Assembly: GCA_019187105.1 (NCBI GenBank)
Contig: JABAQM010000001.1
Coordinates: 434,001-498,000 of the forward strand
Origin: Fimbriimonadaceae bacterium
GTDB lineage: Bacteria; Armatimonadota; Fimbriimonadia; Fimbriimonadales; Fimbriimonadaceae
Direction: 5' to 3'
Length of the DNA stretch: 64,000 bases
Position numbers and translations under genes: made by a program. Shown in pieces: positions 1 through 64,000 of the stretch (the stretch's first letter is position 1; each line of letters starts with the position of its first letter). Below the pieces are notes generated by a model. The model was not told the DNA's origin and made no database searches. It worked only from the letters and a program-made list of their open reading frames with translations.

Positions 1-438
1 ATTCCCCGCTCCAACATCAACGACCGCCAGAACCTCGCTAAGAAGCCTGGCCAGCGCCAGACGATCTTCGATTTCGGTGTGTTAACGCCTTCACTCATAA
101 AGGAGATGATCGACGCCAAGTTTGTGCGCGTGGATCGGGCCACAAACGACTGGGTGTTTGACCTGACCTACCACAGAAATCTGGACGACGATACGCGACA
201 CCGCGTTTGGATTGATCCAGAGAAGAAATTCATTACGAAACGAGAGTGGTACACGCAGTTAGGAAATAAGGAGCTCCTCGCGGTTTTTACGTACGAAGAT
301 GCTAAGCTGCAAGACGGCGTTTGGTTTCCCACCAAGGTAACCGTTAGAAACGCGGACAACAAGGTTGCTGGCGTCACTCAGCATTCCGGTTTGAAAATCA
401 ATAGCGGACTGCCGGACAGCCACTTCAAGATCGACTAA
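1..438 (+). CDS. LolA-like outer-membrane lipoprotein-sorting family protein (3' part)
   Basis: The reading frame is open from base 1, so the N-terminus lies outside the window; 145 codons are visible. The visible part looks like the C-terminal half of the LolA/LolB-like fold found in outer-membrane lipoprotein-sorting family proteins. It has a strand with VWIDPEKKF, where the sugar- or lipid-binding families read 'lwiDpet', then a basic W-Y strand, a GVWFPTKVTV strand and the closing NSGLPDSHFKI. No lipobox or signal peptide can be seen because the 5' end is missing. It is followed after 23 bases by the dihydrouridine synthase, with no visible promoter between. Function as a periplasmic lipid or lipoprotein carrier is inferred from the fold only. 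Confidence 0.6.
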   Translation: MPRSNINDRQNLAKKPGQRQTIFDFGVLTPSLIKEMIDAKFVRVDRATNDWVFDLTYHRNLDDDTRHRVWIDPEKKFITKREWYTQLGNKELLAVFTYEDAKLQDGVWFPTKVTVRNADNKVAGVTQHSGLKINSGLPDSHFKID

Positions 439-461
439 CCTTGGCACTTTTTTCAGCTTTT

Positions 462-1481
462 ATGGTCGGCGACATTACCGTCGACCCTCCTTTGTTGCTT
501 GCACCCATGGAGGATGTAACCAATCTTCCCTTTCGAAGGCTAGTGGCTAGGATCGGCAGGCCCGGTTTGATGTTCACCGAATTCGTTAGTGCCATGGCTA
601 TACACTACGGCGCTGAGAAGACATTGAAGAAAATGCGCATCCATGACGAGGAGCGGCCGCTAGGCATCCAAATCTTCGGAAGCGATCCTGCCATCATGGC
701 CGACACGGCAGCCCTTTGCGAGGATATGGGCGCGGACGTGATCGACATCAACATGGGCTGCTGGGTACCCAAGGTCTGCAAGACCGGCTCGGGCGCTGCC
801 TTGCTGAAGGACCCGGAAGCCGCGGAGGCGATCGTGGCGGCTGTTGTCCGCGCCGTCAACAAGCCGGTGTCAGTCAAGGTTCGTGCGGGCTGGCATTGGG
901 ATTCGTTTGCGGCCCCTGAATTGGCCAAGCGGTTTCAGGAAGTCGGTGCGAGCATGCTTACTCTTCATGCGCGATTCGCCAAGCAGGGTTTCGATGGACA
1001 GGCAGATTGGCGGCTGATCGAGCGCATGCGGAAAGCCGTAACGGTTCCTCTGATCGGCAATGGCGACGTTCGGCAGCCTGACGACGCGATCCGCATGCTT
1101 CGCGAAACCGGCTGCGATGGCGTGATGGTTGGTCGAGCGGCCATCGGCAACCCCTGGTCAATCGCTCGGATTCGGGCCGCCATGGTCGGCGAGGCCGAAC
1201 CGCCACAGCCGTCCTTGGATGCGCGGATTGGCGCCGCTCTCCAGCATCTTCGCTGGATGATCGCATTTGAACACGGCCAAGATGAATTCGAGCAGATTGA
1301 ACGCTTTGATCCTGCAGCCGAATTGCGAGCCGTACGCGCGCTTCGCGGACAGCTGCCTCTCTATATCAAGGGCTATCCCGGTGCAGCGCTGCTCCGGGGA
1401 AGCCTCGTTCAAGTCAGCACGCTGGAGGAAGCAAATAGGCTCCTTACGAGGTTCGCAGAAGGACTTGCCGTAGTACACTAG
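462..1481 (+). CDS. dus: tRNA-dihydrouridine synthase (DusB type)
   Basis: FMN enzyme that reduces uridine to dihydrouridine in the tRNA D-loop. It opens with the family N-terminus (LLLAPMEDVTNLPFRRL), followed by the TIM-barrel strand GIQIFGSDP and the active-site loop DINMGCWVPKV with the presumed catalytic Cys100. The phosphate-binding strands VPLIGNGDV and CDGVMVGRAAIGNPW come next. Tryptophan after the catalytic cysteine, where many Dus proteins have proline, also occurs in Bacteroidetes-type DusB as I recall, so it is not read as a defect. ATG at 462 is preferred to the in-frame TTG at 441 because it puts the start right before the conserved first strand. The length of 339 residues is normal. 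Confidence 0.93.
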   Translation: MVGDITVDPPLLLAPMEDVTNLPFRRLVARIGRPGLMFTEFVSAMAIHYGAEKTLKKMRIHDEERPLGIQIFGSDPAIMADTAALCEDMGADVIDINMGCWVPKVCKTGSGAALLKDPEAAEAIVAAVVRAVNKPVSVKVRAGWHWDSFAAPELAKRFQEVGASMLTLHARFAKQGFDGQADWRLIERMRKAVTVPLIGNGDVRQPDDAIRMLRETGCDGVMVGRAAIGNPWSIARIRAAMVGEAEPPQPSLDARIGAALQHLRWMIAFEHGQDEFEQIERFDPAAELRAVRALRGQLPLYIKGYPGAALLRGSLVQVSTLEEANRLLTRFAEGLAVVH

Positions 1482-1501
1482 CAACCGCCCCTGATTCGCC
1501 G

Positions 1502-2422
1502 ATGATCAGCCGTACGCTTGTCTTGCGCACCGCCGCGCTTCCACCGGTCGAACGCCTCGTTCGCCGTTCTCGACTCTTCCGCCCCCTCGTTAGGCGCTTT
1601 ATCGCCGGCGACACCCTGGAGGAGGCCATGACAGCCGCTGAGCGACTGGTGGCTTCGGGACTGAAGGTCTCCCTGGATCTACTTGGTGAGAACGTCTCCA
1701 GCCTATCCGAAGCGGAACGCGCCAAATCGACCTATATCGAGATGCTGCACCGGATCGCCAAGAGTCCAAACCGGGATCAGATAAACATTTCGATCAAGCT
1801 GACCCAGTGCGGCCTCGATTTGGGCGACGACGTCGCGGAGAACAAGTATCGAGAGGTCTTGGATGCTGCAGCTGCCAGTGACACCTTCGTCCGGGTCGAC
1901 ATGGAGTCCTCCGACTATACGGAGCGGACGATCCAGCTGATCGAACGAGTTTGGCCCGACTTCAAGAACACCGGCACGGTTCTGCAGAGCTACCTACACC
2001 GGACTCCCGAGGACCTCGAGCGTCTCATCGCTCTTGGCGTTCGCATCCGGCTGGTCAAGGGCGCCTACCTGGAACCAGAGAGGGTTGCCTATCCGAAGAA
2101 GGCAGACGTCGATGCGGCTTACATTCGCCTTGGACAACGGCTGCTGGAGGCCGGCCACTATCCTGCCTTCGCAACCCAGGACCCCAAAATGATCGAGCCC
2201 TTGAAGGCATGGGCCACCAGCAATGGCATCGGCAGCGAGCGCTTCGAGTGGCAGATGCTTTACGGTATCAGACGGGACCTGCAGGATGGTCTCAAGGACG
2301 AGGGATACAACGTGCGAGTCTATGTACCCTTCGGTGAAAGCTGGTACCCGTACTTTACACGGCGACTCGCTGAACGACCGGCTAACGCATTCTTCATCCT
2401 CAAGAGCTTGTTCAAAGGCTGA
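1502..2422 (+). CDS. Proline dehydrogenase (monofunctional)
   Basis: Oxidises L-proline to delta1-pyrroline-5-carboxylate with FAD, the first step of proline catabolism. The 306-residue length matches short monofunctional PRODH enzymes rather than bifunctional PutA. Visible family blocks are the TIM-barrel strands KVSLDLLGE and ISIKLTQCGLD, VRVDMESSDYTERT, the strand RIRLVKGAYLEP, and near the C-terminus FEWQMLYGIRRDL and VRVYVPFGESWYPYFTRRLAERP, which contain the substrate-binding R-R pair. No P5C dehydrogenase lies next to it. It starts 20 bases after dus and may be cotranscribed with it. No regulator is visible. Confidence 0.93.
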   Translation: MISRTLVLRTAALPPVERLVRRSRLFRPLVRRFIAGDTLEEAMTAAERLVASGLKVSLDLLGENVSSLSEAERAKSTYIEMLHRIAKSPNRDQINISIKLTQCGLDLGDDVAENKYREVLDAAAASDTFVRVDMESSDYTERTIQLIERVWPDFKNTGTVLQSYLHRTPEDLERLIALGVRIRLVKGAYLEPERVAYPKKADVDAAYIRLGQRLLEAGHYPAFATQDPKMIEPLKAWATSNGIGSERFEWQMLYGIRRDLQDGLKDEGYNVRVYVPFGESWYPYFTRRLAERPANAFFILKSLFKG

Positions 2423-2484
2423 GATTCCCAGCATTTTTGCTAAAGTTGGAGCGTGCCGCATGTTGCTCCTGTAAGCTGTTCAGT

Positions 2485-3099
2485 ATGAATGCTCTGAAAT
2501 GCTTTGCTTTTTCGATGCTATTTATTGCTTGCACCGTGATGGGCACTGCCCAAATCACGCGGTCCACCAATGACGACTTCGAGACCATCGCTTCGCGCGA
2601 CTGGGCTGGTGGCGGGATTGAAACCTACGTTGAAACGGGAGGCCCCCAGGGCGACGACGATGCGTTTATGCAGCTCGACTCAAGAGGAGGAGTTGGACAA
2701 GGAAGCCACCTCGCCTGCCACAACAGCAACCCGCGTTGGACGGGAAACTACGCCATAGCTGGCGTCAATGCAATCGGGGTGTGGCTCAAGAACTTCAGCA
2801 CCCAAACGCTGAATATGCGAATCGTCCTTTTTTCGACCGATACCCAGCGCTGGACCTCTAAAACCGGCTTGACGATGAACCCCAATCAGGGCTGGACTTA
2901 TCACGAGTTTAGGCTCGACCCTGCGAACATGGTTCGCGTTCTCGGCAACTTGACGCACAAGCAGGTCATCACGAACGTGACAAAGATCATGATCCGCCAC
3001 GATCCTGAGCCGCCGTCATCGGGTGGCGCAGCGATCGACTCCTTGCTTGGCATCGACGATGTTCAGGCCCTGCGTCGACCCCTCAACATCACGCCTTAG
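2485..3099 (+). CDS. Secreted protein of unknown function, possible carbohydrate-binding fold
   Basis: A 204-residue protein with a clear Sec signal peptide ([23 protein letters not shown], cleavage near residue 23). ATG at 2485 was chosen because upstream in-frame starts would bury the signal peptide. The mature part is beta-rich with aromatic residues ([47 protein letters not shown]) and ends with [13 protein letters not shown]. This pattern resembles jelly-roll modules in surface proteins of this group, where a near C-terminal Asp-rich strand completes the sandwich. I do not recognise a named family. Its stop overlaps the stop of the converging fucose isomerase gene by 4 bases. Confidence 0.7.
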
Positions 3100-4856
3100 C
3101 CGTACAGCGGACCAAAGTTGGCGCAGGCGCGAAAGTCTGCGCCAACGTGATCCAGCGATCCAAACCGGTTCCAAACAGCCGGGCGAAAGAGATTGACGGG
3201 CTCAAGGTTGTGCATCTCGACCGGGATCCGCAGCATCGAGGCGAGGGCGATTAGATCCGCGCCGATATGGCCAATGCATATCGCTCCGTGGTTGGCGCCC
3301 CAGACGTTCATCACGTCATAGACGGAGTTGAAGGGATAGTCGCCGGTCAGGCGCGGGGCAAACCAAGTCGTCGGCCACGTTGGATTCGTACGCCGATCGA
3401 GCTTGTCATGAACCTCGGACGGCAAGTCGACAGTCCACCCTTCGACCAGCTGCAGCACCGGCCCCAACCCGCCACACAGGTTGATGCGGCTCATCGTGAC
3501 GGGAAGGCCCCCTCTGGTGGTGAAGTCGGTGGACCACCCACCGCCCGGGAAATAGCCGAGGTCTGATGCGCACCATTTGGTAGCCCCAAGGCATGCTTCA
3601 ACAGCTGCCTCATCGAGCTCCCACCAAGGCTTGACGTCCGCTTCGCCGGTCCAGTCGAGTGCCGAAGGCCCGGAGTTGATCAAGTGGAGGATCCCCCCCT
3701 CGGCGGCGCCGCCAAGCCGGTGGCCCGTCACCCGGGTAACCGCATCGGGACTCCAATAGGTGCGGACGTCGCTAAACAGCTGGGCGGTCCCCGTCAGCAA
3801 GTGGCCGAACAGCATCGAGACCGCGTTGAGGCAGTCGTTCTCGGTTGCGACGATATAAGGCTGGCGAACTCCATTCCAATCGAAGCTCGAGGTCAGGATC
3901 GCTTCGAGAAAATCACCGTTTGGGTAGCCGTCCGTCCATTGTCGCTGACCCTGGAAGCCGGAAGCAATCGCATTGTGACCCTGCGCCTGCTCCAGATAGC
4001 CAGATTCGGCCAGTTTCGGATTGCCAACCATGAGGTCGCGGGCGATTAGCGCACACTTGACACAGAATTCCCAGTCCTGGTCCTTCTGGTCGCGAGAGCG
4101 CTGTTTGTCGGCCGGGTTGGGATCCCACCCTTCAGCGCATTTTGATCGAACCCAAGCGAGTCCTCTCTCAAATTCTTGCCGATCGAAGATTCCATCTCGA
4201 ATGCGGTGAAGAAAGACCGTCATGTCAACGGTCTCGACCCTCATGCCGAGATAGTTCTCGAAGAAGGCTTGATCGACGATCGAGCCGGCGATTCCCATGC
4301 TGACGCCGCCCATCGCCAGATAGCTCGTTCCTCGCATGCTCGCTGCGGCCAAGCCGGCTCGGATGAACCGTAGGATCTTCTCTTGGACGTCGCTGGGAAT
4401 CGCGCTATCGCTGGAATCCTGAACGTCCCGACCATAGATGCCAAAACAAGGCAATCCCTTTTGAGCGTGCCCGGCCAAGGTCGCCGCGAGATAGACGGCA
4501 CCTGGTCGCTCCGTGCCGTTGAATCCCCAGATCGCCTTTGGTGTCAGCGGATCCATATCCATCGTCTCGCTTCCATAGCACCAGCAGGGTGTTACGGTTA
4601 GCGTCACCCCGACGCCTTCCCTGCGGAACAGCTCGGCGCACGCAGCAGCCTCTGCCACCCCACCGATGCAAGTCTCAGCAACGACGACGTCGGGCACCTC
4701 GCCACTTGCATGCCGAGCCTTTGCGCGAATCAGGTCTCGGACGGCGTTGGCCATCGCCATCGTTTGACCCTCAAGCGATTCTCGGACGCCGCCGTAGCGG
4801 CCATCGATCGTGGGGCGGACGCCAATCTTGGGCAATGGAGTGCGGAGACGATTCAC
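3096..4856 (-). CDS. fucI: L-fucose isomerase
   Basis: Mn-dependent aldose-ketose isomerase converting L-fucose to L-fuculose (and D-arabinose to D-ribulose). The protein aligns almost end to end with E. coli FucI (591 residues) from [13 protein letters not shown] onward. It includes [71 protein letters not shown] (metal-binding Glu/Asp region), and [18 protein letters not shown] with the metal-binding His. GTG at 4856 is chosen because AAAAGG lies six bases upstream and it matches the E. coli N-terminus; an earlier GTG at 4895 has no ribosome site. No fuculose kinase or aldolase is nearby. It diverges from galT. Confidence 0.95.
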
Positions 4857-4896
4857 GCGGAACCTTTTACCCGGCGAAAGGTACAACGTACGCACG

Positions 4897-5862
4897 ATGT
4901 CGGAGCTTAGGTGGCACCCATTTCAACGGACATGGGTCATTACGGCCACCCATCGGCAGGATCGGACCTACCATCCGCCGCCGGACTTTTGCCCTTTATG
5001 CCCCACGAAGCCGGGTGGCTTTCCCACGGAGATAACCCTTGAAACCTACGACATCGTGGTGTTCGAGAACAAATTCCCTTCTCTAAGGACACCCGCCGCC
5101 GAAGTGGCCGTCGAAGGATCCGACCTGATGCCAGAGCGGCCCAGCGAAGGCGCATGCGAAGTCGTGTGTTATAGCCAAGAACACCATGCGAGCCTAGCTA
5201 CGCTTCCGCTGGAGCAGGTTTGCAAGCTCACGCGGGTTTGGAAAGATCGGTATCTGGACCTTTGCTCACGACCCGAGGTCGAATACGTCTTCATCTTCGA
5301 AAACAAGGGGAAGGAGATCGGCGTCACGCTCAGCCATCCCCACGGCCAGATCTATGGCTATCCCTATATCCCCGCAGTGCTTTCAACGGAGCTGGCCGCC
5401 GAGTCCAAGCACTTCGCGCAAAGCGAGTCAAGCCTCATGGACGATTGGCTGCGAGAAGAGCTGCAGGGCCCAAGGACACTCGAGTTCAACGAGTCATTTG
5501 CGGCCGTCGTTCCATATTTCGCGCGATATCCATACGAGGTTTGGATCGCGCCACTTCGACCGATTCGGTCGCTAGCCGACTGCGACCCCTCGGAGCTCGA
5601 TCACTTCTCGGCAATCCTCCACTCCACGGTGCGTCGTTACGACCTGCTGTTCGGATTCTCGCTTCCTTACATCATGGCAATCCACCAGAAGCCGGCAAAA
5701 GGCGATTGGCCGTTCACGCGATTGCATGTGGAGTTCTATCCACCGAACCGAACGGAAAGCAAGCTAAAGTACCTAGCCGGTAGCGAGGCAGGTGCAGGAG
5801 CGTACATCAACGATACGCTGCCCGAGGAAACGGCAAAGCGGCTTAGAGAAATCCCAGTCTAA
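4897..5862 (+). CDS. galT: Galactose-1-phosphate uridylyltransferase
   Basis: Leloir-pathway enzyme exchanging UDP between UDP-glucose and galactose 1-phosphate. Diagnostic features are the N-terminal [11 protein letters not shown], a zinc-type CPLC pair (residues 32-35), FENKFPS, and the HIT-superfamily active site [11 protein letters not shown], in which the second His (about residue 149) would form the uridylyl-enzyme intermediate. FFILKS-type residues are absent and the C-terminus [16 protein letters not shown] is typical. ATG at 4897 gives 321 residues and matches the family N-terminus; a longer open frame to 4810 would run into the divergent fucI start. galK and galE are not in the window. 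Confidence 0.94.
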
Positions 5863-6266
5863 TCTTCGAGGTGCTCATATTCCCAAGTGGAAATCCACTC
5901 TTTGGCGCGCTGCTCGCGTTCAGCTTGCTCCACTCGCGACCCATCTTCCATTCCCACAAGTGCTCCGATGAAGGCGATCGGACCGTGAAGCAACCAGGCG
6001 GCGAAGGCAAGGATAACTTTATAGCCAAGCTCTACGGGAATGATGAACATGGGCAGCGACATCACGGAGGCGGCCACGAAAAGGACCAGCATGGCGATTG
6101 CGGGATGCTGGCGGACCGTCGGCGTTGACCCCATGCTCCGGGTCACGGCGAAGACTGCGTAGGAGTAGCTCAGCAAGATCGCGCAAGCGGCAACCGAGAG
6201 TGCCGTTGCGCCCAGAAGTAGCCAAAACCGGTCCAGGCCCTGTACTGGAATGTCTTGCGAAAGCAT
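5859..6266 (-). CDS. Small integral membrane protein, unknown function
   Basis: A 135-residue protein with three predicted membrane segments: FWLLLGATALSVAACAILLSYSYAVFAV, AIAMLVLFVAASVMSLPMFIIPV, and YKVILAFAAWLLHGPIAFIGALVG. It has a charged C-terminal tail of about 30 residues (EQAEREQRAKEW). The stop overlaps the stop of converging galT by 4 bases. It begins 100 bases downstream of the deacetylase stop on the same strand, so the two could be cotranscribed. I recognise no family. Confidence 0.65.
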   Translation of the reverse strand: MLSQDIPVQGLDRFWLLLGATALSVAACAILLSYSYAVFAVTRSMGSTPTVRQHPAIAMLVLFVAASVMSLPMFIIPVELGYKVILAFAAWLLHGPIAFIGALVGMEDGSRVEQAEREQRAKEWISTWEYEHLED

Positions 6267-6366
6267 CTACGCTATTGGACGACGTTTTTTTCGCTACAGA
6301 TCGGTCGGCACGTCCTGTTTTTTGACGATAGCCGAAAAGTTGCCTGGCTACCGATATTCGTGGTGC

Positions 6367-7362
6367 TTAATTGTCTGCAGCGATGTCGATCGCGGGTTGC
6401 GCCGGCAAGCTGCTGCTCTCGATTGGATCGCGTCGCCTCTGCGCAATCATGGGGCGCTTTCCCGCCTTCGGCTTTGGTCTGGCTTTGGTTGCTACTGACG
6501 CGGCTGGCTTGGGCAGCGGAACGGTTTGGTAGGCGTTGGATTTCACGTAAACCGGCCTTGGCAGCCGTCCAAGCATCTGGGAAACGGTAACGAACCGAGT
6601 ACCCCTTGCCTTGAGCGCAACGAGAGCCGTGGGCAGCGCCTCGATGGTGGTGGGATGTCCATGAATCAGGATCACACTTCCCTTATCGCTGTCAGCGAGC
6701 CGTTTGGATACGGTCGAAACAGGCTGGATATTGGAGTTACCTGAATAGTCTTCGACCGCTGAGTTCCAATGGATCGTCACATAACCCAGTTCCTGGGCAA
6801 TCTGCAGGATGCGCTCGTTGAACCGCATACCGGGCGGTCGAAAGAGGGCCGAACCGACACCGGTTGCGAGCTGAATGGCACGGTGGCAGGAGCCAATTTC
6901 GGTGCGAACCTCTTCTTCGGTGAGTTCGGTGAGCCGGCGGTGAGTGTACGTGTGGTTGCCCACCTCGTGCCCCTCACTCATCATGCGCCTCACCAGTTCA
7001 GGGTGCTTGGCGACCTGCTTGCCGACGACGAAGAACGTAGCGCGGACACGGTGTTCTTTGAGGATATCGAGGATCCTGCTTGTGGATTCCGGCCGCGGAC
7101 CGTCGTCAATCGTGATCGCGATTTCGTTCAAATCCGTGTTGCCATGAACGAGGATGTCGTTCTGCAATCCGTAGGTCTCCGTCCGCGATAACAGCGGCTG
7201 GCGCATCGCCAAGTAGGTGGCTCCTCCACCCATTGCCACCCCAACCGACAGAATCCAAAGCGTCTTGGCCGCTGCCCTCATGGGTTCTATTATGTTGGAC
7301 GCTTGGGGAGCTCGCGTTTCCTCATCGAGTTTTATTGGCGGCTCGTCTCGCCGATCTAGCAT
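6367..7362 (-). CDS. Polysaccharide deacetylase (NodB domain), membrane-anchored
   Basis: Carbohydrate esterase 4 (NodB homology) enzyme that removes N- or O-acetyl groups from cell-wall or exopolysaccharide sugars. Motif 1 is TIDDGP (Asp86/87, base and metal ligand). Motif 2 is GNHTYTH (His137 and His141 as metal ligands). Motif 3 is FRPPG, and the later GSVILIHGHP supplies the catalytic His. A single membrane segment (TLWILSVGVAMGGGATYLAM) near the N-terminus indicates a signal anchor with the enzyme outside. The C-terminal 60 residues are a basic, Pro/Ala-rich low-complexity tail. An alternative ATG at 7281 would place the anchor at the very N-terminus. It is divergent from the next gene by 11 bases. 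Confidence 0.9.
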   Translation of the reverse strand: MLDRRDEPPIKLDEETRAPQASNIIEPMRAAAKTLWILSVGVAMGGGATYLAMRQPLLSRTETYGLQNDILVHGNTDLNEIAITIDDGPRPESTSRILDILKEHRVRATFFVVGKQVAKHPELVRRMMSEGHEVGNHTYTHRRLTELTEEEVRTEIGSCHRAIQLATGVGSALFRPPGMRFNERILQIAQELGYVTIHWNSAVEDYSGNSNIQPVSTVSKRLADSDKGSVILIHGHPTTIEALPTALVALKARGTRFVTVSQMLGRLPRPVYVKSNAYQTVPLPKPAASVATKARPKPKAGKRPMIAQRRRDPIESSSLPAQPAIDIAADN

Positions 7363-7373
7363 AGAATGGTGCC

Positions 7374-7934
7374 ATGGAAGCCAGGGATTTTGGATATCTA
7401 GCGTGTCGCTTCTTGTCAGTATTGTGTTTTACTTGGGGACTTGCACAGGCGCAAGCGGGTCTGCTGGCGATTGAGACCACCTCACAGATGTCCGGGGCAT
7501 TTGGCGACTTGATGAGGCGCCAACAGGGGTATGTATGGGTCCTGATCTTGACGGCCGTTCTCTATTTCTCATCGGCTTGCTTCCTCTGGTACAAGGCCGA
7601 GTGGCTGAGCACCTTATTCGTTCGCAACCCGTCCCATCCAGTTCCCAAAATGTCGAGGAACACCGTAGTCTCCACCGGCCTGGGGTTGATCGGCGTTCTT
7701 GTTATCCTACGGGAGTTTCCAGACGCCCTACAAAAGGCAGCCTATTTGTTGGATGATCGACGCTCGACAACGACACACTTCGTTGATATCGTTGCGGTTA
7801 CCGTCCCGATCCTGATGACCGTCGTTGGGTTGCTCCTGGTCACGAAGAACCTACAATGGTCGGAGATATTCAATTACTCGTTTAAGGCGGATTCCGGCGT
7901 CGCCGATGATGCCGCCAAGGACGAGTGGCGGTAG
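7374..7934 (+). CDS. Membrane protein of unknown function
   Basis: A 186-residue protein with four likely membrane segments: a signal-like start (CRFLSVLCFTWGLAQAQAGLLA), YVWVLILTAVLYFSSACFLWY, VVSTGLGLIGVLVILREF, and IVAVTVPILMTVVGLLLVTK. It ends with a hydrophilic acidic tail. No recognised domain. It is followed after a few bases by the leucine-rich-repeat protein, so the two probably form one transcript. Both look somewhat lower in GC than the flanking metabolic genes. Confidence 0.65.
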   Translation: MEARDFGYLACRFLSVLCFTWGLAQAQAGLLAIETTSQMSGAFGDLMRRQQGYVWVLILTAVLYFSSACFLWYKAEWLSTLFVRNPSHPVPKMSRNTVVSTGLGLIGVLVILREFPDALQKAAYLLDDRRSTTTHFVDIVAVTVPILMTVVGLLLVTKNLQWSEIFNYSFKADSGVADDAAKDEWR

Positions 7935-7958
7935 CAGGGATTGGCCCGGCTTGCTTCC

Positions 7959-8909
7959 ATGACAAACTCGGAGAAACAGCAACTCATCATTGTACGAGCC
8001 TTGGAAGACCGGATCAGGTCCAGGATCCCAGTGCAATTCATGACTTTTGCGGGGACAGAGTTCGATAATAGCGGGCTCGAGATGTTTGAAGCGTATGGCA
8101 TCGATGTCCTCGGGTTATATTTGACGAGGAGCCGTATAACCAATGATGCGATGGGCCTACTCTCTCGATTTCCACTGCTCGAAGAATTGCACATCGAAGA
8201 AACGAATATCACTTCCGATGGCCTAAAGTTGTGGCAGCCAAACTCCCTGGTTCGTTCGCTCACTTTGAGCTTCTCTACCTTGGAGCCAGACGGCTGGTCT
8301 CATCTTGCATCGTTTACAGGCCTGCAAGAACTCGCGATCCGGCATGAATATGCGGACCCCTTTATCGCCTACAACCGACCACCCCTTCCTCCAAGTATTG
8401 ATTCGGGACTACTAGAGTTGTCGTCTCTCAGGAACCTCAAAGTTCTGAGTGTTCCCGGCAGGGATATCGAGGGACCAGGGTTGGCATGCGTGCTGAACAT
8501 GCCTCACCTCGAAGTCATTGTCCTTGACAACACTAGGGTGCCCGCTCCATCACTCCGGGTCCTGTCGGGTTGCACGACCCTTAGTCAGCTCCACCTCAGC
8601 AACACGGGTGTAGACGATGATGTTCTGATCGAACTCGCAGACTCTTTGGACATCCTTGGAATTAGCCTAGCGAATACCTCTGTTACTGACCGAGGCATTC
8701 TACATCTAGTATCTAAAGGTAAACTACTTTCTATATTCGCCGAGGACGTCAGCTGGACACAGAAGGCTTGCGATGCCATTTTTGACCTTCCCTGCTTAGA
8801 ATGGGCCGAGCTCGACATCGATGGCATTGAGCATTCTTATCTCGAAACCTCGCCGAGAAACATGGCAAGGTTTGCTTACATCCAAAATAGGATAGTGAAT
8901 TGGTGCTAG
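7959..8909 (+). CDS. Leucine-rich-repeat protein
   Basis: A 316-residue protein built of leucine-rich repeats of the internalin/RNI type. Units include [74 protein letters not shown] and [18 protein letters not shown]. There is no signal peptide, so it is probably cytoplasmic and used for protein-protein contact. ATG at 7959 is chosen over TTG at 7941. It sits directly after a small membrane protein gene. Proteins of this type are common in Planctomycetes-like genomes but partners cannot be named from sequence. Its stop overlaps the converging oxidoreductase stop. Confidence 0.8.
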
Positions 8910-10066
8910 TAGCTCAGATTCACCCATGAGGAGCTGTTAGCGCTGCGTTCGACGCCGTCAAGAACCACCTGATTCCGGTACCCATCTTCCATGTTCGGGC
9001 TGGGCATTTCACCCTTGTCGATTGCCACTAGCGCGTCGGCAACTAAGTTGACAAAGGTGTGCTCATAGCCGATGATGTGTCCGGGGGGCCAGTAGTGCCC
9101 GGCGTACGGCTGGCTTCCCTCGGTTGCTTGAATAAGTCGAAATCCCTGAGCGTCCGCGTCGTCGTGCCGCGAGTAGTATTGCAGCTCGTTCATGCGCTCC
9201 AGGTTGAAAATCACGGAGCCTTCGCTTCCGTTGATTTCGAAGCTGTTGTAGTTCTTTCGGCCCGTTGCAAAGCGTGAAGCCTCGAAAGTTCCGATTGGAC
9301 CTCCATGGAAGCGGGCAAGGAACATGGCGGCATCGTCGACGGTTACCTCGCCCATTTCCTGGCCAGCAGTTGCGCCGAGTCGATCGTCGATCGCGCCGGG
9401 AAGGGGCCGCTTCTCGATGAAGGTGTGCATCATGCCGGATACCGATTGGATCTCTCCGACCAGGTATCGCGCGAGGTCGATGATATGGGCGTTGATGTCG
9501 CCGTGCGCGCCACTGCCGGCCCGCTCCTTTTGCAGCCGCCAAACCAAGGGAAACTGGGGATCCACGATCCAGTCCTGGAGGTACACGGCCCTCCAGTGAA
9601 AGATGCGGCCGATCCGACCGTCTTCGATCATGCGCTTGGCCAAGCCAACCGCCGGCGCCTTTCGGTAGTTGTGAAAGATCGCGTGGGGACGGCCCGATTT
9701 GCGGACCGCATCCACCATCCGTTGGGCTTCCTGCAGGGTATTGCCGATCGGCTTTTCGCAGAAGACGATCTTGCCCGCTTCGGCGGCCGCGCAGGCGATT
9801 TCGCAGTGGGTGTCGCCCGGCGTACTCACGTCGATGATGTCGATCGCAGGATCCTCGACCACCCGACGCCAATCCGTTTCGCTCTGATCCCAGCCGAAGG
9901 TCTGAGCAGCCTTTGCGACCGCTTCGGCATTCCGTCCGCAAATGGTTTTCATGCCGATTTGGTACGGGAGGTCGAAGAAGCGATTGGCCTGCCGATAGGC
10001 GTTGCTGTGGGCCTTCCCCATGAACTGGTAGCCGATGAGGCCGACGTTTAGCGTTCTCTGCGACAT
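8906..10066 (-). CDS. Gfo/Idh/MocA family NAD(P)-dependent oxidoreductase
   Basis: A 386-residue sugar-type dehydrogenase with an N-terminal Rossmann fold ([19 protein letters not shown]), the DVSTPGDTH strand, and the family CEKPIGNT motif, whose Lys acts in hydride-transfer chemistry. The C-terminal alpha/beta domain contains [20 protein letters not shown], with the Asp-x3-His arrangement typical of active members. No cytosolic export signal is visible. Substrates of this family are sugars, inositols or amino sugars; the neighbours (secretion ATPase, LRR protein) do not narrow it. A second, more distant member lies at 36411-37511. Confidence 0.9.
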
Positions 10067-10072
10067 AAGGCT

Positions 10073-11341
10073 CTATTCTACGGCCTGCGTGAAGACGGCC
10101 TTGATGACCTCGTCCGGCGTCGTCCAACCTTGAAGGACCTTCGACTTCCCATCTTCCAGCATCGTGCGGTAGCCCTGTTCGCGCGCTGCCGCCATGATGC
10201 TCGGAAAGTCCTGCTTGTGGGCGATCGCGGCTCGAAACTTCGGCGTGCCCAAGATGAGTTCAAAGACGCCGATTCTTCCTTTTTGGCCGGTGCCACGACA
10301 CTCCGCGCACCCCTTCCCCACCGTAAAGCGTGCGCTTGCCTTTTCCTCGGGTGTGATCTTCAGCATGTCGATCTCCTCGTCGGTCGGCGTGTAAGGTTCT
10401 CTGCACTTCGAACAGTTGAGCCTGACCAGTCGCTGGGCGAGGATGCCAACGCACACACCGGCGATCAGGTAGGGCTCCGCACCCATATCCACCATGCGAC
10501 CAATCGTCTCGACCGCGTTGTTGGTGTGCAGCGTGGAAAGCACGAGGTGACCGGTGAGTCCGGCTTGGATGCCGATTTCGAGCGATTCTGGGTCGCGCAT
10601 TTCTCCGACCATCATCACATCGGGATCTTGGCGAAGGAACGTGCGCATGACGCGCGGAAAGGTCAGCCGCTCGGTCACCTGAACCTGGGCGATGTTCTGG
10701 TCAAACTCGTACTCGACGGGATCCTCAACCGTCACGATGTTTCGGCTCTTGGCATCGAGTTGGTGCAAGCTGGCATACAGCGTCGAGGTTTTGCCGGAGC
10801 CGGTCGGACCGGTCACCAGGATCAGGCCGTAGGGAACCTGAATCGCCCGGGCCCACTTCTGGAGGACGTCGTCCGGCATGCCAAGCTTGGGCAACTCGAC
10901 CCGCATCGCCTGGGGGTCGAGAAGGCGCATGACCATTTTTTCGCCATTAAGGCAAGGGATGCACGAAGCGCGAGCGCTGAGGCGCCTACCCTCGTACTCC
11001 ATGTCGATGCGGCCGTCTTGAGCCTCTCGCTGCTCGTCAATCCGCATGCCACTCGCCAGTTTCAACCGTGCGACGACGTTTGCGGCCTGTTCGGGTGGAA
11101 GCTGCCCGTTGTCGTGAAGCACGCCGTCCTGGCGAAATCGGATTTTGAGCTGGTCGCGCTCGGGCTGAAGGTGGATGTCGCTCGATCCCGTATCGAGGGC
11201 ATTCATGAAAATGGTGTCGACGATGCCGACCGCCAGAGATACATCGGCGCCTCCCATCTCCCGAAGGTTGCCCTGCTCGCGGAGAATCAGTCGAAAGCGC
11301 TTGGTCGCGCCCCAGTTGCCGGAACCTTCGCCATAAGCCAT
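10073..11341 (-). CDS. GspE/PilB-type secretion or pilus-assembly ATPase
   Basis: Hexameric ATPase driving type II secretion or type IV pilus extension. In order: SDIHLQPERD of the N2 domain (about residues 54-63), Walker A GPTGSGKT (178-185), the Asp-box region TVEDPVE, Walker B-like VMMVGEMRD, the His-box STLHTNNA, and two zinc-binding pairs CSKC and CAEC. The length of 422 residues is about 130-150 shorter than PilB/GspE because the N-terminal MshEN-like domain is missing, so it resembles minimal GspE proteins. No other pilus gene is adjacent. It lies 12 bases after the carB half-gene and is probably cotranscribed with it. Confidence 0.88.
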   Translation of the reverse strand: MAYGEGSGNWGATKRFRLILREQGNLREMGGADVSLAVGIVDTIFMNALDTGSSDIHLQPERDQLKIRFRQDGVLHDNGQLPPEQAANVVARLKLASGMRIDEQREAQDGRIDMEYEGRRLSARASCIPCLNGEKMVMRLLDPQAMRVELPKLGMPDDVLQKWARAIQVPYGLILVTGPTGSGKTSTLYASLHQLDAKSRNIVTVEDPVEYEFDQNIAQVQVTERLTFPRVMRTFLRQDPDVMMVGEMRDPESLEIGIQAGLTGHLVLSTLHTNNAVETIGRMVDMGAEPYLIAGVCVGILAQRLVRLNCSKCREPYTPTDEEIDMLKITPEEKASARFTVGKGCAECRGTGQKGRIGVFELILGTPKFRAAIAHKQDFPSIMAAAREQGYRTMLEDGKSKVLQGWTTPDEVIKAVFTQAVE

Positions 11342-11353
11342 GCGACCAGTAGG

Positions 11354-12898
11354 TTACGCCAAAGCCGGCGCCCTGTGTTGTGGTTCGGGCTCTGGCTCCA
11401 ACTCATCGCTGGAAATCTCGTCGGTTGCGTAAAAGTAGGGGGTTTGCGATTCGAATTCGCCCGCGCAGGTGTCGACCATCTTGTAGGCGCGCTCCGAGGT
11501 CGCCGTCAAGTCGCTGGTCACCATGCCACGAATCTTGTGAAGAAACCACGGGTCGATTCGGCTGATGCGATTCACCTCTTCGACGCTCCATCCACGGCGC
11601 AGGGCCTCCGCAACCGCCCATAGCCGCTCGTCGGTTGGTACCCGAACCGCCTCACGGAGCTCCGCGTCCGCCATTTCCTGAAACCTCGGATGCGCCAAGT
11701 CCTTGGCCTTGACCTCCAACCCTCGTACGGCCTTGAGAAGGGCAGCTTCAAACGTGCGGTCGATGGCCATGACCTCGCCAGTGGCCTTCATCTGCGTGAA
11801 GAGCGTCCGGTCGCCGCCTGGGAACTTGTCAAAGGGCCAACGAGGGATCTTAACGACGACATAGTCCAGGGCCGGCTCAAAGCAAGCCTTGGTCGTCTTC
11901 GTTACCTGATTGTCGATCTCGTCCAAGGTTCGGCCGACCGCGATCTTTGCGGAGACCCTCGCGATAGGGTAGCCCGTCGCCTTTGAAGCCAACGCGGACG
12001 ATCGCGAGACTCGCGGGTTAACCTCGATAACGTAATAGTCGAAGCTCTCAGGATTTACGGCCAACTGGACGTTGCAGCCGCCCTCGATACCAAGCGAGCG
12101 GATGATCTTCAGCGATGCCGTCCGAAGCATGTGGTACTCGATATCGCTTAGAGTCTGGCTTGGAGCAACGACGATGGAGTCACCGGTATGAACTCCCATC
12201 GGATCGAGGTTCTCCATGTTACAGATCGTGATACAGTTGCCTTTGCCATCTCGCATGACCTCGTACTCGACTTCTTTCCAGCCAAGCAAGCTTCTTTCGA
12301 CCATGATCTGCGACCGCATTGAGAGTTTCAAACCGGTGTTGCCTATTTCCCAGAGCTCATCGGGGCTGTTGGCTATACCTCCGCCCGTCCCTCCCAGGGT
12401 GTAGGCCGGTCGAATAATACAGGGGTAGGGTGCGTCCGGCAATAGCTCTCGAAGCTGATCGGGGGTTTCGATGATCCAGCTTTCCGGCACGGGCTCCTTG
12501 ATCTCTCGCATGAGAGATCGGAACTGCTCGCGATCCTCGGCCTTCTGAATCGCCTCAAGGGGCGTCCCAAGCAGCTTCACCCCATATTTCTCGAGGATTC
12601 CCTGCTGGGCGAGCTGTGAAGCCAGATTGAGGCCAGTTTGGCCCCCTAGCGTGGGCAATAAGCCATAGGGACGTTCCCGGGCGATGACGCGCTCGCAGAA
12701 TTCTGGAGTCAAAGGCTCGATGTAGACCGCATCGGCGGTCTCTTCATCGGTCATGATCGTAGCCGGGTTGGAGTTGATCAGGGCGACGCGGTAGCCCTCT
12801 TCCCGAAGGCTCTTGCAAGCTTGGGTGCCTGCATAGTCGAATTCCGCCGCCTGTCCGATGACGATTGGGCCGGAACCGATCACCAGAATGGTCTGCAC
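11354..12898 (-). CDS. carB: Carbamoyl-phosphate synthase large chain, N-terminal half only (split CarB)
   Basis: First ATP-grasp half of CarB, which makes carboxyphosphate and carbamate from bicarbonate, ATP and ammonia for pyrimidine and arginine synthesis. Family blocks: [24 protein letters not shown] (20+ residues at the N-terminus), [42 protein letters not shown] and the metal-binding [24 protein letters not shown]. The protein stops after [19 protein letters not shown], exactly where full-length CarB (about 1070 residues) enters its second synthetase half. The oligomerisation region before it is also about 50 residues shorter than in E. coli. The C-terminal half is not in the window. 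The clean stop and Pro/Glu tail argue for a natural split rather than decay. Confidence 0.92.
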
Positions 12899-12979
12899 GC
12901 TAAATAAGGATTGTAGACCGTCTCGCCTTCTTGGCGTCTGCTTGATTGGTGAACAAGCATCGATAAGTATCCTTCGGCA

Positions 12980-13867
12980 ATGACCGCGCGCACTGCCCTG
13001 ATCGTCAACGCACGGTCACGAAGAGGAGCGTCCGTCTTCAAAGCTGCCAAAGTCGCAATCGCTGATGGCGGCGTGGAGGTCCACGGCGCCGTGTTGACCC
13101 GATCCCCCCAAAGCTTTCAGAGCCACCTGCAAACTTGGAAGGACGATGGGGTTGAAACCGTATTCGTCGGTGGGGGGGACGGCACTCAAGCGGCTGCCGC
13201 TGAAGTATTGATCGGGTCGGCCGTACGCCTCGGCGTCCTCCCCCTCGGTACCGGAAACGCCCTCGCCCGGGACCTGGGCATTCCGGATGACATTCGCAAA
13301 GCCGTATCCCTGCTCCTTGAGGGCAGCGAGGCACAGATCGACTTGGGACTCGCCAACGGCAAAGTGTTCGTGAACGTCGCGACGCTGGGCCTCACGGCTT
13401 CGATCGTCAGACATTTGAATGGCCAGGCCAAGAAGCGGTTCGGCAAGCTGGCCTACTTACCGGCTGCTTTTCGGTCCGTACTGACGATGCGTCCGTTCGA
13501 AGCGCATGTTCGGACTGAAGTCGGTGAGTTTCACGGACCAGCGGTTCAGATGGTGGTCGGGTGTGGTGTCAATCATGCCGGCCCCTTCCCGATTAGCCGA
13601 CATGCAAGTCAATTGAGCGGGAAACTGTCTTCGTATGTCGTGCCCTACGATGGGAAAGCCGGCCTCGTGCGTTATGCGTGGGACCTGCTGAGGAGACGAC
13701 ATGTCGCGTCCCACGACATTTGGTTCGCGGAAGCTGCGCGAATAGAGGTCGAGACGCGACCGAAACGGACCGTCGTGATCGACGGTGAGCTACGTCATAA
13801 GTCTCCACTCGAAGCGAGGGTGGTCCCAGCCGCCTTGTGGGTCCTCAAGCCCGCTGCTGAGAGCTAA
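12980..13867 (+). CDS. Diacylglycerol/lipid kinase (YegS/DgkB family)
   Basis: ATP-dependent lipid kinase of the DAGK catalytic superfamily. Visible motifs are the N-terminal [11 protein letters not shown], the nucleotide-binding GGGDGT (about residues 66-71), and [15 protein letters not shown], followed by the C-terminal beta-sandwich with [13 protein letters not shown] and VVIDGEL. Length of 295 residues is normal. It likely phosphorylates diacylglycerol or a related lipid at the inner membrane face, though the exact substrate cannot be read. Divergent from carB with an 81-base intergenic region. Confidence 0.9.
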
Positions 13868-13873
13868 CCGGCC

Positions 13874-14335
13874 TCATTCCCAGTGCCATTGGTCGTCCCC
13901 AATCAGCGTTTGGATGAAGTTCAGCTGGCCGCTGTGGTACCACATGTGGAGGGTAAGAAATTGGAAGCGTTGGTAGCGCGTCCGTTCACCATGCTCGGTC
14001 ATCTCGGCCACGTCCATATCGGCCGACGAGTAACTGTTGATGAGATCGACAATGCGCTGCGATGAAGCTTCGAATCCAGCGATGACCGCGTCCTTGCTCC
14101 GATAGTCCTCCGGCGCCTTAACCCAGCCGTCCGGCCACTCAAAGGTTTCTTCTCCGCGAAGAAGGCTGCCGACATGGTCGTTGACGAGATTGACTTCGTA
14201 GGTGATATCCGCCACGCTCCGCGTCTTCTCACCGAATATCTTATCGAAGGCGTCCGTTGACAGCGCCTGCAGGTCTTGCAGGTAGCTCTGGCGGATTCGA
14301 TTGAAGCCGGTTAGGGCAGAGGCATGAAGGTCCAT
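13874..14335 (-). CDS. DinB-like four-helix-bundle protein
   Basis: A 153-residue DinB/YfiT-type protein. The fold's metal-binding histidines are seen as NDHVGSLL in helix 2 and HMWYHSGQL in the last helix (H...HxxxH). It ends with the family-typical FIQTLIGDDQWHW. Members are putative metal-dependent transferases or hydrolases, many using bacillithiol or other thiols; the specific reaction is unknown. ATG at 14335 is used because it gives the normal N-terminus (MDLHASALTGFNRIR). It sits 33 bases downstream of the RND adaptor on the same strand. Confidence 0.82.
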   Translation of the reverse strand: MDLHASALTGFNRIRQSYLQDLQALSTDAFDKIFGEKTRSVADITYEVNLVNDHVGSLLRGEETFEWPDGWVKAPEDYRSKDAVIAGFEASSQRIVDLINSYSSADMDVAEMTEHGERTRYQRFQFLTLHMWYHSGQLNFIQTLIGDDQWHWE

Positions 14336-14368
14336 GGTCGCCGGAGCGTACCCAGCGACCACGTTGCC

Positions 14369-15532
14369 TTACGGTCCGTCCGGCCGCGGCGAAACGACGC
14401 GGACAACCGCGCCCTCCTGCAATCCGGACTTAACTTCGATCAGGGCCCCGTCCGAGATGCCGGTTTCTATGGCCGTGTCGATCCAATCTTCGCCCGACTT
14501 AACCTTGACCATGGATTTGCCATCCTTGACTTCAACAGCTCCGACCGGAATCACGAGAGCATCCTTCACGGTTTGGGTCTTGACGCCGACCCGCTTCACG
14601 TCAACGCTTGGCTGGACGATCGCATTCGTGTTGAGCAGCTTGATAACGGTTAGGTAGCCGGGGCTGGCCTGGCCCTCACTTGGGGGCGCCACGCTCACGT
14701 CCACGATCTTGCCATCGACGGGGTTGGAATTCACACCGGTCAGGGCAACAATCGCGGCCGCACCGGGAACAACGTAGTCCTTGAGCTCCGGTGGAGCAAG
14801 CGCCTGCACCCGTACAGCGTTGTAGTTGATGATTGTGGCGAGGGTTTGGTTGGCCTCGGCACGCAAGCCCGGCTTTGCTTCGAGTGATACGATGGTGCCG
14901 GAAATCGGGGCTCTCACGATACCCTTGGCGATATCTTCGCGGGCAGCCCGAAGAACGATAGCGGCCTGATTCAGGGAGTCCTTGGAGGGCTGGAGCGACC
15001 GGTTGAGTTCTGCCTGGGCGTCGGCCAATGCGGCTTCCGCGTCTCTCCTTGCTTGGGTCCAAAACTCGACGTCGGCTTCGCCGCCCGATGCTACCGTGTC
15101 CCGTGCAGCCTTTTCTTGAGCTCGTGCCGTCGCAAGAACTCGCTTAGCGTCAACGACCGGCTGCGAGTTTTCCTGCTTTTGTGCGGAATAGTCCGATCGC
15201 ACCGAGCTTGCATAGGCCTGAGCAGCTGCCTCGGCCGCTTCCGCTCCCGGTATCTCAAGCTTTACGATCGGCTCCCCGCGCCTCACTTCCTTGCCGACCG
15301 AGGTCGACACCGACAGCACCGGCGTGTCATAGGGCGAGTGGACGGTCGCCTTGGCGCCTTCGGGAATCATTAGTTTGCCGTCGAAGAAGCTGTAGCCGGT
15401 TAGGTCCTGGCGCTTTACGACGTCGGTTGTAACTTCAGCGGTCGCTCCGCCATTCTTGCCCTCCATCATCGGAGAAGCGCAGCCGCCAAGTGCGGTGGCG
15501 GCGAATAGGATGAAAATCTGTCTTGCCTTCAT
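14369..15532 (-). CDS. HlyD/RND-type efflux periplasmic adaptor lipoprotein
   Basis: A 387-residue membrane-fusion protein linking an inner-membrane pump to an outer-membrane channel. The N-terminus (MKARQIFILFAATALGGC) is a lipoprotein signal with the lipobox Cys at residue 18. A lipoyl-like half motif is GKEVRRGEPIVKLEIPG, followed by an Ala-rich alpha-helical hairpin (AEAAAQAYASSV ... ALADAQAELNRSLQPS), then the second lipoyl half VRAPISGTIVSLEAKPG. C-terminal beta-barrel and membrane-proximal domains follow (VIPVGAVEVKDGKSMVKV, GLQEGAVVRV). No pump or channel gene is adjacent, so it probably works with a transporter encoded elsewhere. Confidence 0.85.
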   Translation of the reverse strand: MKARQIFILFAATALGGCASPMMEGKNGGATAEVTTDVVKRQDLTGYSFFDGKLMIPEGAKATVHSPYDTPVLSVSTSVGKEVRRGEPIVKLEIPGAEAAEAAAQAYASSVRSDYSAQKQENSQPVVDAKRVLATARAQEKAARDTVASGGEADVEFWTQARRDAEAALADAQAELNRSLQPSKDSLNQAAIVLRAAREDIAKGIVRAPISGTIVSLEAKPGLRAEANQTLATIINYNAVRVQALAPPELKDYVVPGAAAIVALTGVNSNPVDGKIVDVSVAPPSEGQASPGYLTVIKLLNTNAIVQPSVDVKRVGVKTQTVKDALVIPVGAVEVKDGKSMVKVKSGEDWIDTAIETGISDGALIEVKSGLQEGAVVRVVSPRPDGP

Positions 15533-15709
15533 AGCTGGTACCTCGCCCACGATCTATTAGGGAATTGGCGAGCGCATTCCTACATCAATAAACGCTGAAG
15601 CGAGCTTTGGAACGACAGGGTGGAGGGTAGAGATCGGGATGGGGCGGGGGCACGGCTGTGCGGCGAATGGCACAGGTCCGGGGGACAAGCCGGCCCTTTC
15701 CAGCATCTA

Positions 15710-15988
15710 TCACCCAGTGAGTGGAAGGGCAAACGCCACTAACAGGGCTGTGCTTAGCAGCCAGCAGGTCAGTCCGATGAAGCCTTCGCGCCATATTGCG
15801 AACAGCGAGGAAGTGAACGCCACGCCTACTCCCATCCAAACCAGCAGCTGGAGCGGCGAAACGTAAATCGGTACGCTCCACCCAAAATGCAATGGGCGAT
15901 GACACCCGATGACGAAGCACGCAATCGCAACGAGAATCGAACCTAATGAAGTTGCCGACCAGGGCTTGCGCTGAATGAATGATCGCAA
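15710..15988 (-). CDS. Small membrane protein, hypothetical
   Basis: A 92-residue frame with three hydrophobic stretches (GSILVAIACFVIGC, LQLLVWMGVGVAFTSSLFAIW, FIGLTCWLLSTALLVAFALPL) and no charged-residue excess, as expected for a small integral membrane protein. It lies 18 bases downstream of the transaldolase stop being read on the same strand, so it could be the last gene of the rdgB-transaldolase unit. No family is recognised. The stretch 15551-15709 downstream shows no gene or clear structure. Confidence 0.5.
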   Translation of the reverse strand: MRSFIQRKPWSATSLGSILVAIACFVIGCHRPLHFGWSVPIYVSPLQLLVWMGVGVAFTSSLFAIWREGFIGLTCWLLSTALLVAFALPLTG

Positions 15989-16006
15989 AGCGGCCTGATC
16001 AGAAGG

Positions 16007-16678
16007 CTACACCGTCGCCTTTTCGAAGATAGAAAGCTTCGCCGCATCCCAGTCGGCAAGGAATCGCTTGAGGCCGATATCGGTCAGCGGATGCTTGAAC
16101 AACATTTCCATGATCTTGAACGGCATGGTCGCGACGTGGGCGCCGCATTCAATCGCTTGGACAACATGCAGCGGATGGCGAACGGAAGCCACAAGAACCT
16201 CACTTTCGAACCCGTATTCGTTGACCATGTCCACCGTCGCCGAGACCGCGTTCATTCCCTCGTCGGAGATGTCATCCACGCGACCGACGAAATTACTGAT
16301 ATAGGTCGCTCCAGCCTTGGCGGCGAGCAGCGCTTGCGACACGCTGAAAACGAGGGTTACATTGGTCCGGATTTCGCGCTCAGTCAGTTCCCTGACGAGA
16401 CGCACTCCCGGCTCGATAAGCGGTACCTTCACAACGATCTGAGGGTGCCAGGAGCTGATTTCCAGCGCCTCTTTCAGCATCGTCTCATAGTCGGTAGCGA
16501 CGACCTCGGCACTGATGTCCCCGTTCGGGTTCGCGTCGCAGATCTTGAGCACCGTTTCCCTGAAGCCCTTGCCGGTCTTTGCGATGAGGGTTGGGTTGGT
16601 GGTGACCCCGTCGAGGACGCCCCACTCGTTAGCCCGGATTACTTCATCCACGTCGCCGGTATCGACAAAGAGCTTCAT
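16007..16678 (-). CDS. Transaldolase / fructose-6-phosphate aldolase family (TalC-like)
   Basis: Short-form transaldolase (223 residues). It transfers a dihydroxyacetone unit through a Schiff base in the non-oxidative pentose phosphate pathway, or cleaves fructose 6-phosphate. The family start MKLFVDTGDVDEV, GVTTNPTLIAK, the Schiff-base Lys84 in VVKVPL, TNVTLVFSVSQALLAAKAGATYISNFVGR and VLVASVRHPLHV are all present. ATG overlaps the rdgB stop by four bases, indicating translational coupling with the nucleotide pyrophosphatase. The choice between transaldolase and aldolase activity cannot be made by eye. Confidence 0.93.
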   Translation of the reverse strand: MKLFVDTGDVDEVIRANEWGVLDGVTTNPTLIAKTGKGFRETVLKICDANPNGDISAEVVATDYETMLKEALEISSWHPQIVVKVPLIEPGVRLVRELTEREIRTNVTLVFSVSQALLAAKAGATYISNFVGRVDDISDEGMNAVSATVDMVNEYGFESEVLVASVRHPLHVVQAIECGAHVATMPFKIMEMLFKHPLTDIGLKRFLADWDAAKLSIFEKATV

Positions 16679-17295
16679 GTCGTTGATTGTACTGGTCCCA
16701 GCCGTTCCGTAAGATGCGTGACCACTTCGGCGAGGACTTTTCCCCGGTGACTGATGGCATGCTTCTCATCGGCGGTAAGGTCGGCCATGGTGCAGCCCCG
16801 TTCCGGCAGCCAGAAGATCGGATCATAACCGAAGCCGCCGGCGCCGCTGGGAGCGAGTGCAATTTGACCTTCGCAGGTCGCTTCGAAGTGGTGCAGCCCG
16901 CCGCCGGGAGCGGCAAGCGCAACATGGCAGCGGAACCGCGCTGTTCGCTCGCCAGGATCAGTCAGGCCCGACATCATCCGAAGGATCTTCGCCATCTTTT
17001 GATCGAACGGAAGGTCTTCTCCGCCAAATCGCTTGCTTTTGACGCCGGGTGCGCCCTCTAATGCATCGATCTCGAGTCCCGCGTCGTCCGCCAGGGACCA
17101 TTCCTCGGTGTACCTGGATGCGCTCAGGGCCTTGATCGCGGCATTCTCCGCGTAGGTATCGCCGGTCTCCTCGGGTTCAGGTGCCCCAGGAAAATCGGCG
17201 AGGGTCAGAAGCTCGACGGTCGGAAGCCCGCGATGCAGGATGGTCAGCATCTCCCCAGCCTTCTTCAGGTTATGGGTGGCAACAACCAATCTCAC
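16675..17295 (-). CDS. rdgB: Non-canonical purine NTP pyrophosphatase (RdgB/HAM1 family)
   Basis: Hydrolyses dITP, ITP and XTP to monophosphates, removing deaminated purines from the nucleotide pool. The N-terminal phosphate-binding VVATHNLKKAGEM matches the family THNxxK motif. GDTYAENAAIKA, LADDAGLEIDALEGAPGVKSKRFGGE (the DSGL-type acidic loop, here DAGL), GGFGYDPIFWLPE and DEKHAISHRGKVL follow. All are standard blocks and the 206-residue length is normal. Translationally coupled to the downstream transaldolase. Confidence 0.94.
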   Translation of the reverse strand: MRLVVATHNLKKAGEMLTILHRGLPTVELLTLADFPGAPEPEETGDTYAENAAIKALSASRYTEEWSLADDAGLEIDALEGAPGVKSKRFGGEDLPFDQKMAKILRMMSGLTDPGERTARFRCHVALAAPGGGLHHFEATCEGQIALAPSGAGGFGYDPIFWLPERGCTMADLTADEKHAISHRGKVLAEVVTHLTERLGPVQSTT

Positions 17296-17374
17296 TGCTG
17301 ATTGTCGTACCCGAAAAACACCGAAGCCACCACCCGCGAGGGCGGCGGCATTCTGGTGCTTGGAGGATGAGATG

Positions 17375-17398
17375 CCGGGGCCTTGGAGGCAGCCCCGG
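17375..17398 (-). terminator. GC-rich hairpin just downstream of the CsgG-like gene
   Basis: A seven-pair stem CCGGGGC / GCCCCGG around a 10-base loop lies 8 bases after the stop of the CsgG-like gene. There is no following run of T, so it may be a weak terminator or an RNA 3'-end stabiliser. Confidence 0.35.
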
Positions 17399-17405
17399 AA
17401 TCAAG

Positions 17406-18347
17406 TTACTTGTCCTTTAGAATCCAGCCGGTTTCCGGTTTCTTGCCGTCCACGAGCTTGGCGACAGCCATTCGGTTCGTGGCGCGTACGATCTTGACCT
17501 TGCCCGCTCGCTCGACGTCTGCTCCCATCTTTTCGCCGGTGTCGGGGTCGACGATCTCTCCGTTGTTCTTGTAAAGCACGAGCTCGTCGCCGACATTGAG
17601 ACCTTGGTCGGTGCCCGCGTTGAGGTAAATCTCGCCAGAGTCTTCGTTAAACTTCGCGACCTTGCACGACCATTCGAAATCGTTGAGCTTGGCGACGATC
17701 TTGTCCACAATCTCGTCGATGACCGCTTTGGTGGTCTGGCCGAACGGAGTCTCGTCGAATTTGGATTGGTCGTATCCGACGCCGAAGGCCGCGATGTTGA
17801 GGGCTTGGCCCTTCTTCTTCTGCTCCTTCATCCCCGACTCAGACGCCACCATCTCGCTCGTCGAGGCGTTGAACATCCGGATATTCATTCCGACCTTGCT
17901 GCTGACCTCCTGCTCTCCCAGGAACAGGCTCGCGCCGCCACCGCCTAGACCAACCTTGCCAAGCAAGCCACCGACATCGATTCCAGTCTTTTTGCCCTTC
18001 TGTGCGAAATCCGTAATCTCCGGCTTGATCAGGTAATCGGCCGCGACGGTCTTGCCCTGTTGGGACTGTCCCGAATGAGCTTCCTTGATCGCAGCTTCGT
18101 CGTCCATGTCGCGCATTTGGTGGCGCTCCATGATGATAAAGCGGCCCGATTCCAACAGCTTCTCGGTGAGTTTCACTTCGATCGCCTTCCGGAAGCCCTC
18201 TCCGGCATAAGCCCGCTCGATTGACTCAGACCATGTCGCGGGATAGACCGCTACCCTCAGCTTCTTAACCCTGTCTTGTGCAATCGCGCTGCCTGCGATT
18301 GCTGCTACACCGGCGACGATAGCGAGGTTTCGAATGATGTTTTGCAT
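17406..18347 (-). CDS. CsgG/curli-assembly-like secreted protein
   Basis: A 313-residue protein with a Sec signal (IIRNLAIVAGVAAIAGSAIAQ). The CsgG-type nucleotide-free fold follows: KKLRVAVYPATW, LTEKLLESGRFIIMERHQM, ADYLIKPEITDF, VGMNIRMFNASTSEMVASESG and a helix before DEIVDKIVAKL. The C-terminal 90 residues (GEIYLNAGTDQGLNVGDELVLYKNNGEIVDPDTGEKMG) form a small beta-barrel often fused to CsgG-like proteins in Acidobacteria and Armatimonadota. It lacks a lipobox Cys, unlike true CsgG, so it is probably a periplasmic relative rather than a curli pore. No csg genes are nearby. Confidence 0.82.
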   Translation of the reverse strand: MQNIIRNLAIVAGVAAIAGSAIAQDRVKKLRVAVYPATWSESIERAYAGEGFRKAIEVKLTEKLLESGRFIIMERHQMRDMDDEAAIKEAHSGQSQQGKTVAADYLIKPEITDFAQKGKKTGIDVGGLLGKVGLGGGGASLFLGEQEVSSKVGMNIRMFNASTSEMVASESGMKEQKKKGQALNIAAFGVGYDQSKFDETPFGQTTKAVIDEIVDKIVAKLNDFEWSCKVAKFNEDSGEIYLNAGTDQGLNVGDELVLYKNNGEIVDPDTGEKMGADVERAGKVKIVRATNRMAVAKLVDGKKPETGWILKDK

Positions 18348-18437
18348 GTCCTTTTTTCTCCTTGCCCCCTGGGCTTGGTGAAATGTTAGGGCACGCGAAA
18401 GCGGTCTTCCGTGAGCGAAATCACGCTGTGATTAAGA

Positions 18438-19367
18438 TCACGCGGCGACCGTTTCTTTGAATTGCTCCACGTACTTGAGGCAACATGCGCGAACACGCGC
18501 GCGGATCCTCGTGATGAAAGCTGCCCGTTCGGTCACGCTCACGGCGCCTCGGGCATCGAGAAGGTTGAACACGTGGGAACACTTGAGGGCGAGATCGAAA
18601 GCCGGATAGATCAGAGCTGTTCCCGGCTCGCCAGTATTCTGGGTGGTTAGAATGCCAAGTTCGGCGTCCCAAAATGTTGGAGTCTCGATAACCCGCCTGG
18701 ATTCCGCCTCATAGGTCTCAAACAAACGGTAAAGGGCATCCGTATCGGCTACTTCGAAATTGTAAACGTTATGCTGCATTTCGAGGTCGAATTCGGCATC
18801 CTTGTATGACACCTGCTCGGTCCACATCAGGTCTTCCCAAAACGAGTTTTGATTGTTCAGCATGAGGCATAGCCGCTCGGGGCCGTAGGTAATTTCGGCA
18901 CAAACCGGATTGCATTCAATGCCTCCCATCTGTTGGAAGAACGTGAACTGGGTGATCTCCGTACCGTCCAGCCAGATCTCCCAACCTACTCCGCTGGCGC
19001 CGACGCTGGGCGATTCCCAATCGTCCTCCACCAACCGCACGTCGTTGCGCTTCGTATCGAAGCCGATCGCGTCAAGCGACCCCAGATAGCGGTCAACGAT
19101 ATCGTCAGGGCTGGGCTTCATGATCACCTGATACTGGTAGTAGCGCTGGTTCCTCATCGGATTGCGCGTGTATCGGCCATCGGCAGGGCGTCGGGAGGGC
19201 TGGATGTAGGCCACATTCCACGGTTTGGGCCCCAGGCATCGGAGGGTCGTCGCGGGATGCATCGTCCCCGCGCCAACCTCGACGTCATATGGTTGTACAA
19301 GGAGACAGCCCTGGGCAGACCAGTACTCGTTGAGGCGATGGATCATCTCCTGCAGCGTCATCGGCAT
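18438..19367 (-). CDS. glyQ: Glycyl-tRNA synthetase alpha subunit
   Basis: Catalytic subunit of the heterotetrameric (alpha2beta2) bacterial glycyl-tRNA synthetase. The family start [75 protein letters not shown] (shown here only as the region 19140-19290), [29 protein letters not shown] and ILTTQNTG cover the class II motifs. ATG at 19367 fits the family N-terminus; an earlier ATG at 19403 would add 12 odd residues and overlap the divergent gene. The beta subunit gene glyS is not adjacent, as would be usual in an operon. Confidence 0.95.
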
Positions 19368-19401
19368 CAGGTTACCAGCGGGCGGTAACCTTTGAACTTC
19401 C

Positions 19402-19839
19402 ATGGATTTGATGCTAGCTACGATGGCCGATTACACAATGGTGAGCCAAGAGGGCAAGCTAAGCATCATCGGGATCTTTGGCACGATCTACGCTCGGAAC
19501 TTCCCGGCCACCCACCGCAACTTGCACCTGGCGATGATCGTCAAGTGCTCCTACGCGGACGTTGGCACGGAGCGGGACATCCAGACCCATTTGGTCGACG
19601 CCGATGGCCATCGGCTGGTTGGCTCGAAAGGAACCCTGACGCTGCCCTCCGACGTCGATCGGCCACCGACGCTAAACCTCGTCCATGTGTTCGAAGAGAT
19701 AACCTTTGAACGCCCCGGCCGCTACAGTTTCAATATCTACATTTCGGGCCAAGAGGTGTCTTCACTGGGGCTGGAAGTCGTACAAGCCACCGATGAGCCG
19801 CCGCTTGACATCCCCCTTGACCAAGGCGAGCTGGAATAG
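19402..19839 (+). CDS. DUF6941 family protein
   Basis: A 145-residue cytoplasmic protein of the DUF6941 family, recognisable by the start [24 protein letters not shown] and [16 protein letters not shown]. The VDADGHRL strand and a C-terminal [16 protein letters not shown] follow. The family is a small all-beta fold found across Actinobacteria and Armatimonadota, and I know of no assigned function. It diverges from glyQ with a 34-base gap, so the two promoters must overlap. ATG at 19402 or 19411 are both possible starts. Confidence 0.75.
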
Positions 19840-19874
19840 CTTCGTTTAAGGACTACCAATCGTCTTGAAGGCAA

Positions 19875-21104
19875 ATGATCGCCGCCCTTGCCCTTTGTGC
19901 TGCACTTCCCTTCCATGCCGATCTCTTTACGTCCGACTACTTGGTTCCTGAGCCCATCCGGCTGGCAATTACACCCACGATCGATGGCAAGCTCGCCCCT
20001 GATGAGTGGGATTCCCTGTTCATCGGCGAAGGCCACCAGGCCTCCTATCAGTGGGAGCCTGGTCGCCATTACGTTTGTGCCAAGCTGCCAATGGGCCAGG
20101 ACCTCATTGCCAGCTTCGACTTCAATGCCGACGGATGGCTTGTCGGCAAAGACAATCTCCAGATTCGGGCGTCGTGGAAGGACGGCAAGACGACTGCCAC
20201 CGCCTTCATCCTGGATTGCACGGATCGGGAGGGGCCGAAGTGGGTCCCGGCTCCCTTGATCGAGGACGTCCTAAAGTGCGGCGGCAGCCCGGGCACCGAC
20301 AGTTGGACCGTTGAACTTGGATTTCAGGCAGTAGGATTGCCAATCGTCGATAAAGGGGTGCGATTTGCCTTTCGATCCGATACCGTAGCTTTGGACTCGG
20401 CGCAGCCAGACCCCTTCCTTCCGAGAAAGATGTCGGGCATAAGCCTGCAAATGGAAAAGACTCAAAACTCGCCGCCAGGCTTGGCGTGGAAAGCGGAATA
20501 TCGAGCGCGATCAGTTGCGCCCGGCGATGCGATCAAGATCAAGGTGGCGATGCGCAATGTAACCCAGATTCGTCGTTTCGAGATGTTTACTGAGGGCCTT
20601 GCCAAGGATCAGGCAACCGTAGTGGCGGAACCCTTTCCCAAGCCAGACGAAAAGGGTCGGGCAAGCGTGACCTACGACGCCAAACTTTCGGAATCGGCCA
20701 CCACGGGTTACCGAGTCTTGCGGACGACGCTGGTGGACGATGCCGGCAGCGAATCTTGGCTGCGCACGAGTTATCAGGTGTCCGACCTCGTCACGTTCGA
20801 TCCGCGGTTACCCGGTGATACGAAGTTCAAAGCTAATGACAGCCAAATCGTGCGTGGACTTGTCCACATCCGATCGCGGAGCGGTAATCGGCTGGACGGA
20901 AAGCTTACGATCCGGCTACCCAAAGGTTGGACGGTGAGCAAAGGCAGCGACGTCGGCTTCTCCATCTACCACTCGCGTGGCATGGCCAAGGTTAATCTCG
21001 AGCTGATCGTTCCGCCGGGGGCCAAGGGCGCCTATCCGCTTACGTACATCGCGACGATCGGGGACAAGGTGATCGAGCAGATCATTCCGTTCGCCATCCA
21101 GTAA
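19875..21104 (+). CDS. Secreted protein with CBM9/DOMON-like N-terminal and NEW3-like C-terminal domains
   Basis: A 409-residue protein with a signal peptide (MIAALALCAALPFHA). The segment AITPTIDGKLAPDEWDSLFIGE matches the start of family-9 carbohydrate-binding modules (IDGxLxxxEW). It is followed by WEPGRHYVCAKLP, LIASFDFNADGWLVGKDNLQI and WTVELGFQAVGLP, which are typical of the beta-sandwich. The C-terminal 110 residues (FDPRLPGDTKFKANDSQIVRGLVHI ... GAYPLTYIATIGDKVIEQIIPF) resemble an NPCBM/NEW3-type immunoglobulin domain. No catalytic motif is visible, so a binding or surface role is inferred. It follows the DUF6941 gene by 35 bases. Confidence 0.72.
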   Translation: MIAALALCAALPFHADLFTSDYLVPEPIRLAITPTIDGKLAPDEWDSLFIGEGHQASYQWEPGRHYVCAKLPMGQDLIASFDFNADGWLVGKDNLQIRASWKDGKTTATAFILDCTDREGPKWVPAPLIEDVLKCGGSPGTDSWTVELGFQAVGLPIVDKGVRFAFRSDTVALDSAQPDPFLPRKMSGISLQMEKTQNSPPGLAWKAEYRARSVAPGDAIKIKVAMRNVTQIRRFEMFTEGLAKDQATVVAEPFPKPDEKGRASVTYDAKLSESATTGYRVLRTTLVDDAGSESWLRTSYQVSDLVTFDPRLPGDTKFKANDSQIVRGLVHIRSRSGNRLDGKLTIRLPKGWTVSKGSDVGFSIYHSRGMAKVNLELIVPPGAKGAYPLTYIATIGDKVIEQIIPFAIQ

Positions 21105-21127
21105 CCCGTCAGGTCATAATCAAGGGG

Positions 21128-21886
21128 TTGAACGATCCTCGTACGACGTTCGGCCCCGTTGCTCGCCGCTATCTCGATAGTCCTGTCCATGCCAACGAGG
21201 CCGCTCTCGCCCACATGGTCAAGGTCGCCAGCCCCGCTGGCGGTCCGATACTCGACGTCGCCACTGGCGCCGGACATACCGCCTTTGCATTTGCGCCCCA
21301 TGCCGAAAGAGTGGTCGCAACCGACATCACCGAGGGAATGCTGGCGATCGTTCGGGAAGAAGCCGCCCTTCGCGGGTTGACGAATATTGAAGTCCAAGCC
21401 GCTAACGCAGAAAGCCTGCCCTTTCCTGAGAACACTTTCGAGGGTATCACGTGCCGGGTCGCCGCCCACCACTTTCGGAATCCCTCGGCGTTCATGAGCG
21501 AATGCGGGAGGGTCCTGAGGCCACAGGGCTGGCTCCTATTGGTCGACAACGCCGGTGTAGAAGACGCCCAAGCGAACGAACGATGGAACGAAATCGAGAC
21601 CTGGCGAGATCCATCCCACGTCAGGAATATCCAGCCGGAGGAATGGCGCCGCCATTTCGAGCTCCACGGTTTTAGCATTGAGCACTTCGAGGTTATTCCG
21701 AAGCCAATGAACCTGGACAGTTGGCTGGAGCGGATGCAGGTTCAGGAACCCAACCGCAGCCGCATTCGCGAAGCGATTATGCACAGCGAAGGATGGCTCC
21801 GCGATTACCTTCGACCGCACGGCGACGGGGCTGATGCAATATTCCACGAGCAGGAGATTTCCCTGCTCGGACGCAGACCGGCTTAA
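21128..21886 (+). CDS. Class I SAM-dependent methyltransferase (UbiE/small-molecule type)
   Basis: A 252-residue methyltransferase with motif I ILDVATGAGHTAFAFAPHA, the acidic motif II VVATDITEGML, motif post-I IEVQAANAESLPFP, and motif III-like PQGWLLLVDNAG. This arrangement fits UbiE/COQ5-like enzymes that methylate quinones or other small molecules, but the substrate is not clear. The start is TTG at 21128; the first ATG inside the frame is too far into the fold. It lies 23 bases after the CBM9-like gene and its stop overlaps a terminator used by the converging subtilisin gene. Confidence 0.86.
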   Translation: MNDPRTTFGPVARRYLDSPVHANEAALAHMVKVASPAGGPILDVATGAGHTAFAFAPHAERVVATDITEGMLAIVREEAALRGLTNIEVQAANAESLPFPENTFEGITCRVAAHHFRNPSAFMSECGRVLRPQGWLLLVDNAGVEDAQANERWNEIETWRDPSHVRNIQPEEWRRHFELHGFSIEHFEVIPKPMNLDSWLERMQVQEPNRSRIREAIMHSEGWLRDYLRPHGDGADAIFHEQEISLLGRRPA

Positions 21887-21923
21887 AAAGCAAGACGGCT
21901 CCGAGCCATTGCCCGGAGCCGTC
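21885..21923 (-). terminator. Rho-independent terminator after the subtilisin gene
   Basis: A perfect ten-pair stem GACGGCTCCG / CGGAGCCGTC with a 10-base loop, followed on the minus strand by TTGCTTTTT. It ends the subtilisin transcript 12 bases past its stop, and overlaps the last codon of the converging methyltransferase, which it could also serve. Confidence 0.85.
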
Positions 21924-21935
21924 AGTGCGTAAGGT

Positions 21936-23966
21936 CTATGGGGCGACGGGCTGGTTTGTCAGCGCGAGCACTCCGCCGCTAACGGTAAGTGCATAACCCT
22001 GCTTGGTACCGTTGTTGAGGGTCTGGCACTTCACCTTGACGCGATAGAGGCCCTTTGCCGGGACCTTCAAAAGCACAACCTCCGTCGAGTTCTTCGCGTC
22101 AACCGCTCCACCGGTTTTCGATTCCCCGGTCGAGGTGTTGAAGTCGTTGCCCAGCCAGGTCGTCCCCGTGGGTCCGACCACGGTCAAATTCATGTCGTTC
22201 ACGACCGGGTTGCCGGCATTTACCGCTCCGGGGAAATCCGTAAAGGTCATCACGATTTTCAGCGGCACCGACGGGTTGCGGACGGCGATGTAATAGGTGT
22301 CCTCTTGCCCGGCCGTCATCCCGTTTCCGTTGCGGCGGTCGTAGGCAAGCAGGCGAGCAGCGTCGCCGGCAAAGTACAGCGCATTGTCCAAGAGCAGCCG
22401 TCCCCAGCCCTCGCGGTTACTGGGATACCCGCTGATACCCGTCATGTCGACGCCCGCATTCATGATGGTCGACCGAATCAATGCACCACTCGGCGTGAAG
22501 CCCTTCGCCGGGTTCTTGGCGCCGGTTTCCAGCCAGCCTTCCATGTAGTACTGGCGGACCAGCAACGAGCCACCACTGATTGACGGACAGGCCATGGACG
22601 TTCCGGTCATCTGGGTCCAGCTTGACGTCGTCCCTGCGAGTGCCGACCAGATGTTGACTCCCGGCGAATAGATTTCCGGCTTTCGGCGACCATCAGCTGT
22701 GGGTCCCGTACCTCCAGAGCCGTGGTTCTGCTGGCTATTCGCCTGCTGCGATGCTCCTACGGCGAGGCAACTCTTTGCGTTTTCCGGGGTTTTTAGAGTG
22801 GATAGATTAGTCACCGCGAAGGCCACACAACCTTCCTCGTTATTCCACGAGTATTCGTCAATGGCCCGGCACCAAGACGTATAGGACGTGGTGCCGTCAT
22901 CGCCCCAACTATTGGAGTGGACTCGGGCGCCGTTGGCATGCAACTCGTTCAGGCGAGTCAAGAGATTCGAGCCATTGATATCGCTGAGGTTTCGAAACGC
23001 CAGCTTTGCAGCGTATGCCATTCCGTTTCGGAAGGTCTGGCCGTTGATCGGAATGCGGTCGCCCGCAAAGGTCCCCGCCGTGTGGGTTCCGTGTGAATCG
23101 CTGCCTTGGCCGTTGCTTGAAAGATAGGCAACGACCTTGCGGTGATTAGGTCCCGGCGTATTGTTGACGGGGTCTCGGAATTGATCGTGGTTCATGTACA
23201 TGCGGCCGTCGATCAGACCTCCGATCTGTCCTTCGCCATGGATGCCTTTGTCCCAAATTGGCTGCTGGCCACTCACATTGCTCTGAATGACCCACCGCGT
23301 GAGGTCGTTCCGCAGATTGACCTCGGATGCCTCGTCGATGAAGAGAACATCTTGGTGCTCGGCGAGCTGGGAAACCTGATTGAGATTGCCCTTTGCCCGG
23401 ATAAGGATTGAACGACCCTCGGCATCGATCTCGAGGATCTCCATGCCAATGGCGTGCGCTGCTGAAGCAGTTTCCACCTCGGAAACTCCGTCGAGGACGC
23501 TGATGACCAGCTCGTAGCGGCCGGAAGCCTGCTCAAGCGCCCGGTCGAGGTTCTTGAAACGCCTGACGCCGATTTCATTGGACACCTTATAAGGCGCCTC
23601 ATAGAGGCCAACCCATCGAACGAACTCGAGGTTCTTGATCGCTTTGTAGTCCGCCGCGCCGGCCCGTACGATCCACGTGTGCTCCGGGATGTACGTGAGG
23701 AGTTCGCCGCCGACCGCCTCAACTGCGGCACGGTCGGCTTCGTTCAAGGACCGATCGAACTGAACCAAGTAGGTCTGCGGTCCCGAGAGGTTCTCCATCT
23801 GGGAGGTACGGAGCTGGGCGATCCGCGGCAGGTTTTTCAGGGGATCGAATCGCTGATATCGTAGGTCGACTGTGGTGCCGGCCCAGACGACAGTGGTGGC
23901 GGCAATGAAAAGTAGGCTCGGCCAGATACGCTTGGCCAATGAAGGGACGGAGTTACGGTAGGGCAT
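21936..23966 (-). CDS. Secreted S8 (subtilisin-like) serine protease
   Basis: A 676-residue extracellular peptidase. A signal peptide (LAKRIWPSLLFIAATTVVWAG) is followed by an inhibitor-I9/fervidolysin-like N-terminal region with SGPQTYLVQFDRSLNEADRAAVEAVGG. The catalytic triad is Asp253 (GGLIDGRMYMN), His292 (SDSHGTHTAGTFAGD) and Ser457 (TGTSMACPSISG). The oxyanion Asn lies in SNSWGDD. A C-terminal beta-sandwich of P-domain type (VVNDMNLTVVGPTG ... GLYRVKVKC) follows. This arrangement matches 'KP-43 like' subtilases. ATG at 23966 is used because it begins the signal peptide. It lies directly downstream of dnaK but after a strong terminator. Confidence 0.92.
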   Translation of the reverse strand: MPYRNSVPSLAKRIWPSLLFIAATTVVWAGTTVDLRYQRFDPLKNLPRIAQLRTSQMENLSGPQTYLVQFDRSLNEADRAAVEAVGGELLTYIPEHTWIVRAGAADYKAIKNLEFVRWVGLYEAPYKVSNEIGVRRFKNLDRALEQASGRYELVISVLDGVSEVETASAAHAIGMEILEIDAEGRSILIRAKGNLNQVSQLAEHQDVLFIDEASEVNLRNDLTRWVIQSNVSGQQPIWDKGIHGEGQIGGLIDGRMYMNHDQFRDPVNNTPGPNHRKVVAYLSSNGQGSDSHGTHTAGTFAGDRIPINGQTFRNGMAYAAKLAFRNLSDINGSNLLTRLNELHANGARVHSNSWGDDGTTSYTSWCRAIDEYSWNNEEGCVAFAVTNLSTLKTPENAKSCLAVGASQQANSQQNHGSGGTGPTADGRRKPEIYSPGVNIWSALAGTTSSWTQMTGTSMACPSISGGSLLVRQYYMEGWLETGAKNPAKGFTPSGALIRSTIMNAGVDMTGISGYPSNREGWGRLLLDNALYFAGDAARLLAYDRRNGNGMTAGQEDTYYIAVRNPSVPLKIVMTFTDFPGAVNAGNPVVNDMNLTVVGPTGTTWLGNDFNTSTGESKTGGAVDAKNSTEVVLLKVPAKGLYRVKVKCQTLNNGTKQGYALTVSGGVLALTNQPVAP

Positions 23967-24030
23967 GCCAGTTTCATCATACAACGACTTCACCGCGAAA
24001 CTCGCCTCGCAAAGTCGCCGGCTTGCCAGC

Positions 24031-24058
24031 AAAAAAGCCGGCCCACTAAGGGGCCGGC
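24031..24058 (-). terminator. Rho-independent terminator after dnaK
   Basis: Eight-pair GC stem GCCGGCCC / GGGCCGGC with a six-base loop, followed on the minus strand by T6. It starts about 18 bases past the dnaK stop and separates dnaK from the subtilisin gene. Confidence 0.9.
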
Positions 24059-24076
24059 AACTGGGATGCCAAGGAA

Positions 24077-25972
24077 TTATTTCTCTTCTTTGAACTCGGC
24101 GTCGATCACATCGTCGCCACCGCCGCCTGAATTTCCGACTCCGGCCCCGACCGTCTCCCGCTCTTCGGCCGATGCCTTGTAGATCGTCTCGGCGATCGTA
24201 TGGCTTTCGGCCTCGAGATCGGCGAAAGCGGCATCGATAGCTGCCTTGTCCTCACCCGTTGCGGCCGATCGGAGCTTCTGAATCTTCTCTTCAACTCGCG
24301 TCTTGTCCTGCTCGCTAATCTTGTCACCAGCGTCCTTTATCGCCTTTTCGGTCGAGTAGCAAAGCTGATCGGACTTGTTCTTGATTTCGGCAAGCTCCTG
24401 CTGCATCCGGTCGGCGTCGGCATTGGCCTCCGCCTCCTTGATCATGCGATCGATTTCGTCCCGGTTCAGGTTGCCCGACCCGGTAATGCGGATGCTCTGC
24501 TCGTTGCTCGTACCCTTGTCTCTCGCGCTCACGTTGAGGATGCCGTTAGCATCGATATCGAACGTCACTTCGATCTGGGGGATCCGAGCCGGCGCCGGCG
24601 GAATGCCACCGAGATGGAAGCGACCTAGGCTCTTGTTATCCTTGGCGAGCGGTCGCTCACCTTGGAGAATGTGGATTTCCACTTCCGGCTGATTGTCGAC
24701 GGCAGTCGTGTAGGTGCGGCTCTTCTTGGTGGGGATCGTCGTATTGCGATCAATGATCTTGTCAAAGATGCCACCCTGGGTTTCGACTCCGAGGGAGAGG
24801 GGAGTGACGTCCAACAGAACGATGTTCTTGACCTCGCCGCCGAGAATGCCCGCCTGGATGGCGGCCCCAATCGCGACGACCTCATCTGGGTTCACGCTCC
24901 GATTGGGCTCTTTCCCGGTGAGCTGCTTGACGAGGTCCTGCACCATCGGCATGCGCGTCGAACCACCGACCAGGATGATTTCGTGGATGTCCGAAGCCTT
25001 GACCTTGGCATCCTCTAGGGCCTGCTGGAACGGACCTTTGACCCTGCTCATGAGATCGGCGCACAGTTCCTCGAACTTCGCCCGGCTGAGATTCAGATCC
25101 AAATGCTTCGGCTCGTTCTCGATCGCCGTGATATAGGGCAGGTTGATGTTCGTGGTGACCTGCGAGCTCAGTTCGATCTTGGCCCGCTCTGCAGCCTCCT
25201 TCAGCCGCTGGAGCGCGTTCTTGTCCTTCAGAAGGTCGACTCCTTGATCCTTCTTGAACTCCGCCGCGATCCATTCGACGATCTTTTGGTCAAAGTCGTC
25301 GCCACCAAGGTGGCTGTCACCCGCGGTGGATTTCACTTCAAAAACGCCGTCTCCGACGTCAAGAATGCTGACGTCGAACGTGCCGCCACCCAGGTCGAAT
25401 ACCAGGATCGTTTCGCTGTGCTTCTTGTCCAAGCCATAGGCGAGCGATGCTGCTGTCGGCTCGTTGATGATGCGCAGCACAGTCAGGCCAGCGATCTCAC
25501 CGGCATTTTTGGTTGCCGTTCGTTGCGAGTCGTTGAAATATGCCGGCACCGTAATAACGGCCTGATCGACGGTATCGCCCAAGTAGGCCTCTGCATCGTT
25601 TTTCAGTTTTTGAAGGATCATCGCGCTGATCTCTTCCGGCGTGAAATCCTTATCAACCGCGGCGATATGGGCGATGACCATGCCCTTCTTGTCTTCCTTG
25701 ACCTTGTAGCTGACGCGCTTGACCTCGTCGGCTACTTCGCTCAGCTTGTGACCCATGAATCGCTTGATGCTCATCACGGTGTTTTCCGGGTTCATGACAG
25801 CCTGTCGTTTCGCGGTGATTCCCACGAGACGCTCGCCATTGGCCTTGAAGGCAACCACGCTCGGAAGCGTTCGCGTACCCTCTGCAGTCGCAATGACGAC
25901 CGGTTCGCCGCCTTCCATCACGGCAACCACTGAGTTCGTGGTGCCCAAGTCTATTCCTACTGTGCGTCCCAT
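24077..25972 (-). CDS. dnaK: Molecular chaperone DnaK (Hsp70)
   Basis: A 631-residue Hsp70 ATPase chaperone. Visible are the N-terminal [36 protein letters not shown], the linker-type [17 protein letters not shown], the substrate-binding domain and an acidic C-terminus ([12 protein letters not shown]). It stands alone: grpE, dnaJ and hspR, which often share its operon, are not in the window. A HAIR-like palindrome 24 bases upstream of the ATG suggests HspR repression. A rho-independent terminator lies just past the stop, so it is a single-gene unit. Confidence 0.97.
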
Positions 25973-25996
25973 ACTGTAATCCTTGGCTCAAAGTAT

Positions 25997-26015
25997 TTGA
26001 GCGCTATACACTCAA
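25997..26015 (-). promoter_or_regulatory. HAIR-like operator (HspR binding site) before dnaK
   Basis: Reading the dnaK strand, the 19 bases TTGAGTGTATAGCGCTCAA form TTGAGT-N7-GCTCAA. The HspR-associated inverted repeat consensus is CTTGAGT-N7-ACTCAAG, so the two halves match at 6 and 5 of 7 positions with the exact spacing. It lies 24 bases upstream of the ATG, where repressor binding would block transcription. It does not fit CIRCE (TTAGCACTC-N9-GAGTGCTAA). On the plus strand it also lies 80 bases ahead of the phosphodiester glycosidase gene. Confidence 0.6.
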
Positions 26016-26094
26016 TTAACGCCAAGAATACCCAATACGTTCCCCGTGGTGCGGGGGTTTCGTTTGATTCCGGACAAGTATTCTTTGGGGCAGC

Positions 26095-27114
26095 ATGCTT
26101 GCGACAGCCCTGGCCATTTGCCTCATGCCTGAGCCTGGTCCTATGTTCGAACTAGGCATTGTCAGGCTTGGCAATCGATCCGTCGCGGCCCGAACACTTC
26201 GATTACGATGGGCCGATTACGCAGTCGACGTCGCCTGGCCTCGAACGGGCCTCGGCACCACTGCAGCTATGGCGGCGATTGCCAAACAGGCGGGAGCCGA
26301 TATCGCCGTCAACGGCTGTTTCTTCGACGCGTACCTGCAATCACCGCGAAAGAACCCGAACCAGAACCTGGTTGCCAACGGCCGAGTTGCCTACATCGGC
26401 GGAACGGGTTGCACCTTTGGTTTCAGCGAAACGCTCGGGCCAAGGATTGATCGCGTTCGATTTAAGCTGCTAGGGACGATCTCCAGGAAGCTCGGCGCGC
26501 AGTCAAGCTGGTACGCCTATCGGGTCAACCACACACCCCAGAACGGTAACATCGCCGGCATTTTCGACCAATCCCATGGTTCGAAAGTCGACGGCACCGG
26601 CATGAAAGTCGTGGTCTCTGGGGGCAAGGTGGAAGAGATCACCTATGGGGAAGCGCGTATTCCACGCAACGGCTACGTCGTGTTCCTCGGCTCGGGGGAA
26701 TCTTCGCTGCAGAGGCGTTTTCAGGTGGGAGATACGCTCGAATACAAGCTCGACATCACGGGCGGGGACCCGGAATTCTGGCGGCAGGTCGCCACTGGCG
26801 TCGGTGGCGGCCCCAAGCTCCTTAGCCAGGGCCGGGTCGACCTCCATGCCGAGGACGAGGGCTTTCGAGATCCCAAGATCCTGACCGGTTCCAATCATCG
26901 GAGCATGATCGGTTGGACGAAGGGCGGCGAAATCGTTATCGCCTTGGCTACATGCCGAATGAGCGAGGGAGCGAAGATCATGCAGAAGCTGGGCTGCTGG
27001 GAAGCGATGAACCTGGATGGGGGAGCATCGAGCGGGCTATGGGTTCGCGAAAAGGGATACCTGCATACGCCGGGAAGGCCCCTGAGCAATCTCTTGATCT
27101 TCAAGAAGCGCTAG
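26095..27114 (+). CDS. Phosphodiester glycosidase (NAGPA-domain) family protein
   Basis: A 339-residue protein of the family that removes GlcNAc from phosphodiesters in animals and has bacterial relatives in exopolysaccharide and spore-wall metabolism. Blocks seen: IAVNGCFFDAYLQSP near residue 75, GGGPKLLSQGRV, RSMIGWTKGGEIVIALAT and EAMNLDGGASSGLWVREKG followed by RPLSNLLIF. An N-terminal hydrophobic stretch is short (LATALAICLMP), giving a possible signal peptide. It probably acts on cell-surface glycans, but the actual substrate is unknown. Divergent from dnaK with a 122-base shared control region that also contains a small CCCCG/CGGGG hairpin near 26042. Confidence 0.85.
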   Translation: MLATALAICLMPEPGPMFELGIVRLGNRSVAARTLRLRWADYAVDVAWPRTGLGTTAAMAAIAKQAGADIAVNGCFFDAYLQSPRKNPNQNLVANGRVAYIGGTGCTFGFSETLGPRIDRVRFKLLGTISRKLGAQSSWYAYRVNHTPQNGNIAGIFDQSHGSKVDGTGMKVVVSGGKVEEITYGEARIPRNGYVVFLGSGESSLQRRFQVGDTLEYKLDITGGDPEFWRQVATGVGGGPKLLSQGRVDLHAEDEGFRDPKILTGSNHRSMIGWTKGGEIVIALATCRMSEGAKIMQKLGCWEAMNLDGGASSGLWVREKGYLHTPGRPLSNLLIFKKR

Positions 27115-27161
27115 GTGCGACGCGGACCTGCCATTTGCTTCGGTAAGGCCATAATCGCCGA

Positions 27162-29204
27162 GTGTCCATTCGGCTGTTGGGATCCTTCATCGGTGCGTGC
27201 TCGGCCATGACGAGTTTGGCGGTGGCGCGAGTTACGATAACTGCAGATCAGGCGGTCTTGGAAAACAGCCTGGTACGAAGAGTCGTCCGAACCCACGGTT
27301 TTGTTGGCACGATCTCGTTCCAGCGCTGCGAAACCGGCGAAGAGTTTGTTCGCACGATCGAACCCGAGGCCAAGCTGGTGATCGACCGTCGGGAGTACTG
27401 GCTTGGCGGGGTAACAGGGTTACCCAACAAGGCGTTCCTGCAGCAGGATTGGATTGCCTGGGCCGAGCCGGCGCCAATGGCGTTGCGACTGGTCGACGTT
27501 AAGCAAGCATCGCCGCAATCTAGTGTTCCCCACGGCAACGGATGGGTTCCGGAAGGCAAAGCATGCGAGCTGGTTTTCGACCACGACGACTTCACTGCTT
27601 CACTGCACCTGGAGATTTACGATCACCTGCCGGCGATTGGCAAGCGGGTCGTCATTCATGCCAAGCCAGGTAAGCGGATAACCGTCAATCAGGTCGTTGT
27701 GGAGCGGCTTAGTCTCGTCGAAGGTGAGAGCGAAGTGGAGGCCAATGCTGTCTGGCGGTTGCCGAACGTAACCGCACTATCGGATATGAGCTTCGGTGGA
27801 AGTCGCGGCACCTGCATCCATTGGAGTCCGGACGAGTCCTATAAGACGCAGGTGAACTACCTCCTCAAAACGCCGTGCGTCCTCGAGGTTCGACCACCGT
27901 TTGGCATGCATCAAGCCACGGACGGTGCAGACGTCCGATCGGTGACGTCCTACGTGCTGCTTCACAAGGGAACCAACCGCGAGGAAAACACGCTAGAGCA
28001 GCGGCGACTGTACCGAAGGCTGGCGCCGTGGGTGCTCGACAACCCATTGATGCTCCACGTGGTGAGCAACGACGACCAGGAGATTCGAAGGGCGATCGAT
28101 CAGGCATCTGAATGCGGCTTCGAGATGGTCATCATGAGCTTCGGCTCCGGGCTGAACATGGAGGATGTGTCGCCCGCAAACATCTCGCGTTGGCGGACTT
28201 TGCGTGAATACGCCAGCCGCAAAGGAATTCGGTTTGGGGGCTATTCCCTCCTCGCGAGCCGTCGAATCAGCGACGAGCATGATGTGATCAACCCGCAGAC
28301 TGGCAAGACCGGCGGCGCGATTTTCGGCAACTCGCCTTGTCTGGGTTCAACATGGGGCGTCGACTATTTCGATCGGCTGCGTACGTTTATCGAAGGCACC
28401 GGATTTCAGATGCTGGAGCATGACGGCAATTATCCTGGCGACCAATGCGCGTCCACGACCCATCCGGGGCACCGAGGGCTGGACGACTCTCAGTGGAATC
28501 AGTACCGCCAGATCACCGAGTTCTACCATTGGTGCCGAGCGCGCGGGGTCTTCCTCAACGTCCCCGACTACTATCACTTGAACGGCTCGAACAAGACGGG
28601 TATGGGCTACCGCGAGACAAACTGGTCGTTGCCCCGCGAGCAGCAGCATGTCCATGCCCGACAGAACCTGTTTGACGGGACTTGGTCCAAGACGCCATCC
28701 ATGGGTTGGATGTTCGTTCCCCTGGTGGAGTATCACGGTGGCGGCGCGGCAGCCACGATCGAGCCTCTCCGCGACCACCTCAAGGACTACGAGTTGCACT
28801 TCGCCAACACCTTCGGCTTTGGCGCGCAGGCCTGCTGGCGCGGCACCCGACTGTATGATTCGCCGGAGACGAAAGCGTTGGTCCGGCGAATGGTCGACTG
28901 GTACAAGCAAAACCGGGTGGTCCTGGAGTCGGACATCGTCCACTTGCGCCGGGCCGATGGACGGCGACTGGACTATGTCTTGCACGTCGCCGAATCGAAG
29001 AAGCACGCGATGCTGGTGGTTTACAATCCGACGGCGGCAGTACTGGAGGAAGCGGTTACACTTCCCCTCACCGCATGTGGAATGCGTGGCCGGGTCGCAA
29101 TCATAAGCCCAGACGGCAAGCGGACGGTCTCACGACCGCCCGAAGTCGTTAAGGTAAAGGTCCCCGCCGGGTCCTGGACGTGGCTCCGGTTCTCTACCGA
29201 GTAG
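27162..29204 (+). CDS. Secreted putative glycoside hydrolase with TIM-barrel-like core
   Basis: A 680-residue protein with a hydrophobic leader (LLGSFIGACSAMTSLAVA). The first 280 residues are beta-rich, as in the N-terminal beta-supersandwich of clan GH-D enzymes. The central part has barrel-type blocks: ECGFEMVIMSFGSGLNMED, RTLREYASRKGIRFGGYSLLASRRI, GTGFQMLEHDGNYPGDQCAS and ARGVFLNVPDYYHLNGSNKTGMGY. The C-terminus is a small beta-domain. The D in QMLEHDGNYPGD sits where an alpha-galactosidase-like nucleophile could lie. The exact family cannot be fixed by eye. The GTG start at 27162 could alternatively be ATG at 27207. It follows the phosphodiester glycosidase by 47 bases. Confidence 0.6.
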   Translation: MSIRLLGSFIGACSAMTSLAVARVTITADQAVLENSLVRRVVRTHGFVGTISFQRCETGEEFVRTIEPEAKLVIDRREYWLGGVTGLPNKAFLQQDWIAWAEPAPMALRLVDVKQASPQSSVPHGNGWVPEGKACELVFDHDDFTASLHLEIYDHLPAIGKRVVIHAKPGKRITVNQVVVERLSLVEGESEVEANAVWRLPNVTALSDMSFGGSRGTCIHWSPDESYKTQVNYLLKTPCVLEVRPPFGMHQATDGADVRSVTSYVLLHKGTNREENTLEQRRLYRRLAPWVLDNPLMLHVVSNDDQEIRRAIDQASECGFEMVIMSFGSGLNMEDVSPANISRWRTLREYASRKGIRFGGYSLLASRRISDEHDVINPQTGKTGGAIFGNSPCLGSTWGVDYFDRLRTFIEGTGFQMLEHDGNYPGDQCASTTHPGHRGLDDSQWNQYRQITEFYHWCRARGVFLNVPDYYHLNGSNKTGMGYRETNWSLPREQQHVHARQNLFDGTWSKTPSMGWMFVPLVEYHGGGAAATIEPLRDHLKDYELHFANTFGFGAQACWRGTRLYDSPETKALVRRMVDWYKQNRVVLESDIVHLRRADGRRLDYVLHVAESKKHAMLVVYNPTAAVLEEAVTLPLTACGMRGRVAIISPDGKRTVSRPPEVVKVKVPAGSWTWLRFSTE

Positions 29205-32157
29205 GGGTCTTCGCTTCAAGCCAAGGCTTGAGATCAGCCTTCTCCAACACAGCTAGCCGATCAAGCTCGGACTGCAGTTCGCGACTCAGCCGGTCGAAGA
29301 CCTCCCTGGCCTGCCTTGTTGGTCGGTAGTCACCGGTTAACACGGTGCCAAGTACACCAAACAGCTTGTCATTCAGCCGAATCGGGTAATTCAGCATGTC
29401 CTGTCCACTCTGCAGCTTCGTCTGGTAGATGGCCTCCTCGATTGGCCGTAGCTTGGCGAGAACCGCGTCGGCAGCTTCCCTTTGCTCCGGTTTGGCCTTC
29501 ACCGCATCCTCGACTTTCTTGCGGTGCTCGCGGATGCGGACGACGGCCTGGTTAGCCTCGTCGGCACGCTTGGATACCACGGTTGCGAACTCGTACTGCT
29601 CCCAAAGATCCTTGTCACTGGACGACGAGCGAGGGTCACGCATCCACTTGAACTTCCGCTCAGTTGCGACTCCGTCAACCGTCATCCGCACCGTGTACTC
29701 GCCGGGTGGAACGGTGATCGAGGAGCCCCCACCTGTCCAGAGCAGGATTCCGGAGGGAACGCGCGCTCCGGGCATAGCGAGCCACTTGGCGACCCGGTGG
29801 TGACCAGCCGATTTGCTTTGCCCCGAATCCTTGGGCAGGACGATCCCGCGCGGACCAAAGACTTCGAAGTCGAGGGTCTTCACCTCCTTGGGCAGGTAAT
29901 AGTCCAGCACGACCCCGCTCTGACTTCGGCCCCATCGAACCCGATGGGCATCGGCTGGCTGATAAAGCGTCGCCGCCGCGCCCGCCTGCTGGCGCAAGGG
30001 AGTCAGGTTCTCAAGAACCCAGAATGAGCGACCGTGGGTTGCGGCGCACAGATCGTTCTCCTTGACCACGAGGTCGTGGATGGGTACCACGGGAAGGCTT
30101 CTCCCCATTCGGCGCCATGTTCGCCCGTCATCAGGGCTAATGAGTACGCCCGTCTCGGTACCTGCGTAGAGCAGTCCGCGGCGAACCGGGTCCTCGCGCA
30201 CGACTCGCACAAACGAGTCCTTTGGCATTCCGCCATCGATCCGCTGCCAGGTCTTGCCGAGGTCGGACGTGACGAAGGCATAGGGCGCGTGGTCATCGTT
30301 CTCGTGATTGTCCACCGCAAGGTAGGAAACATTGGCATCGTGTGGCGACGCCTCGATCATGCTGCAAAGTCCCCACTCTGGGAGCTCTTTGGGCGTCACA
30401 TTCGCCCAGCTCTTCCCTCCATCGGTTGTCACGTGAACCAGCCCGTCGTCGGATCCCGCCCAAATCAGCCCCCTGCGTCTGGGCGATTCTGCCAGCGTGA
30501 AAACGGTGCCGTAATACTCGACGCTGGTGTTGTCCTTCGTGATCGGACCGCCGCTCGACTGCATCTTCGATTTATCGTTCCGGGTGAGGTCGGGGCTGAT
30601 TTTCTGCCAAGACTCGCCGAGGTTCGTCGATACGAGAACATACTGCGACGAGGTGTAAAGGCGGTTAGCGTCGTGAGGCGAGAAGACGATCGGAAACGTC
30701 CACTGGAACCGGTGCTCGAGGTCCGCCGCACCCGCACCCATCGGGTTATCCGGCCATGGGTTGACGTCGCGCGATTCGTTCGTTCGGTGATTGAACAAGC
30801 TGAGGTACCCGCCATAGCTACCACCAAAGACGAGATCAGGATTCTTGGGGTGAGCGGCGACGTAGCCGCTTTCGCCCCCCGCAGTCTCCTCGTAGCCGCG
30901 CAGTCCGCCTTGGCCCCCGCGAACCTTCATGCGAACCGTCGAGTTGTCCTGCTGCGCACCGAGCAATCGGTAGGGAAAGTCGCTGTCGGTTGAGACGTGA
31001 TAGAACTGCGCGGTCGCAAAGTCCTGCTCCGACCACGTTCTCCCTCCATCCGTCGAAACCGTTGCACCACCATCGTTCGCCACGATCATGCGAGTGGGGT
31101 CGTCAGGATCGATCCACATGTCGTGGTTGTCCGGATGGCGAGCGAACATGGTCGAATAGGTCTTTCCGCCGTCGCTTCCCCGACCAATAGCCACGTTGAG
31201 GATGAAGGATTTCTCCTTATCCTTGGGGTCAGGAATGATGTGGGTGTAGTACCACGCGCGTTGCCGCCAGTTGCGGTTGGAGTTGCCCGCCTTCCACGTG
31301 GCGCCGCCATCGTCGCTCGTGTATACGCCCCCTTGGTCTGCTTCGATAATCGCGTAAACACGCTTGGGATCGGCCGGTGAAAATGCCACGCCAACCTTTC
31401 CCCACAAGCCGATGGGCAGTCCCGGATTCACCGCGATATCCTTCCACGTCTCGCCTCCATCCTTGCTCTGCCAGAGTCGGCTGCCTTCTCCACCGCTGTT
31501 TAGCGAATAAGGAGTGCGCCATGCGGTCCACGTTGCTGCGATCAGGTGGTCAGCGTTCGACGGGTCAAGGGTCAAGGAAATTGCGCCCGAACGGTCGTCG
31601 ACATAGAGAGTCTTCTTCCACGTCTTTCCGCCGTCCACCGACTTGTAAACTCCGCGCTCAGGATGGGGGCCATACACATGGCCAAGCGCCGCAACCCAGA
31701 CGGTGTCGGGATTCTTGGGATGAATGCGGACCTTCCCGATGAAGCGCGTATCCGCAAGGCCCATATGGGTCCACGTGCGCCCGGCATCGGTCGATTTATA
31801 AACACCATCTCCAGGGCTGATGTTTCCCCGGATGTCGCACTCGCCCATGCCGACATAGACCACGTCAGGGTTACTTTCACTCACTGCCACGGCCCCGACC
31901 GATCCCCATTTTAAAAACCCGTCGGTCACGCATCGCCAGTTCTGGCCGGAATCGGTGGACTTCCAAACTCCTCCGCCGGTGGTGCCCATGTAGAATTCGG
32001 CCGGACGTCCCTTGACGCCGCTCACTGCCACCGAACGTCCACCGCGATCAGGTCCGATGCCGCGCCACGAGAGATCGCCGGCAGCGGCGTCGAAGGGTGT
32101 CTGGGCGATCCCCGCAAAGGGCAAAACAACGAATAGCAAAAAGGCCCGCCGAAGCAT
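29194..32157 (-). CDS. Secreted sortilin/VPS10-like BNR-repeat protein
   Basis: A 987-residue extracellular protein with a signal peptide (FLLFVVLPFAGIAQ). It contains more than ten Asp-box/BNR repeats of the form SxDxGxTW: STDSGQNWRCV, STDAGRTWTHM, SVDGGKTWKKT, SKDGGETWKDI, SDDGGATWKAG, STDGGRTWSEQ, TTDGGKSWANV and SPDDGRTWRRM. Together they make a ten-bladed beta-propeller as in Por-sorting and photosystem-assembly-like proteins annotated as glycosyl hydrolases. The C-terminal 240 residues (after LYQPADAHRVRWG) hold a beta-sandwich and a final helical segment. No hydrolase active site is visible. Its stop overlaps the end of the converging hydrolase gene by 11 bases. Confidence 0.85.
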   Translation of the reverse strand: MLRRAFLLFVVLPFAGIAQTPFDAAAGDLSWRGIGPDRGGRSVAVSGVKGRPAEFYMGTTGGGVWKSTDSGQNWRCVTDGFLKWGSVGAVAVSESNPDVVYVGMGECDIRGNISPGDGVYKSTDAGRTWTHMGLADTRFIGKVRIHPKNPDTVWVAALGHVYGPHPERGVYKSVDGGKTWKKTLYVDDRSGAISLTLDPSNADHLIAATWTAWRTPYSLNSGGEGSRLWQSKDGGETWKDIAVNPGLPIGLWGKVGVAFSPADPKRVYAIIEADQGGVYTSDDGGATWKAGNSNRNWRQRAWYYTHIIPDPKDKEKSFILNVAIGRGSDGGKTYSTMFARHPDNHDMWIDPDDPTRMIVANDGGATVSTDGGRTWSEQDFATAQFYHVSTDSDFPYRLLGAQQDNSTVRMKVRGGQGGLRGYEETAGGESGYVAAHPKNPDLVFGGSYGGYLSLFNHRTNESRDVNPWPDNPMGAGAADLEHRFQWTFPIVFSPHDANRLYTSSQYVLVSTNLGESWQKISPDLTRNDKSKMQSSGGPITKDNTSVEYYGTVFTLAESPRRRGLIWAGSDDGLVHVTTDGGKSWANVTPKELPEWGLCSMIEASPHDANVSYLAVDNHENDDHAPYAFVTSDLGKTWQRIDGGMPKDSFVRVVREDPVRRGLLYAGTETGVLISPDDGRTWRRMGRSLPVVPIHDLVVKENDLCAATHGRSFWVLENLTPLRQQAGAAATLYQPADAHRVRWGRSQSGVVLDYYLPKEVKTLDFEVFGPRGIVLPKDSGQSKSAGHHRVAKWLAMPGARVPSGILLWTGGGSSITVPPGEYTVRMTVDGVATERKFKWMRDPRSSSSDKDLWEQYEFATVVSKRADEANQAVVRIREHRKKVEDAVKAKPEQREAADAVLAKLRPIEEAIYQTKLQSGQDMLNYPIRLNDKLFGVLGTVLTGDYRPTRQAREVFDRLSRELQSELDRLAVLEKADLKPWLEAKTPTR

Positions 32158-32191
32158 GACCTTTACTCTAGCATCCGAAGGCGCGGAGCGT

Positions 32192-32218
32192 GGGTGCGGG
32201 GTCTGGGGCCCCGCATCC
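32192..32218 (-). terminator. GC hairpin between PEP-CTERM and BNR genes
   Basis: A ten-pair stem (GGGTGCGGGG / CCCCGCATCC with one G-T pair) with a 7-base loop lies 9 bases past the PEP-CTERM stop. No T-run follows, so it may be a weak terminator only. Confidence 0.4.
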
Positions 32219-32226
32219 CATTGAAG

Positions 32227-33045
32227 TTACGCCTGGCTCGTTCGTGCGCGGCGCTTGCGGAAGGCAACAGCGAGTCCAGAGCCAACCATTACCCAGGTAG
32301 CGGGTTCCGGAACGGGCGTTGCGACGTTGAAGAACATCAGGTCGACCTGTTGGGCGTTCTGAACAAGGTCGCTTCTAGTCAAGGTCAGCTCGATTCGCCC
32401 AACGTTTTGCAGATTGCCAACGTGGACAACGCCACCTTGTCCGAAGTTCGGATCGGCGGCCGTATCCTGCACATAGAAGCGAGTGGAGAGTCCCACCGCC
32501 GCTCGCTGAGTCCAGCTCGTCGAGAAATATCCCTGAGTTCCCGGTGCGGAAGAGTCGTACTCCGCAATCGTGTTCCAGGTGTTGACGTCGATCTGGACGT
32601 TGGTGCTGTCCCAGGCCGAAAGCGTGTACTCGTAGCCGTTGTGGATATTGCCGATGAGCATCTGGCCGCCAGAACCCCAGGCGTAGCCAGCCGAAAAGTT
32701 AAAGGTGACGGTGCTGCCGAGTCCGTTCTGCCCATGAATCTGGAATTCGTTGGAGAACAGGTTGTTGGCGCCCGTAATCGCATAAGGCATGCCCCAGGTC
32801 CCAGGAGCGGCGGCAAAACCTGGATGAGCGTCGAATCCCGATATTGTGCCTGCTGCACTTGTATTCGAGTAGGAATATCCGCTGGACGAGAATTGCGCCG
32901 TCCAGTCTTTCCAGTCATATTGGGCGTTCGCCGTCATCGCAGATACTGCCGTTAAGGCCAGCGTTACACATCGCCATCCCTTTCTGGAACTGCCGTGGGC
33001 GCGAAGCGCCGATACTTCCCTCTTAACCTGTTGTTCTCGTTTCAT
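32227..33045 (-). CDS. PEP-CTERM exported protein
   Basis: A 272-residue protein whose C-terminus carries the PEP-CTERM sorting signal: VPEPATW, a hydrophobic segment VMVGSGLAVA and the basic tail FRKRRAR. Such proteins are cleaved and anchored by exosortase. The start is ATG at 33045 with GAGGAA eight bases upstream. This gives an unusually long N-region before the membrane segment VTLALTAVSAMTANA. The passenger is beta-rich with DWKDWTAQFSSSGYSY. I recognise no further domain. Exosortase is not in the window. Confidence 0.83.
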   Translation of the reverse strand: MKREQQVKREVSALRAHGSSRKGWRCVTLALTAVSAMTANAQYDWKDWTAQFSSSGYSYSNTSAAGTISGFDAHPGFAAAPGTWGMPYAITGANNLFSNEFQIHGQNGLGSTVTFNFSAGYAWGSGGQMLIGNIHNGYEYTLSAWDSTNVQIDVNTWNTIAEYDSSAPGTQGYFSTSWTQRAAVGLSTRFYVQDTAADPNFGQGGVVHVGNLQNVGRIELTLTRSDLVQNAQQVDLMFFNVATPVPEPATWVMVGSGLAVAFRKRRARTSQA

Positions 33046-33292
33046 TTGGTTTCCTCGTTCGACCTGTGGGATCACTTGCTATCGATCGCCATTCAGGTTC
33101 GTATCGGGGTGGTGGCCTGTCACCCGGAGAACGTGGCGAGAACGTGCGACAAAGCCAATAGATTGGGACCTTTGGCCCACCAACCCGCGGCGAACAACAG
33201 TGGAGTTCTGCGAGTCACGTTCACCGTCCTGGAACACCGGACCGCACCATAACGTTGCACATGGCAAGGCCTTAAGGCCCCGGAGGGCTGGT

Positions 33293-34363
33293 ATGTTGTT
33301 TGCTTCGATCTTGTTCTCGTGCTCGACGCTGCTTGCCGATGCTGAATGCGGAGCTCTGCCAAAACTCGGCACAACCGTCAACACGTTCAGTAAGAACCTG
33401 CGGACCATCTTCCAGGACCGAAAGGGCCACTATTGGTTCGGAAGCGACGGCGAAGGGGTAACCCGATACGACGGCAAAGGACTCGTTCGCTTCACGACGA
33501 AGGACGGGCTGCCAGGCGACCAGGTCAACGGCATCCAGGAAGACAGAAAAGGAAACCTGCACTTCACCACCAGCGGCGGAATCGGAAAGTACGACGGCAA
33601 GTCTTTCACCACCTTGAAGCCCGTGGTCATGGACGCGCCTGACAAAGGTTGGCGGATGCACAAGGACGATCTTTGGTTCGCTTGGGGGTCAAAGGACGGC
33701 GGGCCTTCGCGCTACGACGGCAATACGCTCTACTCTCTGCGCTTTCCGAAACACCACCTCGAAGACGCCAAGCTCGAACTCAAGCCGGCGTCGAGCATGT
33801 ACGCGATCTACACGATCTACAAAGATAGGAAGGGGCACCTCTGGTTTGGTACCGCCGATGCGGGTCTTTGCCGCTACGACGGGAAGACGATCAACTGGCT
33901 CTATGAGGAGCACTTGACAACTGCCCCGAACGGCGGGTCGTTCGGCATCCGATCGATCATTGAAGACCGTGACGGCAGGCTCTGGATCTGCAATACGCGG
34001 AACAGATTCTTGGTCTCACCTAAGAACCGTTCGTCGCACGGCCTGATCGAGTACAAGGCGGACGAGGGGACGGGCAGCCTGAAGTCTGTCGTCGGCATGG
34101 AATCCCTCTACTTTCAATCGGTCGTCAAGGGCAAGGAGGGCGATCTCTGGATGATGCCCTGGGGTGGGGGAATCCTCCGCTACGATGGCAAAAAGGTGAC
34201 CCACTACCCGGTCAAAGACGGTGATGAAGACGCGTACATGAGCCAGATCTACAAGGATCGCAAGGGCGGCTTGTGGATCGCCAGTCAGACGGGTGGCCCC
34301 TACAGGTTCAACGGCAAGTCGTTTGAGAGGTTCCTGCCATCCGGAATCGAGAGCCGGCGGTGA
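33293..34363 (+). CDS. Secreted 'regulator propeller' repeat protein
   Basis: A 356-residue protein with a signal or lipoprotein-type leader (MLFASILFSCSTLLADAEC). It has at least six repeats of the two-component-regulator propeller: FQDRKGHYWFGSDGEGVTRYDGK, QEDRKGNLHFTTSGGIGKYDGK, YKDRKGHLWFGTADAGLCRYDGK, IEDRDGRLWICN, and YKDRKGGLWIASQTGGPYRFNGK. Unlike hybrid two-component sensors, it has no kinase or TM domain. It is therefore a free sensor-like or ligand-binding propeller. ATG at 33293 follows a good GGAGGG ribosome site; longer starts would disrupt the leader. Confidence 0.82.
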   Translation: MLFASILFSCSTLLADAECGALPKLGTTVNTFSKNLRTIFQDRKGHYWFGSDGEGVTRYDGKGLVRFTTKDGLPGDQVNGIQEDRKGNLHFTTSGGIGKYDGKSFTTLKPVVMDAPDKGWRMHKDDLWFAWGSKDGGPSRYDGNTLYSLRFPKHHLEDAKLELKPASSMYAIYTIYKDRKGHLWFGTADAGLCRYDGKTINWLYEEHLTTAPNGGSFGIRSIIEDRDGRLWICNTRNRFLVSPKNRSSHGLIEYKADEGTGSLKSVVGMESLYFQSVVKGKEGDLWMMPWGGGILRYDGKKVTHYPVKDGDEDAYMSQIYKDRKGGLWIASQTGGPYRFNGKSFERFLPSGIESRR

Positions 34364-34395
34364 CTTCGCTCTAGCTGTACCGACAATGGACAAGC

Positions 34396-34614
34396 CTATG
34401 ATCGGAGGGCAAGCTTGGCCGCGATTCCAACCGCTGCCGTGCCCGCCAGAACAAGCAGCGCACAGCGAAGTACGTAAGACCAGCCGGATGATGCATCTAC
34501 AAAGCTCAGGCCAAGTCCATAGAGCGACACGCCGATCACGAACAACGCGAAGGCAAGCAGACTTCTCGCTGCCCGATGCCGTCCATGCTCGTCCTTTCCG
34601 CCATCGGTCTTCAC
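34396..34614 (-). CDS. Small two-TM membrane protein, hypothetical
   Basis: A 72-residue frame opening with GTG. It contains a basic, charged N-terminus followed by two hydrophobic segments (SLLAFALFVIGVSLYGLGLSF and CALLVLAGTAAVGIAAKLAL). It lies in an otherwise gene-poor 590-base gap. The transmembrane pattern supports a real gene, but there is no homologue I recognise and the ribosome site is not clear. Confidence 0.42.
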   Translation of the reverse strand: MKTDGGKDEHGRHRAARSLLAFALFVIGVSLYGLGLSFVDASSGWSYVLRCALLVLAGTAAVGIAAKLALRS

Positions 34615-34651
34615 TACCGAGTTAAGTGTACGAGAACGATTTAGGATGTCG

Positions 34652-34835
34652 TCACTTTAACGCGGCTAAAAGGGTGTCAGTGAATTTGGCAGGCTGCTCA
34701 AGCCACGGGAAGTGGCCGCACTTCTCGATCCAAGTCATCGAGGTCTGGGGCAGCAGATCTTTGATTTGAAAGGCCGTGCTCGGGTCAATGGGGTCTTGTC
34801 GGCCCTGGAATCAGCACGGCCGGTCCCTTGTAACG
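34652..34835 (-). pseudogene. Remnant of an alpha/beta-hydrolase gene
   Basis: Reading the minus strand, the last 55 or so codons give GRQDPIDPSTAFQIKDLLP, then TWIEKCGHFPWLEQPAKF and a stop. This is a typical C-terminus of an alpha/beta hydrolase, with the catalytic His in GHFPWLEQP. Just upstream RYKGPAVLIP matches the preceding strand, but in a different frame, and nothing of the nucleophile elbow remains. The gene is therefore a frameshifted, truncated relic of about 184 bases. The rest of the 34364-34957 gap holds only the small membrane frame above. Confidence 0.65.
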
Positions 34836-34957
34836 TGTGGCGGATTATGCAAGCGGCACGGTTAGCCGTAAGTCGACATCTGATGGACCTGGCTTGACAA
34901 GAACCGGCGTTCCTATTACCAAGCCCTCGGCCGAATGTCGACTGACGGAGACCTGAA

Positions 34958-36097
34958 ATGATGACCGCGTTGTTAACCCTGCTCGTTGCCATTCAAAACC
35001 AGCCGATGGAGGTCTCCTCCAGTGAAGGCACGCTGAGAGTCGAGCGCCTCGCTTCGCTCGAATACCCCTGGGGCATGTGCTACCTGCCCGATGGCCGGCT
35101 GCTCATCACCGAGAAGCCGGGACGGCTGCGCATGTGGACCGACGGTGTCCTCTCCGCGCCCATAAAGGGCGTCCCGAAGGTGGTGTATCACGACCAAGGC
35201 GGCTTGCTGGATGTGGAGCGCGATCCGAACTTCGACCAAAACCAGCTGATCTACCTCTATTTTGTTGAGGCAGCGAGCCGGCAACCCGGCGCGCGCGACC
35301 CATGGGACCCAAGAATCGGACCAAAGCCGAAGCGGGTGGACAACACGCTCAAGGGTGGTGCGGTCGCGCGGGCCAAGCTGGTCGGCGATCGTCTCGAGGG
35401 CCTTAGAGTGATCTGGCGACAGGTGCCCAAAACGATCGGCCGAGGGCACTTCGGCGGACGGATCGTTTTCGACGGAAGCGACCGGCTCTACATCACATCG
35501 GGCGACCGCCAGCGGTTCACGCCGGCCCAAAATCGGAAAAGCAGCCTCGGCAAGGTTGTACGTATCGCGTCGAACGGCTCCATCCCGGTCGACAATCCTT
35601 GGCAAGGCAGCGATCTTTGGTCCGTGGGACACCGGAATCCGCTCAGCGCAGCCATCGATCCTGAAACCGGAAGGCTCTGGATCGCCGAGATGGGTCCGCT
35701 CGGCGGCGACGAGCTGAACGTGCCCACGGCCAAACGGAACTATGGCTGGCCGGTGGTGAGCAACGGCGACAACTACGACCGCTCCCCCATTCCCGATCAC
35801 AACACACGGCCGGAATTCGTCCAACCTGTCATCACGTGGAGTCCGGTGATTTCTCCGAGCGGCATGATCTTCTATCGAGGCGACATGTTCCCCGCTTGGA
35901 AGGGCGATGCGCTCATCGGAGGCTTGTCTTCCATGGCGCTCGTTCGGGTCAGCATCGATGGCAACCAGGCCAAGGAGGCCGAGCGCATCCAACTCGGTCG
36001 GCGAATCCGCGACGTCATCGAAGCGGACGATGGCTCGTTGCTTCTGCTGGTGGACGCGAAACGGGGCGGCATGCTGCGGTTGTCACGGAAACCCTAG
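34958..36097 (+). CDS. PQQ-dependent sugar dehydrogenase (soluble GDH/HHIP-like beta-propeller)
   Basis: A 379-residue six-bladed propeller enzyme of the soluble aldose-sugar dehydrogenase/YliI family, which oxidises aldoses in the periplasm with PQQ. Visible blocks: LEYPWGMCYLPDGRLLITEKPGRLRMW, HDQGGLLDVERDPNFDQNQLIYLYF, GRGHFGGRIVFDGSDRLYITSGDR, VGHRNPLSAAIDPETGRLWIAEMGPLGGDELN and KRNYGWPVVSNGDNYD. The signal peptide is short (MMTALLTLLVAIQ). The conserved active-site His is seen in RGHFGGR. A ribosome site (GGAGA) precedes the ATG. No PQQ biosynthesis gene is near. Confidence 0.9.
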   Translation: MMTALLTLLVAIQNQPMEVSSSEGTLRVERLASLEYPWGMCYLPDGRLLITEKPGRLRMWTDGVLSAPIKGVPKVVYHDQGGLLDVERDPNFDQNQLIYLYFVEAASRQPGARDPWDPRIGPKPKRVDNTLKGGAVARAKLVGDRLEGLRVIWRQVPKTIGRGHFGGRIVFDGSDRLYITSGDRQRFTPAQNRKSSLGKVVRIASNGSIPVDNPWQGSDLWSVGHRNPLSAAIDPETGRLWIAEMGPLGGDELNVPTAKRNYGWPVVSNGDNYDRSPIPDHNTRPEFVQPVITWSPVISPSGMIFYRGDMFPAWKGDALIGGLSSMALVRVSIDGNQAKEAERIQLGRRIRDVIEADDGSLLLLVDAKRGGMLRLSRKP

Positions 36098-36133
36098 CCG
36101 GTTCGGAACAGGGTCGCCCGCAATCCCCAGTTC

Positions 36134-36334
36134 CTAAGTGAAATTCCGGAAAGAAACATACACCAGGACCAAACCCACCAGGACGAGGCAAGCTGCGGCA
36201 GCAACGGGCACCCGATTGTAGGGTAACCAAGAGACGATTAAATAGGCTCCGGCGCCAATGAAGAGCATGCCGAATAAAAACGCGGCTATAGCCCAACCCA
36301 GTCTTGCTAGTCCTGTTCCCCGTTGTTGAGACAT
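36134..36334 (-). CDS. Small two-TM membrane protein, hypothetical
   Basis: A 66-residue protein with two membrane segments (LGWAIAAFLFGMLFIGAGAYLIV and VAAAACLVLVGLVLVYVSF) separated by a short loop. The start is ATG with a conserved-looking polar N-terminus (MSQQRGTG). No family recognised. It follows the oxidoreductase on the same strand by 76 bases and may be cotranscribed. Confidence 0.6.
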   Translation of the reverse strand: MSQQRGTGLARLGWAIAAFLFGMLFIGAGAYLIVSWLPYNRVPVAAAACLVLVGLVLVYVSFRNFT

Positions 36335-36410
36335 GGCTCCTTTCCCACGGCGTCCGCATCTAGCATACGCGAACCCTCGGTGGGTGCCGATGGGGTCCGA
36401 GGACCGCGTG

Positions 36411-37511
36411 TCATCCCTTCGCCAGCTGGGTGGCTCGTTCCGCCATCACCACCGCACGCAGCCCGTTGTCCTCGGTAAGAAGCCGTTCGTTTGAAGGGTT
36501 GGCGATCCACGCCCTCTGGTCGGCGATCATGGACCTCAGCAGCCGCCCATAGACATGCATCTTTTCCTCTCGATCGCCGCCGTGCATGACGATGCGCTGG
36601 GTGGCCCGATGTCGCTTGTGGCGCGCGGTGAACTCGCGGTCGGTACCACCGTACATCGTGGTGACGTCGAACGTCGCACCCGGAAAGGTCTCGATCAGGG
36701 CCTTTGCCTCCGCGTCGTCGACGAGAGCCTCCAGCCGGAAGCGGGTCGGCACCCACTCCTCCATCACGATGTCGCCTCGCTCGAACAAGATACGGAACTC
36801 TTGCCGGTCCATGCGGTTCGCCTGCGTGAAGCTATGCAGGAAGTGGGCGTTTACACCGCCGTAGCGGGCCATGCATTCGACTTGCTCTTCCAGGCCCGAG
36901 TCGGGCCGAAGGTTCCGCGAGGCGCAAACGACCTCGCCCTCGCCGAACCAGTGGGCGAACAGGTCGAAAAAGTGGACGCCATGTTCAAGGAAGATGCCTC
37001 CGCTGATGTCCAAGTTCCAGAACCAGTGGTCTGGAGCCAGCCCCTCGTCACACGCGAAGTTGTCGAACCTGGCAAACAGCGGTTCACCTATCAGCCCGCG
37101 GTCGATGAGCGCCTTGACTTGAGCGACCAGGGGGTTATAGAGCTGCATCTGGTTGGCCACGCAGGCGAGCCCCTTATCCCTCGCGGTCTGGACCAGTCGA
37201 GACGCCTTCTCGGCCGTGAGGGCGAGCGGCTTTTCCACGATCACGTGCTTCCCGGCCGACAGCGCAGCAAGTGCTTGATCGAAGTGCAGGCTCGGTGGCG
37301 TACCGATGTAGATCAGGTCGACGTCGCTCCGCTCGAGCAGGGCTTCAAAGGTCAGCGGATCGCCAAGGTTGAAGCGGTCGCCGGCGCGGACCTGTGGCTC
37401 GCGCGAGGTCTCGCTATAGGCGGCAAGGCGAACACCCTCGACCTGCTCGAACTGCTGGCAAGCGAAGATCGCGAAACCGCCCATCCCGACGACGCCGATG
37501 CGGAGCTCCAT
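36411..37511 (-). CDS. Gfo/Idh/MocA family NAD(P)-dependent oxidoreductase
   Basis: A 366-residue dehydrogenase with the N-terminal Rossmann GxGxxG region (LRIGVVGMGGFAIFACQQF), IYIGTPPSLHFDQALAALSAGKHVIVEKPLALT with the conserved EKP, and the C-terminal domain containing GGIFLEHGVHFFDLFAHWFG. It has two possible ATGs nine bases apart; the second, at 37511, is preceded by GGAG. Probably a sugar or inositol dehydrogenase, substrate unknown. It is distinct in sequence from the paralogue at 8906-10066. Confidence 0.9.
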   Translation of the reverse strand: MELRIGVVGMGGFAIFACQQFEQVEGVRLAAYSETSREPQVRAGDRFNLGDPLTFEALLERSDVDLIYIGTPPSLHFDQALAALSAGKHVIVEKPLALTAEKASRLVQTARDKGLACVANQMQLYNPLVAQVKALIDRGLIGEPLFARFDNFACDEGLAPDHWFWNLDISGGIFLEHGVHFFDLFAHWFGEGEVVCASRNLRPDSGLEEQVECMARYGGVNAHFLHSFTQANRMDRQEFRILFERGDIVMEEWVPTRFRLEALVDDAEAKALIETFPGATFDVTTMYGGTDREFTARHKRHRATQRIVMHGGDREEKMHVYGRLLRSMIADQRAWIANPSNERLLTEDNGLRAVVMAERATQLAKG

Positions 37512-37759
37512 ATTCTCCATCTGACGCCGAATTGCCGCTCAAGCGTCCGCGTATGCCACGCCGAGACCGCTCTTACTGCTGACGAGCTGCCTTGATCGAT
37601 TTCGAAGACTTGGATTTGGCGCCGGGCTGATTCTGGGTCATCCGAAGTAGCGACTTTCGATTTTCGGCTGGTCTCGAGCACAATGAGCTGCCGGCCCGAT
37701 CAACTTTGGCGAACCACTGGGGCGCTCGCCGGTAGCCCAGCAAGGGAGATTAGATCACC

Positions 37760-38968
37760 ATGTCATCGATTGGGAATCAGGGTCCGATTTCGAAGCGAAT
37801 CGCAATCGCACATGTCTTCGCGATGCAACTCGCGTTGGTGGCGGCGGCAGCAGGCGGTTCTGGACGGTGGGATTACGTCGTTGCGCCACAGCATCCGACG
37901 GCGACTAACACGCAGCTGAAAGGCGTCACCGCACTCAGCCGCAATGACGCCTGGGCGGTCGGACGCTGGTTCGACCCAAACGTCAAGATCCAGACTCTGC
38001 ACTGGGACGGATCCGCGTGGAGCTTCATCCAGCCTCCCAGCACGCAGCACCTGGGTGGAACACCCGACTTGGATGGTGTCGATCATGCGACCAACGGAGA
38101 TGTCTGGGCGGTTGGCAATGTTTACACCGGTTATCCGACAGACAACAATCCGCTGGTGTTGCGTTGGAGAAAGGGCAGTTGGGATTATGTCGACAAGATC
38201 CGCTTTGGCAAGTCCGACGTCTATCCGTACGCCGAGCGGGGAGGGGTGGCCCACGACGTGGAGTGCATTGCGGAGAACGACGTCTGGGTAGTCGGATATG
38301 CCGCAGGTCATGGATTCGACGCCGCCCTCATTCCCATGGCATCACACTGGGACGGCAGCGGGTGGACCGAATTCGAGGTGCCATGGTATGGCAACAGGCA
38401 CAACATCATCAACAGCATCTCGGGATCGGGGCCTAACGATATCTGGGCGGTCGGAAGCTATCGCAACGTTGCCGAAAACTACCACGCCTTCATGGTGCAC
38501 TGGGATGGTTCTCACTGGTCGAAAGTGTCCATTCCCACCGAAGACATGCCCGGAGATTCCCTCTGGGATGTCGTCGCCATCGCTCCCAACGACGCTTGGG
38601 CCGTGGGATCGGTCAATGCCGGCGGAGTCATGATGCACTGGGACGGATCGGGCTGGACCCTGTATGCCGACCCTTCCGCCATGCCACGCGGATTCAGCTA
38701 CCTCGCACCCATCGCATGGAACGACATCTGGGCTGTCGCGGGCGACAACAGCTTCTGGCACTTCGACGGCATTGCCTGGACTTGGCATAGCAACCCTTCC
38801 GTACCGGGAGCCACGTCGTGGTGGCGGAGCGGCGGGCTAGCGGCATCCGGACGCAATGATGTCTGGTGCGTGGGCGGCTGGTCGGATGGCTCCTTGAGCT
38901 ACAACCTCATCGAGCGATACCGCCTCAAGCCAGGTCGCGATCCCCGCCCGGGCTTTCCCTCCGACTAA
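37760..38968 (+). CDS. Secreted beta-propeller repeat protein with NDxWAVG repeats
   Basis: A 402-residue protein with a hydrophobic leader (AHVFAMQLALVAAAAGG). It is made of repeats of the form xxNDxWAVGxx...WDGSxW: SRNDAWAVGRWFD, GDVWAVGNVYTG, ENDVWVVGYAAG, PNDIWAVGSYRN, PNDAWAVGSVNAG, WNDIWAVAGDNS and RNDVWCVGGWSD. Seven units are visible, consistent with a seven-bladed propeller. Such proteins are common surface proteins in Armatimonadota and Chloroflexi. No catalytic residues are apparent, so binding or adhesion is the likely role. It ends 4 bases inside the stop of the PEP-CTERM gene. Confidence 0.78.
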   Translation: MSSIGNQGPISKRIAIAHVFAMQLALVAAAAGGSGRWDYVVAPQHPTATNTQLKGVTALSRNDAWAVGRWFDPNVKIQTLHWDGSAWSFIQPPSTQHLGGTPDLDGVDHATNGDVWAVGNVYTGYPTDNNPLVLRWRKGSWDYVDKIRFGKSDVYPYAERGGVAHDVECIAENDVWVVGYAAGHGFDAALIPMASHWDGSGWTEFEVPWYGNRHNIINSISGSGPNDIWAVGSYRNVAENYHAFMVHWDGSHWSKVSIPTEDMPGDSLWDVVAIAPNDAWAVGSVNAGGVMMHWDGSGWTLYADPSAMPRGFSYLAPIAWNDIWAVAGDNSFWHFDGIAWTWHSNPSVPGATSWWRSGGLAASGRNDVWCVGGWSDGSLSYNLIERYRLKPGRDPRPGFPSD

Positions 38969-39597
38969 CCGTCTCTGCGATTGACCTTCGTGCGCCGGAG
39001 CGCCGCAAGTCCAATGGCTAACGCAGCCAGCGTCGCGGGTTCGGGGACGACGTACCGGAAACTCAAGGCCATATCGGCCGGAACCCCGAATTGCTCGCTC
39101 CACGGGAAGGGATCGGTTCCGCGACCGAACTCGCCCCCAGGATTGTGGCCATAGCTTTCGCTCCAGTCCACATCGCGCGAGTTGACCAGCCAAAACCATT
39201 GACCGCCCGAACCAAATGATCGCTTTACCCAGGCAGACAGCCAGATCTTCCCCGGAAAGAAGATGTCGCCGACATCGAAGTGAAGGTTGCCTTGATCGTA
39301 CGTGCCCGTATAGATTCGATCGATGGCGTCGAACCCTGGCGCCGAGCCGACCCCAAGGAAAACGCCCTCGTTGAATTCAGGCTGCCCATGCTCGACTCCA
39401 TAAATCGTGACGTCCCATACCGGTGTCGCAAAGTTCAGCACGATATCGTCGAAGCTGGCGGTCGTGAAGCCCGGGTAGTCCGGGAACTCTTGGGAGATGT
39501 AGCCGAGGCCGGACCCGTCAGGCAACTTTTCGTAATAGGACCATTGAGCCGCAGCTGCCGCAGGCAGCAGGGCGGCGAGGATGACACTTCGAAACAT
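38965..39597 (-). CDS. PEP-CTERM exported protein, copy B of a tandem pair
   Basis: A 210-residue protein with a signal peptide (MFRSVILAALLPAAAAAQ) and a C-terminal PEP-CTERM anchor (VPEPATLAALAIGLAALRRTKVNRR). The passenger shares about half its residues with the adjacent upstream protein: YEKLPDGSGLGYISQEFPDYPG, FNEGVFLGVGSAPGFDAI, GGQWFWLVNSRDVDWSESYGHNPGG and DPFPW. ATG at 39597 has AAGGAGA before it and overlaps the stop of the upstream copy by one base, so the two are cotranslated. Confidence 0.88.
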   Translation of the reverse strand: MFRSVILAALLPAAAAAQWSYYEKLPDGSGLGYISQEFPDYPGFTTASFDDIVLNFATPVWDVTIYGVEHGQPEFNEGVFLGVGSAPGFDAIDRIYTGTYDQGNLHFDVGDIFFPGKIWLSAWVKRSFGSGGQWFWLVNSRDVDWSESYGHNPGGEFGRGTDPFPWSEQFGVPADMALSFRYVVPEPATLAALAIGLAALRRTKVNRRDG

Positions 39598-40292
39598 CAG
39601 ATTCTCCTTGCCCCGTGAGGGGGCTTGACGTTGCGCCCGAACCGCCATCTGCCGAACACGGCGAGCCCAAGGGCCATCGCTGCGAGAGCGGCCGGCTCGG
39701 GCAGCTCCGCGTACCGCACGGTCATGGCGGAGTCGGCGGGCATGCCGAAGTTGTATCGCCAAGGGAACGGATCTGAGCCGAGACCTAACCCTCCGCCAGG
39801 GTTGTGGCCGTAGTTCTCGCTCCAGTCGACCGTTCGACTATTGACTAGCCAAAACCACTGGCCCCCATTGCTGTAAGGTCGCCGTACCCACGCCGACACC
39901 CAGATCGTGCCGGAATACACGTCGCCCGCGAGATCGAACTCAAGGTTGCCGCGGAGGGGTGAAGCCGTGGACGAACGGGGTTGCGCCACGTAAGCACCGG
40001 GATAGATTTTTGTGATGGCATCGTATCCCGGCGCGGTGCCAATGCCGAGGAACACCCCTTCGTTGAATGCGGGATCACCGAGCTCGAGGCCGTAGATCGA
40101 GATGCGCCCGAGCGGGCTGGGCCAAGCCAGGTGGACGTCGTCAAACGTGGCGGTGGAGTAAGACGGGAAGTCCGGAAAATCCTGTGAGATATAGGCGGAA
40201 CCGCTGGTGTCGGGCCGCTTTTCGTAAATCACCAGCCCGTAGGACGAGCACGCCGCGGCCGTGAGCGCCGCGATCAAAGACCTGTGCAGCAT
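39597..40292 (-). CDS. PEP-CTERM exported protein, copy A of a tandem pair
   Basis: A 231-residue protein with a signal peptide (RSLIAALTAAACSSYG) and C-terminal anchor LPEPAALAAMALGLAVFGRWRFGR. The anchor is followed by 10 extra residues, unusual after the basic cluster. Its passenger matches copy B in blocks (YEKRPDTSGSAYISQDFPDFPS, FNEGVFLGIGTAPGYDAI, GGQWFWLVNSRTVDWSENYGHNPGG). It carries a short insertion (PRSSTASPLRG). ATG at 40292 has GAGGTGA in front. Both copies are beta-sandwich-like surface proteins likely arising by duplication. Confidence 0.86.
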   Translation of the reverse strand: MLHRSLIAALTAAACSSYGLVIYEKRPDTSGSAYISQDFPDFPSYSTATFDDVHLAWPSPLGRISIYGLELGDPAFNEGVFLGIGTAPGYDAITKIYPGAYVAQPRSSTASPLRGNLEFDLAGDVYSGTIWVSAWVRRPYSNGGQWFWLVNSRTVDWSENYGHNPGGGLGLGSDPFPWRYNFGMPADSAMTVRYAELPEPAALAAMALGLAVFGRWRFGRNVKPPHGARRI

Positions 40293-40667
40293 GTCGCTCA
40301 CCTCGAAGCTCGTCGGGCGACTGCGCGGCTCGCTCGGGCTCAACGAGCCCGGGTGGTCGGGGCCGTTGGCGAGCACCCAAAAGCATACCGGCAGTGGCGA
40401 AGGCAGCCTGCCGGCGAAGCACGAAAGTGTGACAGGGCATCGCCGCAGACCCGAGATACAATAGCTCCAAGTCCGGTCAGTGGCCGGTGTCCAAAGGGGT
40501 AGAAGGCGCTCTCCGGTGCTCGCCCACCGCTATCGCGGTGAGCAGGTGGGACGGTTTATGGTCGAGCGAGTCGGATGCATCCCCGGGGGCGGAAACGCAG
40601 CGCCCCGTTGCCAGGCCCCTCTCCCTTGCCCGCCGATCCGCCGCCTCCCGACCGAAGGGGACGCGTG
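40293..40667. other. Intergenic stretch with GC-rich hairpins
   Basis: 375 bases between the divergent PEP-CTERM pair and the DUF2339 gene. A seven-pair hairpin CGGGCTC-AAC-GAGCCCG lies at 40335-40351, in the PEP-CTERM leader. A second structure near 40520-40545 pairs ACCGC with GCGGT. No convincing gene is present; frames here are short and lack a ribosome site. Confidence 0.5.
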
Positions 40668-42281
40668 ATGCGGACGGTGGACCAGGTCAACCCGGCCCGC
40701 ATTCAGGCCCTCGAAGAGCGCCTCGCGGAACTGACGCTCAGGCTCGACAAGCTCGAGGCCCGCAGCTTCCTCCCCGAGCAGCCGTCGCTCGAACAAGAGG
40801 AAACCCACGACGCCCCGCCTGTCGGCGCGGAATACTGGATCGGCGCCCGGCTCCTGCCTCGCATGGGCGCCATCCTCATCATCCTCGCCGGCGCGTACGT
40901 GGCGATCTCTGAAACCGCCAAGAACGCCTCTGTCGACCGTGCCCTCCTCCTCGTCATCGAAGCGCTCTTCTGCCTGGGGTTTATTGCCGCGGGCGAGTGG
41001 AAGCGCGACGAGTCGGAAGGGTTCGGCAAGACGCTCTCTGCGATCGGCTCGTGCGGGCTCTACTTGACGGCGGCCGGCGGGCACTTCGCCTACCACATCC
41101 TGAGCGCGACCGGGATGGCGGCCGTGTTCGCCGTATTGGCGCTGCTGAACCACGCCTACGCGGTCTGGCGTATCACCCGGCTGTTCTTCTTCATCGGCGC
41201 GACCGGTGGCCTCGCCGCGATGCTGTTCCCCCTGGCCGAGAAGGACTACGGCACCAGCCTGGCGGTCTACGCGACGGTCACGATCGGCGGCGCGGTCGCC
41301 TGCGCGATGCGGCGCTGGCTGCTTTTGGCGTTCGTGGGCTGGCTGATGGGGCTGGCGATCCTCTTTCCGGTGATCGACTCGGCCTATCCGCGCTATAGCG
41401 TCCTGGCCGCCTTGTACGCCGGGTCGATGGCGTGCGTGTGGGCCTACGCCCGGTCGCACGTTGCCGAGGAGTACGATTTCGCGGCGGTCACCGCCGGAGT
41501 CATGGTGTTTGTCACCGGGGTGGTCGGCCTTGGCGTCCTCGGTGGCGCGGTCGGCATCGTCCACCTCCTCGTGTTCGCGGCCGTCGGCGCCGCGATCGCC
41601 CACCTCTTGACCAAGCGCAACCGGGCGGGCCGTTGCCTGCTGATCGGTAGCCTCGCGTGTGCGGCGATCCTCGTCCCACTGTGCCTGCCGATGCCGGCAA
41701 GCGGCTATGGCTTCATCACCGTCACCGCGCTCGCGCTGGTTTTGGGCGGCGTGATGGGGCGGAAGCTGGCCGCCGCCACTGCCGTCGTGGCCCTCGTCGT
41801 CGCCGGCCTGGCCTATCTTGTGGCGAGCTTCGCGGGAACGGTGCCCGGGGAGACGCCACTTCTGCTCGCGTTCTTGTTCGGGGTCGGCTTCGCCACCGCC
41901 ACGCTCAAAGCCGCCGGCGTGGGCCACACGAGCTTCGCCGTCGCGGGCACGTGGTTGGTCTTGGGCCGCCTGTCCCACGTGCTATCCCCGGCCACGCAAT
42001 CCCAATTGGAGGCCTTCTCGTTGCCGACGATCGTCTCCGTGGTCTTTGCGATCGCCCTCTTGCTGATGGGCTTCCGGCACAAATCGAGCGAGCTGCGAAT
42101 GTGGAGCATCGCGGTGATGGTCGTGAGCGTGTTCCAGATTCTCGTGCTCGAGTCGGGCACCGCGGTGTGGTTCCGTTTGGCCGCCTTGCTGATCCTCGGC
42201 GCCATCATGCTCTTCGGCGGGCTGGGCTACGTGCGCGACCGGCAAAGCCAAAGCCGCTCGTCGGACACCCTCGAGCCATAG
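40668..42281 (+). CDS. DUF2339 multi-pass membrane protein
   Basis: A 537-residue integral membrane protein of the DUF2339 family. It starts with a short coiled-coil (IQALEERLAELTLRLDKLEAR), a cytoplasmic linker, then GAEYWIGARLLPRMGAILIILAGAYVAI, which is the conserved family motif. About 14-15 further hydrophobic helices run to the end. Its biological role is not known. ATG at 40668 is chosen because AAGGGG lies 8 bases upstream; an earlier in-frame ATG at 40575 would add a proline-rich stretch unlike the family. GC here is the highest of the window, over 65% by eye. Confidence 0.85.
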   Translation: MRTVDQVNPARIQALEERLAELTLRLDKLEARSFLPEQPSLEQEETHDAPPVGAEYWIGARLLPRMGAILIILAGAYVAISETAKNASVDRALLLVIEALFCLGFIAAGEWKRDESEGFGKTLSAIGSCGLYLTAAGGHFAYHILSATGMAAVFAVLALLNHAYAVWRITRLFFFIGATGGLAAMLFPLAEKDYGTSLAVYATVTIGGAVACAMRRWLLLAFVGWLMGLAILFPVIDSAYPRYSVLAALYAGSMACVWAYARSHVAEEYDFAAVTAGVMVFVTGVVGLGVLGGAVGIVHLLVFAAVGAAIAHLLTKRNRAGRCLLIGSLACAAILVPLCLPMPASGYGFITVTALALVLGGVMGRKLAAATAVVALVVAGLAYLVASFAGTVPGETPLLLAFLFGVGFATATLKAAGVGHTSFAVAGTWLVLGRLSHVLSPATQSQLEAFSLPTIVSVVFAIALLLMGFRHKSSELRMWSIAVMVVSVFQILVLESGTAVWFRLAALLILGAIMLFGGLGYVRDRQSQSRSSDTLEP

Positions 42282-42375
42282 TCGCCACCGTTTGAGTAAT
42301 CGTCAAGGGGGAGTGCCCCGTACCCCGTTACCCCGCGATCCCTAAAGGACCGCCTGGAGCGCAGGCAGTGCTGGA

Positions 42376-42439
42376 GCGCAGGCGTCCCGCCTGCATAAGG
42401 CATACGACAACAGAACTGGGGCGCAGGCGTCCCGCCTGC
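42376..42439. repeat. Two copies of a 19-bp interspersed palindromic repeat
   Basis: GCGCAGGCGTCCCGCCTGC occurs at 42376-42394 and again at 42421-42439, spaced 26 bases apart. The core GCAGGCG-TCC-CGCCTGC forms a hairpin. The same element in reverse orientation occurs twice near 62.9 kb, so it is a dispersed intergenic repeat. Confidence 0.85.
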
Positions 42440-42471
42440 AGAAGGCAAAGGCCAATGGCCTGCCAAACAAC

Positions 42472-42499
42472 AAAAGGACCGGATCCCAAGACCCGGTCC
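42472..42499 (-). terminator. Terminator after the fibronectin-type protein
   Basis: A seven-pair stem GGACCGG / CCGGTCC with a 10-base loop, followed on the minus strand by TTTTG. It lies 18 bases past the stop of the gene at 42517. Confidence 0.75.
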
Positions 42500-42516
42500 C
42501 CACAAAGAAACCGACG

Positions 42517-43158
42517 TTACGCGGCCAAGCTAAGCTCGCCCGTGCCGCCGCTTTCGTAGATCGTAAACGTGTTCGAAGCCGGGCTCATGTTGTCGCCGTT
42601 CTGCGCGAAGACGCGGAAGGTGACCGTCGTGCCTGGCGTATAGCCTTCCAGCGTGACCGTCGACTTGCGCGTGATCGTCACCGTATCCCAAGCGCCGTCG
42701 CCCACGCGCTGCTCGAGCACGAAGTTCACGCCGTAGGTGTTGCCGTTGCGCTTCCACTGGAACCGCACCGTGCCATCCACGCGCGGCTCGCCGATAAAGT
42801 CGAGCGGCGTTTGCGGGTTGATCGGTCCGCGGTCGGTGTCGCGCGGGACGAGGCCGATCGCGCTGATTTCAGCATCGTCGACCGCGGTGTTGGCATAGAA
42901 CTTGGCCGCATATTCGCGAACGATGTTCAGGAGCGCGGCGCGGTTGATGCGCTTCTGCTCGACGGCGGCGCGATAGGCGGTTTCCTTGGCGGTGAGGTTG
43001 GTCATCGCGCCATCGAATCCGGTAACCGCGGTATTGATCGCGGTGAGATCGGTCGGGGACAAGGAATAGGTCAGGGGGCTGGTGTTCGCCACGGTGTAGA
43101 AGTTCTGCGCCCAGATCAGGAGGGCGGCATCATTCAGGCCTTGAAAATAGTTAGCCAT
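42517..43158 (-). CDS. Fibronectin type III-like protein, unknown role
   Basis: A 213-residue protein with no signal peptide. The first 100 residues are helical (MANYFQGLNDAALLIWAQNF ... RAALLNIVREYAAKFYAN). The second half contains VRFQWKRNGNTYGVNFVLEQRVGDGAW and GYTPGTTVTFRVFAQNGDNMSPASNTF, which is the strand pattern of a fibronectin type III domain. ATG at 43158 starts the helical region. Similar two-part proteins are often found as virion- or toxin-associated accessory proteins, but nothing adjacent supports that here, so I leave the function open. Confidence 0.7.
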   Translation of the reverse strand: MANYFQGLNDAALLIWAQNFYTVANTSPLTYSLSPTDLTAINTAVTGFDGAMTNLTAKETAYRAAVEQKRINRAALLNIVREYAAKFYANTAVDDAEISAIGLVPRDTDRGPINPQTPLDFIGEPRVDGTVRFQWKRNGNTYGVNFVLEQRVGDGAWDTVTITRKSTVTLEGYTPGTTVTFRVFAQNGDNMSPASNTFTIYESGGTGELSLAA

Positions 43159-43376
43159 CTTTGTTGTTCTCCAATTGATTCTTGCCGGGTGATACACGCC
43201 CGCTAGGGGTTCTATCGGAGGGTTTGGGGATGTTCTTTAGGGGTCCATTTGCAGAACTTGGGGATGTGGGCTCGGGCTCGAGCCAGGTTTGGAGGACGAA
43301 AACCAGTCGGCCACGCGGCAAGATTACGGTGAATAGGCTTGCTCAACGCATATAGGATCGGGAATAATGAGAACCT

Positions 43377-44483
43377 GTGGACAGTAGCCGTTCGTCTACC
43401 CCCTCTGGCAACCGCGCGCTCGCCAGCGCGAAGGCGGCGAAGCAGGACGAGATCTACACCCAACTCGCCGACATCGCCAACGGGCTCAAGCACTACAAGG
43501 AACACTTCAAGGGAAAGGTCGTGCTCTGCAACTGCGACGACCCCTGCGAGAGCAACTTCTTCAAGTATTTCGCCGCCAACTTCAACACGCTTGGCCTAAA
43601 GAAGCTCGTCACCACCAGCTATGCGGGCTCGCCAATCACCGGCACACAGATGCCGCTCTTCGTAATGGAAGGCTTGAAGGCTCACCGTAAAAGGGAGCCG
43701 TATCTGGTCGAGATCAACGAGGTCCCCGACCTTAACCAGGACGGCGCGATCAACCTGGAGGACGTCGAGCACCTGCTCCGGCACGACAAGAACGTGAGCC
43801 GCCCCTTGGAGCAGGGCGGCGACTTTCGCAGCCCGGAGTGCGTGGAGATTCTCAAGACGGCCGACATCGTCGTCACCAACCCGCCCTTCTCCCTGTTCCG
43901 GGAGTACGTCGCGCAGCTAGTGGAGTACGGCAAGCAGTTCCTGATCATCGGCTCGAAGAACGCGATCACCTACAAAGAGGTCTTCAAGCTGATCAAGGAG
44001 AACAAGCTCTGGCTCGGCGTCGGCTTCAACGCCGGCAACGCTTACTTTGAGATTCCGAAGGAGAACGTGCGCGACTTCGCTTCGGGAGTCTATGACGAGA
44101 AGACCGGCCTCGTAAAGTTCCGTAACGTCGGCTGGTTCACGAATATGGACCACCCGAAACGCCATGAGGACATCCCGCTTTTCAAGAAGTATTCGCCCGA
44201 GGCGTACCCTACCTACGCCAACTACGACGCGATCGAAGTGGGCAAGGTCGCCGACATCCCGGCCGACTACGAGGGCGCGATGGGGGTGCCGATCACCATT
44301 CTCGACAAGTACAACCCTGAGCAGTTCGAAATTCTCGGGTCGAGCCAAACGCTGGGCGCCCCCATGACCTCCATCGCCCCCCGCGGGAGCTTCCTCCAAG
44401 GGGGCCCACGTTTCTACATCGCCAAGGGAGACGGAACATACCTGCGACAATACGACCGGATAGTCATCAAGCGCATCACGTGA
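43377..44483 (+). CDS. Adenine-specific DNA methyltransferase, EcoRI family
   Basis: A 368-residue N6-adenine methyltransferase of the M.EcoRI type. It is expected to protect host DNA by methylating adenine within the recognition site. Seen are CNCDDPCESNFFKYF (residues 51-65, SAM-site region), TADIVVTNPPFSLFREYVAQL with the catalytic NPPF at 168-171, FLIIGSKNAITYKEVFKLIKENKLWLG and a C-terminal target-recognition stretch. A loop DLNQDGAINLED (residues 118-129) looks like an EF-hand or dockerin loop. The GTG start at 43377 fits the family N-terminus. It heads a rightward cluster ending in a DUF262-HNH nuclease. GC is near 58%, like the genome. Confidence 0.9.
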   Translation: MDSSRSSTPSGNRALASAKAAKQDEIYTQLADIANGLKHYKEHFKGKVVLCNCDDPCESNFFKYFAANFNTLGLKKLVTTSYAGSPITGTQMPLFVMEGLKAHRKREPYLVEINEVPDLNQDGAINLEDVEHLLRHDKNVSRPLEQGGDFRSPECVEILKTADIVVTNPPFSLFREYVAQLVEYGKQFLIIGSKNAITYKEVFKLIKENKLWLGVGFNAGNAYFEIPKENVRDFASGVYDEKTGLVKFRNVGWFTNMDHPKRHEDIPLFKKYSPEAYPTYANYDAIEVGKVADIPADYEGAMGVPITILDKYNPEQFEILGSSQTLGAPMTSIAPRGSFLQGGPRFYIAKGDGTYLRQYDRIVIKRIT

Positions 44484-44535
44484 AGATGTACTCACACCTC
44501 TCAGACATATTGTAGACAGGAGTATACTTAAAGCT

Positions 44536-45672
44536 GTGAGCTCGAGCCCGAAGTCAACAACCTGGCCAGCAGAGCCGCACACCATCGCGAAAATCGAAAT
44601 CGTGAAACGGTACGCACACCGATGGGGGATGATCCTCGGCCAGCGATTTCGGGACAATCCACTCACCTACATCGATGGGTTCGCGGGCCCAGGGGAATAC
44701 AAGAACCACGTAGAGGGAAGTCCTATCGCTGCATTTCAGGCTCTGAAGGATGCGACTACAAAGGCAAATCCATGGGTGGCAGGGGAAGTGCGTCTGCTTT
44801 TCATTGAGAAGGACGTCAGGCGATGCGGCCATCTTGGTGGCCTTTGCTCTCAACTCGACATTCCTTCAGGAATTCGGGTGGAGCATCAGTGCACGGACTT
44901 TGTTTCTGGAATCAATGCGGCGAAGTCCAAGTTTGGAAGAGCATTCGTTACGAGCGCACCTCTACTCGTATTCGTCGATCCGTTTGGCGCGACGGGAGCG
45001 CCATTCCATACAATCAAGGAAATCCTGTCCTCCAAGACAAGCGAGGTCATTATCAATTTTGATGCGGACGGCGTCGCAAGAATCTGGAGTGCTGGTCAGG
45101 CAGCTGATGCTGATCGGCACTTGAGCGAGATATTTGGGGGCGACATCTGGAAGTCAATTGAGTGGCGAAATTTGAATCACCGTGACCGATGCATTGCCTG
45201 CGCTCGCCTGTACAAGCAGTGCTTGCTCGCTATTCCAAACGTCGAATACGCGTTCACTTTTGAAATGGGTGAGGCTCATAATCGGCTCGACTACTTTTTG
45301 ATCTTCGCCTCACAGCACGAACGTGGACTCGAGAAAATGAAGGAGGTCATGAAGGAAATCGATCAAACCGGCGACTTCAAGTTTTATGACACGTTCGTGG
45401 GTCAGGAACAGTTGTTCCGATTCGACCAACCGCAACTTTGGATCGATCCAATGGTTCGCCAGTTTGCTGGTCAGACCGTTCAATTCTCCGAAGTCAAGAA
45501 GTGGGTATTGAACGAGACGCCTTTTTTCAACTTCAAAAAGGATATCCTGAAACCGGCTAGCGATAGGGGCTTACTTTCAGCCATTCCGAAGCCTGGTGTA
45601 ACTGTGGGAAAAGGTCAGTTTCCGGAAGAAAAGCTGATCGGGATCAAGTTCAACGGAGATTCAAATGCCTAA
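44536..45672 (+). CDS. tcmP: Three-Cys-motif partner protein TcmP
   Basis: A 378-residue TcmP-family protein (TIGR04474), known to occur next to a protein with a CX6CX2C cluster, which is the case here. Conserved blocks are IVKRYAHRWGMILGQ, YIDGFAGPGEYKNHVEGSPIAA (residues 46-66), LLFIEKD, LLVFVDPFGATG (145-154), EVIINFD and FEMGEAHNRLDYFLIFAS. The DGFAGPGEY and DPFG stretches recall motifs I and IV of class I methyltransferases, so a SAM-fold enzyme is plausible but untested. The start is GTG at 44536; a palindrome AGTATACT at 44521-44528 lies just upstream. Its stop overlaps DUF5131 by 8 bases. GC is near 50%, lower than the methyltransferase. Confidence 0.88.
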   Translation: MSSSPKSTTWPAEPHTIAKIEIVKRYAHRWGMILGQRFRDNPLTYIDGFAGPGEYKNHVEGSPIAAFQALKDATTKANPWVAGEVRLLFIEKDVRRCGHLGGLCSQLDIPSGIRVEHQCTDFVSGINAAKSKFGRAFVTSAPLLVFVDPFGATGAPFHTIKEILSSKTSEVIINFDADGVARIWSAGQAADADRHLSEIFGGDIWKSIEWRNLNHRDRCIACARLYKQCLLAIPNVEYAFTFEMGEAHNRLDYFLIFASQHERGLEKMKEVMKEIDQTGDFKFYDTFVGQEQLFRFDQPQLWIDPMVRQFAGQTVQFSEVKKWVLNETPFFNFKKDILKPASDRGLLSAIPKPGVTVGKGQFPEEKLIGIKFNGDSNA

Positions 45673-46477
45673 GGCCACGCACATCGAATGGACGAACATG
45701 ACTTGGAATCCCGTGACGGGATGCACAAAGGTTAGCCAGGGCTGTAAGAACTGCTACGCGGAACGAATGGCGAAACGACTTAAGGCCATGGGATCGCCAA
45801 GATATGTTGATGGTTTCAAAGTCACTATGCACGACGATCTCGTAGATCTGCCAAGGTTTTGGCGTGTCCCGAGGCTGGTCTTCGTGAACTCTATGAGTGA
45901 CCTTTTCCACGAAGATGTACCCGTTGAGTTCATTCAGCGAGTGTTCAAGACGATGAACGAGTGCCCTGACCACGTCTTCCAGATCCTTACGAAGCGAAGC
46001 GCAAGGCTCGCTGAGGTAGCTCACTACCTCACTTGGAGTGAGAACATCTGGATGGGGGTGAGCGTTGAGGACGAGCGTGTCGTGCAGCGGATAGATGACC
46101 TTAAGACTGTACCGGCGTTTGTCCGATTTCTCTCTTGCGAGCCACTAATCGGGCCGCTTATCAATCTTCGATTAGACAATATTCACTGGGTGATCGTTGG
46201 GGGCGAATCCGGCCCTAGAGCCCGCCCCATGAAGTCCGAGTGGGTGACAGAAATCCTGCGCTCGTGCAGAAGTCAGGACGTCGCATTCTTCTTCAAGCAA
46301 TGGGGAGGGGTTCGCAAGGATTTGACCGGACGGACGTTAAACGGCCGTGTTTACGACGAGTACCCAACGATTCGTAGTTGGGCACCTTTGAGTTCGTCTC
46401 GCAAGCCCCAGCCATTAAAGAATGAAGAGGAGGCACAACCGCCTTTGTCTCACTCTGCCTTGATTCCCTATGTATAA
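45665..46477 (+). CDS. DUF5131 (phage Gp37/Gp68) three-Cys-motif protein
   Basis: A 270-residue DUF5131 protein. N-terminal IEWTNMTWNPVTGCTKVSQGCKNCYAERMAKRL holds Cys20, Cys27 and Cys30 (CX6CX2C), which resembles the iron-sulfur triad of radical-SAM proteins with altered spacing. Other family blocks are VFVNSMSDLFHEDVP, VFQILTKRSARL, IWMGVSVED, FLSCEPLIGPL, WVIVGGESGPRARPM and FFFKQWGG. It overlaps tcmP by 8 bases and the next gene by 8 bases, showing tight translational coupling. The family is named from phages but no phage structural gene is near. A radical-type base or tRNA modification is an inference. Confidence 0.9.
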   Translation: MPKATHIEWTNMTWNPVTGCTKVSQGCKNCYAERMAKRLKAMGSPRYVDGFKVTMHDDLVDLPRFWRVPRLVFVNSMSDLFHEDVPVEFIQRVFKTMNECPDHVFQILTKRSARLAEVAHYLTWSENIWMGVSVEDERVVQRIDDLKTVPAFVRFLSCEPLIGPLINLRLDNIHWVIVGGESGPRARPMKSEWVTEILRSCRSQDVAFFFKQWGGVRKDLTGRTLNGRVYDEYPTIRSWAPLSSSRKPQPLKNEEEAQPPLSHSALIPYV

Positions 46478-47441
46478 GTCTGCCTGGCGACATGAAGAGC
46501 GACCTCAACTGGGCTTATTGAACTCCATTAGCGGGTCAATTGCGAAGTTCGCGGCTCGCAACCCAGGCAAATTGCAAACGCCGTGCCTAGGCGCATCGAT
46601 GTTGGTCGCAAGCGACTATGGCGGTGAGCACAAAGGCGCGCGCGCCCGAACTCTTGCGTTCCTCATTGTCAATTTGGACAATGCTTGGATCTTCTTCGAG
46701 GAGTGCCAGCGTATTCGGACTGATGTTCTTGGACAAGAACGGAGGATGGCATATAAGTCCCTAGGTGACAGAATTCGCCAACAGGCTTTGATCCCTTTCC
46801 TACGGGCCGCAAATACCCTGGAGGGAACGCTCTGCGTCTTCTGCATTGACAATAAGCTGAGCCTATTTGCGGATGCCCCCCTTGCTGAAGAATCGCTTTT
46901 GGCAGAATTCGGTTCCCTTTCTCAGTGGAAGAGGAAGAGTGCCTGTAAACTCCTCGAAGTCGCGCACCTCGGCGGAGCTCTTTGCAGCGGCTTTGCACGT
47001 CCTGGTCAGAACATCGTCTGGATATCCGATGAGGACGAGTTCACAGCGGGGGCAAACCGGGTAACCACTTCCACCTGCCTATTGGGGCATGTTTGCAGCC
47101 ACCTTTTGTATGAGTCTGCAGGGCATTTTCGTTTCGGTTCGTGCCAGTCAACCGACTATATGCGGCAGAGCGAGGACTTGGTGGCAGTTCCCGATCTTGT
47201 AGCTGGTGCGCTTTCCGAGGCCTGGGGCATGTTTCGACTATGGGAGGGGAACAACTGGGCTGCTCAAGAGCCGATTCGGGTTGGAGAACTCAAGCTAAAA
47301 GCTCATGCCGTCTTGGCGTGGCTCGCTGATGACTCGGCGGCTAAGCTGGGGCGGTTAATTGTTCGACTGCTTCCCGGACAAGCAGGCGGTGTCACTATAC
47401 AGGTTTCAGAGGCACATGTGGAGGACGCTAGCGATTCATGA
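46470..47441 (+). CDS. Unrecognised 323-residue protein in the TcmP-DUF5131 cassette
   Basis: No signal peptide or membrane segment. I do not recognise the family. The conserved-looking N-terminal block ASMLVASDYGGEHKGARARTLAFLIV, Asp127 (FCIDNKL), a DEDE cluster at 187-190 and VPDLVAGALSEAW with Asp242 are spaced like acidic residues in RNase H-type nucleases such as DUF3800. That is only a suggestion. Two or three cysteines occur in the region 202-226 but not as a metal pair. It overlaps the upstream DUF5131 by 8 bases and the downstream DUF262-HNH by 4, so it is fully coupled to both. GC is about 50%. Confidence 0.75.
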   Translation: MYKSAWRHEERPQLGLLNSISGSIAKFAARNPGKLQTPCLGASMLVASDYGGEHKGARARTLAFLIVNLDNAWIFFEECQRIRTDVLGQERRMAYKSLGDRIRQQALIPFLRAANTLEGTLCVFCIDNKLSLFADAPLAEESLLAEFGSLSQWKRKSACKLLEVAHLGGALCSGFARPGQNIVWISDEDEFTAGANRVTTSTCLLGHVCSHLLYESAGHFRFGSCQSTDYMRQSEDLVAVPDLVAGALSEAWGMFRLWEGNNWAAQEPIRVGELKLKAHAVLAWLADDSAAKLGRLIVRLLPGQAGGVTIQVSEAHVEDASDS

Positions 47442-48535
47442 AGATCGACCTCAAGAACATCGCCGTCCGCGAGCTGGTCGAGGGCTACGTCGACAAGGCG
47501 GAAGAGGGCGTGCGCGGCTATGGTGGCAGGCTGAACATCCGCCCCGCTTATCAGCGCGAGTTCATCTACAAGGACAAGCAGCGCAACGAGGTGATCCACA
47601 CCGTGCGCAAGGGCTTCCCGTTCAACACGATGTATTGGGTGGTAGCGGGCGACGGCTACGAGCTGATGGACGGGCAGCAGCGCACGATCAGCCTCTGCCA
47701 GTACGTAGCGGGAGACTTCGCTATCGAGATCGACAAGACGCCCTACTTCTTCGGGAACCTCACCGCCGTCCGACAACAGGAAATCCTGGACTACGAGCTC
47801 CAGATTTACGTCTGCGAGGGAACGGATCAAGAAAAGCTCGACTGGTTCACGATCATCAACATCGCGGGCGAGAAGCTGACCGACCAGGAGCTGCGCAACG
47901 CGATCTACACCGGCCCCTGGCTCGCCGACGCCAAGCGATGGTTCAGCAAGACCGGCTGCCCCGCCTACGCGATCGGCGAGAAGTATGTGAACGGCTCGCC
48001 CATCCGGCAGGAGTTCCTGGAGGAGGCCCTGGACTGGCTTGCCGGGAAGGGAAACGAAGAGGCGTACATGGCCGCCCACCAGCACGACGCCGACGCCCAG
48101 GAGCTCTGGCAGCACTACCAGGCCGTCATCGACTGGATCAACCGGGTTTTTCCGACCTATCGTGGGAAGTACATGAAAGGGCAGGACTGGGGCCGCCTCT
48201 ACCGCGAGCACAAGGACGACAACCTGAACGCCAACACCCTTGAGTCGGAGATTGCCAGGCTCCTCGACGACGATGAGGTCACGAACAAGCGGGGCATCTA
48301 CGAATACGTCCTCTCCCGAAACGAGAACAAGCTCAGCCTACGGTCGTTCGATGACAAGACGAAGCAGATCACTTACGACAAGCAGAAGGGCACTTGCCCG
48401 GTATGCCAGAGGCAGTTCGCGATCGAGCAAATGGAGGCCGACCACATCGTTCCCTGGAACAAAGGCGGGAAGACGGAGCCGGCCAACTGCCGTATGCTGT
48501 GCATGCTTGATAATCGCAGCAAGGGCGGAAAGTGA
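47438..48535 (+). CDS. DUF262 and HNH endonuclease
   Basis: A 365-residue nuclease with two recognisable parts. The N-terminal DUF262 (GmrSD-like, ParB-type NTPase) domain shows IRPAYQREFIY (residues 35-44) and ELMDGQQRTISLCQYV with DGQQRT at 78-83. The C-terminal HNH domain has CPVC (320-323), EADHIVPWNKGG with His336, and NCRMLC with a final DNRSKGG, which supply zinc and metal residues. DUF262-HNH proteins cleave modified or unmodified DNA in restriction systems. It probably pairs with the methyltransferase at 43377, and GC (about 60%) is like that gene but unlike the three genes between them. Confidence 0.9.
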   Translation: MKIDLKNIAVRELVEGYVDKAEEGVRGYGGRLNIRPAYQREFIYKDKQRNEVIHTVRKGFPFNTMYWVVAGDGYELMDGQQRTISLCQYVAGDFAIEIDKTPYFFGNLTAVRQQEILDYELQIYVCEGTDQEKLDWFTIINIAGEKLTDQELRNAIYTGPWLADAKRWFSKTGCPAYAIGEKYVNGSPIRQEFLEEALDWLAGKGNEEAYMAAHQHDADAQELWQHYQAVIDWINRVFPTYRGKYMKGQDWGRLYREHKDDNLNANTLESEIARLLDDDEVTNKRGIYEYVLSRNENKLSLRSFDDKTKQITYDKQKGTCPVCQRQFAIEQMEADHIVPWNKGGKTEPANCRMLCMLDNRSKGGK

Positions 48536-48586
48536 CCCGAGCCGGCCTTCAGCCGCGACCCTCGAGCGAAACTGTAGAATTCCGGA

Positions 48587-49432
48587 ATGGTTGCGAATGA
48601 TCCGTTGTTTCGAATCGGGATAACGCTGGCCCATGTGGAGCCCAGAACGAAAAGTCCGATGATCGTGGACTTATCGTTGATCCTGTTTGTCGGGGTGCTA
48701 TGCGAGTTCGCCGACTTCTTCGTCTCAACACAAGATTGGGCGGATAACCAGGAGCACACGCTATCTCGCGCTGACACTATCGGTGTCCTGCGCGAAGCCC
48801 TCGAGCGAATCGGGCTAGCTGAAAAGCGCGAAGGCTATTCGGCAACTTATCGCGCCCATGCGTTCAGGCGGGCTCTATTCGAAGATATGGAGTATCCAGA
48901 CTTGCAGCAAACTTATGTAAGTGGATACCGGCGAGAGTCGCCGCTAAACATCTTCGTTGACGCTCTCGGGATCCCTGCCCTGGTAATGGTGCTGTCCGTG
49001 CTGAGCTATGTGGGAGCGAAAAGCCTCAGATTCAGTATCGACATGTCAAAAACCCTTGCAGAGAGTGCCAAAGCCTTGGCAGAGGCTAGAAAGGCAGCTT
49101 CCGATGTCAAGGTTAATGACGGGCTTGTTGCTCTCCAGCCGGGCAACCTTGAACTGCAGGAACTTCAAATCCAGAGTGCCAAACTTGATGTGGAGATAAA
49201 GAAGCGGGAGTTGGCCAAGGCCGAGGAAGGTGCAGAAGGTTCAGTCGAAGAGAAACAGACCCAATCAGATTGGATCGCCATGGAGGCCGAGTTTTTGGAC
49301 AGGGCTCGGGAAGCGGCGGCGGTCCTGCATGGACTGACCGATGAGATACTCGCACCGGTTGTGGAAGCTAGCGATTATCTCGACTTCACTGTCATCAGGA
49401 TAAAGGTTAAGATCCATAGGCTGGACTCTTAA
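48587..49432 (+). CDS. Membrane and coiled-coil protein of unknown function
   Basis: A 281-residue protein with two hydrophobic stretches (MIVDLSLILFVGVLCEFADFFV at about 25-46 and IFVDALGIPALVMVLSVLSYVGA at about 125-147). A long charged, Ala/Glu/Lys-rich coiled-coil (residues about 155-220, KTLAESAKALAEARKAASDVK) and a short C-terminal domain follow. It starts 51 bases after the nuclease on the same strand, so it may belong to the same cluster. I recognise no family; a sensor or membrane-damaging effector role in a defence locus is inference only. Confidence 0.65.
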   Translation: MVANDPLFRIGITLAHVEPRTKSPMIVDLSLILFVGVLCEFADFFVSTQDWADNQEHTLSRADTIGVLREALERIGLAEKREGYSATYRAHAFRRALFEDMEYPDLQQTYVSGYRRESPLNIFVDALGIPALVMVLSVLSYVGAKSLRFSIDMSKTLAESAKALAEARKAASDVKVNDGLVALQPGNLELQELQIQSAKLDVEIKKRELAKAEEGAEGSVEEKQTQSDWIAMEAEFLDRAREAAAVLHGLTDEILAPVVEASDYLDFTVIRIKVKIHRLDS

Positions 49433-49488
49433 GGTCAAAACGGACGCGGTCCGCAGAAACCTTGAATCGGCTATGGTTGAAGTTTGGA

Positions 49489-50814
49489 TCACCCCGGCTT
49501 TCTAACACATCTCCCATCGATCGTTACCTTCGCGCCTGAAGCCATCGCCCGTTTCAGCGCGTCCCGCGCGGCCATGAGCACCTTGTCCGACGAAGACGCA
49601 TAGGGCGGCACGTCCAGATCGGTGCCGACCTGGCCGTCCCGGCTGAAGAAGGCCGTCGCCCAGGCTTCCCGTTCCGCCTGGTCGAGGTTCACCTCGAGGC
49701 CTGGGTCGGGGGAGACGCCCCACATATCCGATCCCGCCGGCCGGCTCAGCTTGTCGATGTTCCGGCCGGAGGCTGGAAAGTAATGGGCGGTCGTCAGCTT
49801 CACCATCGCGCCGCTCTTGCCGACGTCGAACAGCTGCTGGATGGATCCCTTGCCATAGGTCCGGACGCCGACCACAATGGCTCGGCGATGGTCCTGGAGA
49901 CAGGCGGCAAGCACTTCGGCGGAGGATGCGGTCTCCCCGTCGACCAGCACCGCGATCGGGATCGTCAGGTCTTCCCCCTTGCGGGCCATCCAGCGTTCCT
50001 CCTTGCCGTCTCGCCCGACCGACCGGACGATGATGCCGGAATCCACGAAGATATCCGCCGTCTTGACGGCTGCGGAAAGCAGGCCGCCTACGTTGCCCCG
50101 CAGGTCGATCACGAGCGCGCGCACCCCCTCTTTCTTCAGCCGCGAATAGGCCGATCGGAATCCGTTCGCCGTGTCTTCGGCAAAGCGGACGATCCGCACG
50201 TATCCGATGCCGGCGCTCTTGTCCAGCCACTGCCCGTTCTCGCCCGGATCGAGCCCGCGAATGGAGGACATCGCGATGGTGGCCCTTCGAATCGAAAACG
50301 TCTGCTTCTCGTCGCCGGTACGGCGGACCGAGACGCGAACGGTCGTCCCGACTTTGCCCATGAGCTTGCCGGCGACCTGGTCTTGCGTCCAGCCGCGCGT
50401 GGACTGGCCATCGACCTCGACGATCAGGTCTCCCTTTTGAATCCCGGCCCGGGCCGCGGGGGCGTTCAAGAAGCGAGCTTCCACCGCCGGATGGTGGGAC
50501 GCGTCGGTCTTGATGATGATCCCGATGCCTCCAAACGAATTCTTGAGGTTCTGCCGGAACTGCTTGGCCTCCTCGGGATCGAAGTACTGGGTATGCGGAT
50601 CGAGCCCTTCGAGAAGCGCCTTGAGGCTGTTTTGGAAAAGCTTGTCCGAATCGAGACCGCGGACGTACTTCGCGTCGAGCAAGTCGAAGACATCGCCCAG
50701 GATGCGTCCCTTCTCCTGCTTCGCGCCGGGCTTTGGCGTTTCCAAGGCCTGGCTTTGGGCGGGTGGCGATCCAAAGATCGGCGAGATCGTAAGCGCAGCG
50801 AGAATGGCGAGCAT
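49489..50814 (-). CDS. S41 family C-terminal processing peptidase (CtpA/Prc-like)
   Basis: A 441-residue protease with a signal peptide (MLAILAALTISPIFGSPPAQSQA). The PDZ domain follows (FGGIGIIIKTDAS ... ARAGIQKGDLIVEVDGQSTRGW). The protease core has ALVIDLRGNVGGLL, LVDGETASSAEVLAACLQD with the nucleophile Ser in TASSAE, and GVRTYGKGSIQQ with the general-base Lys, forming the Ser-Lys dyad of the family. It cleaves unfolded or tagged proteins in the periplasm. The frame stays open upstream to 51474 but ATG at 50814 begins the signal peptide. It diverges from the metal efflux operon. Confidence 0.93.
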   Translation of the reverse strand: MLAILAALTISPIFGSPPAQSQALETPKPGAKQEKGRILGDVFDLLDAKYVRGLDSDKLFQNSLKALLEGLDPHTQYFDPEEAKQFRQNLKNSFGGIGIIIKTDASHHPAVEARFLNAPAARAGIQKGDLIVEVDGQSTRGWTQDQVAGKLMGKVGTTVRVSVRRTGDEKQTFSIRRATIAMSSIRGLDPGENGQWLDKSAGIGYVRIVRFAEDTANGFRSAYSRLKKEGVRALVIDLRGNVGGLLSAAVKTADIFVDSGIIVRSVGRDGKEERWMARKGEDLTIPIAVLVDGETASSAEVLAACLQDHRRAIVVGVRTYGKGSIQQLFDVGKSGAMVKLTTAHYFPASGRNIDKLSRPAGSDMWGVSPDPGLEVNLDQAEREAWATAFFSRDGQVGTDLDVPPYASSSDKVLMAARDALKRAMASGAKVTIDGRCVRKPG

Positions 50815-50994
50815 GGTGTTGCGTCCGGGGGTCGATTGCGACCGTAGGGAGACGTTACCCGCGCCTCCACGCGTCGGTCCGGCGTCTGAAGTACGACATC
50901 TGGAACTGGAAGGATGTACAAGCAACACCGAGGGAGGCAATGCTATCAAGGTCGAAAAGGCGCTATGTGCTTCGGGCGCTCTTTCGAAGGTAGG

Positions 50995-51399
50995 ATGCTG
51001 GTAGTGAAGCAACTTGCGGCGTGGGTGATGCTCGCATGCCTCATCTCGATCCAGGCGCACAGCTTCATGCCTCACCATCACCACGACCGGTATGCCCTGG
51101 CCCACCACCATGCGGACCATGCCGATTCCGCTCAGGTTCACGGAACTCACCACCATGAGCTGCTTCATCACGCCGACCATGAGGTCAGCGGACACGACGA
51201 AGCTTCGCTTTCCGGTGTGACTGCTCCGAAGTCGTTTCACGTCGATTTCGCGATGGTCCTGCCTGAACCTGTACGACTCGTTCCACCGGCAGCGATGCCT
51301 GCGGAAACACCTGCCCAAGCAGCCAGTCTTCATCCGTTCGCAACGGGACCACCTGGCACAAAATCCTCTCGCGCTCCTCCTGTTTCCTTCCGCGCCTGA
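50995..51399 (+). CDS. His-rich secreted or membrane-anchored metal-binding protein
   Basis: A 134-residue protein starting MLVVKQLAAWVMLACLISIQAHSF, a signal peptide. Residues 28-75 are unusually rich in His (MPHHHHDRYALAHHHADHADS and GTHHHELLHHADHEVSGHDE), which can bind Cu, Zn, Ni or Co. A proline-rich C-terminus follows. It precedes the TolC gene by 75 bases and likely heads the heavy-metal efflux operon. I know no exact family. Confidence 0.75.
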   Translation: MLVVKQLAAWVMLACLISIQAHSFMPHHHHDRYALAHHHADHADSAQVHGTHHHELLHHADHEVSGHDEASLSGVTAPKSFHVDFAMVLPEPVRLVPPAAMPAETPAQAASLHPFATGPPGTKSSRAPPVSFRA

Positions 51400-51474
51400 G
51401 GCGCTCGAAGGATTCTTTGGCCTGCCTTCGAAGCCTAACCGGCTCTCTGTTTCGGCCATTGGAGGAACTATCAA

Positions 51475-52704
51475 TTGACGTACAAAAGGACTCTCGTACC
51501 CCTATCGCTCGCGCTTGCTGGACTCGCATGGGCGCAAAACGAGCCCACGCTCGACCAACTCGCAGCTCAGGCACTCAAGGCAAGCCCCATCGTGGCGGCG
51601 CGTCAGCTTCAAGTCGAAGAAGCTCAAGCATCCGCCCGATCTGCCGGATCGCCCAAGAACGCAGAGCTGGAGATTGCGCCCGGCGTCGGATTCACGAACT
51701 CGAACTTCGTGTTAGGGCAATCCTTCGACCTGTCAGGGGCTCGCGCGGCCCGAGCCCGACGCGCAAGGGCCGAGGCGGAAGTCGCAAAGGCGAGATTAAG
51801 GGAAACTCAGCTCGATGTTGGTTCTGATTTCCTAACCGCGTACGCGAGCTATGCCGCTGCGCTTACCAATGAGTCGAATGCCAGAGCCGGAGTGGAGGTT
51901 GCGAAGGCAACCATCGAAGCGATCCGCAAGCGCATAGAAATAGGTGAAGCTCCAGCGCTACAGCTGACTCGCGCGGAAATCGAACTCAATAGGGCGGAGC
52001 AATCCCTAACTCTGGCGACGGCCGATCTTTCCGCCAATCGCTTGATCGTCAACTCACTTCTGGGTTCGGAACCAACCGCTGAGATACCGCTCGTGACTTG
52101 GACGCCGTCGGCAGACGACGCTGCGCTTGCTCAAGCGGCGCTGGGCCGGCATCCTATGGCGCTCGAAGCGCGGGCGAGGATCGAAGCCGCACGAGCCGCC
52201 GAACTGGAAGCGCGACGAACGGGCCTGCCCTCGCTCTTCGCCGGAGTAGCCGCCGACACCTGGAGCTTAGACCGGCGACCGTTCCAAAACGAGAACATCG
52301 GATTGCAGCTTCGCCTGACCATGCCCCTCTTTGACCGGGGCGAGAACCGCTACGCAATTCGGAGCGCGGAGGCGGCACTCAAAGGACGCGAAGCCGAACT
52401 TAGGGCAGCGGAACGAGAGATCGCCTTGGACATTCAGACCGCTCGTCAAAACCTCACTTCGGCCCGGGAGGTCGCCCAGAGCTACGAGACGGGCATCGTC
52501 CCGAAAGCTCAGCAGATGGTGAAAGCGATGCAGTCGGGACTCGAATCCGGCCTGACCAGCTTTCTCGAACTCCTCGAAGCTCAAAAGACCCTGGCTCAGC
52601 TAACCCGCGAGGCATCCGATGCCAAACGCAACCTTCGACTTGCCGAAGTCCGATTTCTCACCGCCGCCGCATCTCTGCCCGGCCTGGAGGACCCCAAACC
52701 ATGA
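51475..52704 (+). CDS. TolC family outer-membrane channel (CzcC/CusC-like)
   Basis: A 409-residue outer-membrane efflux protein. A signal peptide ([14 protein letters not shown]) is followed by two long Ala/Glu/Arg-rich helical hairpins with the usual repeat arrangement (LDQLAAQALKASPIVAARQ ... RAARARRARAEAEVAKARLRETQLD and later LEARARIEAARAAELEARRTGLPSLFAG). The TTG start at 51475 is backed by GGAGGAA eight bases upstream. It overlaps the adaptor gene by four bases, confirming an operon with adaptor and RND pump. The closest function is heavy-metal export rather than drug export because of the pump type. Confidence 0.9.
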   Translation: MTYKRTLVPLSLALAGLAWAQNEPTLDQLAAQALKASPIVAARQLQVEEAQASARSAGSPKNAELEIAPGVGFTNSNFVLGQSFDLSGARAARARRARAEAEVAKARLRETQLDVGSDFLTAYASYAAALTNESNARAGVEVAKATIEAIRKRIEIGEAPALQLTRAEIELNRAEQSLTLATADLSANRLIVNSLLGSEPTAEIPLVTWTPSADDAALAQAALGRHPMALEARARIEAARAAELEARRTGLPSLFAGVAADTWSLDRRPFQNENIGLQLRLTMPLFDRGENRYAIRSAEAALKGREAELRAAEREIALDIQTARQNLTSAREVAQSYETGIVPKAQQMVKAMQSGLESGLTSFLELLEAQKTLAQLTREASDAKRNLRLAEVRFLTAAASLPGLEDPKP

Positions 52705-54878
52705 AGCGATTTGTCTCCATCGTTGTTATCTGCGCCTCAGTCGGAGTCTTTGCTCAAGAGGAGGAGCCGGGTCACATGCACGGCCCGGATGGCCGCCACA
52801 TCGTCGCGCCACAAGCATCTGGCGGCTCGCAGAAATTCATCCTCAGTCATCACGACATGCGGATCGAAGGTGCCGACGGGAAGATCATCCTCGGCTGCAA
52901 AGTGGACTCGACGATCTATCGCAAAGGCGATCCCAAAGACGTCATCCACACCGAGCACAACGCTTATGAGCCTGAGAACGAGGTCTACGGCTCGCACATG
53001 ACCTACAAGGAGCCAGGTGAGTACGTCATCAGCCAGGCCGTCACGCTTCCGGACGGCAAGAAGACGAGCGTCGAGTTTCCGGTTTATGTTCCCGCCATTT
53101 CCGCAGCGGCAACCGAGGCCGAGCACGAGCACGGCCCGAACTATCCGCTCATCATCGGCGGAATCGTGGGCGGACTGCTTTTGCTCTTAGGCGTTTACAA
53201 GCTTGGCCAGAAGAACAGTCGAATAGCAGGGGCGGGCTTGGCACTCCTCATCCTCGCAGGCGGGTCGCTGGCCCAGTTTGCCCAGGCCCAGCAAGAGGAA
53301 GCGGGCCATATGCACGGACCCGATGGCCGGCACATCGTGGCCCCCGACGCGGCGAAGTCGGCAGGACCGATGCTCAAAGCCTATCCCGCATCAAATCAAG
53401 GGGAGTCCGCGGAGAAGGTGGTGGACGGAATCAAGTTCGTTCTCTCCATCGAGAACGAAGAGATGACTCCCGATCCCGACCTTGTCGCGATCGGTCAAGA
53501 GCAAGCAAACCTCATCGGCTTGAAGACCGCATCGGTGCAGCTCTCGTCCACAGCGGGAGGGCTTCAGACGACCGGCCAGGTATCCGCTAACCCGAACGGA
53601 ATGGTGGTCGTGAACGCGCGGGCGTCCGGACGCATCTTGAGCCTCGGCGCTCTTCCCGGAACCACGGTCTCTCGCGGAACGACCCTCGCAGTCATCGAAA
53701 GTCCGGAACTGGGCGAGGCCCAAGCGGCTTACAAGCGGGCGGTCGCGGAGGTAGTCCAAGCCAACGCTTCGGTCAAGATCGCTCAGTCTGGAATCACGGC
53801 CGCTGAGACGCGGCTCAACGTAGCTCAACGAACGTCGGTCCGGCAACGGCAGCTCGCCGCGACCGGCGCATTCGCATCGCCCTCCCTCGAAGCGGCAAAG
53901 TCCGCTTTGTCGAAAGCAGAGAAGGACGTGTCGGCGGCCGAAACTTCGGTCCGCTCGCTGGAAGTTCGAGTGCGCCAACTGGAGCAGGGCGTGGCCTCGG
54001 GCGTGGTGGCTCGTCGCGAACTTGAGGCGGCCAGGGCCGAGCTCGAAACTGCGAAGTCGGGTCAAACCGATGCGCAGCGGCAGCTGCGCCTCGCAAATGA
54101 GGCATTGGCGAGAGAAGAATCGATTACCGCAAAGGGGCTTCGCAACGCCAAGGAGGTCGACCTTGCTCAATCGGAAGTCGATATAGCCCGGTCGGTGCTC
54201 GCATCCAGTCGCAACGGACTATTGCAAGCACGTGCCGACCTGTCGCGCGCCCAGAGTATGGTTCGCGTCGCCCGCGATCAGATTGCCCTTTTGGGAGGAG
54301 GAGCGGGCGGAGGAAACCGCGTTGTCATTACGGCCCCGATCTCGGGCGAAGTCGAGCGTAGAAGCGTCAGCGCCGGGCAGACCGTCGCGGTTGGCCAAGA
54401 ACTCTACGAGCTCTTGAATGCCGACGTGGTTTGGGTCCTGAGCGACGTTTACGAAGCCGATATTCCCAAGGTTCGCATCGGGCAGAAAGTCGAAGTGGTG
54501 GCCGACGCGCTTCCCGGCAGGACGTATCCCGGCGAAGTGGCTTTCGTCCACAACGAGGTTGACGAAAAGACTCGTACGACGAAGGTTCGAATCGTGGTCG
54601 GAAACCCAGGCGAGCGCCTCAAGCAGAACATGTTCGTCCGCGTCCAACTGGGAACCGGAGGCCGTGGCCAGACCCTTGTGCCGACCGCTGCGGTCCAAAC
54701 GACTGGCGGCGTCAGCGTCGTGTTCGTGGAAGAGGTCCATGGCACGTACCGGAGGACGGTCGTGCAGACAGGGGGAACCCTGGGAGATCGTACGATCGTC
54801 TTGAGCGGGTTGGAGCCGGGCAAGAAGGTCGTCACCGATGGGGCGTATCAGCTGGCTGGAATGGCAGGGGCACGCTAA
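52701..54878 (+). CDS. Heavy-metal RND efflux adaptor (CusB/CzcB-like) with duplicated signal and His module
   Basis: A 725-residue adaptor, roughly 250-300 longer than CusB. It has a signal peptide (FVSIVVICASVGVFAQ), then EEEPGHMHGPDGRHIVAP near residue 20 and a 130-residue beta-domain. A transmembrane segment YPLIIGGIVGGLLLLLGVY comes next, then a second signal-like stretch (GLALLILAGGSLAQFAQAQ) followed by nearly the same module, EEAGHMHGPDGRHIVAP, at about residue 198. From about residue 250 the usual membrane-fusion order follows: lipoyl half, long helical hairpin, VITAPISGEVERRSVSAGQT and a beta-barrel. It looks like a fusion of two exported proteins. Start and stop overlap the neighbouring genes. 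Confidence 0.88.
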   Translation: MKRFVSIVVICASVGVFAQEEEPGHMHGPDGRHIVAPQASGGSQKFILSHHDMRIEGADGKIILGCKVDSTIYRKGDPKDVIHTEHNAYEPENEVYGSHMTYKEPGEYVISQAVTLPDGKKTSVEFPVYVPAISAAATEAEHEHGPNYPLIIGGIVGGLLLLLGVYKLGQKNSRIAGAGLALLILAGGSLAQFAQAQQEEAGHMHGPDGRHIVAPDAAKSAGPMLKAYPASNQGESAEKVVDGIKFVLSIENEEMTPDPDLVAIGQEQANLIGLKTASVQLSSTAGGLQTTGQVSANPNGMVVVNARASGRILSLGALPGTTVSRGTTLAVIESPELGEAQAAYKRAVAEVVQANASVKIAQSGITAAETRLNVAQRTSVRQRQLAATGAFASPSLEAAKSALSKAEKDVSAAETSVRSLEVRVRQLEQGVASGVVARRELEAARAELETAKSGQTDAQRQLRLANEALAREESITAKGLRNAKEVDLAQSEVDIARSVLASSRNGLLQARADLSRAQSMVRVARDQIALLGGGAGGGNRVVITAPISGEVERRSVSAGQTVAVGQELYELLNADVVWVLSDVYEADIPKVRIGQKVEVVADALPGRTYPGEVAFVHNEVDEKTRTTKVRIVVGNPGERLKQNMFVRVQLGTGGRGQTLVPTAAVQTTGGVSVVFVEEVHGTYRRTVVQTGGTLGDRTIVLSGLEPGKKVVTDGAYQLAGMAGAR

Positions 54879-57800
54879 TGCTCAACCGCCTGATCGAACT
54901 TAGCCTTCGTAATCGCGTGCTCGTCGTGGTGCTGACCCTCATGGTCATCCTCTACGGCCTGATCGCGATTCCCAAGATGGACGTGGATGTCCTGCCGGAC
55001 CTGAACCGCCCGGTCGTGACGATCATGACCGAGGCACATGGAATGGCGCCCGAAGAGACGGAAGCGCTGGTGAGCTTCCCTATCGAGACAATGATGAATG
55101 GCGCGACCGGCGTGCAGCGCGTTCGCTCCGCTTCGAGCGCGGGTTTCAGCATCGTCTTCGTCGAATTCGACTGGAACACCGACATCTTCCGCGCTCGGCA
55201 GATCGTCAACGAAAAGCTCCAGCTCGCACAGGCTCGGCTACCGGAGGGCGCGGTCGCTTCGCTCGCGCCGATCAGCTCGATCATGGGCGAGATCATGCTG
55301 ATCTCCCTTTCGAGCAAGGATGGGAAGACGCTCCCCATCGACGTGCGCTCGCTAGCCGATTTCGTCGTTCGCCCTCGGTTGTTGGCCGTCCCCGGAGTTT
55401 CCCAGGTCGTTCCAATCGGCGGAGGTTCGAAGCAGTATCAGGTTCTAACCTCTCCCGCACGCCTGAAGCAATTCGACGTCACGTTGGATGAGCTTGTCGA
55501 GGCGGCTAGGGAAAGCAACCTCAACGCAGGCGGTGGCTTCTTCCAGGAACCTCAGCGCGAAGCGGTCATTCGCATCCAGGGCCGGGTGCGCGATCTCGAC
55601 GATATTAAGAACACGCCGATCAAGTCGGTCGGCGGCGTTCCTATCACGATTGGCCAAGTCGCCGACGTGGAGTTTGCCAAGGGATTGCCGAGAGGCGATG
55701 CCAGCGTCAACGGCAAGCCGGCAGTCATCCTCTCGGTGCAAAAGCAGCCCGATGCGAATACCTTGTTGCTGACGAAGCAACTCGACCAAGCATTAACCGA
55801 AATCTCAGCCACGCTACCCGCCGACGTACAAATCAACCGTGAGCTGTTCCGGCAGGAGCACTTCATCAACAACGCCATTTCCAACGTTGTTAGTGCGCTT
55901 GGAGAAGCGGGCATCATCGTTCTCATCGTCATTCTCGCGTTCCTCATGAACGTTCGAGCGACGGTGATTTCTCTGGTCTCGATTCCGGTTTCCTTTATCC
56001 TCACGCTGCTGCTTCTCTCGCGTTTCGGAATCAATATCAACACGATGACGCTTGGGGGACTGGCGATTGCCATTGGCCTCGTCGTCGATGACAGCATCGT
56101 GGACGTCGAGAACGTATTTCGGCGGTTACGGTTGAACGCTGCTTCAGCCGAGCCGAAACCCCCGTTGCGCGTGATTTATAGCGCGAGCGCCGAAGTGCGA
56201 AACAGCATCGTCTTCGCCACCCTCATTATCGTGCTCGTGTTCGTGCCGCTTCTGTCGCTCGAAGGCATGGAAGGGAGGGTGTTCCTGCCCCTTGGCCTGG
56301 CTTTCATCTTCTCGATGATGGCTTCGCTGATCGTCTCGCTGACCGTCACCCCTGCTCTTTGCGGACTGATGCTGAGAAAGACTGGAAAGACTGGACACCG
56401 CGGCGATTCCAAGCTCGTAACGTTGCTAAAGAAACTGAATGGCCCCACTGTGCGGTGGTCGCTCGAACATCCATGGTTGGTCATCGGGTTTCCGGCCGTC
56501 CTGACCGTCGGCGCTCTCGCAATGCTGCCGATGCTGGGCCGTGAGTTCCTCCCCAAGTTTAACGAGGGCTCGCTCGCCCTAAGCGCGATCCTGCCTCCAG
56601 GAACCAGTCTTGCCGAGAGCAACCGAATTGGCACAATCATCGAACGTACGGCGCTTACCGTTCCTGAGGTCAGGCATATTGGTCGCCGCACGGGCCGCGC
56701 CGAGATGGACGAGCACGCTGAAGGCGTCAACTACTCGGAAATCGATATCGGGCTCAAGGAATCGAGGCGAGGACGAGAAGCCGCAACCGAGGAACTGCGC
56801 GAGAAGCTGACCAAGATTCCGGGCGTGTTCGTGGCGTTCGGACAGCCGATTTCTCACCGGCTCGACCACTTGTCCTCGGGCGTCCGTGCGGCGCTTGCGG
56901 TAAAGGTCTACGGCTCAGATTTGAGCGAGCTCCGGCGTCTTGCCGCCGATGTCGAAGGCACGATGCAAGGCATCGCCGGAGTCGTCGACTTGCAGGTCGA
57001 ACCCCAGATCGAAGTGCCTCAGATCAGCATTGAAATCGATCGCAAAGCTGCCGCCCGGTACGGAGTCACGTCGTACGAATTGGCCGAGAATCTCGAAGTA
57101 GCGCTCGGAGGTCACGTGGTGTCGCAAGTGTTGCAGGGGCAGCGAACGTTTGACCTAGCCGTGTGGCTCACGCCGGATGCGCGCAACGATCTCTCGGTGA
57201 TTCAGTCCACGCTCGTCAACACCCCGTCCGGACAGCGGATACCTCTTTCACAGCTCGCGACCGTCAAGCGGGACACGGGTCCGAACACGATCAACCGGGA
57301 GAATGTTTCCCGCCGAATCGTCGTGCAGGCGAACGTTGAAGGGCGAGACCTCAACAGCGTCGTGACGGAGCTGCAATCGAAAATGGTGCCAATGCAAACC
57401 AGCTGGCCGCGCGGCTACTACGTCGAGTACGGTGGACAATTCGAGGCCCAGCAGAGCGCGATGTCTCGAATCCTGTTCCTTGGAATCTTCACCGTCATCG
57501 CGATCTTCCTCCTGTTGAACGTCGCCTTGCGTTCGTGGCGGATGGCTCTACAGGTCATGGTGAACCTGCCGATGGCACTTGTCGGCGGCGTCGCCGTCCT
57601 GTTTCTAACCGGCGGAATCCTGTCGGTCGCCTCGATGGTTGGCTTCATCACACTCTTCGGCATTGCGACGCGAAACGGCATTATGATGCTTTCCCATTAT
57701 GTGCACCTGATGCGAGAAGAGGGCGTCCCATTTAGCAAAGACATGATTGTCCGTGGCACGTCTGAAAGGCTTTCTCCGGTGCTGATGACCGCCTTGGCAG

Positions 57801-58051
57801 CCGCCTTCGGCTTGCTACCCTTGGCGATTTCACAAGGCGAACCCGGGAAAGAGTTGCTGCAGCCCATCGCTGTAGTTATCCTGGGCGGCCTGGTGTTCAG
57901 CACGTTTCTCAGCCAAGTCGTCATGCCCGCCCTCTTCTGGGTCTTCAGCCGAAAGGAGTGGGAGGCATATGTTCCCGGGACGCATGTCGATGTTGGCGGC
58001 TTTGATGAGCTGTCACCAACCGACCATGCGCTGGAGAGCCAAGCATGTTAG
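54878..58051 (+). CDS. CusA/CzcA-family heavy-metal RND efflux pump
   Basis: A 1057-residue inner-membrane proton/metal antiporter. It begins MLNRLIELSLRNRVLVVVLTLMVIL, then IPKMDVDVLPDLNRPVVTI and the two large periplasmic loops. In the fourth transmembrane helix GGLAIAIGLVVDDSIVDVENVFRRL carries the paired Asp of proton relay; this Asp-Asp form is shared with CzcA-like proteins of Bacteroidetes type. The second half (MLPMLGREFLPKFNEGSLALSA and RGTSERLSPVLMTALAAAFGLLPLAI) repeats the fold. Start overlaps the adaptor stop by one base. Together with the channel, adaptor and His-rich peptide it forms a complete trans-envelope system; the metal exported is not fixed by sequence. Confidence 0.95.
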   Translation: MLNRLIELSLRNRVLVVVLTLMVILYGLIAIPKMDVDVLPDLNRPVVTIMTEAHGMAPEETEALVSFPIETMMNGATGVQRVRSASSAGFSIVFVEFDWNTDIFRARQIVNEKLQLAQARLPEGAVASLAPISSIMGEIMLISLSSKDGKTLPIDVRSLADFVVRPRLLAVPGVSQVVPIGGGSKQYQVLTSPARLKQFDVTLDELVEAARESNLNAGGGFFQEPQREAVIRIQGRVRDLDDIKNTPIKSVGGVPITIGQVADVEFAKGLPRGDASVNGKPAVILSVQKQPDANTLLLTKQLDQALTEISATLPADVQINRELFRQEHFINNAISNVVSALGEAGIIVLIVILAFLMNVRATVISLVSIPVSFILTLLLLSRFGININTMTLGGLAIAIGLVVDDSIVDVENVFRRLRLNAASAEPKPPLRVIYSASAEVRNSIVFATLIIVLVFVPLLSLEGMEGRVFLPLGLAFIFSMMASLIVSLTVTPALCGLMLRKTGKTGHRGDSKLVTLLKKLNGPTVRWSLEHPWLVIGFPAVLTVGALAMLPMLGREFLPKFNEGSLALSAILPPGTSLAESNRIGTIIERTALTVPEVRHIGRRTGRAEMDEHAEGVNYSEIDIGLKESRRGREAATEELREKLTKIPGVFVAFGQPISHRLDHLSSGVRAALAVKVYGSDLSELRRLAADVEGTMQGIAGVVDLQVEPQIEVPQISIEIDRKAAARYGVTSYELAENLEVALGGHVVSQVLQGQRTFDLAVWLTPDARNDLSVIQSTLVNTPSGQRIPLSQLATVKRDTGPNTINRENVSRRIVVQANVEGRDLNSVVTELQSKMVPMQTSWPRGYYVEYGGQFEAQQSAMSRILFLGIFTVIAIFLLLNVALRSWRMALQVMVNLPMALVGGVAVLFLTGGILSVASMVGFITLFGIATRNGIMMLSHYVHLMREEGVPFSKDMIVRGTSERLSPVLMTALAAAFGLLPLAISQGEPGKELLQPIAVVILGGLVFSTFLSQVVMPALFWVFSRKEWEAYVPGTHVDVGGFDELSPTDHALESQAC

Positions 58052-58154
58052 CGTCCCGATCCTTCAAGTTTCTCTCGTGCTACGCAACCCGCCAGGATTT
58101 GCATGGTCGCATGGCATCAAAGACCTCCGTGTTTCCGGGGACTCCCCCTGGGAT

Positions 58155-58219
58155 GGCGTGAGAACGTTGAGGGGGGCCAGAGTAGGGCGGGGCGTCTGAG
58201 CTTTTCCCGACCCCCACCC
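58155..58219. repeat. 65-bp dispersed repeat, copy 1
   Basis: From GGCGTGAGAACGTTGAGG to CCCGACCCCCACC the sequence matches 62239-62302 at roughly nine in ten positions. It is embedded in the intergenic space between the RND pump and the CHRD gene. It lies 39 bases before the CHRD stop, and a CTCCCCC run precedes it. Confidence 0.85.
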
Positions 58220-58258
58220 TGGCGGGCCAACCGACCGAGGCGATTGTCCCGGCGGCGA

Positions 58259-59158
58259 TTACGGATTCAAGGTGTTGAGCGAACGCGAGGGTTTCAGGTG
58301 GCCGCGGATTTCGCCATTCGGATAGCTCTGGGTGTGGATGACGAGGTAGATCATGCCTTTGGAAAGATACTGGGCGTACTGCACCGGAAACGGCTGGTTG
58401 GAGAGCAGCAGTGCGCAAGAGTTTTGACCCTGTGGCTGGAACATGGATCCGGGGGCGACATCGGCGATGGGAGTCCCATTCTGGCCGGGCAGTCCGACGT
58501 ACATTCGCGTGCCGATGATGCGGTCGCGAGAGATGCCGACGACTCCCATCGTGACACCATAGGTCTGGGCGAGCGGCTTGTAATCGAAGAGGAGATTTCC
58601 GTGTGCGTTAGAGTCGTTGCCAGGAATGGTTTTGCTGCCCAGCAGTGTGGAATCGAACGGACGCCACTCGTAAACATTTTCGGTATGGAAGCCGATATTG
58701 ACATAGCTGTACCGGATGATCTGATCCCAATCGAACGTGCTTTCCGTCACATCGAACACGACGCGGGCCTGGAACTTGTCGGCGTGGTCGCCGTGGCGGA
58801 TGGGCCCACCCCAGGCCGTTACCTGGTGCCCCTTGGCTTCGGCATAGTCTTCGGCATTGATGTCGAACGACCCAATCCAAGCGACGGCGTTGGGTGGCTC
58901 GCCATGGGGACCGGTGTTGTGACGGGCGTACCAGCTGATGAGGAGGTTGTCATCGACCGAATCATCCTCGGTGACGGTCGTGTTGACCTCCCAGGCGGCG
59001 TTGTTGTTGAATACGTTGGTGATATCGATGTCGACGCCACCATCATCGGTAATGACCTGCTTGTAGGCGAAGGCGGTGTCGGAATAGGTGTGGACGGCGG
59101 GGTAGGCGGCAACGGTGAGGCCACCGACGGCCATTGTAACGAGAGCGAGTTGTTTCAT
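58259..59158 (-). CDS. Secreted CHRD-domain protein
   Basis: A 299-residue protein with a signal peptide (MKQLALVTMAVGGLTVA). The body is beta-rich and repetitive (GVDIDITNVFNNNAAWEVNTTVTEDDSVDDNLLISWYARHN), and the end reads GMIYLVIHTQSYPNGEIRGHLKP, the typical closing strand of CHRD domains (xVHTxxxPxGEIRG). CHRD domains occur in chordin and in many bacterial surface proteins; the bacterial role is unknown. ATG at 59158 is preceded by AGAAGGAC. Confidence 0.78.
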   Translation of the reverse strand: MKQLALVTMAVGGLTVAAYPAVHTYSDTAFAYKQVITDDGGVDIDITNVFNNNAAWEVNTTVTEDDSVDDNLLISWYARHNTGPHGEPPNAVAWIGSFDINAEDYAEAKGHQVTAWGGPIRHGDHADKFQARVVFDVTESTFDWDQIIRYSYVNIGFHTENVYEWRPFDSTLLGSKTIPGNDSNAHGNLLFDYKPLAQTYGVTMGVVGISRDRIIGTRMYVGLPGQNGTPIADVAPGSMFQPQGQNSCALLLSNQPFPVQYAQYLSKGMIYLVIHTQSYPNGEIRGHLKPSRSLNTLNP

Positions 59159-59549
59159 GGTTTTTGTCCTTCTCTTTTCGCGCACCCGGTGGTGGAGGCG
59201 CAGTGTCCATAGGGAGCAAGCCAAGCGGCCAGCCGTTGCGAACGCATGGAAATCGAGTTCAGTGATCGGCCAATACGAGCTTCGCAGCGGCGTTTCACCG
59301 TCTAACTTTTCGGGATTCGCGACGGTCACCGAGCGAGGGCGCAGGCAACGAGGAATCTGCTGAGCGATGGTAGTTCGGGGTTCGTGGGTCCGGGGGTCGG
59401 GGGTCGGGGGTCGGGATTCGGGGGTCGTTAGGCTGCGACCCCCTATCCGTTACCCTGAACTTTCAAACTCGCCCCTAAGCAAGACTTGGAATGTCTCGTC
59501 GGACTTCACTTCGCGGGCGGACGAACGCGTTCCACGGGTCCTCACACGG
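59159..59549. other. Intergenic stretch holding the GGGGGTC tract
   Basis: 391 bases between two minus-strand secreted-protein genes. It includes the CHRD leader and the G-rich tract listed separately. No open frame has a ribosome site, no hairpin with a T-run was seen, and no terminator is visible for the upstream propeller gene. Confidence 0.5.
59384..59426 (+). repeat. G-rich 7-bp tandem tract (GGGGGTC), possible G-quadruplex
   Basis: Units GGGGGTC start at 59392, 59399 and 59406, then a variant GGGATTC at 59413 and GGGGGTC again at 59420, preceded by looser TTCGGGG/TTCGTGG/GTCC units. Four or more G-runs with two- to four-base loops satisfy the usual G-quadruplex pattern on the plus strand. 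Confidence 0.8.
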
Positions 59550-61013
59550 CTAAGGATGCGCGGTCCAGCGGGCGTGGTCGATGCGGGCTTTCCAGGTGGA
59601 ACTCGCGCCGGGGGCGGTGGCTTTGTAGCGCATGCGGGCCTTGACCTTGCCGTCCTGGGGGCGGACGAATTGGGTGGCGTCGGTGGTCCGCTCGATGGTG
59701 ACAGTCTGGTCGGTCATCGTGGCGGCGCGGGTGTCGACGGTTTGCCAGCTTTGGGTTTGGTGGTTCCAGAGGTCGATGGTCTGGCTGAGGCCGCTGCGGC
59801 TGACCTGGGCTTCGAGCTTGAATTCCAGCTTGCTGGGGGTGAGCCGGGCCGCCGTCCCCTCGATCTCCCAGGTGACGGGGCTGAGGCTATTGCTGGGCAC
59901 GACGCCGTTCGTGATCTCCAACCGCTGGTCGTCGGAGGTGAACGTCGATCGGCGGTCACCGCCGCTGACGCTGCCGAAGACGGGCTTCTGGATGTTCACG
60001 CGGATGCTGTGAGGCCCGAGGGTGCGAGGGAGCCGAGCGACGAACCCTCGATATTGACCGTCACTAGCCCGACCTATACCACAAATCCACGTTCCGTCGC
60101 CGCTGATTCCCGTAGCAGAAGTAAGACTGGTAAATGAAATGTCGACACCATTTGCAAGCAGATAAGCCATCAGATCTTGTGGTCCGCTTCCATTGACCCA
60201 TACGTAGGTTTGAGAATCGTTCGACGAGCCACCAAGTATCACCTCGCCATCACCTGATATCGCCGTCGCGTACAAGTTAAAGCCTAGGCTGTCTGCACCA
60301 TCCTCTTCCGTCCATAAAAAGCCTTGCGGTCCATTGGATCGACCAACAATAACTGATCCGTCTGAGGAACATGCAACAGCCAGACTGCTTGGGTCGGCAG
60401 ACGGCAAAGTACCCAATGCCACTGTCCCGGTGTCGGCAACAAAGACATACGCCTCTCTTCGATTCTGGCCGTTAAGAGCTTCGCCGACCGCAATTGTTCC
60501 ATCCGCCGAAGTGCCCCATGCGTCGGTTACAAACTTTCCCGTCGGAAAGACAGGGATCTTTACTGCACCACTGCTAACCGAATATCTAAACCCTGGCTGG
60601 CCAACCGCCCATACTCCATCCGCTGACACCGACCGCGAAGTAAGTTGAGGAATCCCATCGACATTCGGAATGAGTGTGACCGACTGGGAAGGCCAATCCC
60701 ATAGGGCAGCTCGTGATTCGATCTGCCCTCCAATAACTGGTCCGACTGAGGAGACCCCATAAGCGTAGGAGTCGAATTCTCCCATGATAAGGCTCAAATC
60801 ATACAGACCGTTAGCTCGAGACCAATAGATTGCGCTAACATCACCCTGGCCATTTCCGGCAGCAACTCCACAGGCTTGATTACCGTCGTATGACATGCCA
60901 TAGAGGCCAGTGCTGTCGTGATCCGGTAGGCTCCCTATATCAATGAAATCGGTCGTAGGTAAGCCAACAGGGGTCAGAAGGCCAAAGTAAGCAACGAAAG
61001 AACTAAGAAACAT
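59550..61013 (-). CDS. Secreted HAF-like repeat propeller with a shared C-terminal domain
   Basis: A 487-residue protein. The start MFLSSFVAYFGLLTPVG looks like a signal peptide; ATG at 61013 has GGAGAA before it. Residues about 20-320 hold repeats resembling extracellular HAF repeats: SYDGNQACGVAAGNGQGDVSAIYWS, SVSADGVWAVGQPGFRYS, TSADGTIAVGEALNG, SSDGSVIVGRSNGPQGFLWTEEDG, SGDGEVILGGSSNDSQTYVW and SGDGTWICGIGRASDGQYRGFVARL. The last 150 residues (ARLTPSKLEFKLEAQVSRSG, IDLWNHQTQSWQTVDTRAATM) are a beta-rich module that in my memory recurs at the C-terminus of secreted proteins of Fimbriimonadia. GC jumps from about 50% to over 62% at its start (near 60055). Confidence 0.78.
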   Translation of the reverse strand: MFLSSFVAYFGLLTPVGLPTTDFIDIGSLPDHDSTGLYGMSYDGNQACGVAAGNGQGDVSAIYWSRANGLYDLSLIMGEFDSYAYGVSSVGPVIGGQIESRAALWDWPSQSVTLIPNVDGIPQLTSRSVSADGVWAVGQPGFRYSVSSGAVKIPVFPTGKFVTDAWGTSADGTIAVGEALNGQNRREAYVFVADTGTVALGTLPSADPSSLAVACSSDGSVIVGRSNGPQGFLWTEEDGADSLGFNLYATAISGDGEVILGGSSNDSQTYVWVNGSGPQDLMAYLLANGVDISFTSLTSATGISGDGTWICGIGRASDGQYRGFVARLPRTLGPHSIRVNIQKPVFGSVSGGDRRSTFTSDDQRLEITNGVVPSNSLSPVTWEIEGTAARLTPSKLEFKLEAQVSRSGLSQTIDLWNHQTQSWQTVDTRAATMTDQTVTIERTTDATQFVRPQDGKVKARMRYKATAPGASSTWKARIDHARWTAHP

Positions 61014-61026
61014 CGGATTTCTCCTA

Positions 61027-61944
61027 TTACCAGGCGGTAGGGCTATTGTTGTCGTTGAATAGTTTTGCAATGTTCCCGGAACCATCATTTACGATCTTGG
61101 TTACGGAAGAGTGGTCGGACACGAAGATGCATTCGCTCATCCCAATTGAAATTCGCGTGACATTAGGAATGACAATTCCGAACTGGTTATCGGTACCACT
61201 CACGTCGGACGTAATAGCACACGATTGAAAGAATGCATAGCACCGCGGGCTAGAATTTGTCAGATTAGCAAAACGTATTTGATCGTTTTGTCTATACGAA
61301 AGAAAACTGCACCCAGCAAAATAGAATTCACTCCTGTCGGTGTAGTTCTGAATATTTACATTATAACTCGTGGCGCCAATATACCGCTGTATGAACGTGC
61401 ACTCGTTGAAAACGATGCCGGTCGCCCTTAAGAAGGAATCGCCAGGAAAGGGGAACGAATCATACTCATCGAACTCGTCTAGGTAAACGTTCGCAGTCGA
61501 CTCTGGTACGGGATCTTCTTCGGAACAATCGATGATACAGCGCGTAAAGCTGCAGTTGTGGGGCCAATAGGCTGGCATGCCTTTGATGGTTTGGAAGGTG
61601 ATTGCCTGGGCACTGCAATCGGAAACGGATACGGAGGATCCACCTTGGACTTGTATCTGCTTGCCGCACTCGCCGTTTGCGACTGTTATATCTTGGTCGC
61701 CTGCCGGATAACTTACGTTCCCGATTTTGCAGCTTTGATCGGTTGTAAAGTTGGCGATCAGCCCCCGAATGTTTCGTCCGCCGTGCAGGTCGGGCGACTG
61801 ATCATGAGAACTCGTGGCGACATATCCGTTTAGTTCGAAGTCGGAGTTCCATTGCGAAAACTGCACACCATGCCGCAGACCATCGGCGACGATGTTGCGC
61901 CGGCTTTTTGGGTGACCGTTTGACTTCTCTGCATCCCTCCTCAT
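61027..61944 (-). CDS. Right-handed beta-helix-like protein, hypothetical
   Basis: A 305-residue protein with short, Asn/Ser/Cys-rich repeats typical of parallel beta-helices: ITFQTIKGMPAYWPHNCSFTRCIIDCSEEDP, GIVFNECTFIQRYIG, FYFAGCSFLSYRQNDQIRFANLTNS, CYAFFQSCAITSDVSG and ISIGMSECIFVSDHS. There is no clear signal peptide at ATG 61944, so the start is uncertain. It lies 13 bases upstream of the propeller gene on the same strand and both are poorer in GC than their surroundings. Likely a cell-surface or phage-tail-like beta-helix; the role is unknown. Confidence 0.65.
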   Translation of the reverse strand: MRRDAEKSNGHPKSRRNIVADGLRHGVQFSQWNSDFELNGYVATSSHDQSPDLHGGRNIRGLIANFTTDQSCKIGNVSYPAGDQDITVANGECGKQIQVQGGSSVSVSDCSAQAITFQTIKGMPAYWPHNCSFTRCIIDCSEEDPVPESTANVYLDEFDEYDSFPFPGDSFLRATGIVFNECTFIQRYIGATSYNVNIQNYTDRSEFYFAGCSFLSYRQNDQIRFANLTNSSPRCYAFFQSCAITSDVSGTDNQFGIVIPNVTRISIGMSECIFVSDHSSVTKIVNDGSGNIAKLFNDNNSPTAW

Positions 61945-62055
61945 TCCTGTTCCTGGGTGCCCCGGGTTCGCAAGCGCCAACCCGGGCGCGGAGCGTTCCT
62001 GATTCCATCATACAACGACCGTCGGCCGAAGCCAACTGGATCGGCTGCCACACGC

Positions 62056-62140
62056 AAGCCCCAATGGGGCGATATCCGATAGCCCAGGGCAACGCCCTGG
62101 GTCCGGAACCTGAGATCCAAGCCCTGTAGGGGCGACATCC
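62056..62140. repeat. Paired 22-bp repeat around a CCCAGGGC hairpin
   Basis: Two 22-base copies at 62056-62077 and 62119-62140 both run AAGCCC...GGGGCGA(T/C)ATCC and differ at four or so positions. Between them, CCCAGGGC-AAC-GCCCTGGG at 62083-62101 is a perfect eight-pair hairpin. Copies of similar repeats occur in several phyla in my memory. Confidence 0.8.
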
Positions 62141-62238
62141 AGGGAGATTGGGACGTCGAACGCCGCAACCCTCTTCGGAATGCCTGACGACCGGGGGCGT
62201 TCCGTACTTGTATGTTCACCCCCGGGGAGGGGGAGAAC

Positions 62239-62302
62239 GGCGTGAGAACATTGAGGGGGCCAGCGTAGGGCGGAATGTCTGAGCTTTTCCCGACCCCCAC
62301 CC
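62239..62302. repeat. 65-bp dispersed repeat, copy 2
   Basis: Second copy of the element at 58155-58219, one G shorter. It is flanked by imperfect CCCCCGGGGAGGGGGAG (62220-62236) and ACTCCCCCTGGGAGGGGGAG (62323-62342) hairpin sequences, which may be parts of the same repeat family. Confidence 0.85.
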
Positions 62303-62556
62303 CCGCACGCGCTCGCGGCGAGGACTCCCCCTGGGAGGGGGAGAACGGGGTGAGTCGTGGGTCGTCATTCCCAGCGTGCTCAGTGATCGAAGTGCGGGTC
62401 GGGTTGGTAGCCGGGTCTCGGGGGTTCGGGGTTCGCTGTACGGGGAGATGGAACCGCCACGACCCGCCTGGCTGCGCTGCTGCAGAGAGACCATGCAGAC
62501 AGAAGTCTACCGATGAGGTCTTATCGTTAAGTTTAAGCTACAAACCTGCCGATACA

Positions 62557-62793
62557 AACCTGAAGAATGGGAGAATCAAGCTTATTTCTGCGAGACCTAA
62601 GCTGGGAATTGGAAAAAACAAGCTGGAGAATCAGAGACTTCAGTCTGTTTCTCACCTTCTTAAGCTTATTTCTCACCCAAACAAGCTTGAGACTGTGAGC
62701 TTTCAGTCTGATTCTCTCAGACATAAGCTTGATTCCGTGGGAAATAGACTTAAGCCTGGGAAAAACAAGCTTAAGTCGGAGAGAAACAGGCTT
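62557..62793. repeat. 12-unit 21-bp phased degenerate repeat array
   Basis: Six-base cores start at 62557, 62578, 62599, 62620, 62641, 62662, 62683, 62704, 62725, 62746, 62767 and 62788, always exactly 21 apart. The cores read AACCTG, AAGCTT, AAGCTG, AAGCTG, CAGTCT, AAGCTT, AAGCTT, CAGTCT, AAGCTT, AGACTT, AAGCTT and AGGCTT. The 15-base spacers vary but often hold GAGAA or TTCTC near mid-spacer. AAGCTT is self-complementary. Because 21 is two helical turns, the cores face the same side of the helix. Translation gives heptads ending in Asn-Lys-Leu on both strands, a consequence of the sequence rather than proof of coding. Confidence 0.85.
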
Positions 62794-62877
62794 GTTTTTC
62801 GCCGCCTGCGGGAGGAGAGTGGGGGCTGGTTGTCGTCGATCCGATCGCTTATTGGGAAATTCGCGGGAGGGAGATAG

Positions 62878-62940
62878 GCAGGCGGCACGCCTGCGCTACA
62901 ACAGAAAGCGACCGGGATAAGCAGGCGGGACGCCTGCGCT
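62878..62940. repeat. Two more palindromic repeats of the 42.4-kb type
   Basis: GCAGGCGGCACGCCTGCGCT at 62878-62897 and GCAGGCGGGACGCCTGCGCT at 62921-62940. The second is the reverse complement of the 42376 and 42421 copies with one added base; the first differs in one base. As at the other site, copies come in a pair. Confidence 0.85.
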
Positions 62941-62998
62941 CCATTCGTGCTGCCGACCGCGCGTTCGCAATCCTCGGCGCTTCCGCACCTTCCCGCAC

Positions 62999-63706
62999 TT
63001 ACCGGGGGCCGCTGACCTGCTCCATGCGGTAAGCGATATAGCCCGGCTGGCCTTGGAAGTTGACGGGATGGGTTCCGGCGGCGTGGAGCACGATCCCCGT
63101 GGCGCGGCTGATGTACCACGTGTTCGGGGGGCCCGATTCGATCGACATCACCGGGTTATCATTCGCCTTCAGCCGCGATTCGATGCGATAGGCGGAAACG
63201 CCGTCGAACGCCTCGATGCCGAGCAGGCGGTACCGATACTCGCCGGCGAGCGGGCCGCTCGTCATGCGCTCCTTCCACTCGTGGCCGATTGGCACGGGCA
63301 TGGGGGGAAACTCCATATCCACGCCGGTGGAATCGTCATCGGGCACGTCGATGCCCCCCATCTGGAGCGAGATCGTCCGGCCGGTGGGCCCGCGCCGTTC
63401 CTCGAACGACAGGCCGCTGAGCTCCTGGAAGCTGGACCGCGCGCTTTCAAAGACCTCGCCGTGGCCCGAGACGTCCGCGGTGAGGAATCCGACGCGAAAG
63501 GTCAGCGACGTGGCGGTTTTGGCGATGAGCTCCTGCCGAAAGAACGAGGTGAGCTTCAACCGGCCGTAGCCGGCAAAGCTCATCTCAAGGTTCATCTGGT
63601 GGCAATAGACATCGCCAACCTTGCTCTTGACCCGCAGGTGGTGGAGCTCCTGGAGTGGAGGCGCCACCGGCGTGGCAAGGAACAGCTTTAGGGCGAGGGC
63701 GACCAT
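62999..63706 (-). CDS. Hypothetical protein, member of a tandem paralogue pair
   Basis: A 235-residue protein. The leader MVALALKLFLATPVAPP may be a weak signal peptide. It is beta-rich, with DVPDDDSTGVDMEFPPMPVPIGHEWKE in the middle and the end NTWYISRATGIVLHAAGTHPVNFQGQPGYIAYRMEQVSGPR. The same C-terminal pattern occurs in the next gene at 63769 (NIWQISQRTGMILHASMNLPININGRMGYCEWKIEQLSGPR), so the two are tandem duplicates. I recognise no family. It follows a repeat-rich region. Confidence 0.72.
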   Translation of the reverse strand: MVALALKLFLATPVAPPLQELHHLRVKSKVGDVYCHQMNLEMSFAGYGRLKLTSFFRQELIAKTATSLTFRVGFLTADVSGHGEVFESARSSFQELSGLSFEERRGPTGRTISLQMGGIDVPDDDSTGVDMEFPPMPVPIGHEWKERMTSGPLAGEYRYRLLGIEAFDGVSAYRIESRLKANDNPVMSIESGPPNTWYISRATGIVLHAAGTHPVNFQGQPGYIAYRMEQVSGPR

Positions 63707-63768
63707 GCAGCCATCCTAGCCGATATCAGGGTGAGTTTGGGGCAGTCGCCCCAAACCCACTGTGCGAG

Positions 63769-64000
63769 TTAGCGTGGACCGCTAAGCTGTTCAATCTTCC
63801 ATTCGCAGTAGCCCATTCTGCCGTTGATGTTGATCGGCAGGTTCATGGAAGCGTGGAGGATCATGCCGGTTCGCTGGCTGATCTGCCAAATGTTGGCGGG
63901 GCCGGGCAAGAACCTCATCGGGCTCGTGTTGCTGCTGGCGAATCGGGCGTGAATCCGGTAAACGGGCGTGTCTTCGAACATGTCGACGCCGTTCAGGGTG
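63769..64000 (-). CDS. Hypothetical protein, tandem paralogue (C-terminal part)
   Basis: The frame is open beyond the window end, so only the last 76 codons are seen. It begins LNGVDMFEDTPVYRIHARFAS, matching LLGIEAFDGVSAYRIESRL of the gene at 62999, and ends with QISQRTGMILHAS and IEQLSGPR. The start lies outside. A duplicate of unknown function, with 62 bases separating the two genes. Confidence 0.72.
   Translation of the reverse strand, partial: TLNGVDMFEDTPVYRIHARFASSNTSPMRFLPGPANIWQISQRTGMILHASMNLPININGRMGYCEWKIEQLSGPR

Follow-up and report, generated by a model that had tools for sequence, protein, structure and literature searches.

The window analysed here is the whole stretch of 64,000 nucleotides from a Fimbriimonadaceae bacterium, and near one of its ends lies an array of short repeats that raises a simple question: by what, and for what, are twelve units sharing only half of their nucleotides held in an exact 21-bp register? 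The initial annotation, made from the letters alone, had proposed a phased array that a protein could bind along one face of the DNA, an interpretation that turned out to be partly supported.

Anatomy and surroundings of the array

62557..62793, no strand assigned: 21-bp lattice array of 12 dyad-symmetric units, consensus AAGCTTGATTCTGAGAGAAAT, called from a lag-21 peak and a symmetry of 0.92
62526..62554, plus strand: sigma28-like promoter match (GTTAAG...GCCGATA, 11/13) at the left end of the array, reading into it

The core starts follow 62557 + 21k (k = 0 to 11) with zero slips, in the order AACCTG, AAGCTT, AAGCTG, AAGCTG, CAGTCT, AAGCTT, AAGCTT, CAGTCT, AAGCTT, AGACTT, AAGCTT and AGGCTT, confirming the twelve exactly spaced cores that had been claimed as well as the five AAGCTT palindromes among them (5/12). 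The core score of the array is 59 of 72 (12 units, period 21), the best 12-unit core score at period 21 in the rest of the window is 46, and the other periods tried, from 18 to 30, give best scores of 42-50 in the window. Self-identity is 0.49, 0.46 and 0.54 at lags 21, 42 and 63, and the joint lag score is 0.522, compared to a runner-up of 0.418 and a background mean of 0.282 (sd 0.026) across the window and 20 stretches sampled from its genome. The array is the top lag-21 signal in about 0.42 Mb of its own genome, which was sampled by stretches for this comparison. On average, two units are identical at a fraction of 0.50 of their positions, the 12 units are free of indels, and the spacers vary strongly, as had been noted. 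TRF detects just the final two units, and GC content is 41% in the array vs 59% in the window.

The self-complementarity that the initial annotation assigned to the cores is indeed present in them, but it spans the full 21-bp unit. This unit is an imperfect palindrome that has two axes, the first within the AAGCTT core and the other within the spacer; far from being random, the spacers share in this symmetry. Dyad symmetry of the column profile is 0.92 vs a null mean of 0.37 and a null maximum of 0.73, and none of 3000 column-permuted arrays reached 0.92. When the 24 half-sites are read outward from each dyad, the consensus is CTT-R-W-K-TCT-S, in which position 4 is a purine in 23/24 and position 10 is G or C, likewise in 23/24, and two half-site types occur, each in both orientations. 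Comparison of left and right arms gave a pairing of 0.39 within units vs 0.46 between units (p 0.91). The arms pair no better within than between units, and the symmetry thus characterises the kind of site and does not reflect hairpins; the half-sites are exchangeable, and local hairpins or cruciforms kept by pairing are ruled out. Predicted curvature of the array is high, about 4% of column-permuted arrays being equally curved, and this fraction runs from 0% to 78% in other arrays, so inconsistent from one to the next that intrinsic curvature is just a candidate common property.

It is also conceivable that the array acts as RNA, either as a leader or as a small RNA, with 21-nt units that engage in pairing or in protein binding much as tandem-repeat antitoxin RNAs do. 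The array does fold better than dinucleotide shuffles (z -4.7), and class-wide some other arrays fold better than column shuffles. However, the window array shows no folding gain over column-shuffled arrays (z -0.96 and -0.75) or unit-order shuffles (z +0.4 and +0.8), controls that rule out a specific RNA fold, its units are just 50% identical, and an Rfam search returned no match on the array itself. Together with the arm comparison, the lack of a unit-specific RNA fold indicates that the symmetry is best read at the DNA level, and we consider an RNA role improbable.

The array lies in a stretch of about 1 kb (61981-62998) between two minus-strand ORFs, which holds several other repeats and is devoid of any credible gene, in agreement with the gene-free, repeat-rich region described earlier. 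The flanking ORFs gave no match in a Pfam search, and the flanking gene 62999-63706, which was used as an anchor, has homologs outside its own genome that are all distant. Also in this stretch, a near-threshold match to the Acido-Lenti-1 RNA family was observed at 62057-62101 on the minus strand (35.4 bits, gathering score 37). Two repeat pairs flank the array, one at 62219-62246 and 62327-62354 (CCCCC.GGGAGGGGGAGAACGG.GTGAG) and the other at 62873-62900 and 62916-62943 (GATA.GCAGGCGG.ACGCCTGCGCT.CA), and the stretch seems to collect REP-like elements. The array resides on a 3.3-Mb contig, and blastn against plasmids gave no match.

A class of 21-bp arrays and its link to a gene family

A blastn search with the array sequence found no relatives of it in 60 related genomes, plasmids and phages, and in searches of its own genome the sequence is present once. 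An AAGCTT-phased search of the own genome and the class returned just the window array plus a short array of about 4 units in one relative (G014). As a search control TTCGAA was substituted for AAGCTT, which led to 21-bp arrays with TTCGAA cores in three relatives (G085, G034 and G086). Scanning species genomes for exact matches to four TTCGAA cores then gave at least 117 stretches in many phyla; among the matches listed, 42 of 117 are without a frame that stays open well beyond the array, and many others are coding or homogeneous. Other intergenic 21-bp arrays, in relatives and other phyla, carry the cores TTCGAA, CACGTG, CCATGG and CTGCAG, and most are symmetric; for the 34 arrays scored in other phyla, symmetry is significant (p<=0.05) in 23 and not in 11. 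Arrays inside one genome have mutually unrelated sequences. The search for further 21-bp phased arrays that the initial annotation had suggested has therefore been productive in relatives and other phyla alike, and it is well supported that the window array is a member of a widespread and apparently undescribed class that preserves period and dyad symmetry and leaves the sequence free. We define this class by an exact register of 21 bp through five or more units and by a dyad-symmetric unit, a position directly upstream of a helix-Fn3 gene (see below) being customary but not obligatory. In the open-access literature we found no published description of a symmetric 21-bp array class.

A lag scan of 1.22 Mb of the own genome and its relatives uncovered more non-coding 21-bp arrays of unrelated sequence, which lie beside one gene family, here called helix-Fn3. 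Its members are about 210 aa long, are helical in their N-terminal half, carry a fibronectin III (Fn3) domain on the C-terminal side and usually end in AA. The Fn3 assignment comes from a profile comparison with PDB (columns 108-197), the Pfam fn3 match being weak, and an AlphaFold model of the window homolog, built on a 3-sequence alignment, reached a pLDDT of 44, too poor for a structure search. In alignment A1 most members end in AA, often LAA, resembling the ssrA degradation tag, and have no obvious signal peptide. The own genome has four family genes, one of them in the window:

42520..43158, minus strand: helix-Fn3 family gene, 213 aa (E 1.7e-72 in the whole-genome search; Fn3 by PDB profile)
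43213..43240, minus strand: sigma28-like promoter match of this gene, CTAAAG-N15-TCCGATA (spacing counted after G), 12/13, a sequence match

This gene is without an array of its own, and upstream of another of the four, which lies at contig position 3194404, a 21-bp pattern is present that is weak and degenerate (score 0.45). Beside the window gene, from 43379 onward on the plus strand, lies an ORF that by eye appears to be adenine-specific DNA methyltransferase-like.

Calling an array at a lag-21 score of at least 0.5 within 420 bp upstream of an ORF, we found one upstream of 29/52 distinct family homologs vs 7/1061 control ORFs (Fisher 1e-36). In all 29 the best lag is 21 or 42, and periods such as 18, 24 and 27 are the best lag in none. 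Four species of one genus (G085, G086, G084 and G021) have 21-bp arrays 5' of orthologous or closely related genes, and the array sequences are unlike each other, the closest pair excepted. The link was replicated in three genomes of other phyla, in which 38/48 family genes have an array vs 24/317 controls (Fisher 5e-26), distributed as 9/10 homologs in Spartobacteria, 21/28 in a Phycisphaerae MAG and 8/10 in Tannerella. These genomes were reached via TTCGAA arrays, and their homologs were then scored whatever their array sequence; the family HMM was seeded from an array-adjacent gene, which may bias the closest homologs but not this control comparison. The link between array and family gene is strong, not universal, and some family genes are without an array (0/3 and 1/3 family genes with one in G293 and G304). 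The Phycisphaerae MAG (G292, 3.5 Mb, the genome of locus L272) holds 58 family matches, and most of those checked have their own 21-bp array. Two loci depart from the 21-bp rule upstream of family genes, L320 with a period of 15/30 and L430 with 44. The arrays may collect in the AT-rich, dispensable neighbourhoods where the helix-Fn3 family lives.

These data also bear on the proposal that the arrays encode a coiled-coil or fibre protein built of heptad repeats. There is one open frame per strand in the window array, its translation can be divided into heptads in which KL recurs at set places, and viral and genome contigs contain many homogeneous TTCGAA or AAGCTT arrays that have the appearance of coding sequence; the pattern matches examined in viral contigs were mostly of this homogeneous kind, and no helix-Fn3 family gene was found there. 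Nevertheless, repeats of 21 bp can be expected to keep a frame open, since a heptad free of stops is simply repeated, and the palindromic unit makes the two strands read alike. Moreover, three other arrays (L295, L284 and L206) have stops in all six frames, the array of G034 has a 1-bp slip, prolines fall within the heptads, Pfam gives no match, and periods of 18, 24 or 27 are absent upstream of family genes. The poor fit of a coding explanation noted in the initial annotation therefore stands, and we regard coding as highly improbable.

Beside the window array itself, no family gene or convincing remnant was found between position 57000 and a point some 22 kb outside the window on that side (only E>=0.15), and the closest family gene is 20 kb away; the array is thus an orphan, without an adjoining family gene. 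Other orphan arrays occur in G014, G085 and G034, the one in G014 lying between a long ORF and an ORF resembling succinyl-CoA synthetase alpha. In G291, G292 and G299, arrays are found near apparent housekeeping genes, and array-rich genomes have arrays by unrelated genes. Three times an orphan array was seen 6-20 kb from an array-less family gene, on contig C39 of G034, on contig C163 of G085 (L042, L041) and in the window, which may be coincidence or reflect a separated unit.

The 5' regions of family genes are further enriched in CTAAAG followed by GCCGATA (CTAAAG-N15/16-GCCGATA), 15-16 bases after TAAA, a motif that we take to resemble the sigma28 (FliA) consensus. Sites scoring at least 11/13 are present in 13/49 family 5' regions vs 6/720 random control pieces, and in the window, both strands considered, the top match is the site at 43213..43240 on the minus strand, 5' of its own family gene. 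In several family genes the promoter-like site lies between the array and the start codon, and at L314 and L326 the array ends close to the start of the -35 element. For the RNA role considered above, the position of arrays directly 5' of ORFs and the site at 62526-62554 reading into the window array are in favour, but where the promoter lies between array and gene the array is outside that transcript. The site at 62526-62554 is among 8 in the window, both strands counted, that score at least 11; its gap is 17 vs mostly 16 in family genes, and its order, promoter and then array, is opposite to the array, promoter and gene of the family. As a promoter reading into the array it is suggestive only.

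A proposed phased lattice of operator-like sites

We read the window array, with a probability only slightly above one half, as a helically phased lattice of operator-like sites to which a symmetric DNA-binding protein would bind and which would normally regulate helix-Fn3 genes in cis. Since 21 bp correspond to two helical turns, every dyad would face the same side of the helix, a dimeric or polymerising DNA-binding protein may occupy the array as a lattice, and this protein lattice may set the activity of the neighbouring promoter. A unit of two helical turns with a single dyad is well suited to a dimer or to polymerised dimers, which makes a regulatory lattice by a promoter the most economical reading. 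The one-face binding proposed in the initial annotation is therefore compatible with the helical phasing, but a single shared sequence-specific protein is unlikely because the array sequences differ even within one genome. Instead, each helix-Fn3 protein or another local factor might read its own array, the reader might be an architectural protein recognising period and shape, or the arrays might stem from a ruler-like process of 21 bp and be merely tolerated in place. The window copy would be either left over from an array-gene unit that was lost or moved, or an array standing on its own, as happens near housekeeping genes where a genome is rich in arrays. Counting against the lattice, the promoter-like site of the window reads into the array and not away from it, and no family gene adjoins. 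The family genes lacking an array, the 11 of 34 arrays without significant symmetry, the arrays by unrelated genes and the uneven predicted curvature likewise speak against it.

The ruler-like process can be extended to a full explanation, in which dedicated amplification or template switching with a 21-bp ruler generates a non-regulatory satellite, which accumulates 5' of the genes of a dispensable and fast-evolving family, in regions that tolerate it, half-units flipping at the palindromic cores. One period with unrelated sequences from array to array, the unrelated genes adjoining arrays in array-rich genomes, and two half-site types in both orientations are what such amplification would leave. 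Against it, zero slips in 12 units at 50% identity are unlike neutral decay, the link to one gene family recurs strongly across phyla, and half-site positions 4 and 10 keep a two-letter constraint (23/24 each). We hold this origin to be rather unlikely.

Beyond the lattice at this locus, a more general proposal, which is tentative and on balance doubtful, would be that several phyla keep such arrays by a machinery that reads the 21-bp period and dyad symmetry and not the sequence, with helix-Fn3 proteins as partner or product and a private array sequence for each gene. Cis elements are normally recognised by their conserved sequence, and a class that conserves just spacing and symmetry would escape ordinary motif searches. 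Its recurrence across phyla and its tracking of one uncharacterised family point to a novel DNA-binding, regulatory or array-making mechanism, and the linked helix-Fn3 genes make this mechanism directly testable.

Comparison with known repeat systems

Among described repeats, PARCELs are coding tandem repeats of 75 nt (25 aa) with dyad symmetry, widespread in bacteria (PMC2996958), and are ruled out by the period of 21 in the window and the mostly non-coding nature of the class. A survey of prokaryotic satellites covers intergenic tandem repeats and finds non-coding dispersed satellite families to be rare, and the parts of it available to us report no symmetric 21-bp class linked to a gene family (PMC6749651). 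REP/BIME palindromes are dispersed, intergenic, alternating in orientation and linked to the RAYT transposase gene family (PMC2817692). In contrast to these, whose sequence is common across the genome and has no 21-bp tandem register, the window array sequence occurs once and no transposase is linked to 21-bp arrays, and REP/BIME was rejected. A CRISPR array, with near-identical repeats and unique spacers of about 30 bp, was likewise rejected, in accordance with the initial annotation, the units having an identity of 0.50 and 15-bp spacers that are similar to each other.

Type III toxin-antitoxin loci of the ToxIN kind have a gene for a small protein with an array of tandem repeats immediately in front of it, and in this position the 21-bp arrays are alike. 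Their RNA units, however, are nearly identical and longer, whereas those of the window array are 50% identical with no fold beyond column-shuffled arrays, and the helix-Fn3 protein is not ToxN-like by Pfam or PADLOC; a type III antitoxin RNA was rejected accordingly.

In phased operator or centromere arrays, such as plasmid iterons and those of the ParR/parC type, repeats about two helical turns apart allow a protein to read one DNA face, a spacing shared by the window array. Iterons of a replication origin are asymmetric direct repeats by a rep gene, and they were rejected, having already been called a poor fit in the initial annotation, on the symmetric unit, neighbours without a Pfam match, the 3.3-Mb contig and the absence of plasmid matches. 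A centromere of the ParR/TubR type would adjoin partition genes; in a general Pfam search the flanking ORFs have no match. Iterons and ParR/parC-type arrays use one near-identical sequence per replicon beside a rep or par gene; in the 21-bp arrays, by contrast, the sequence differs from array to array, and the linked gene encodes a helix-Fn3 protein.
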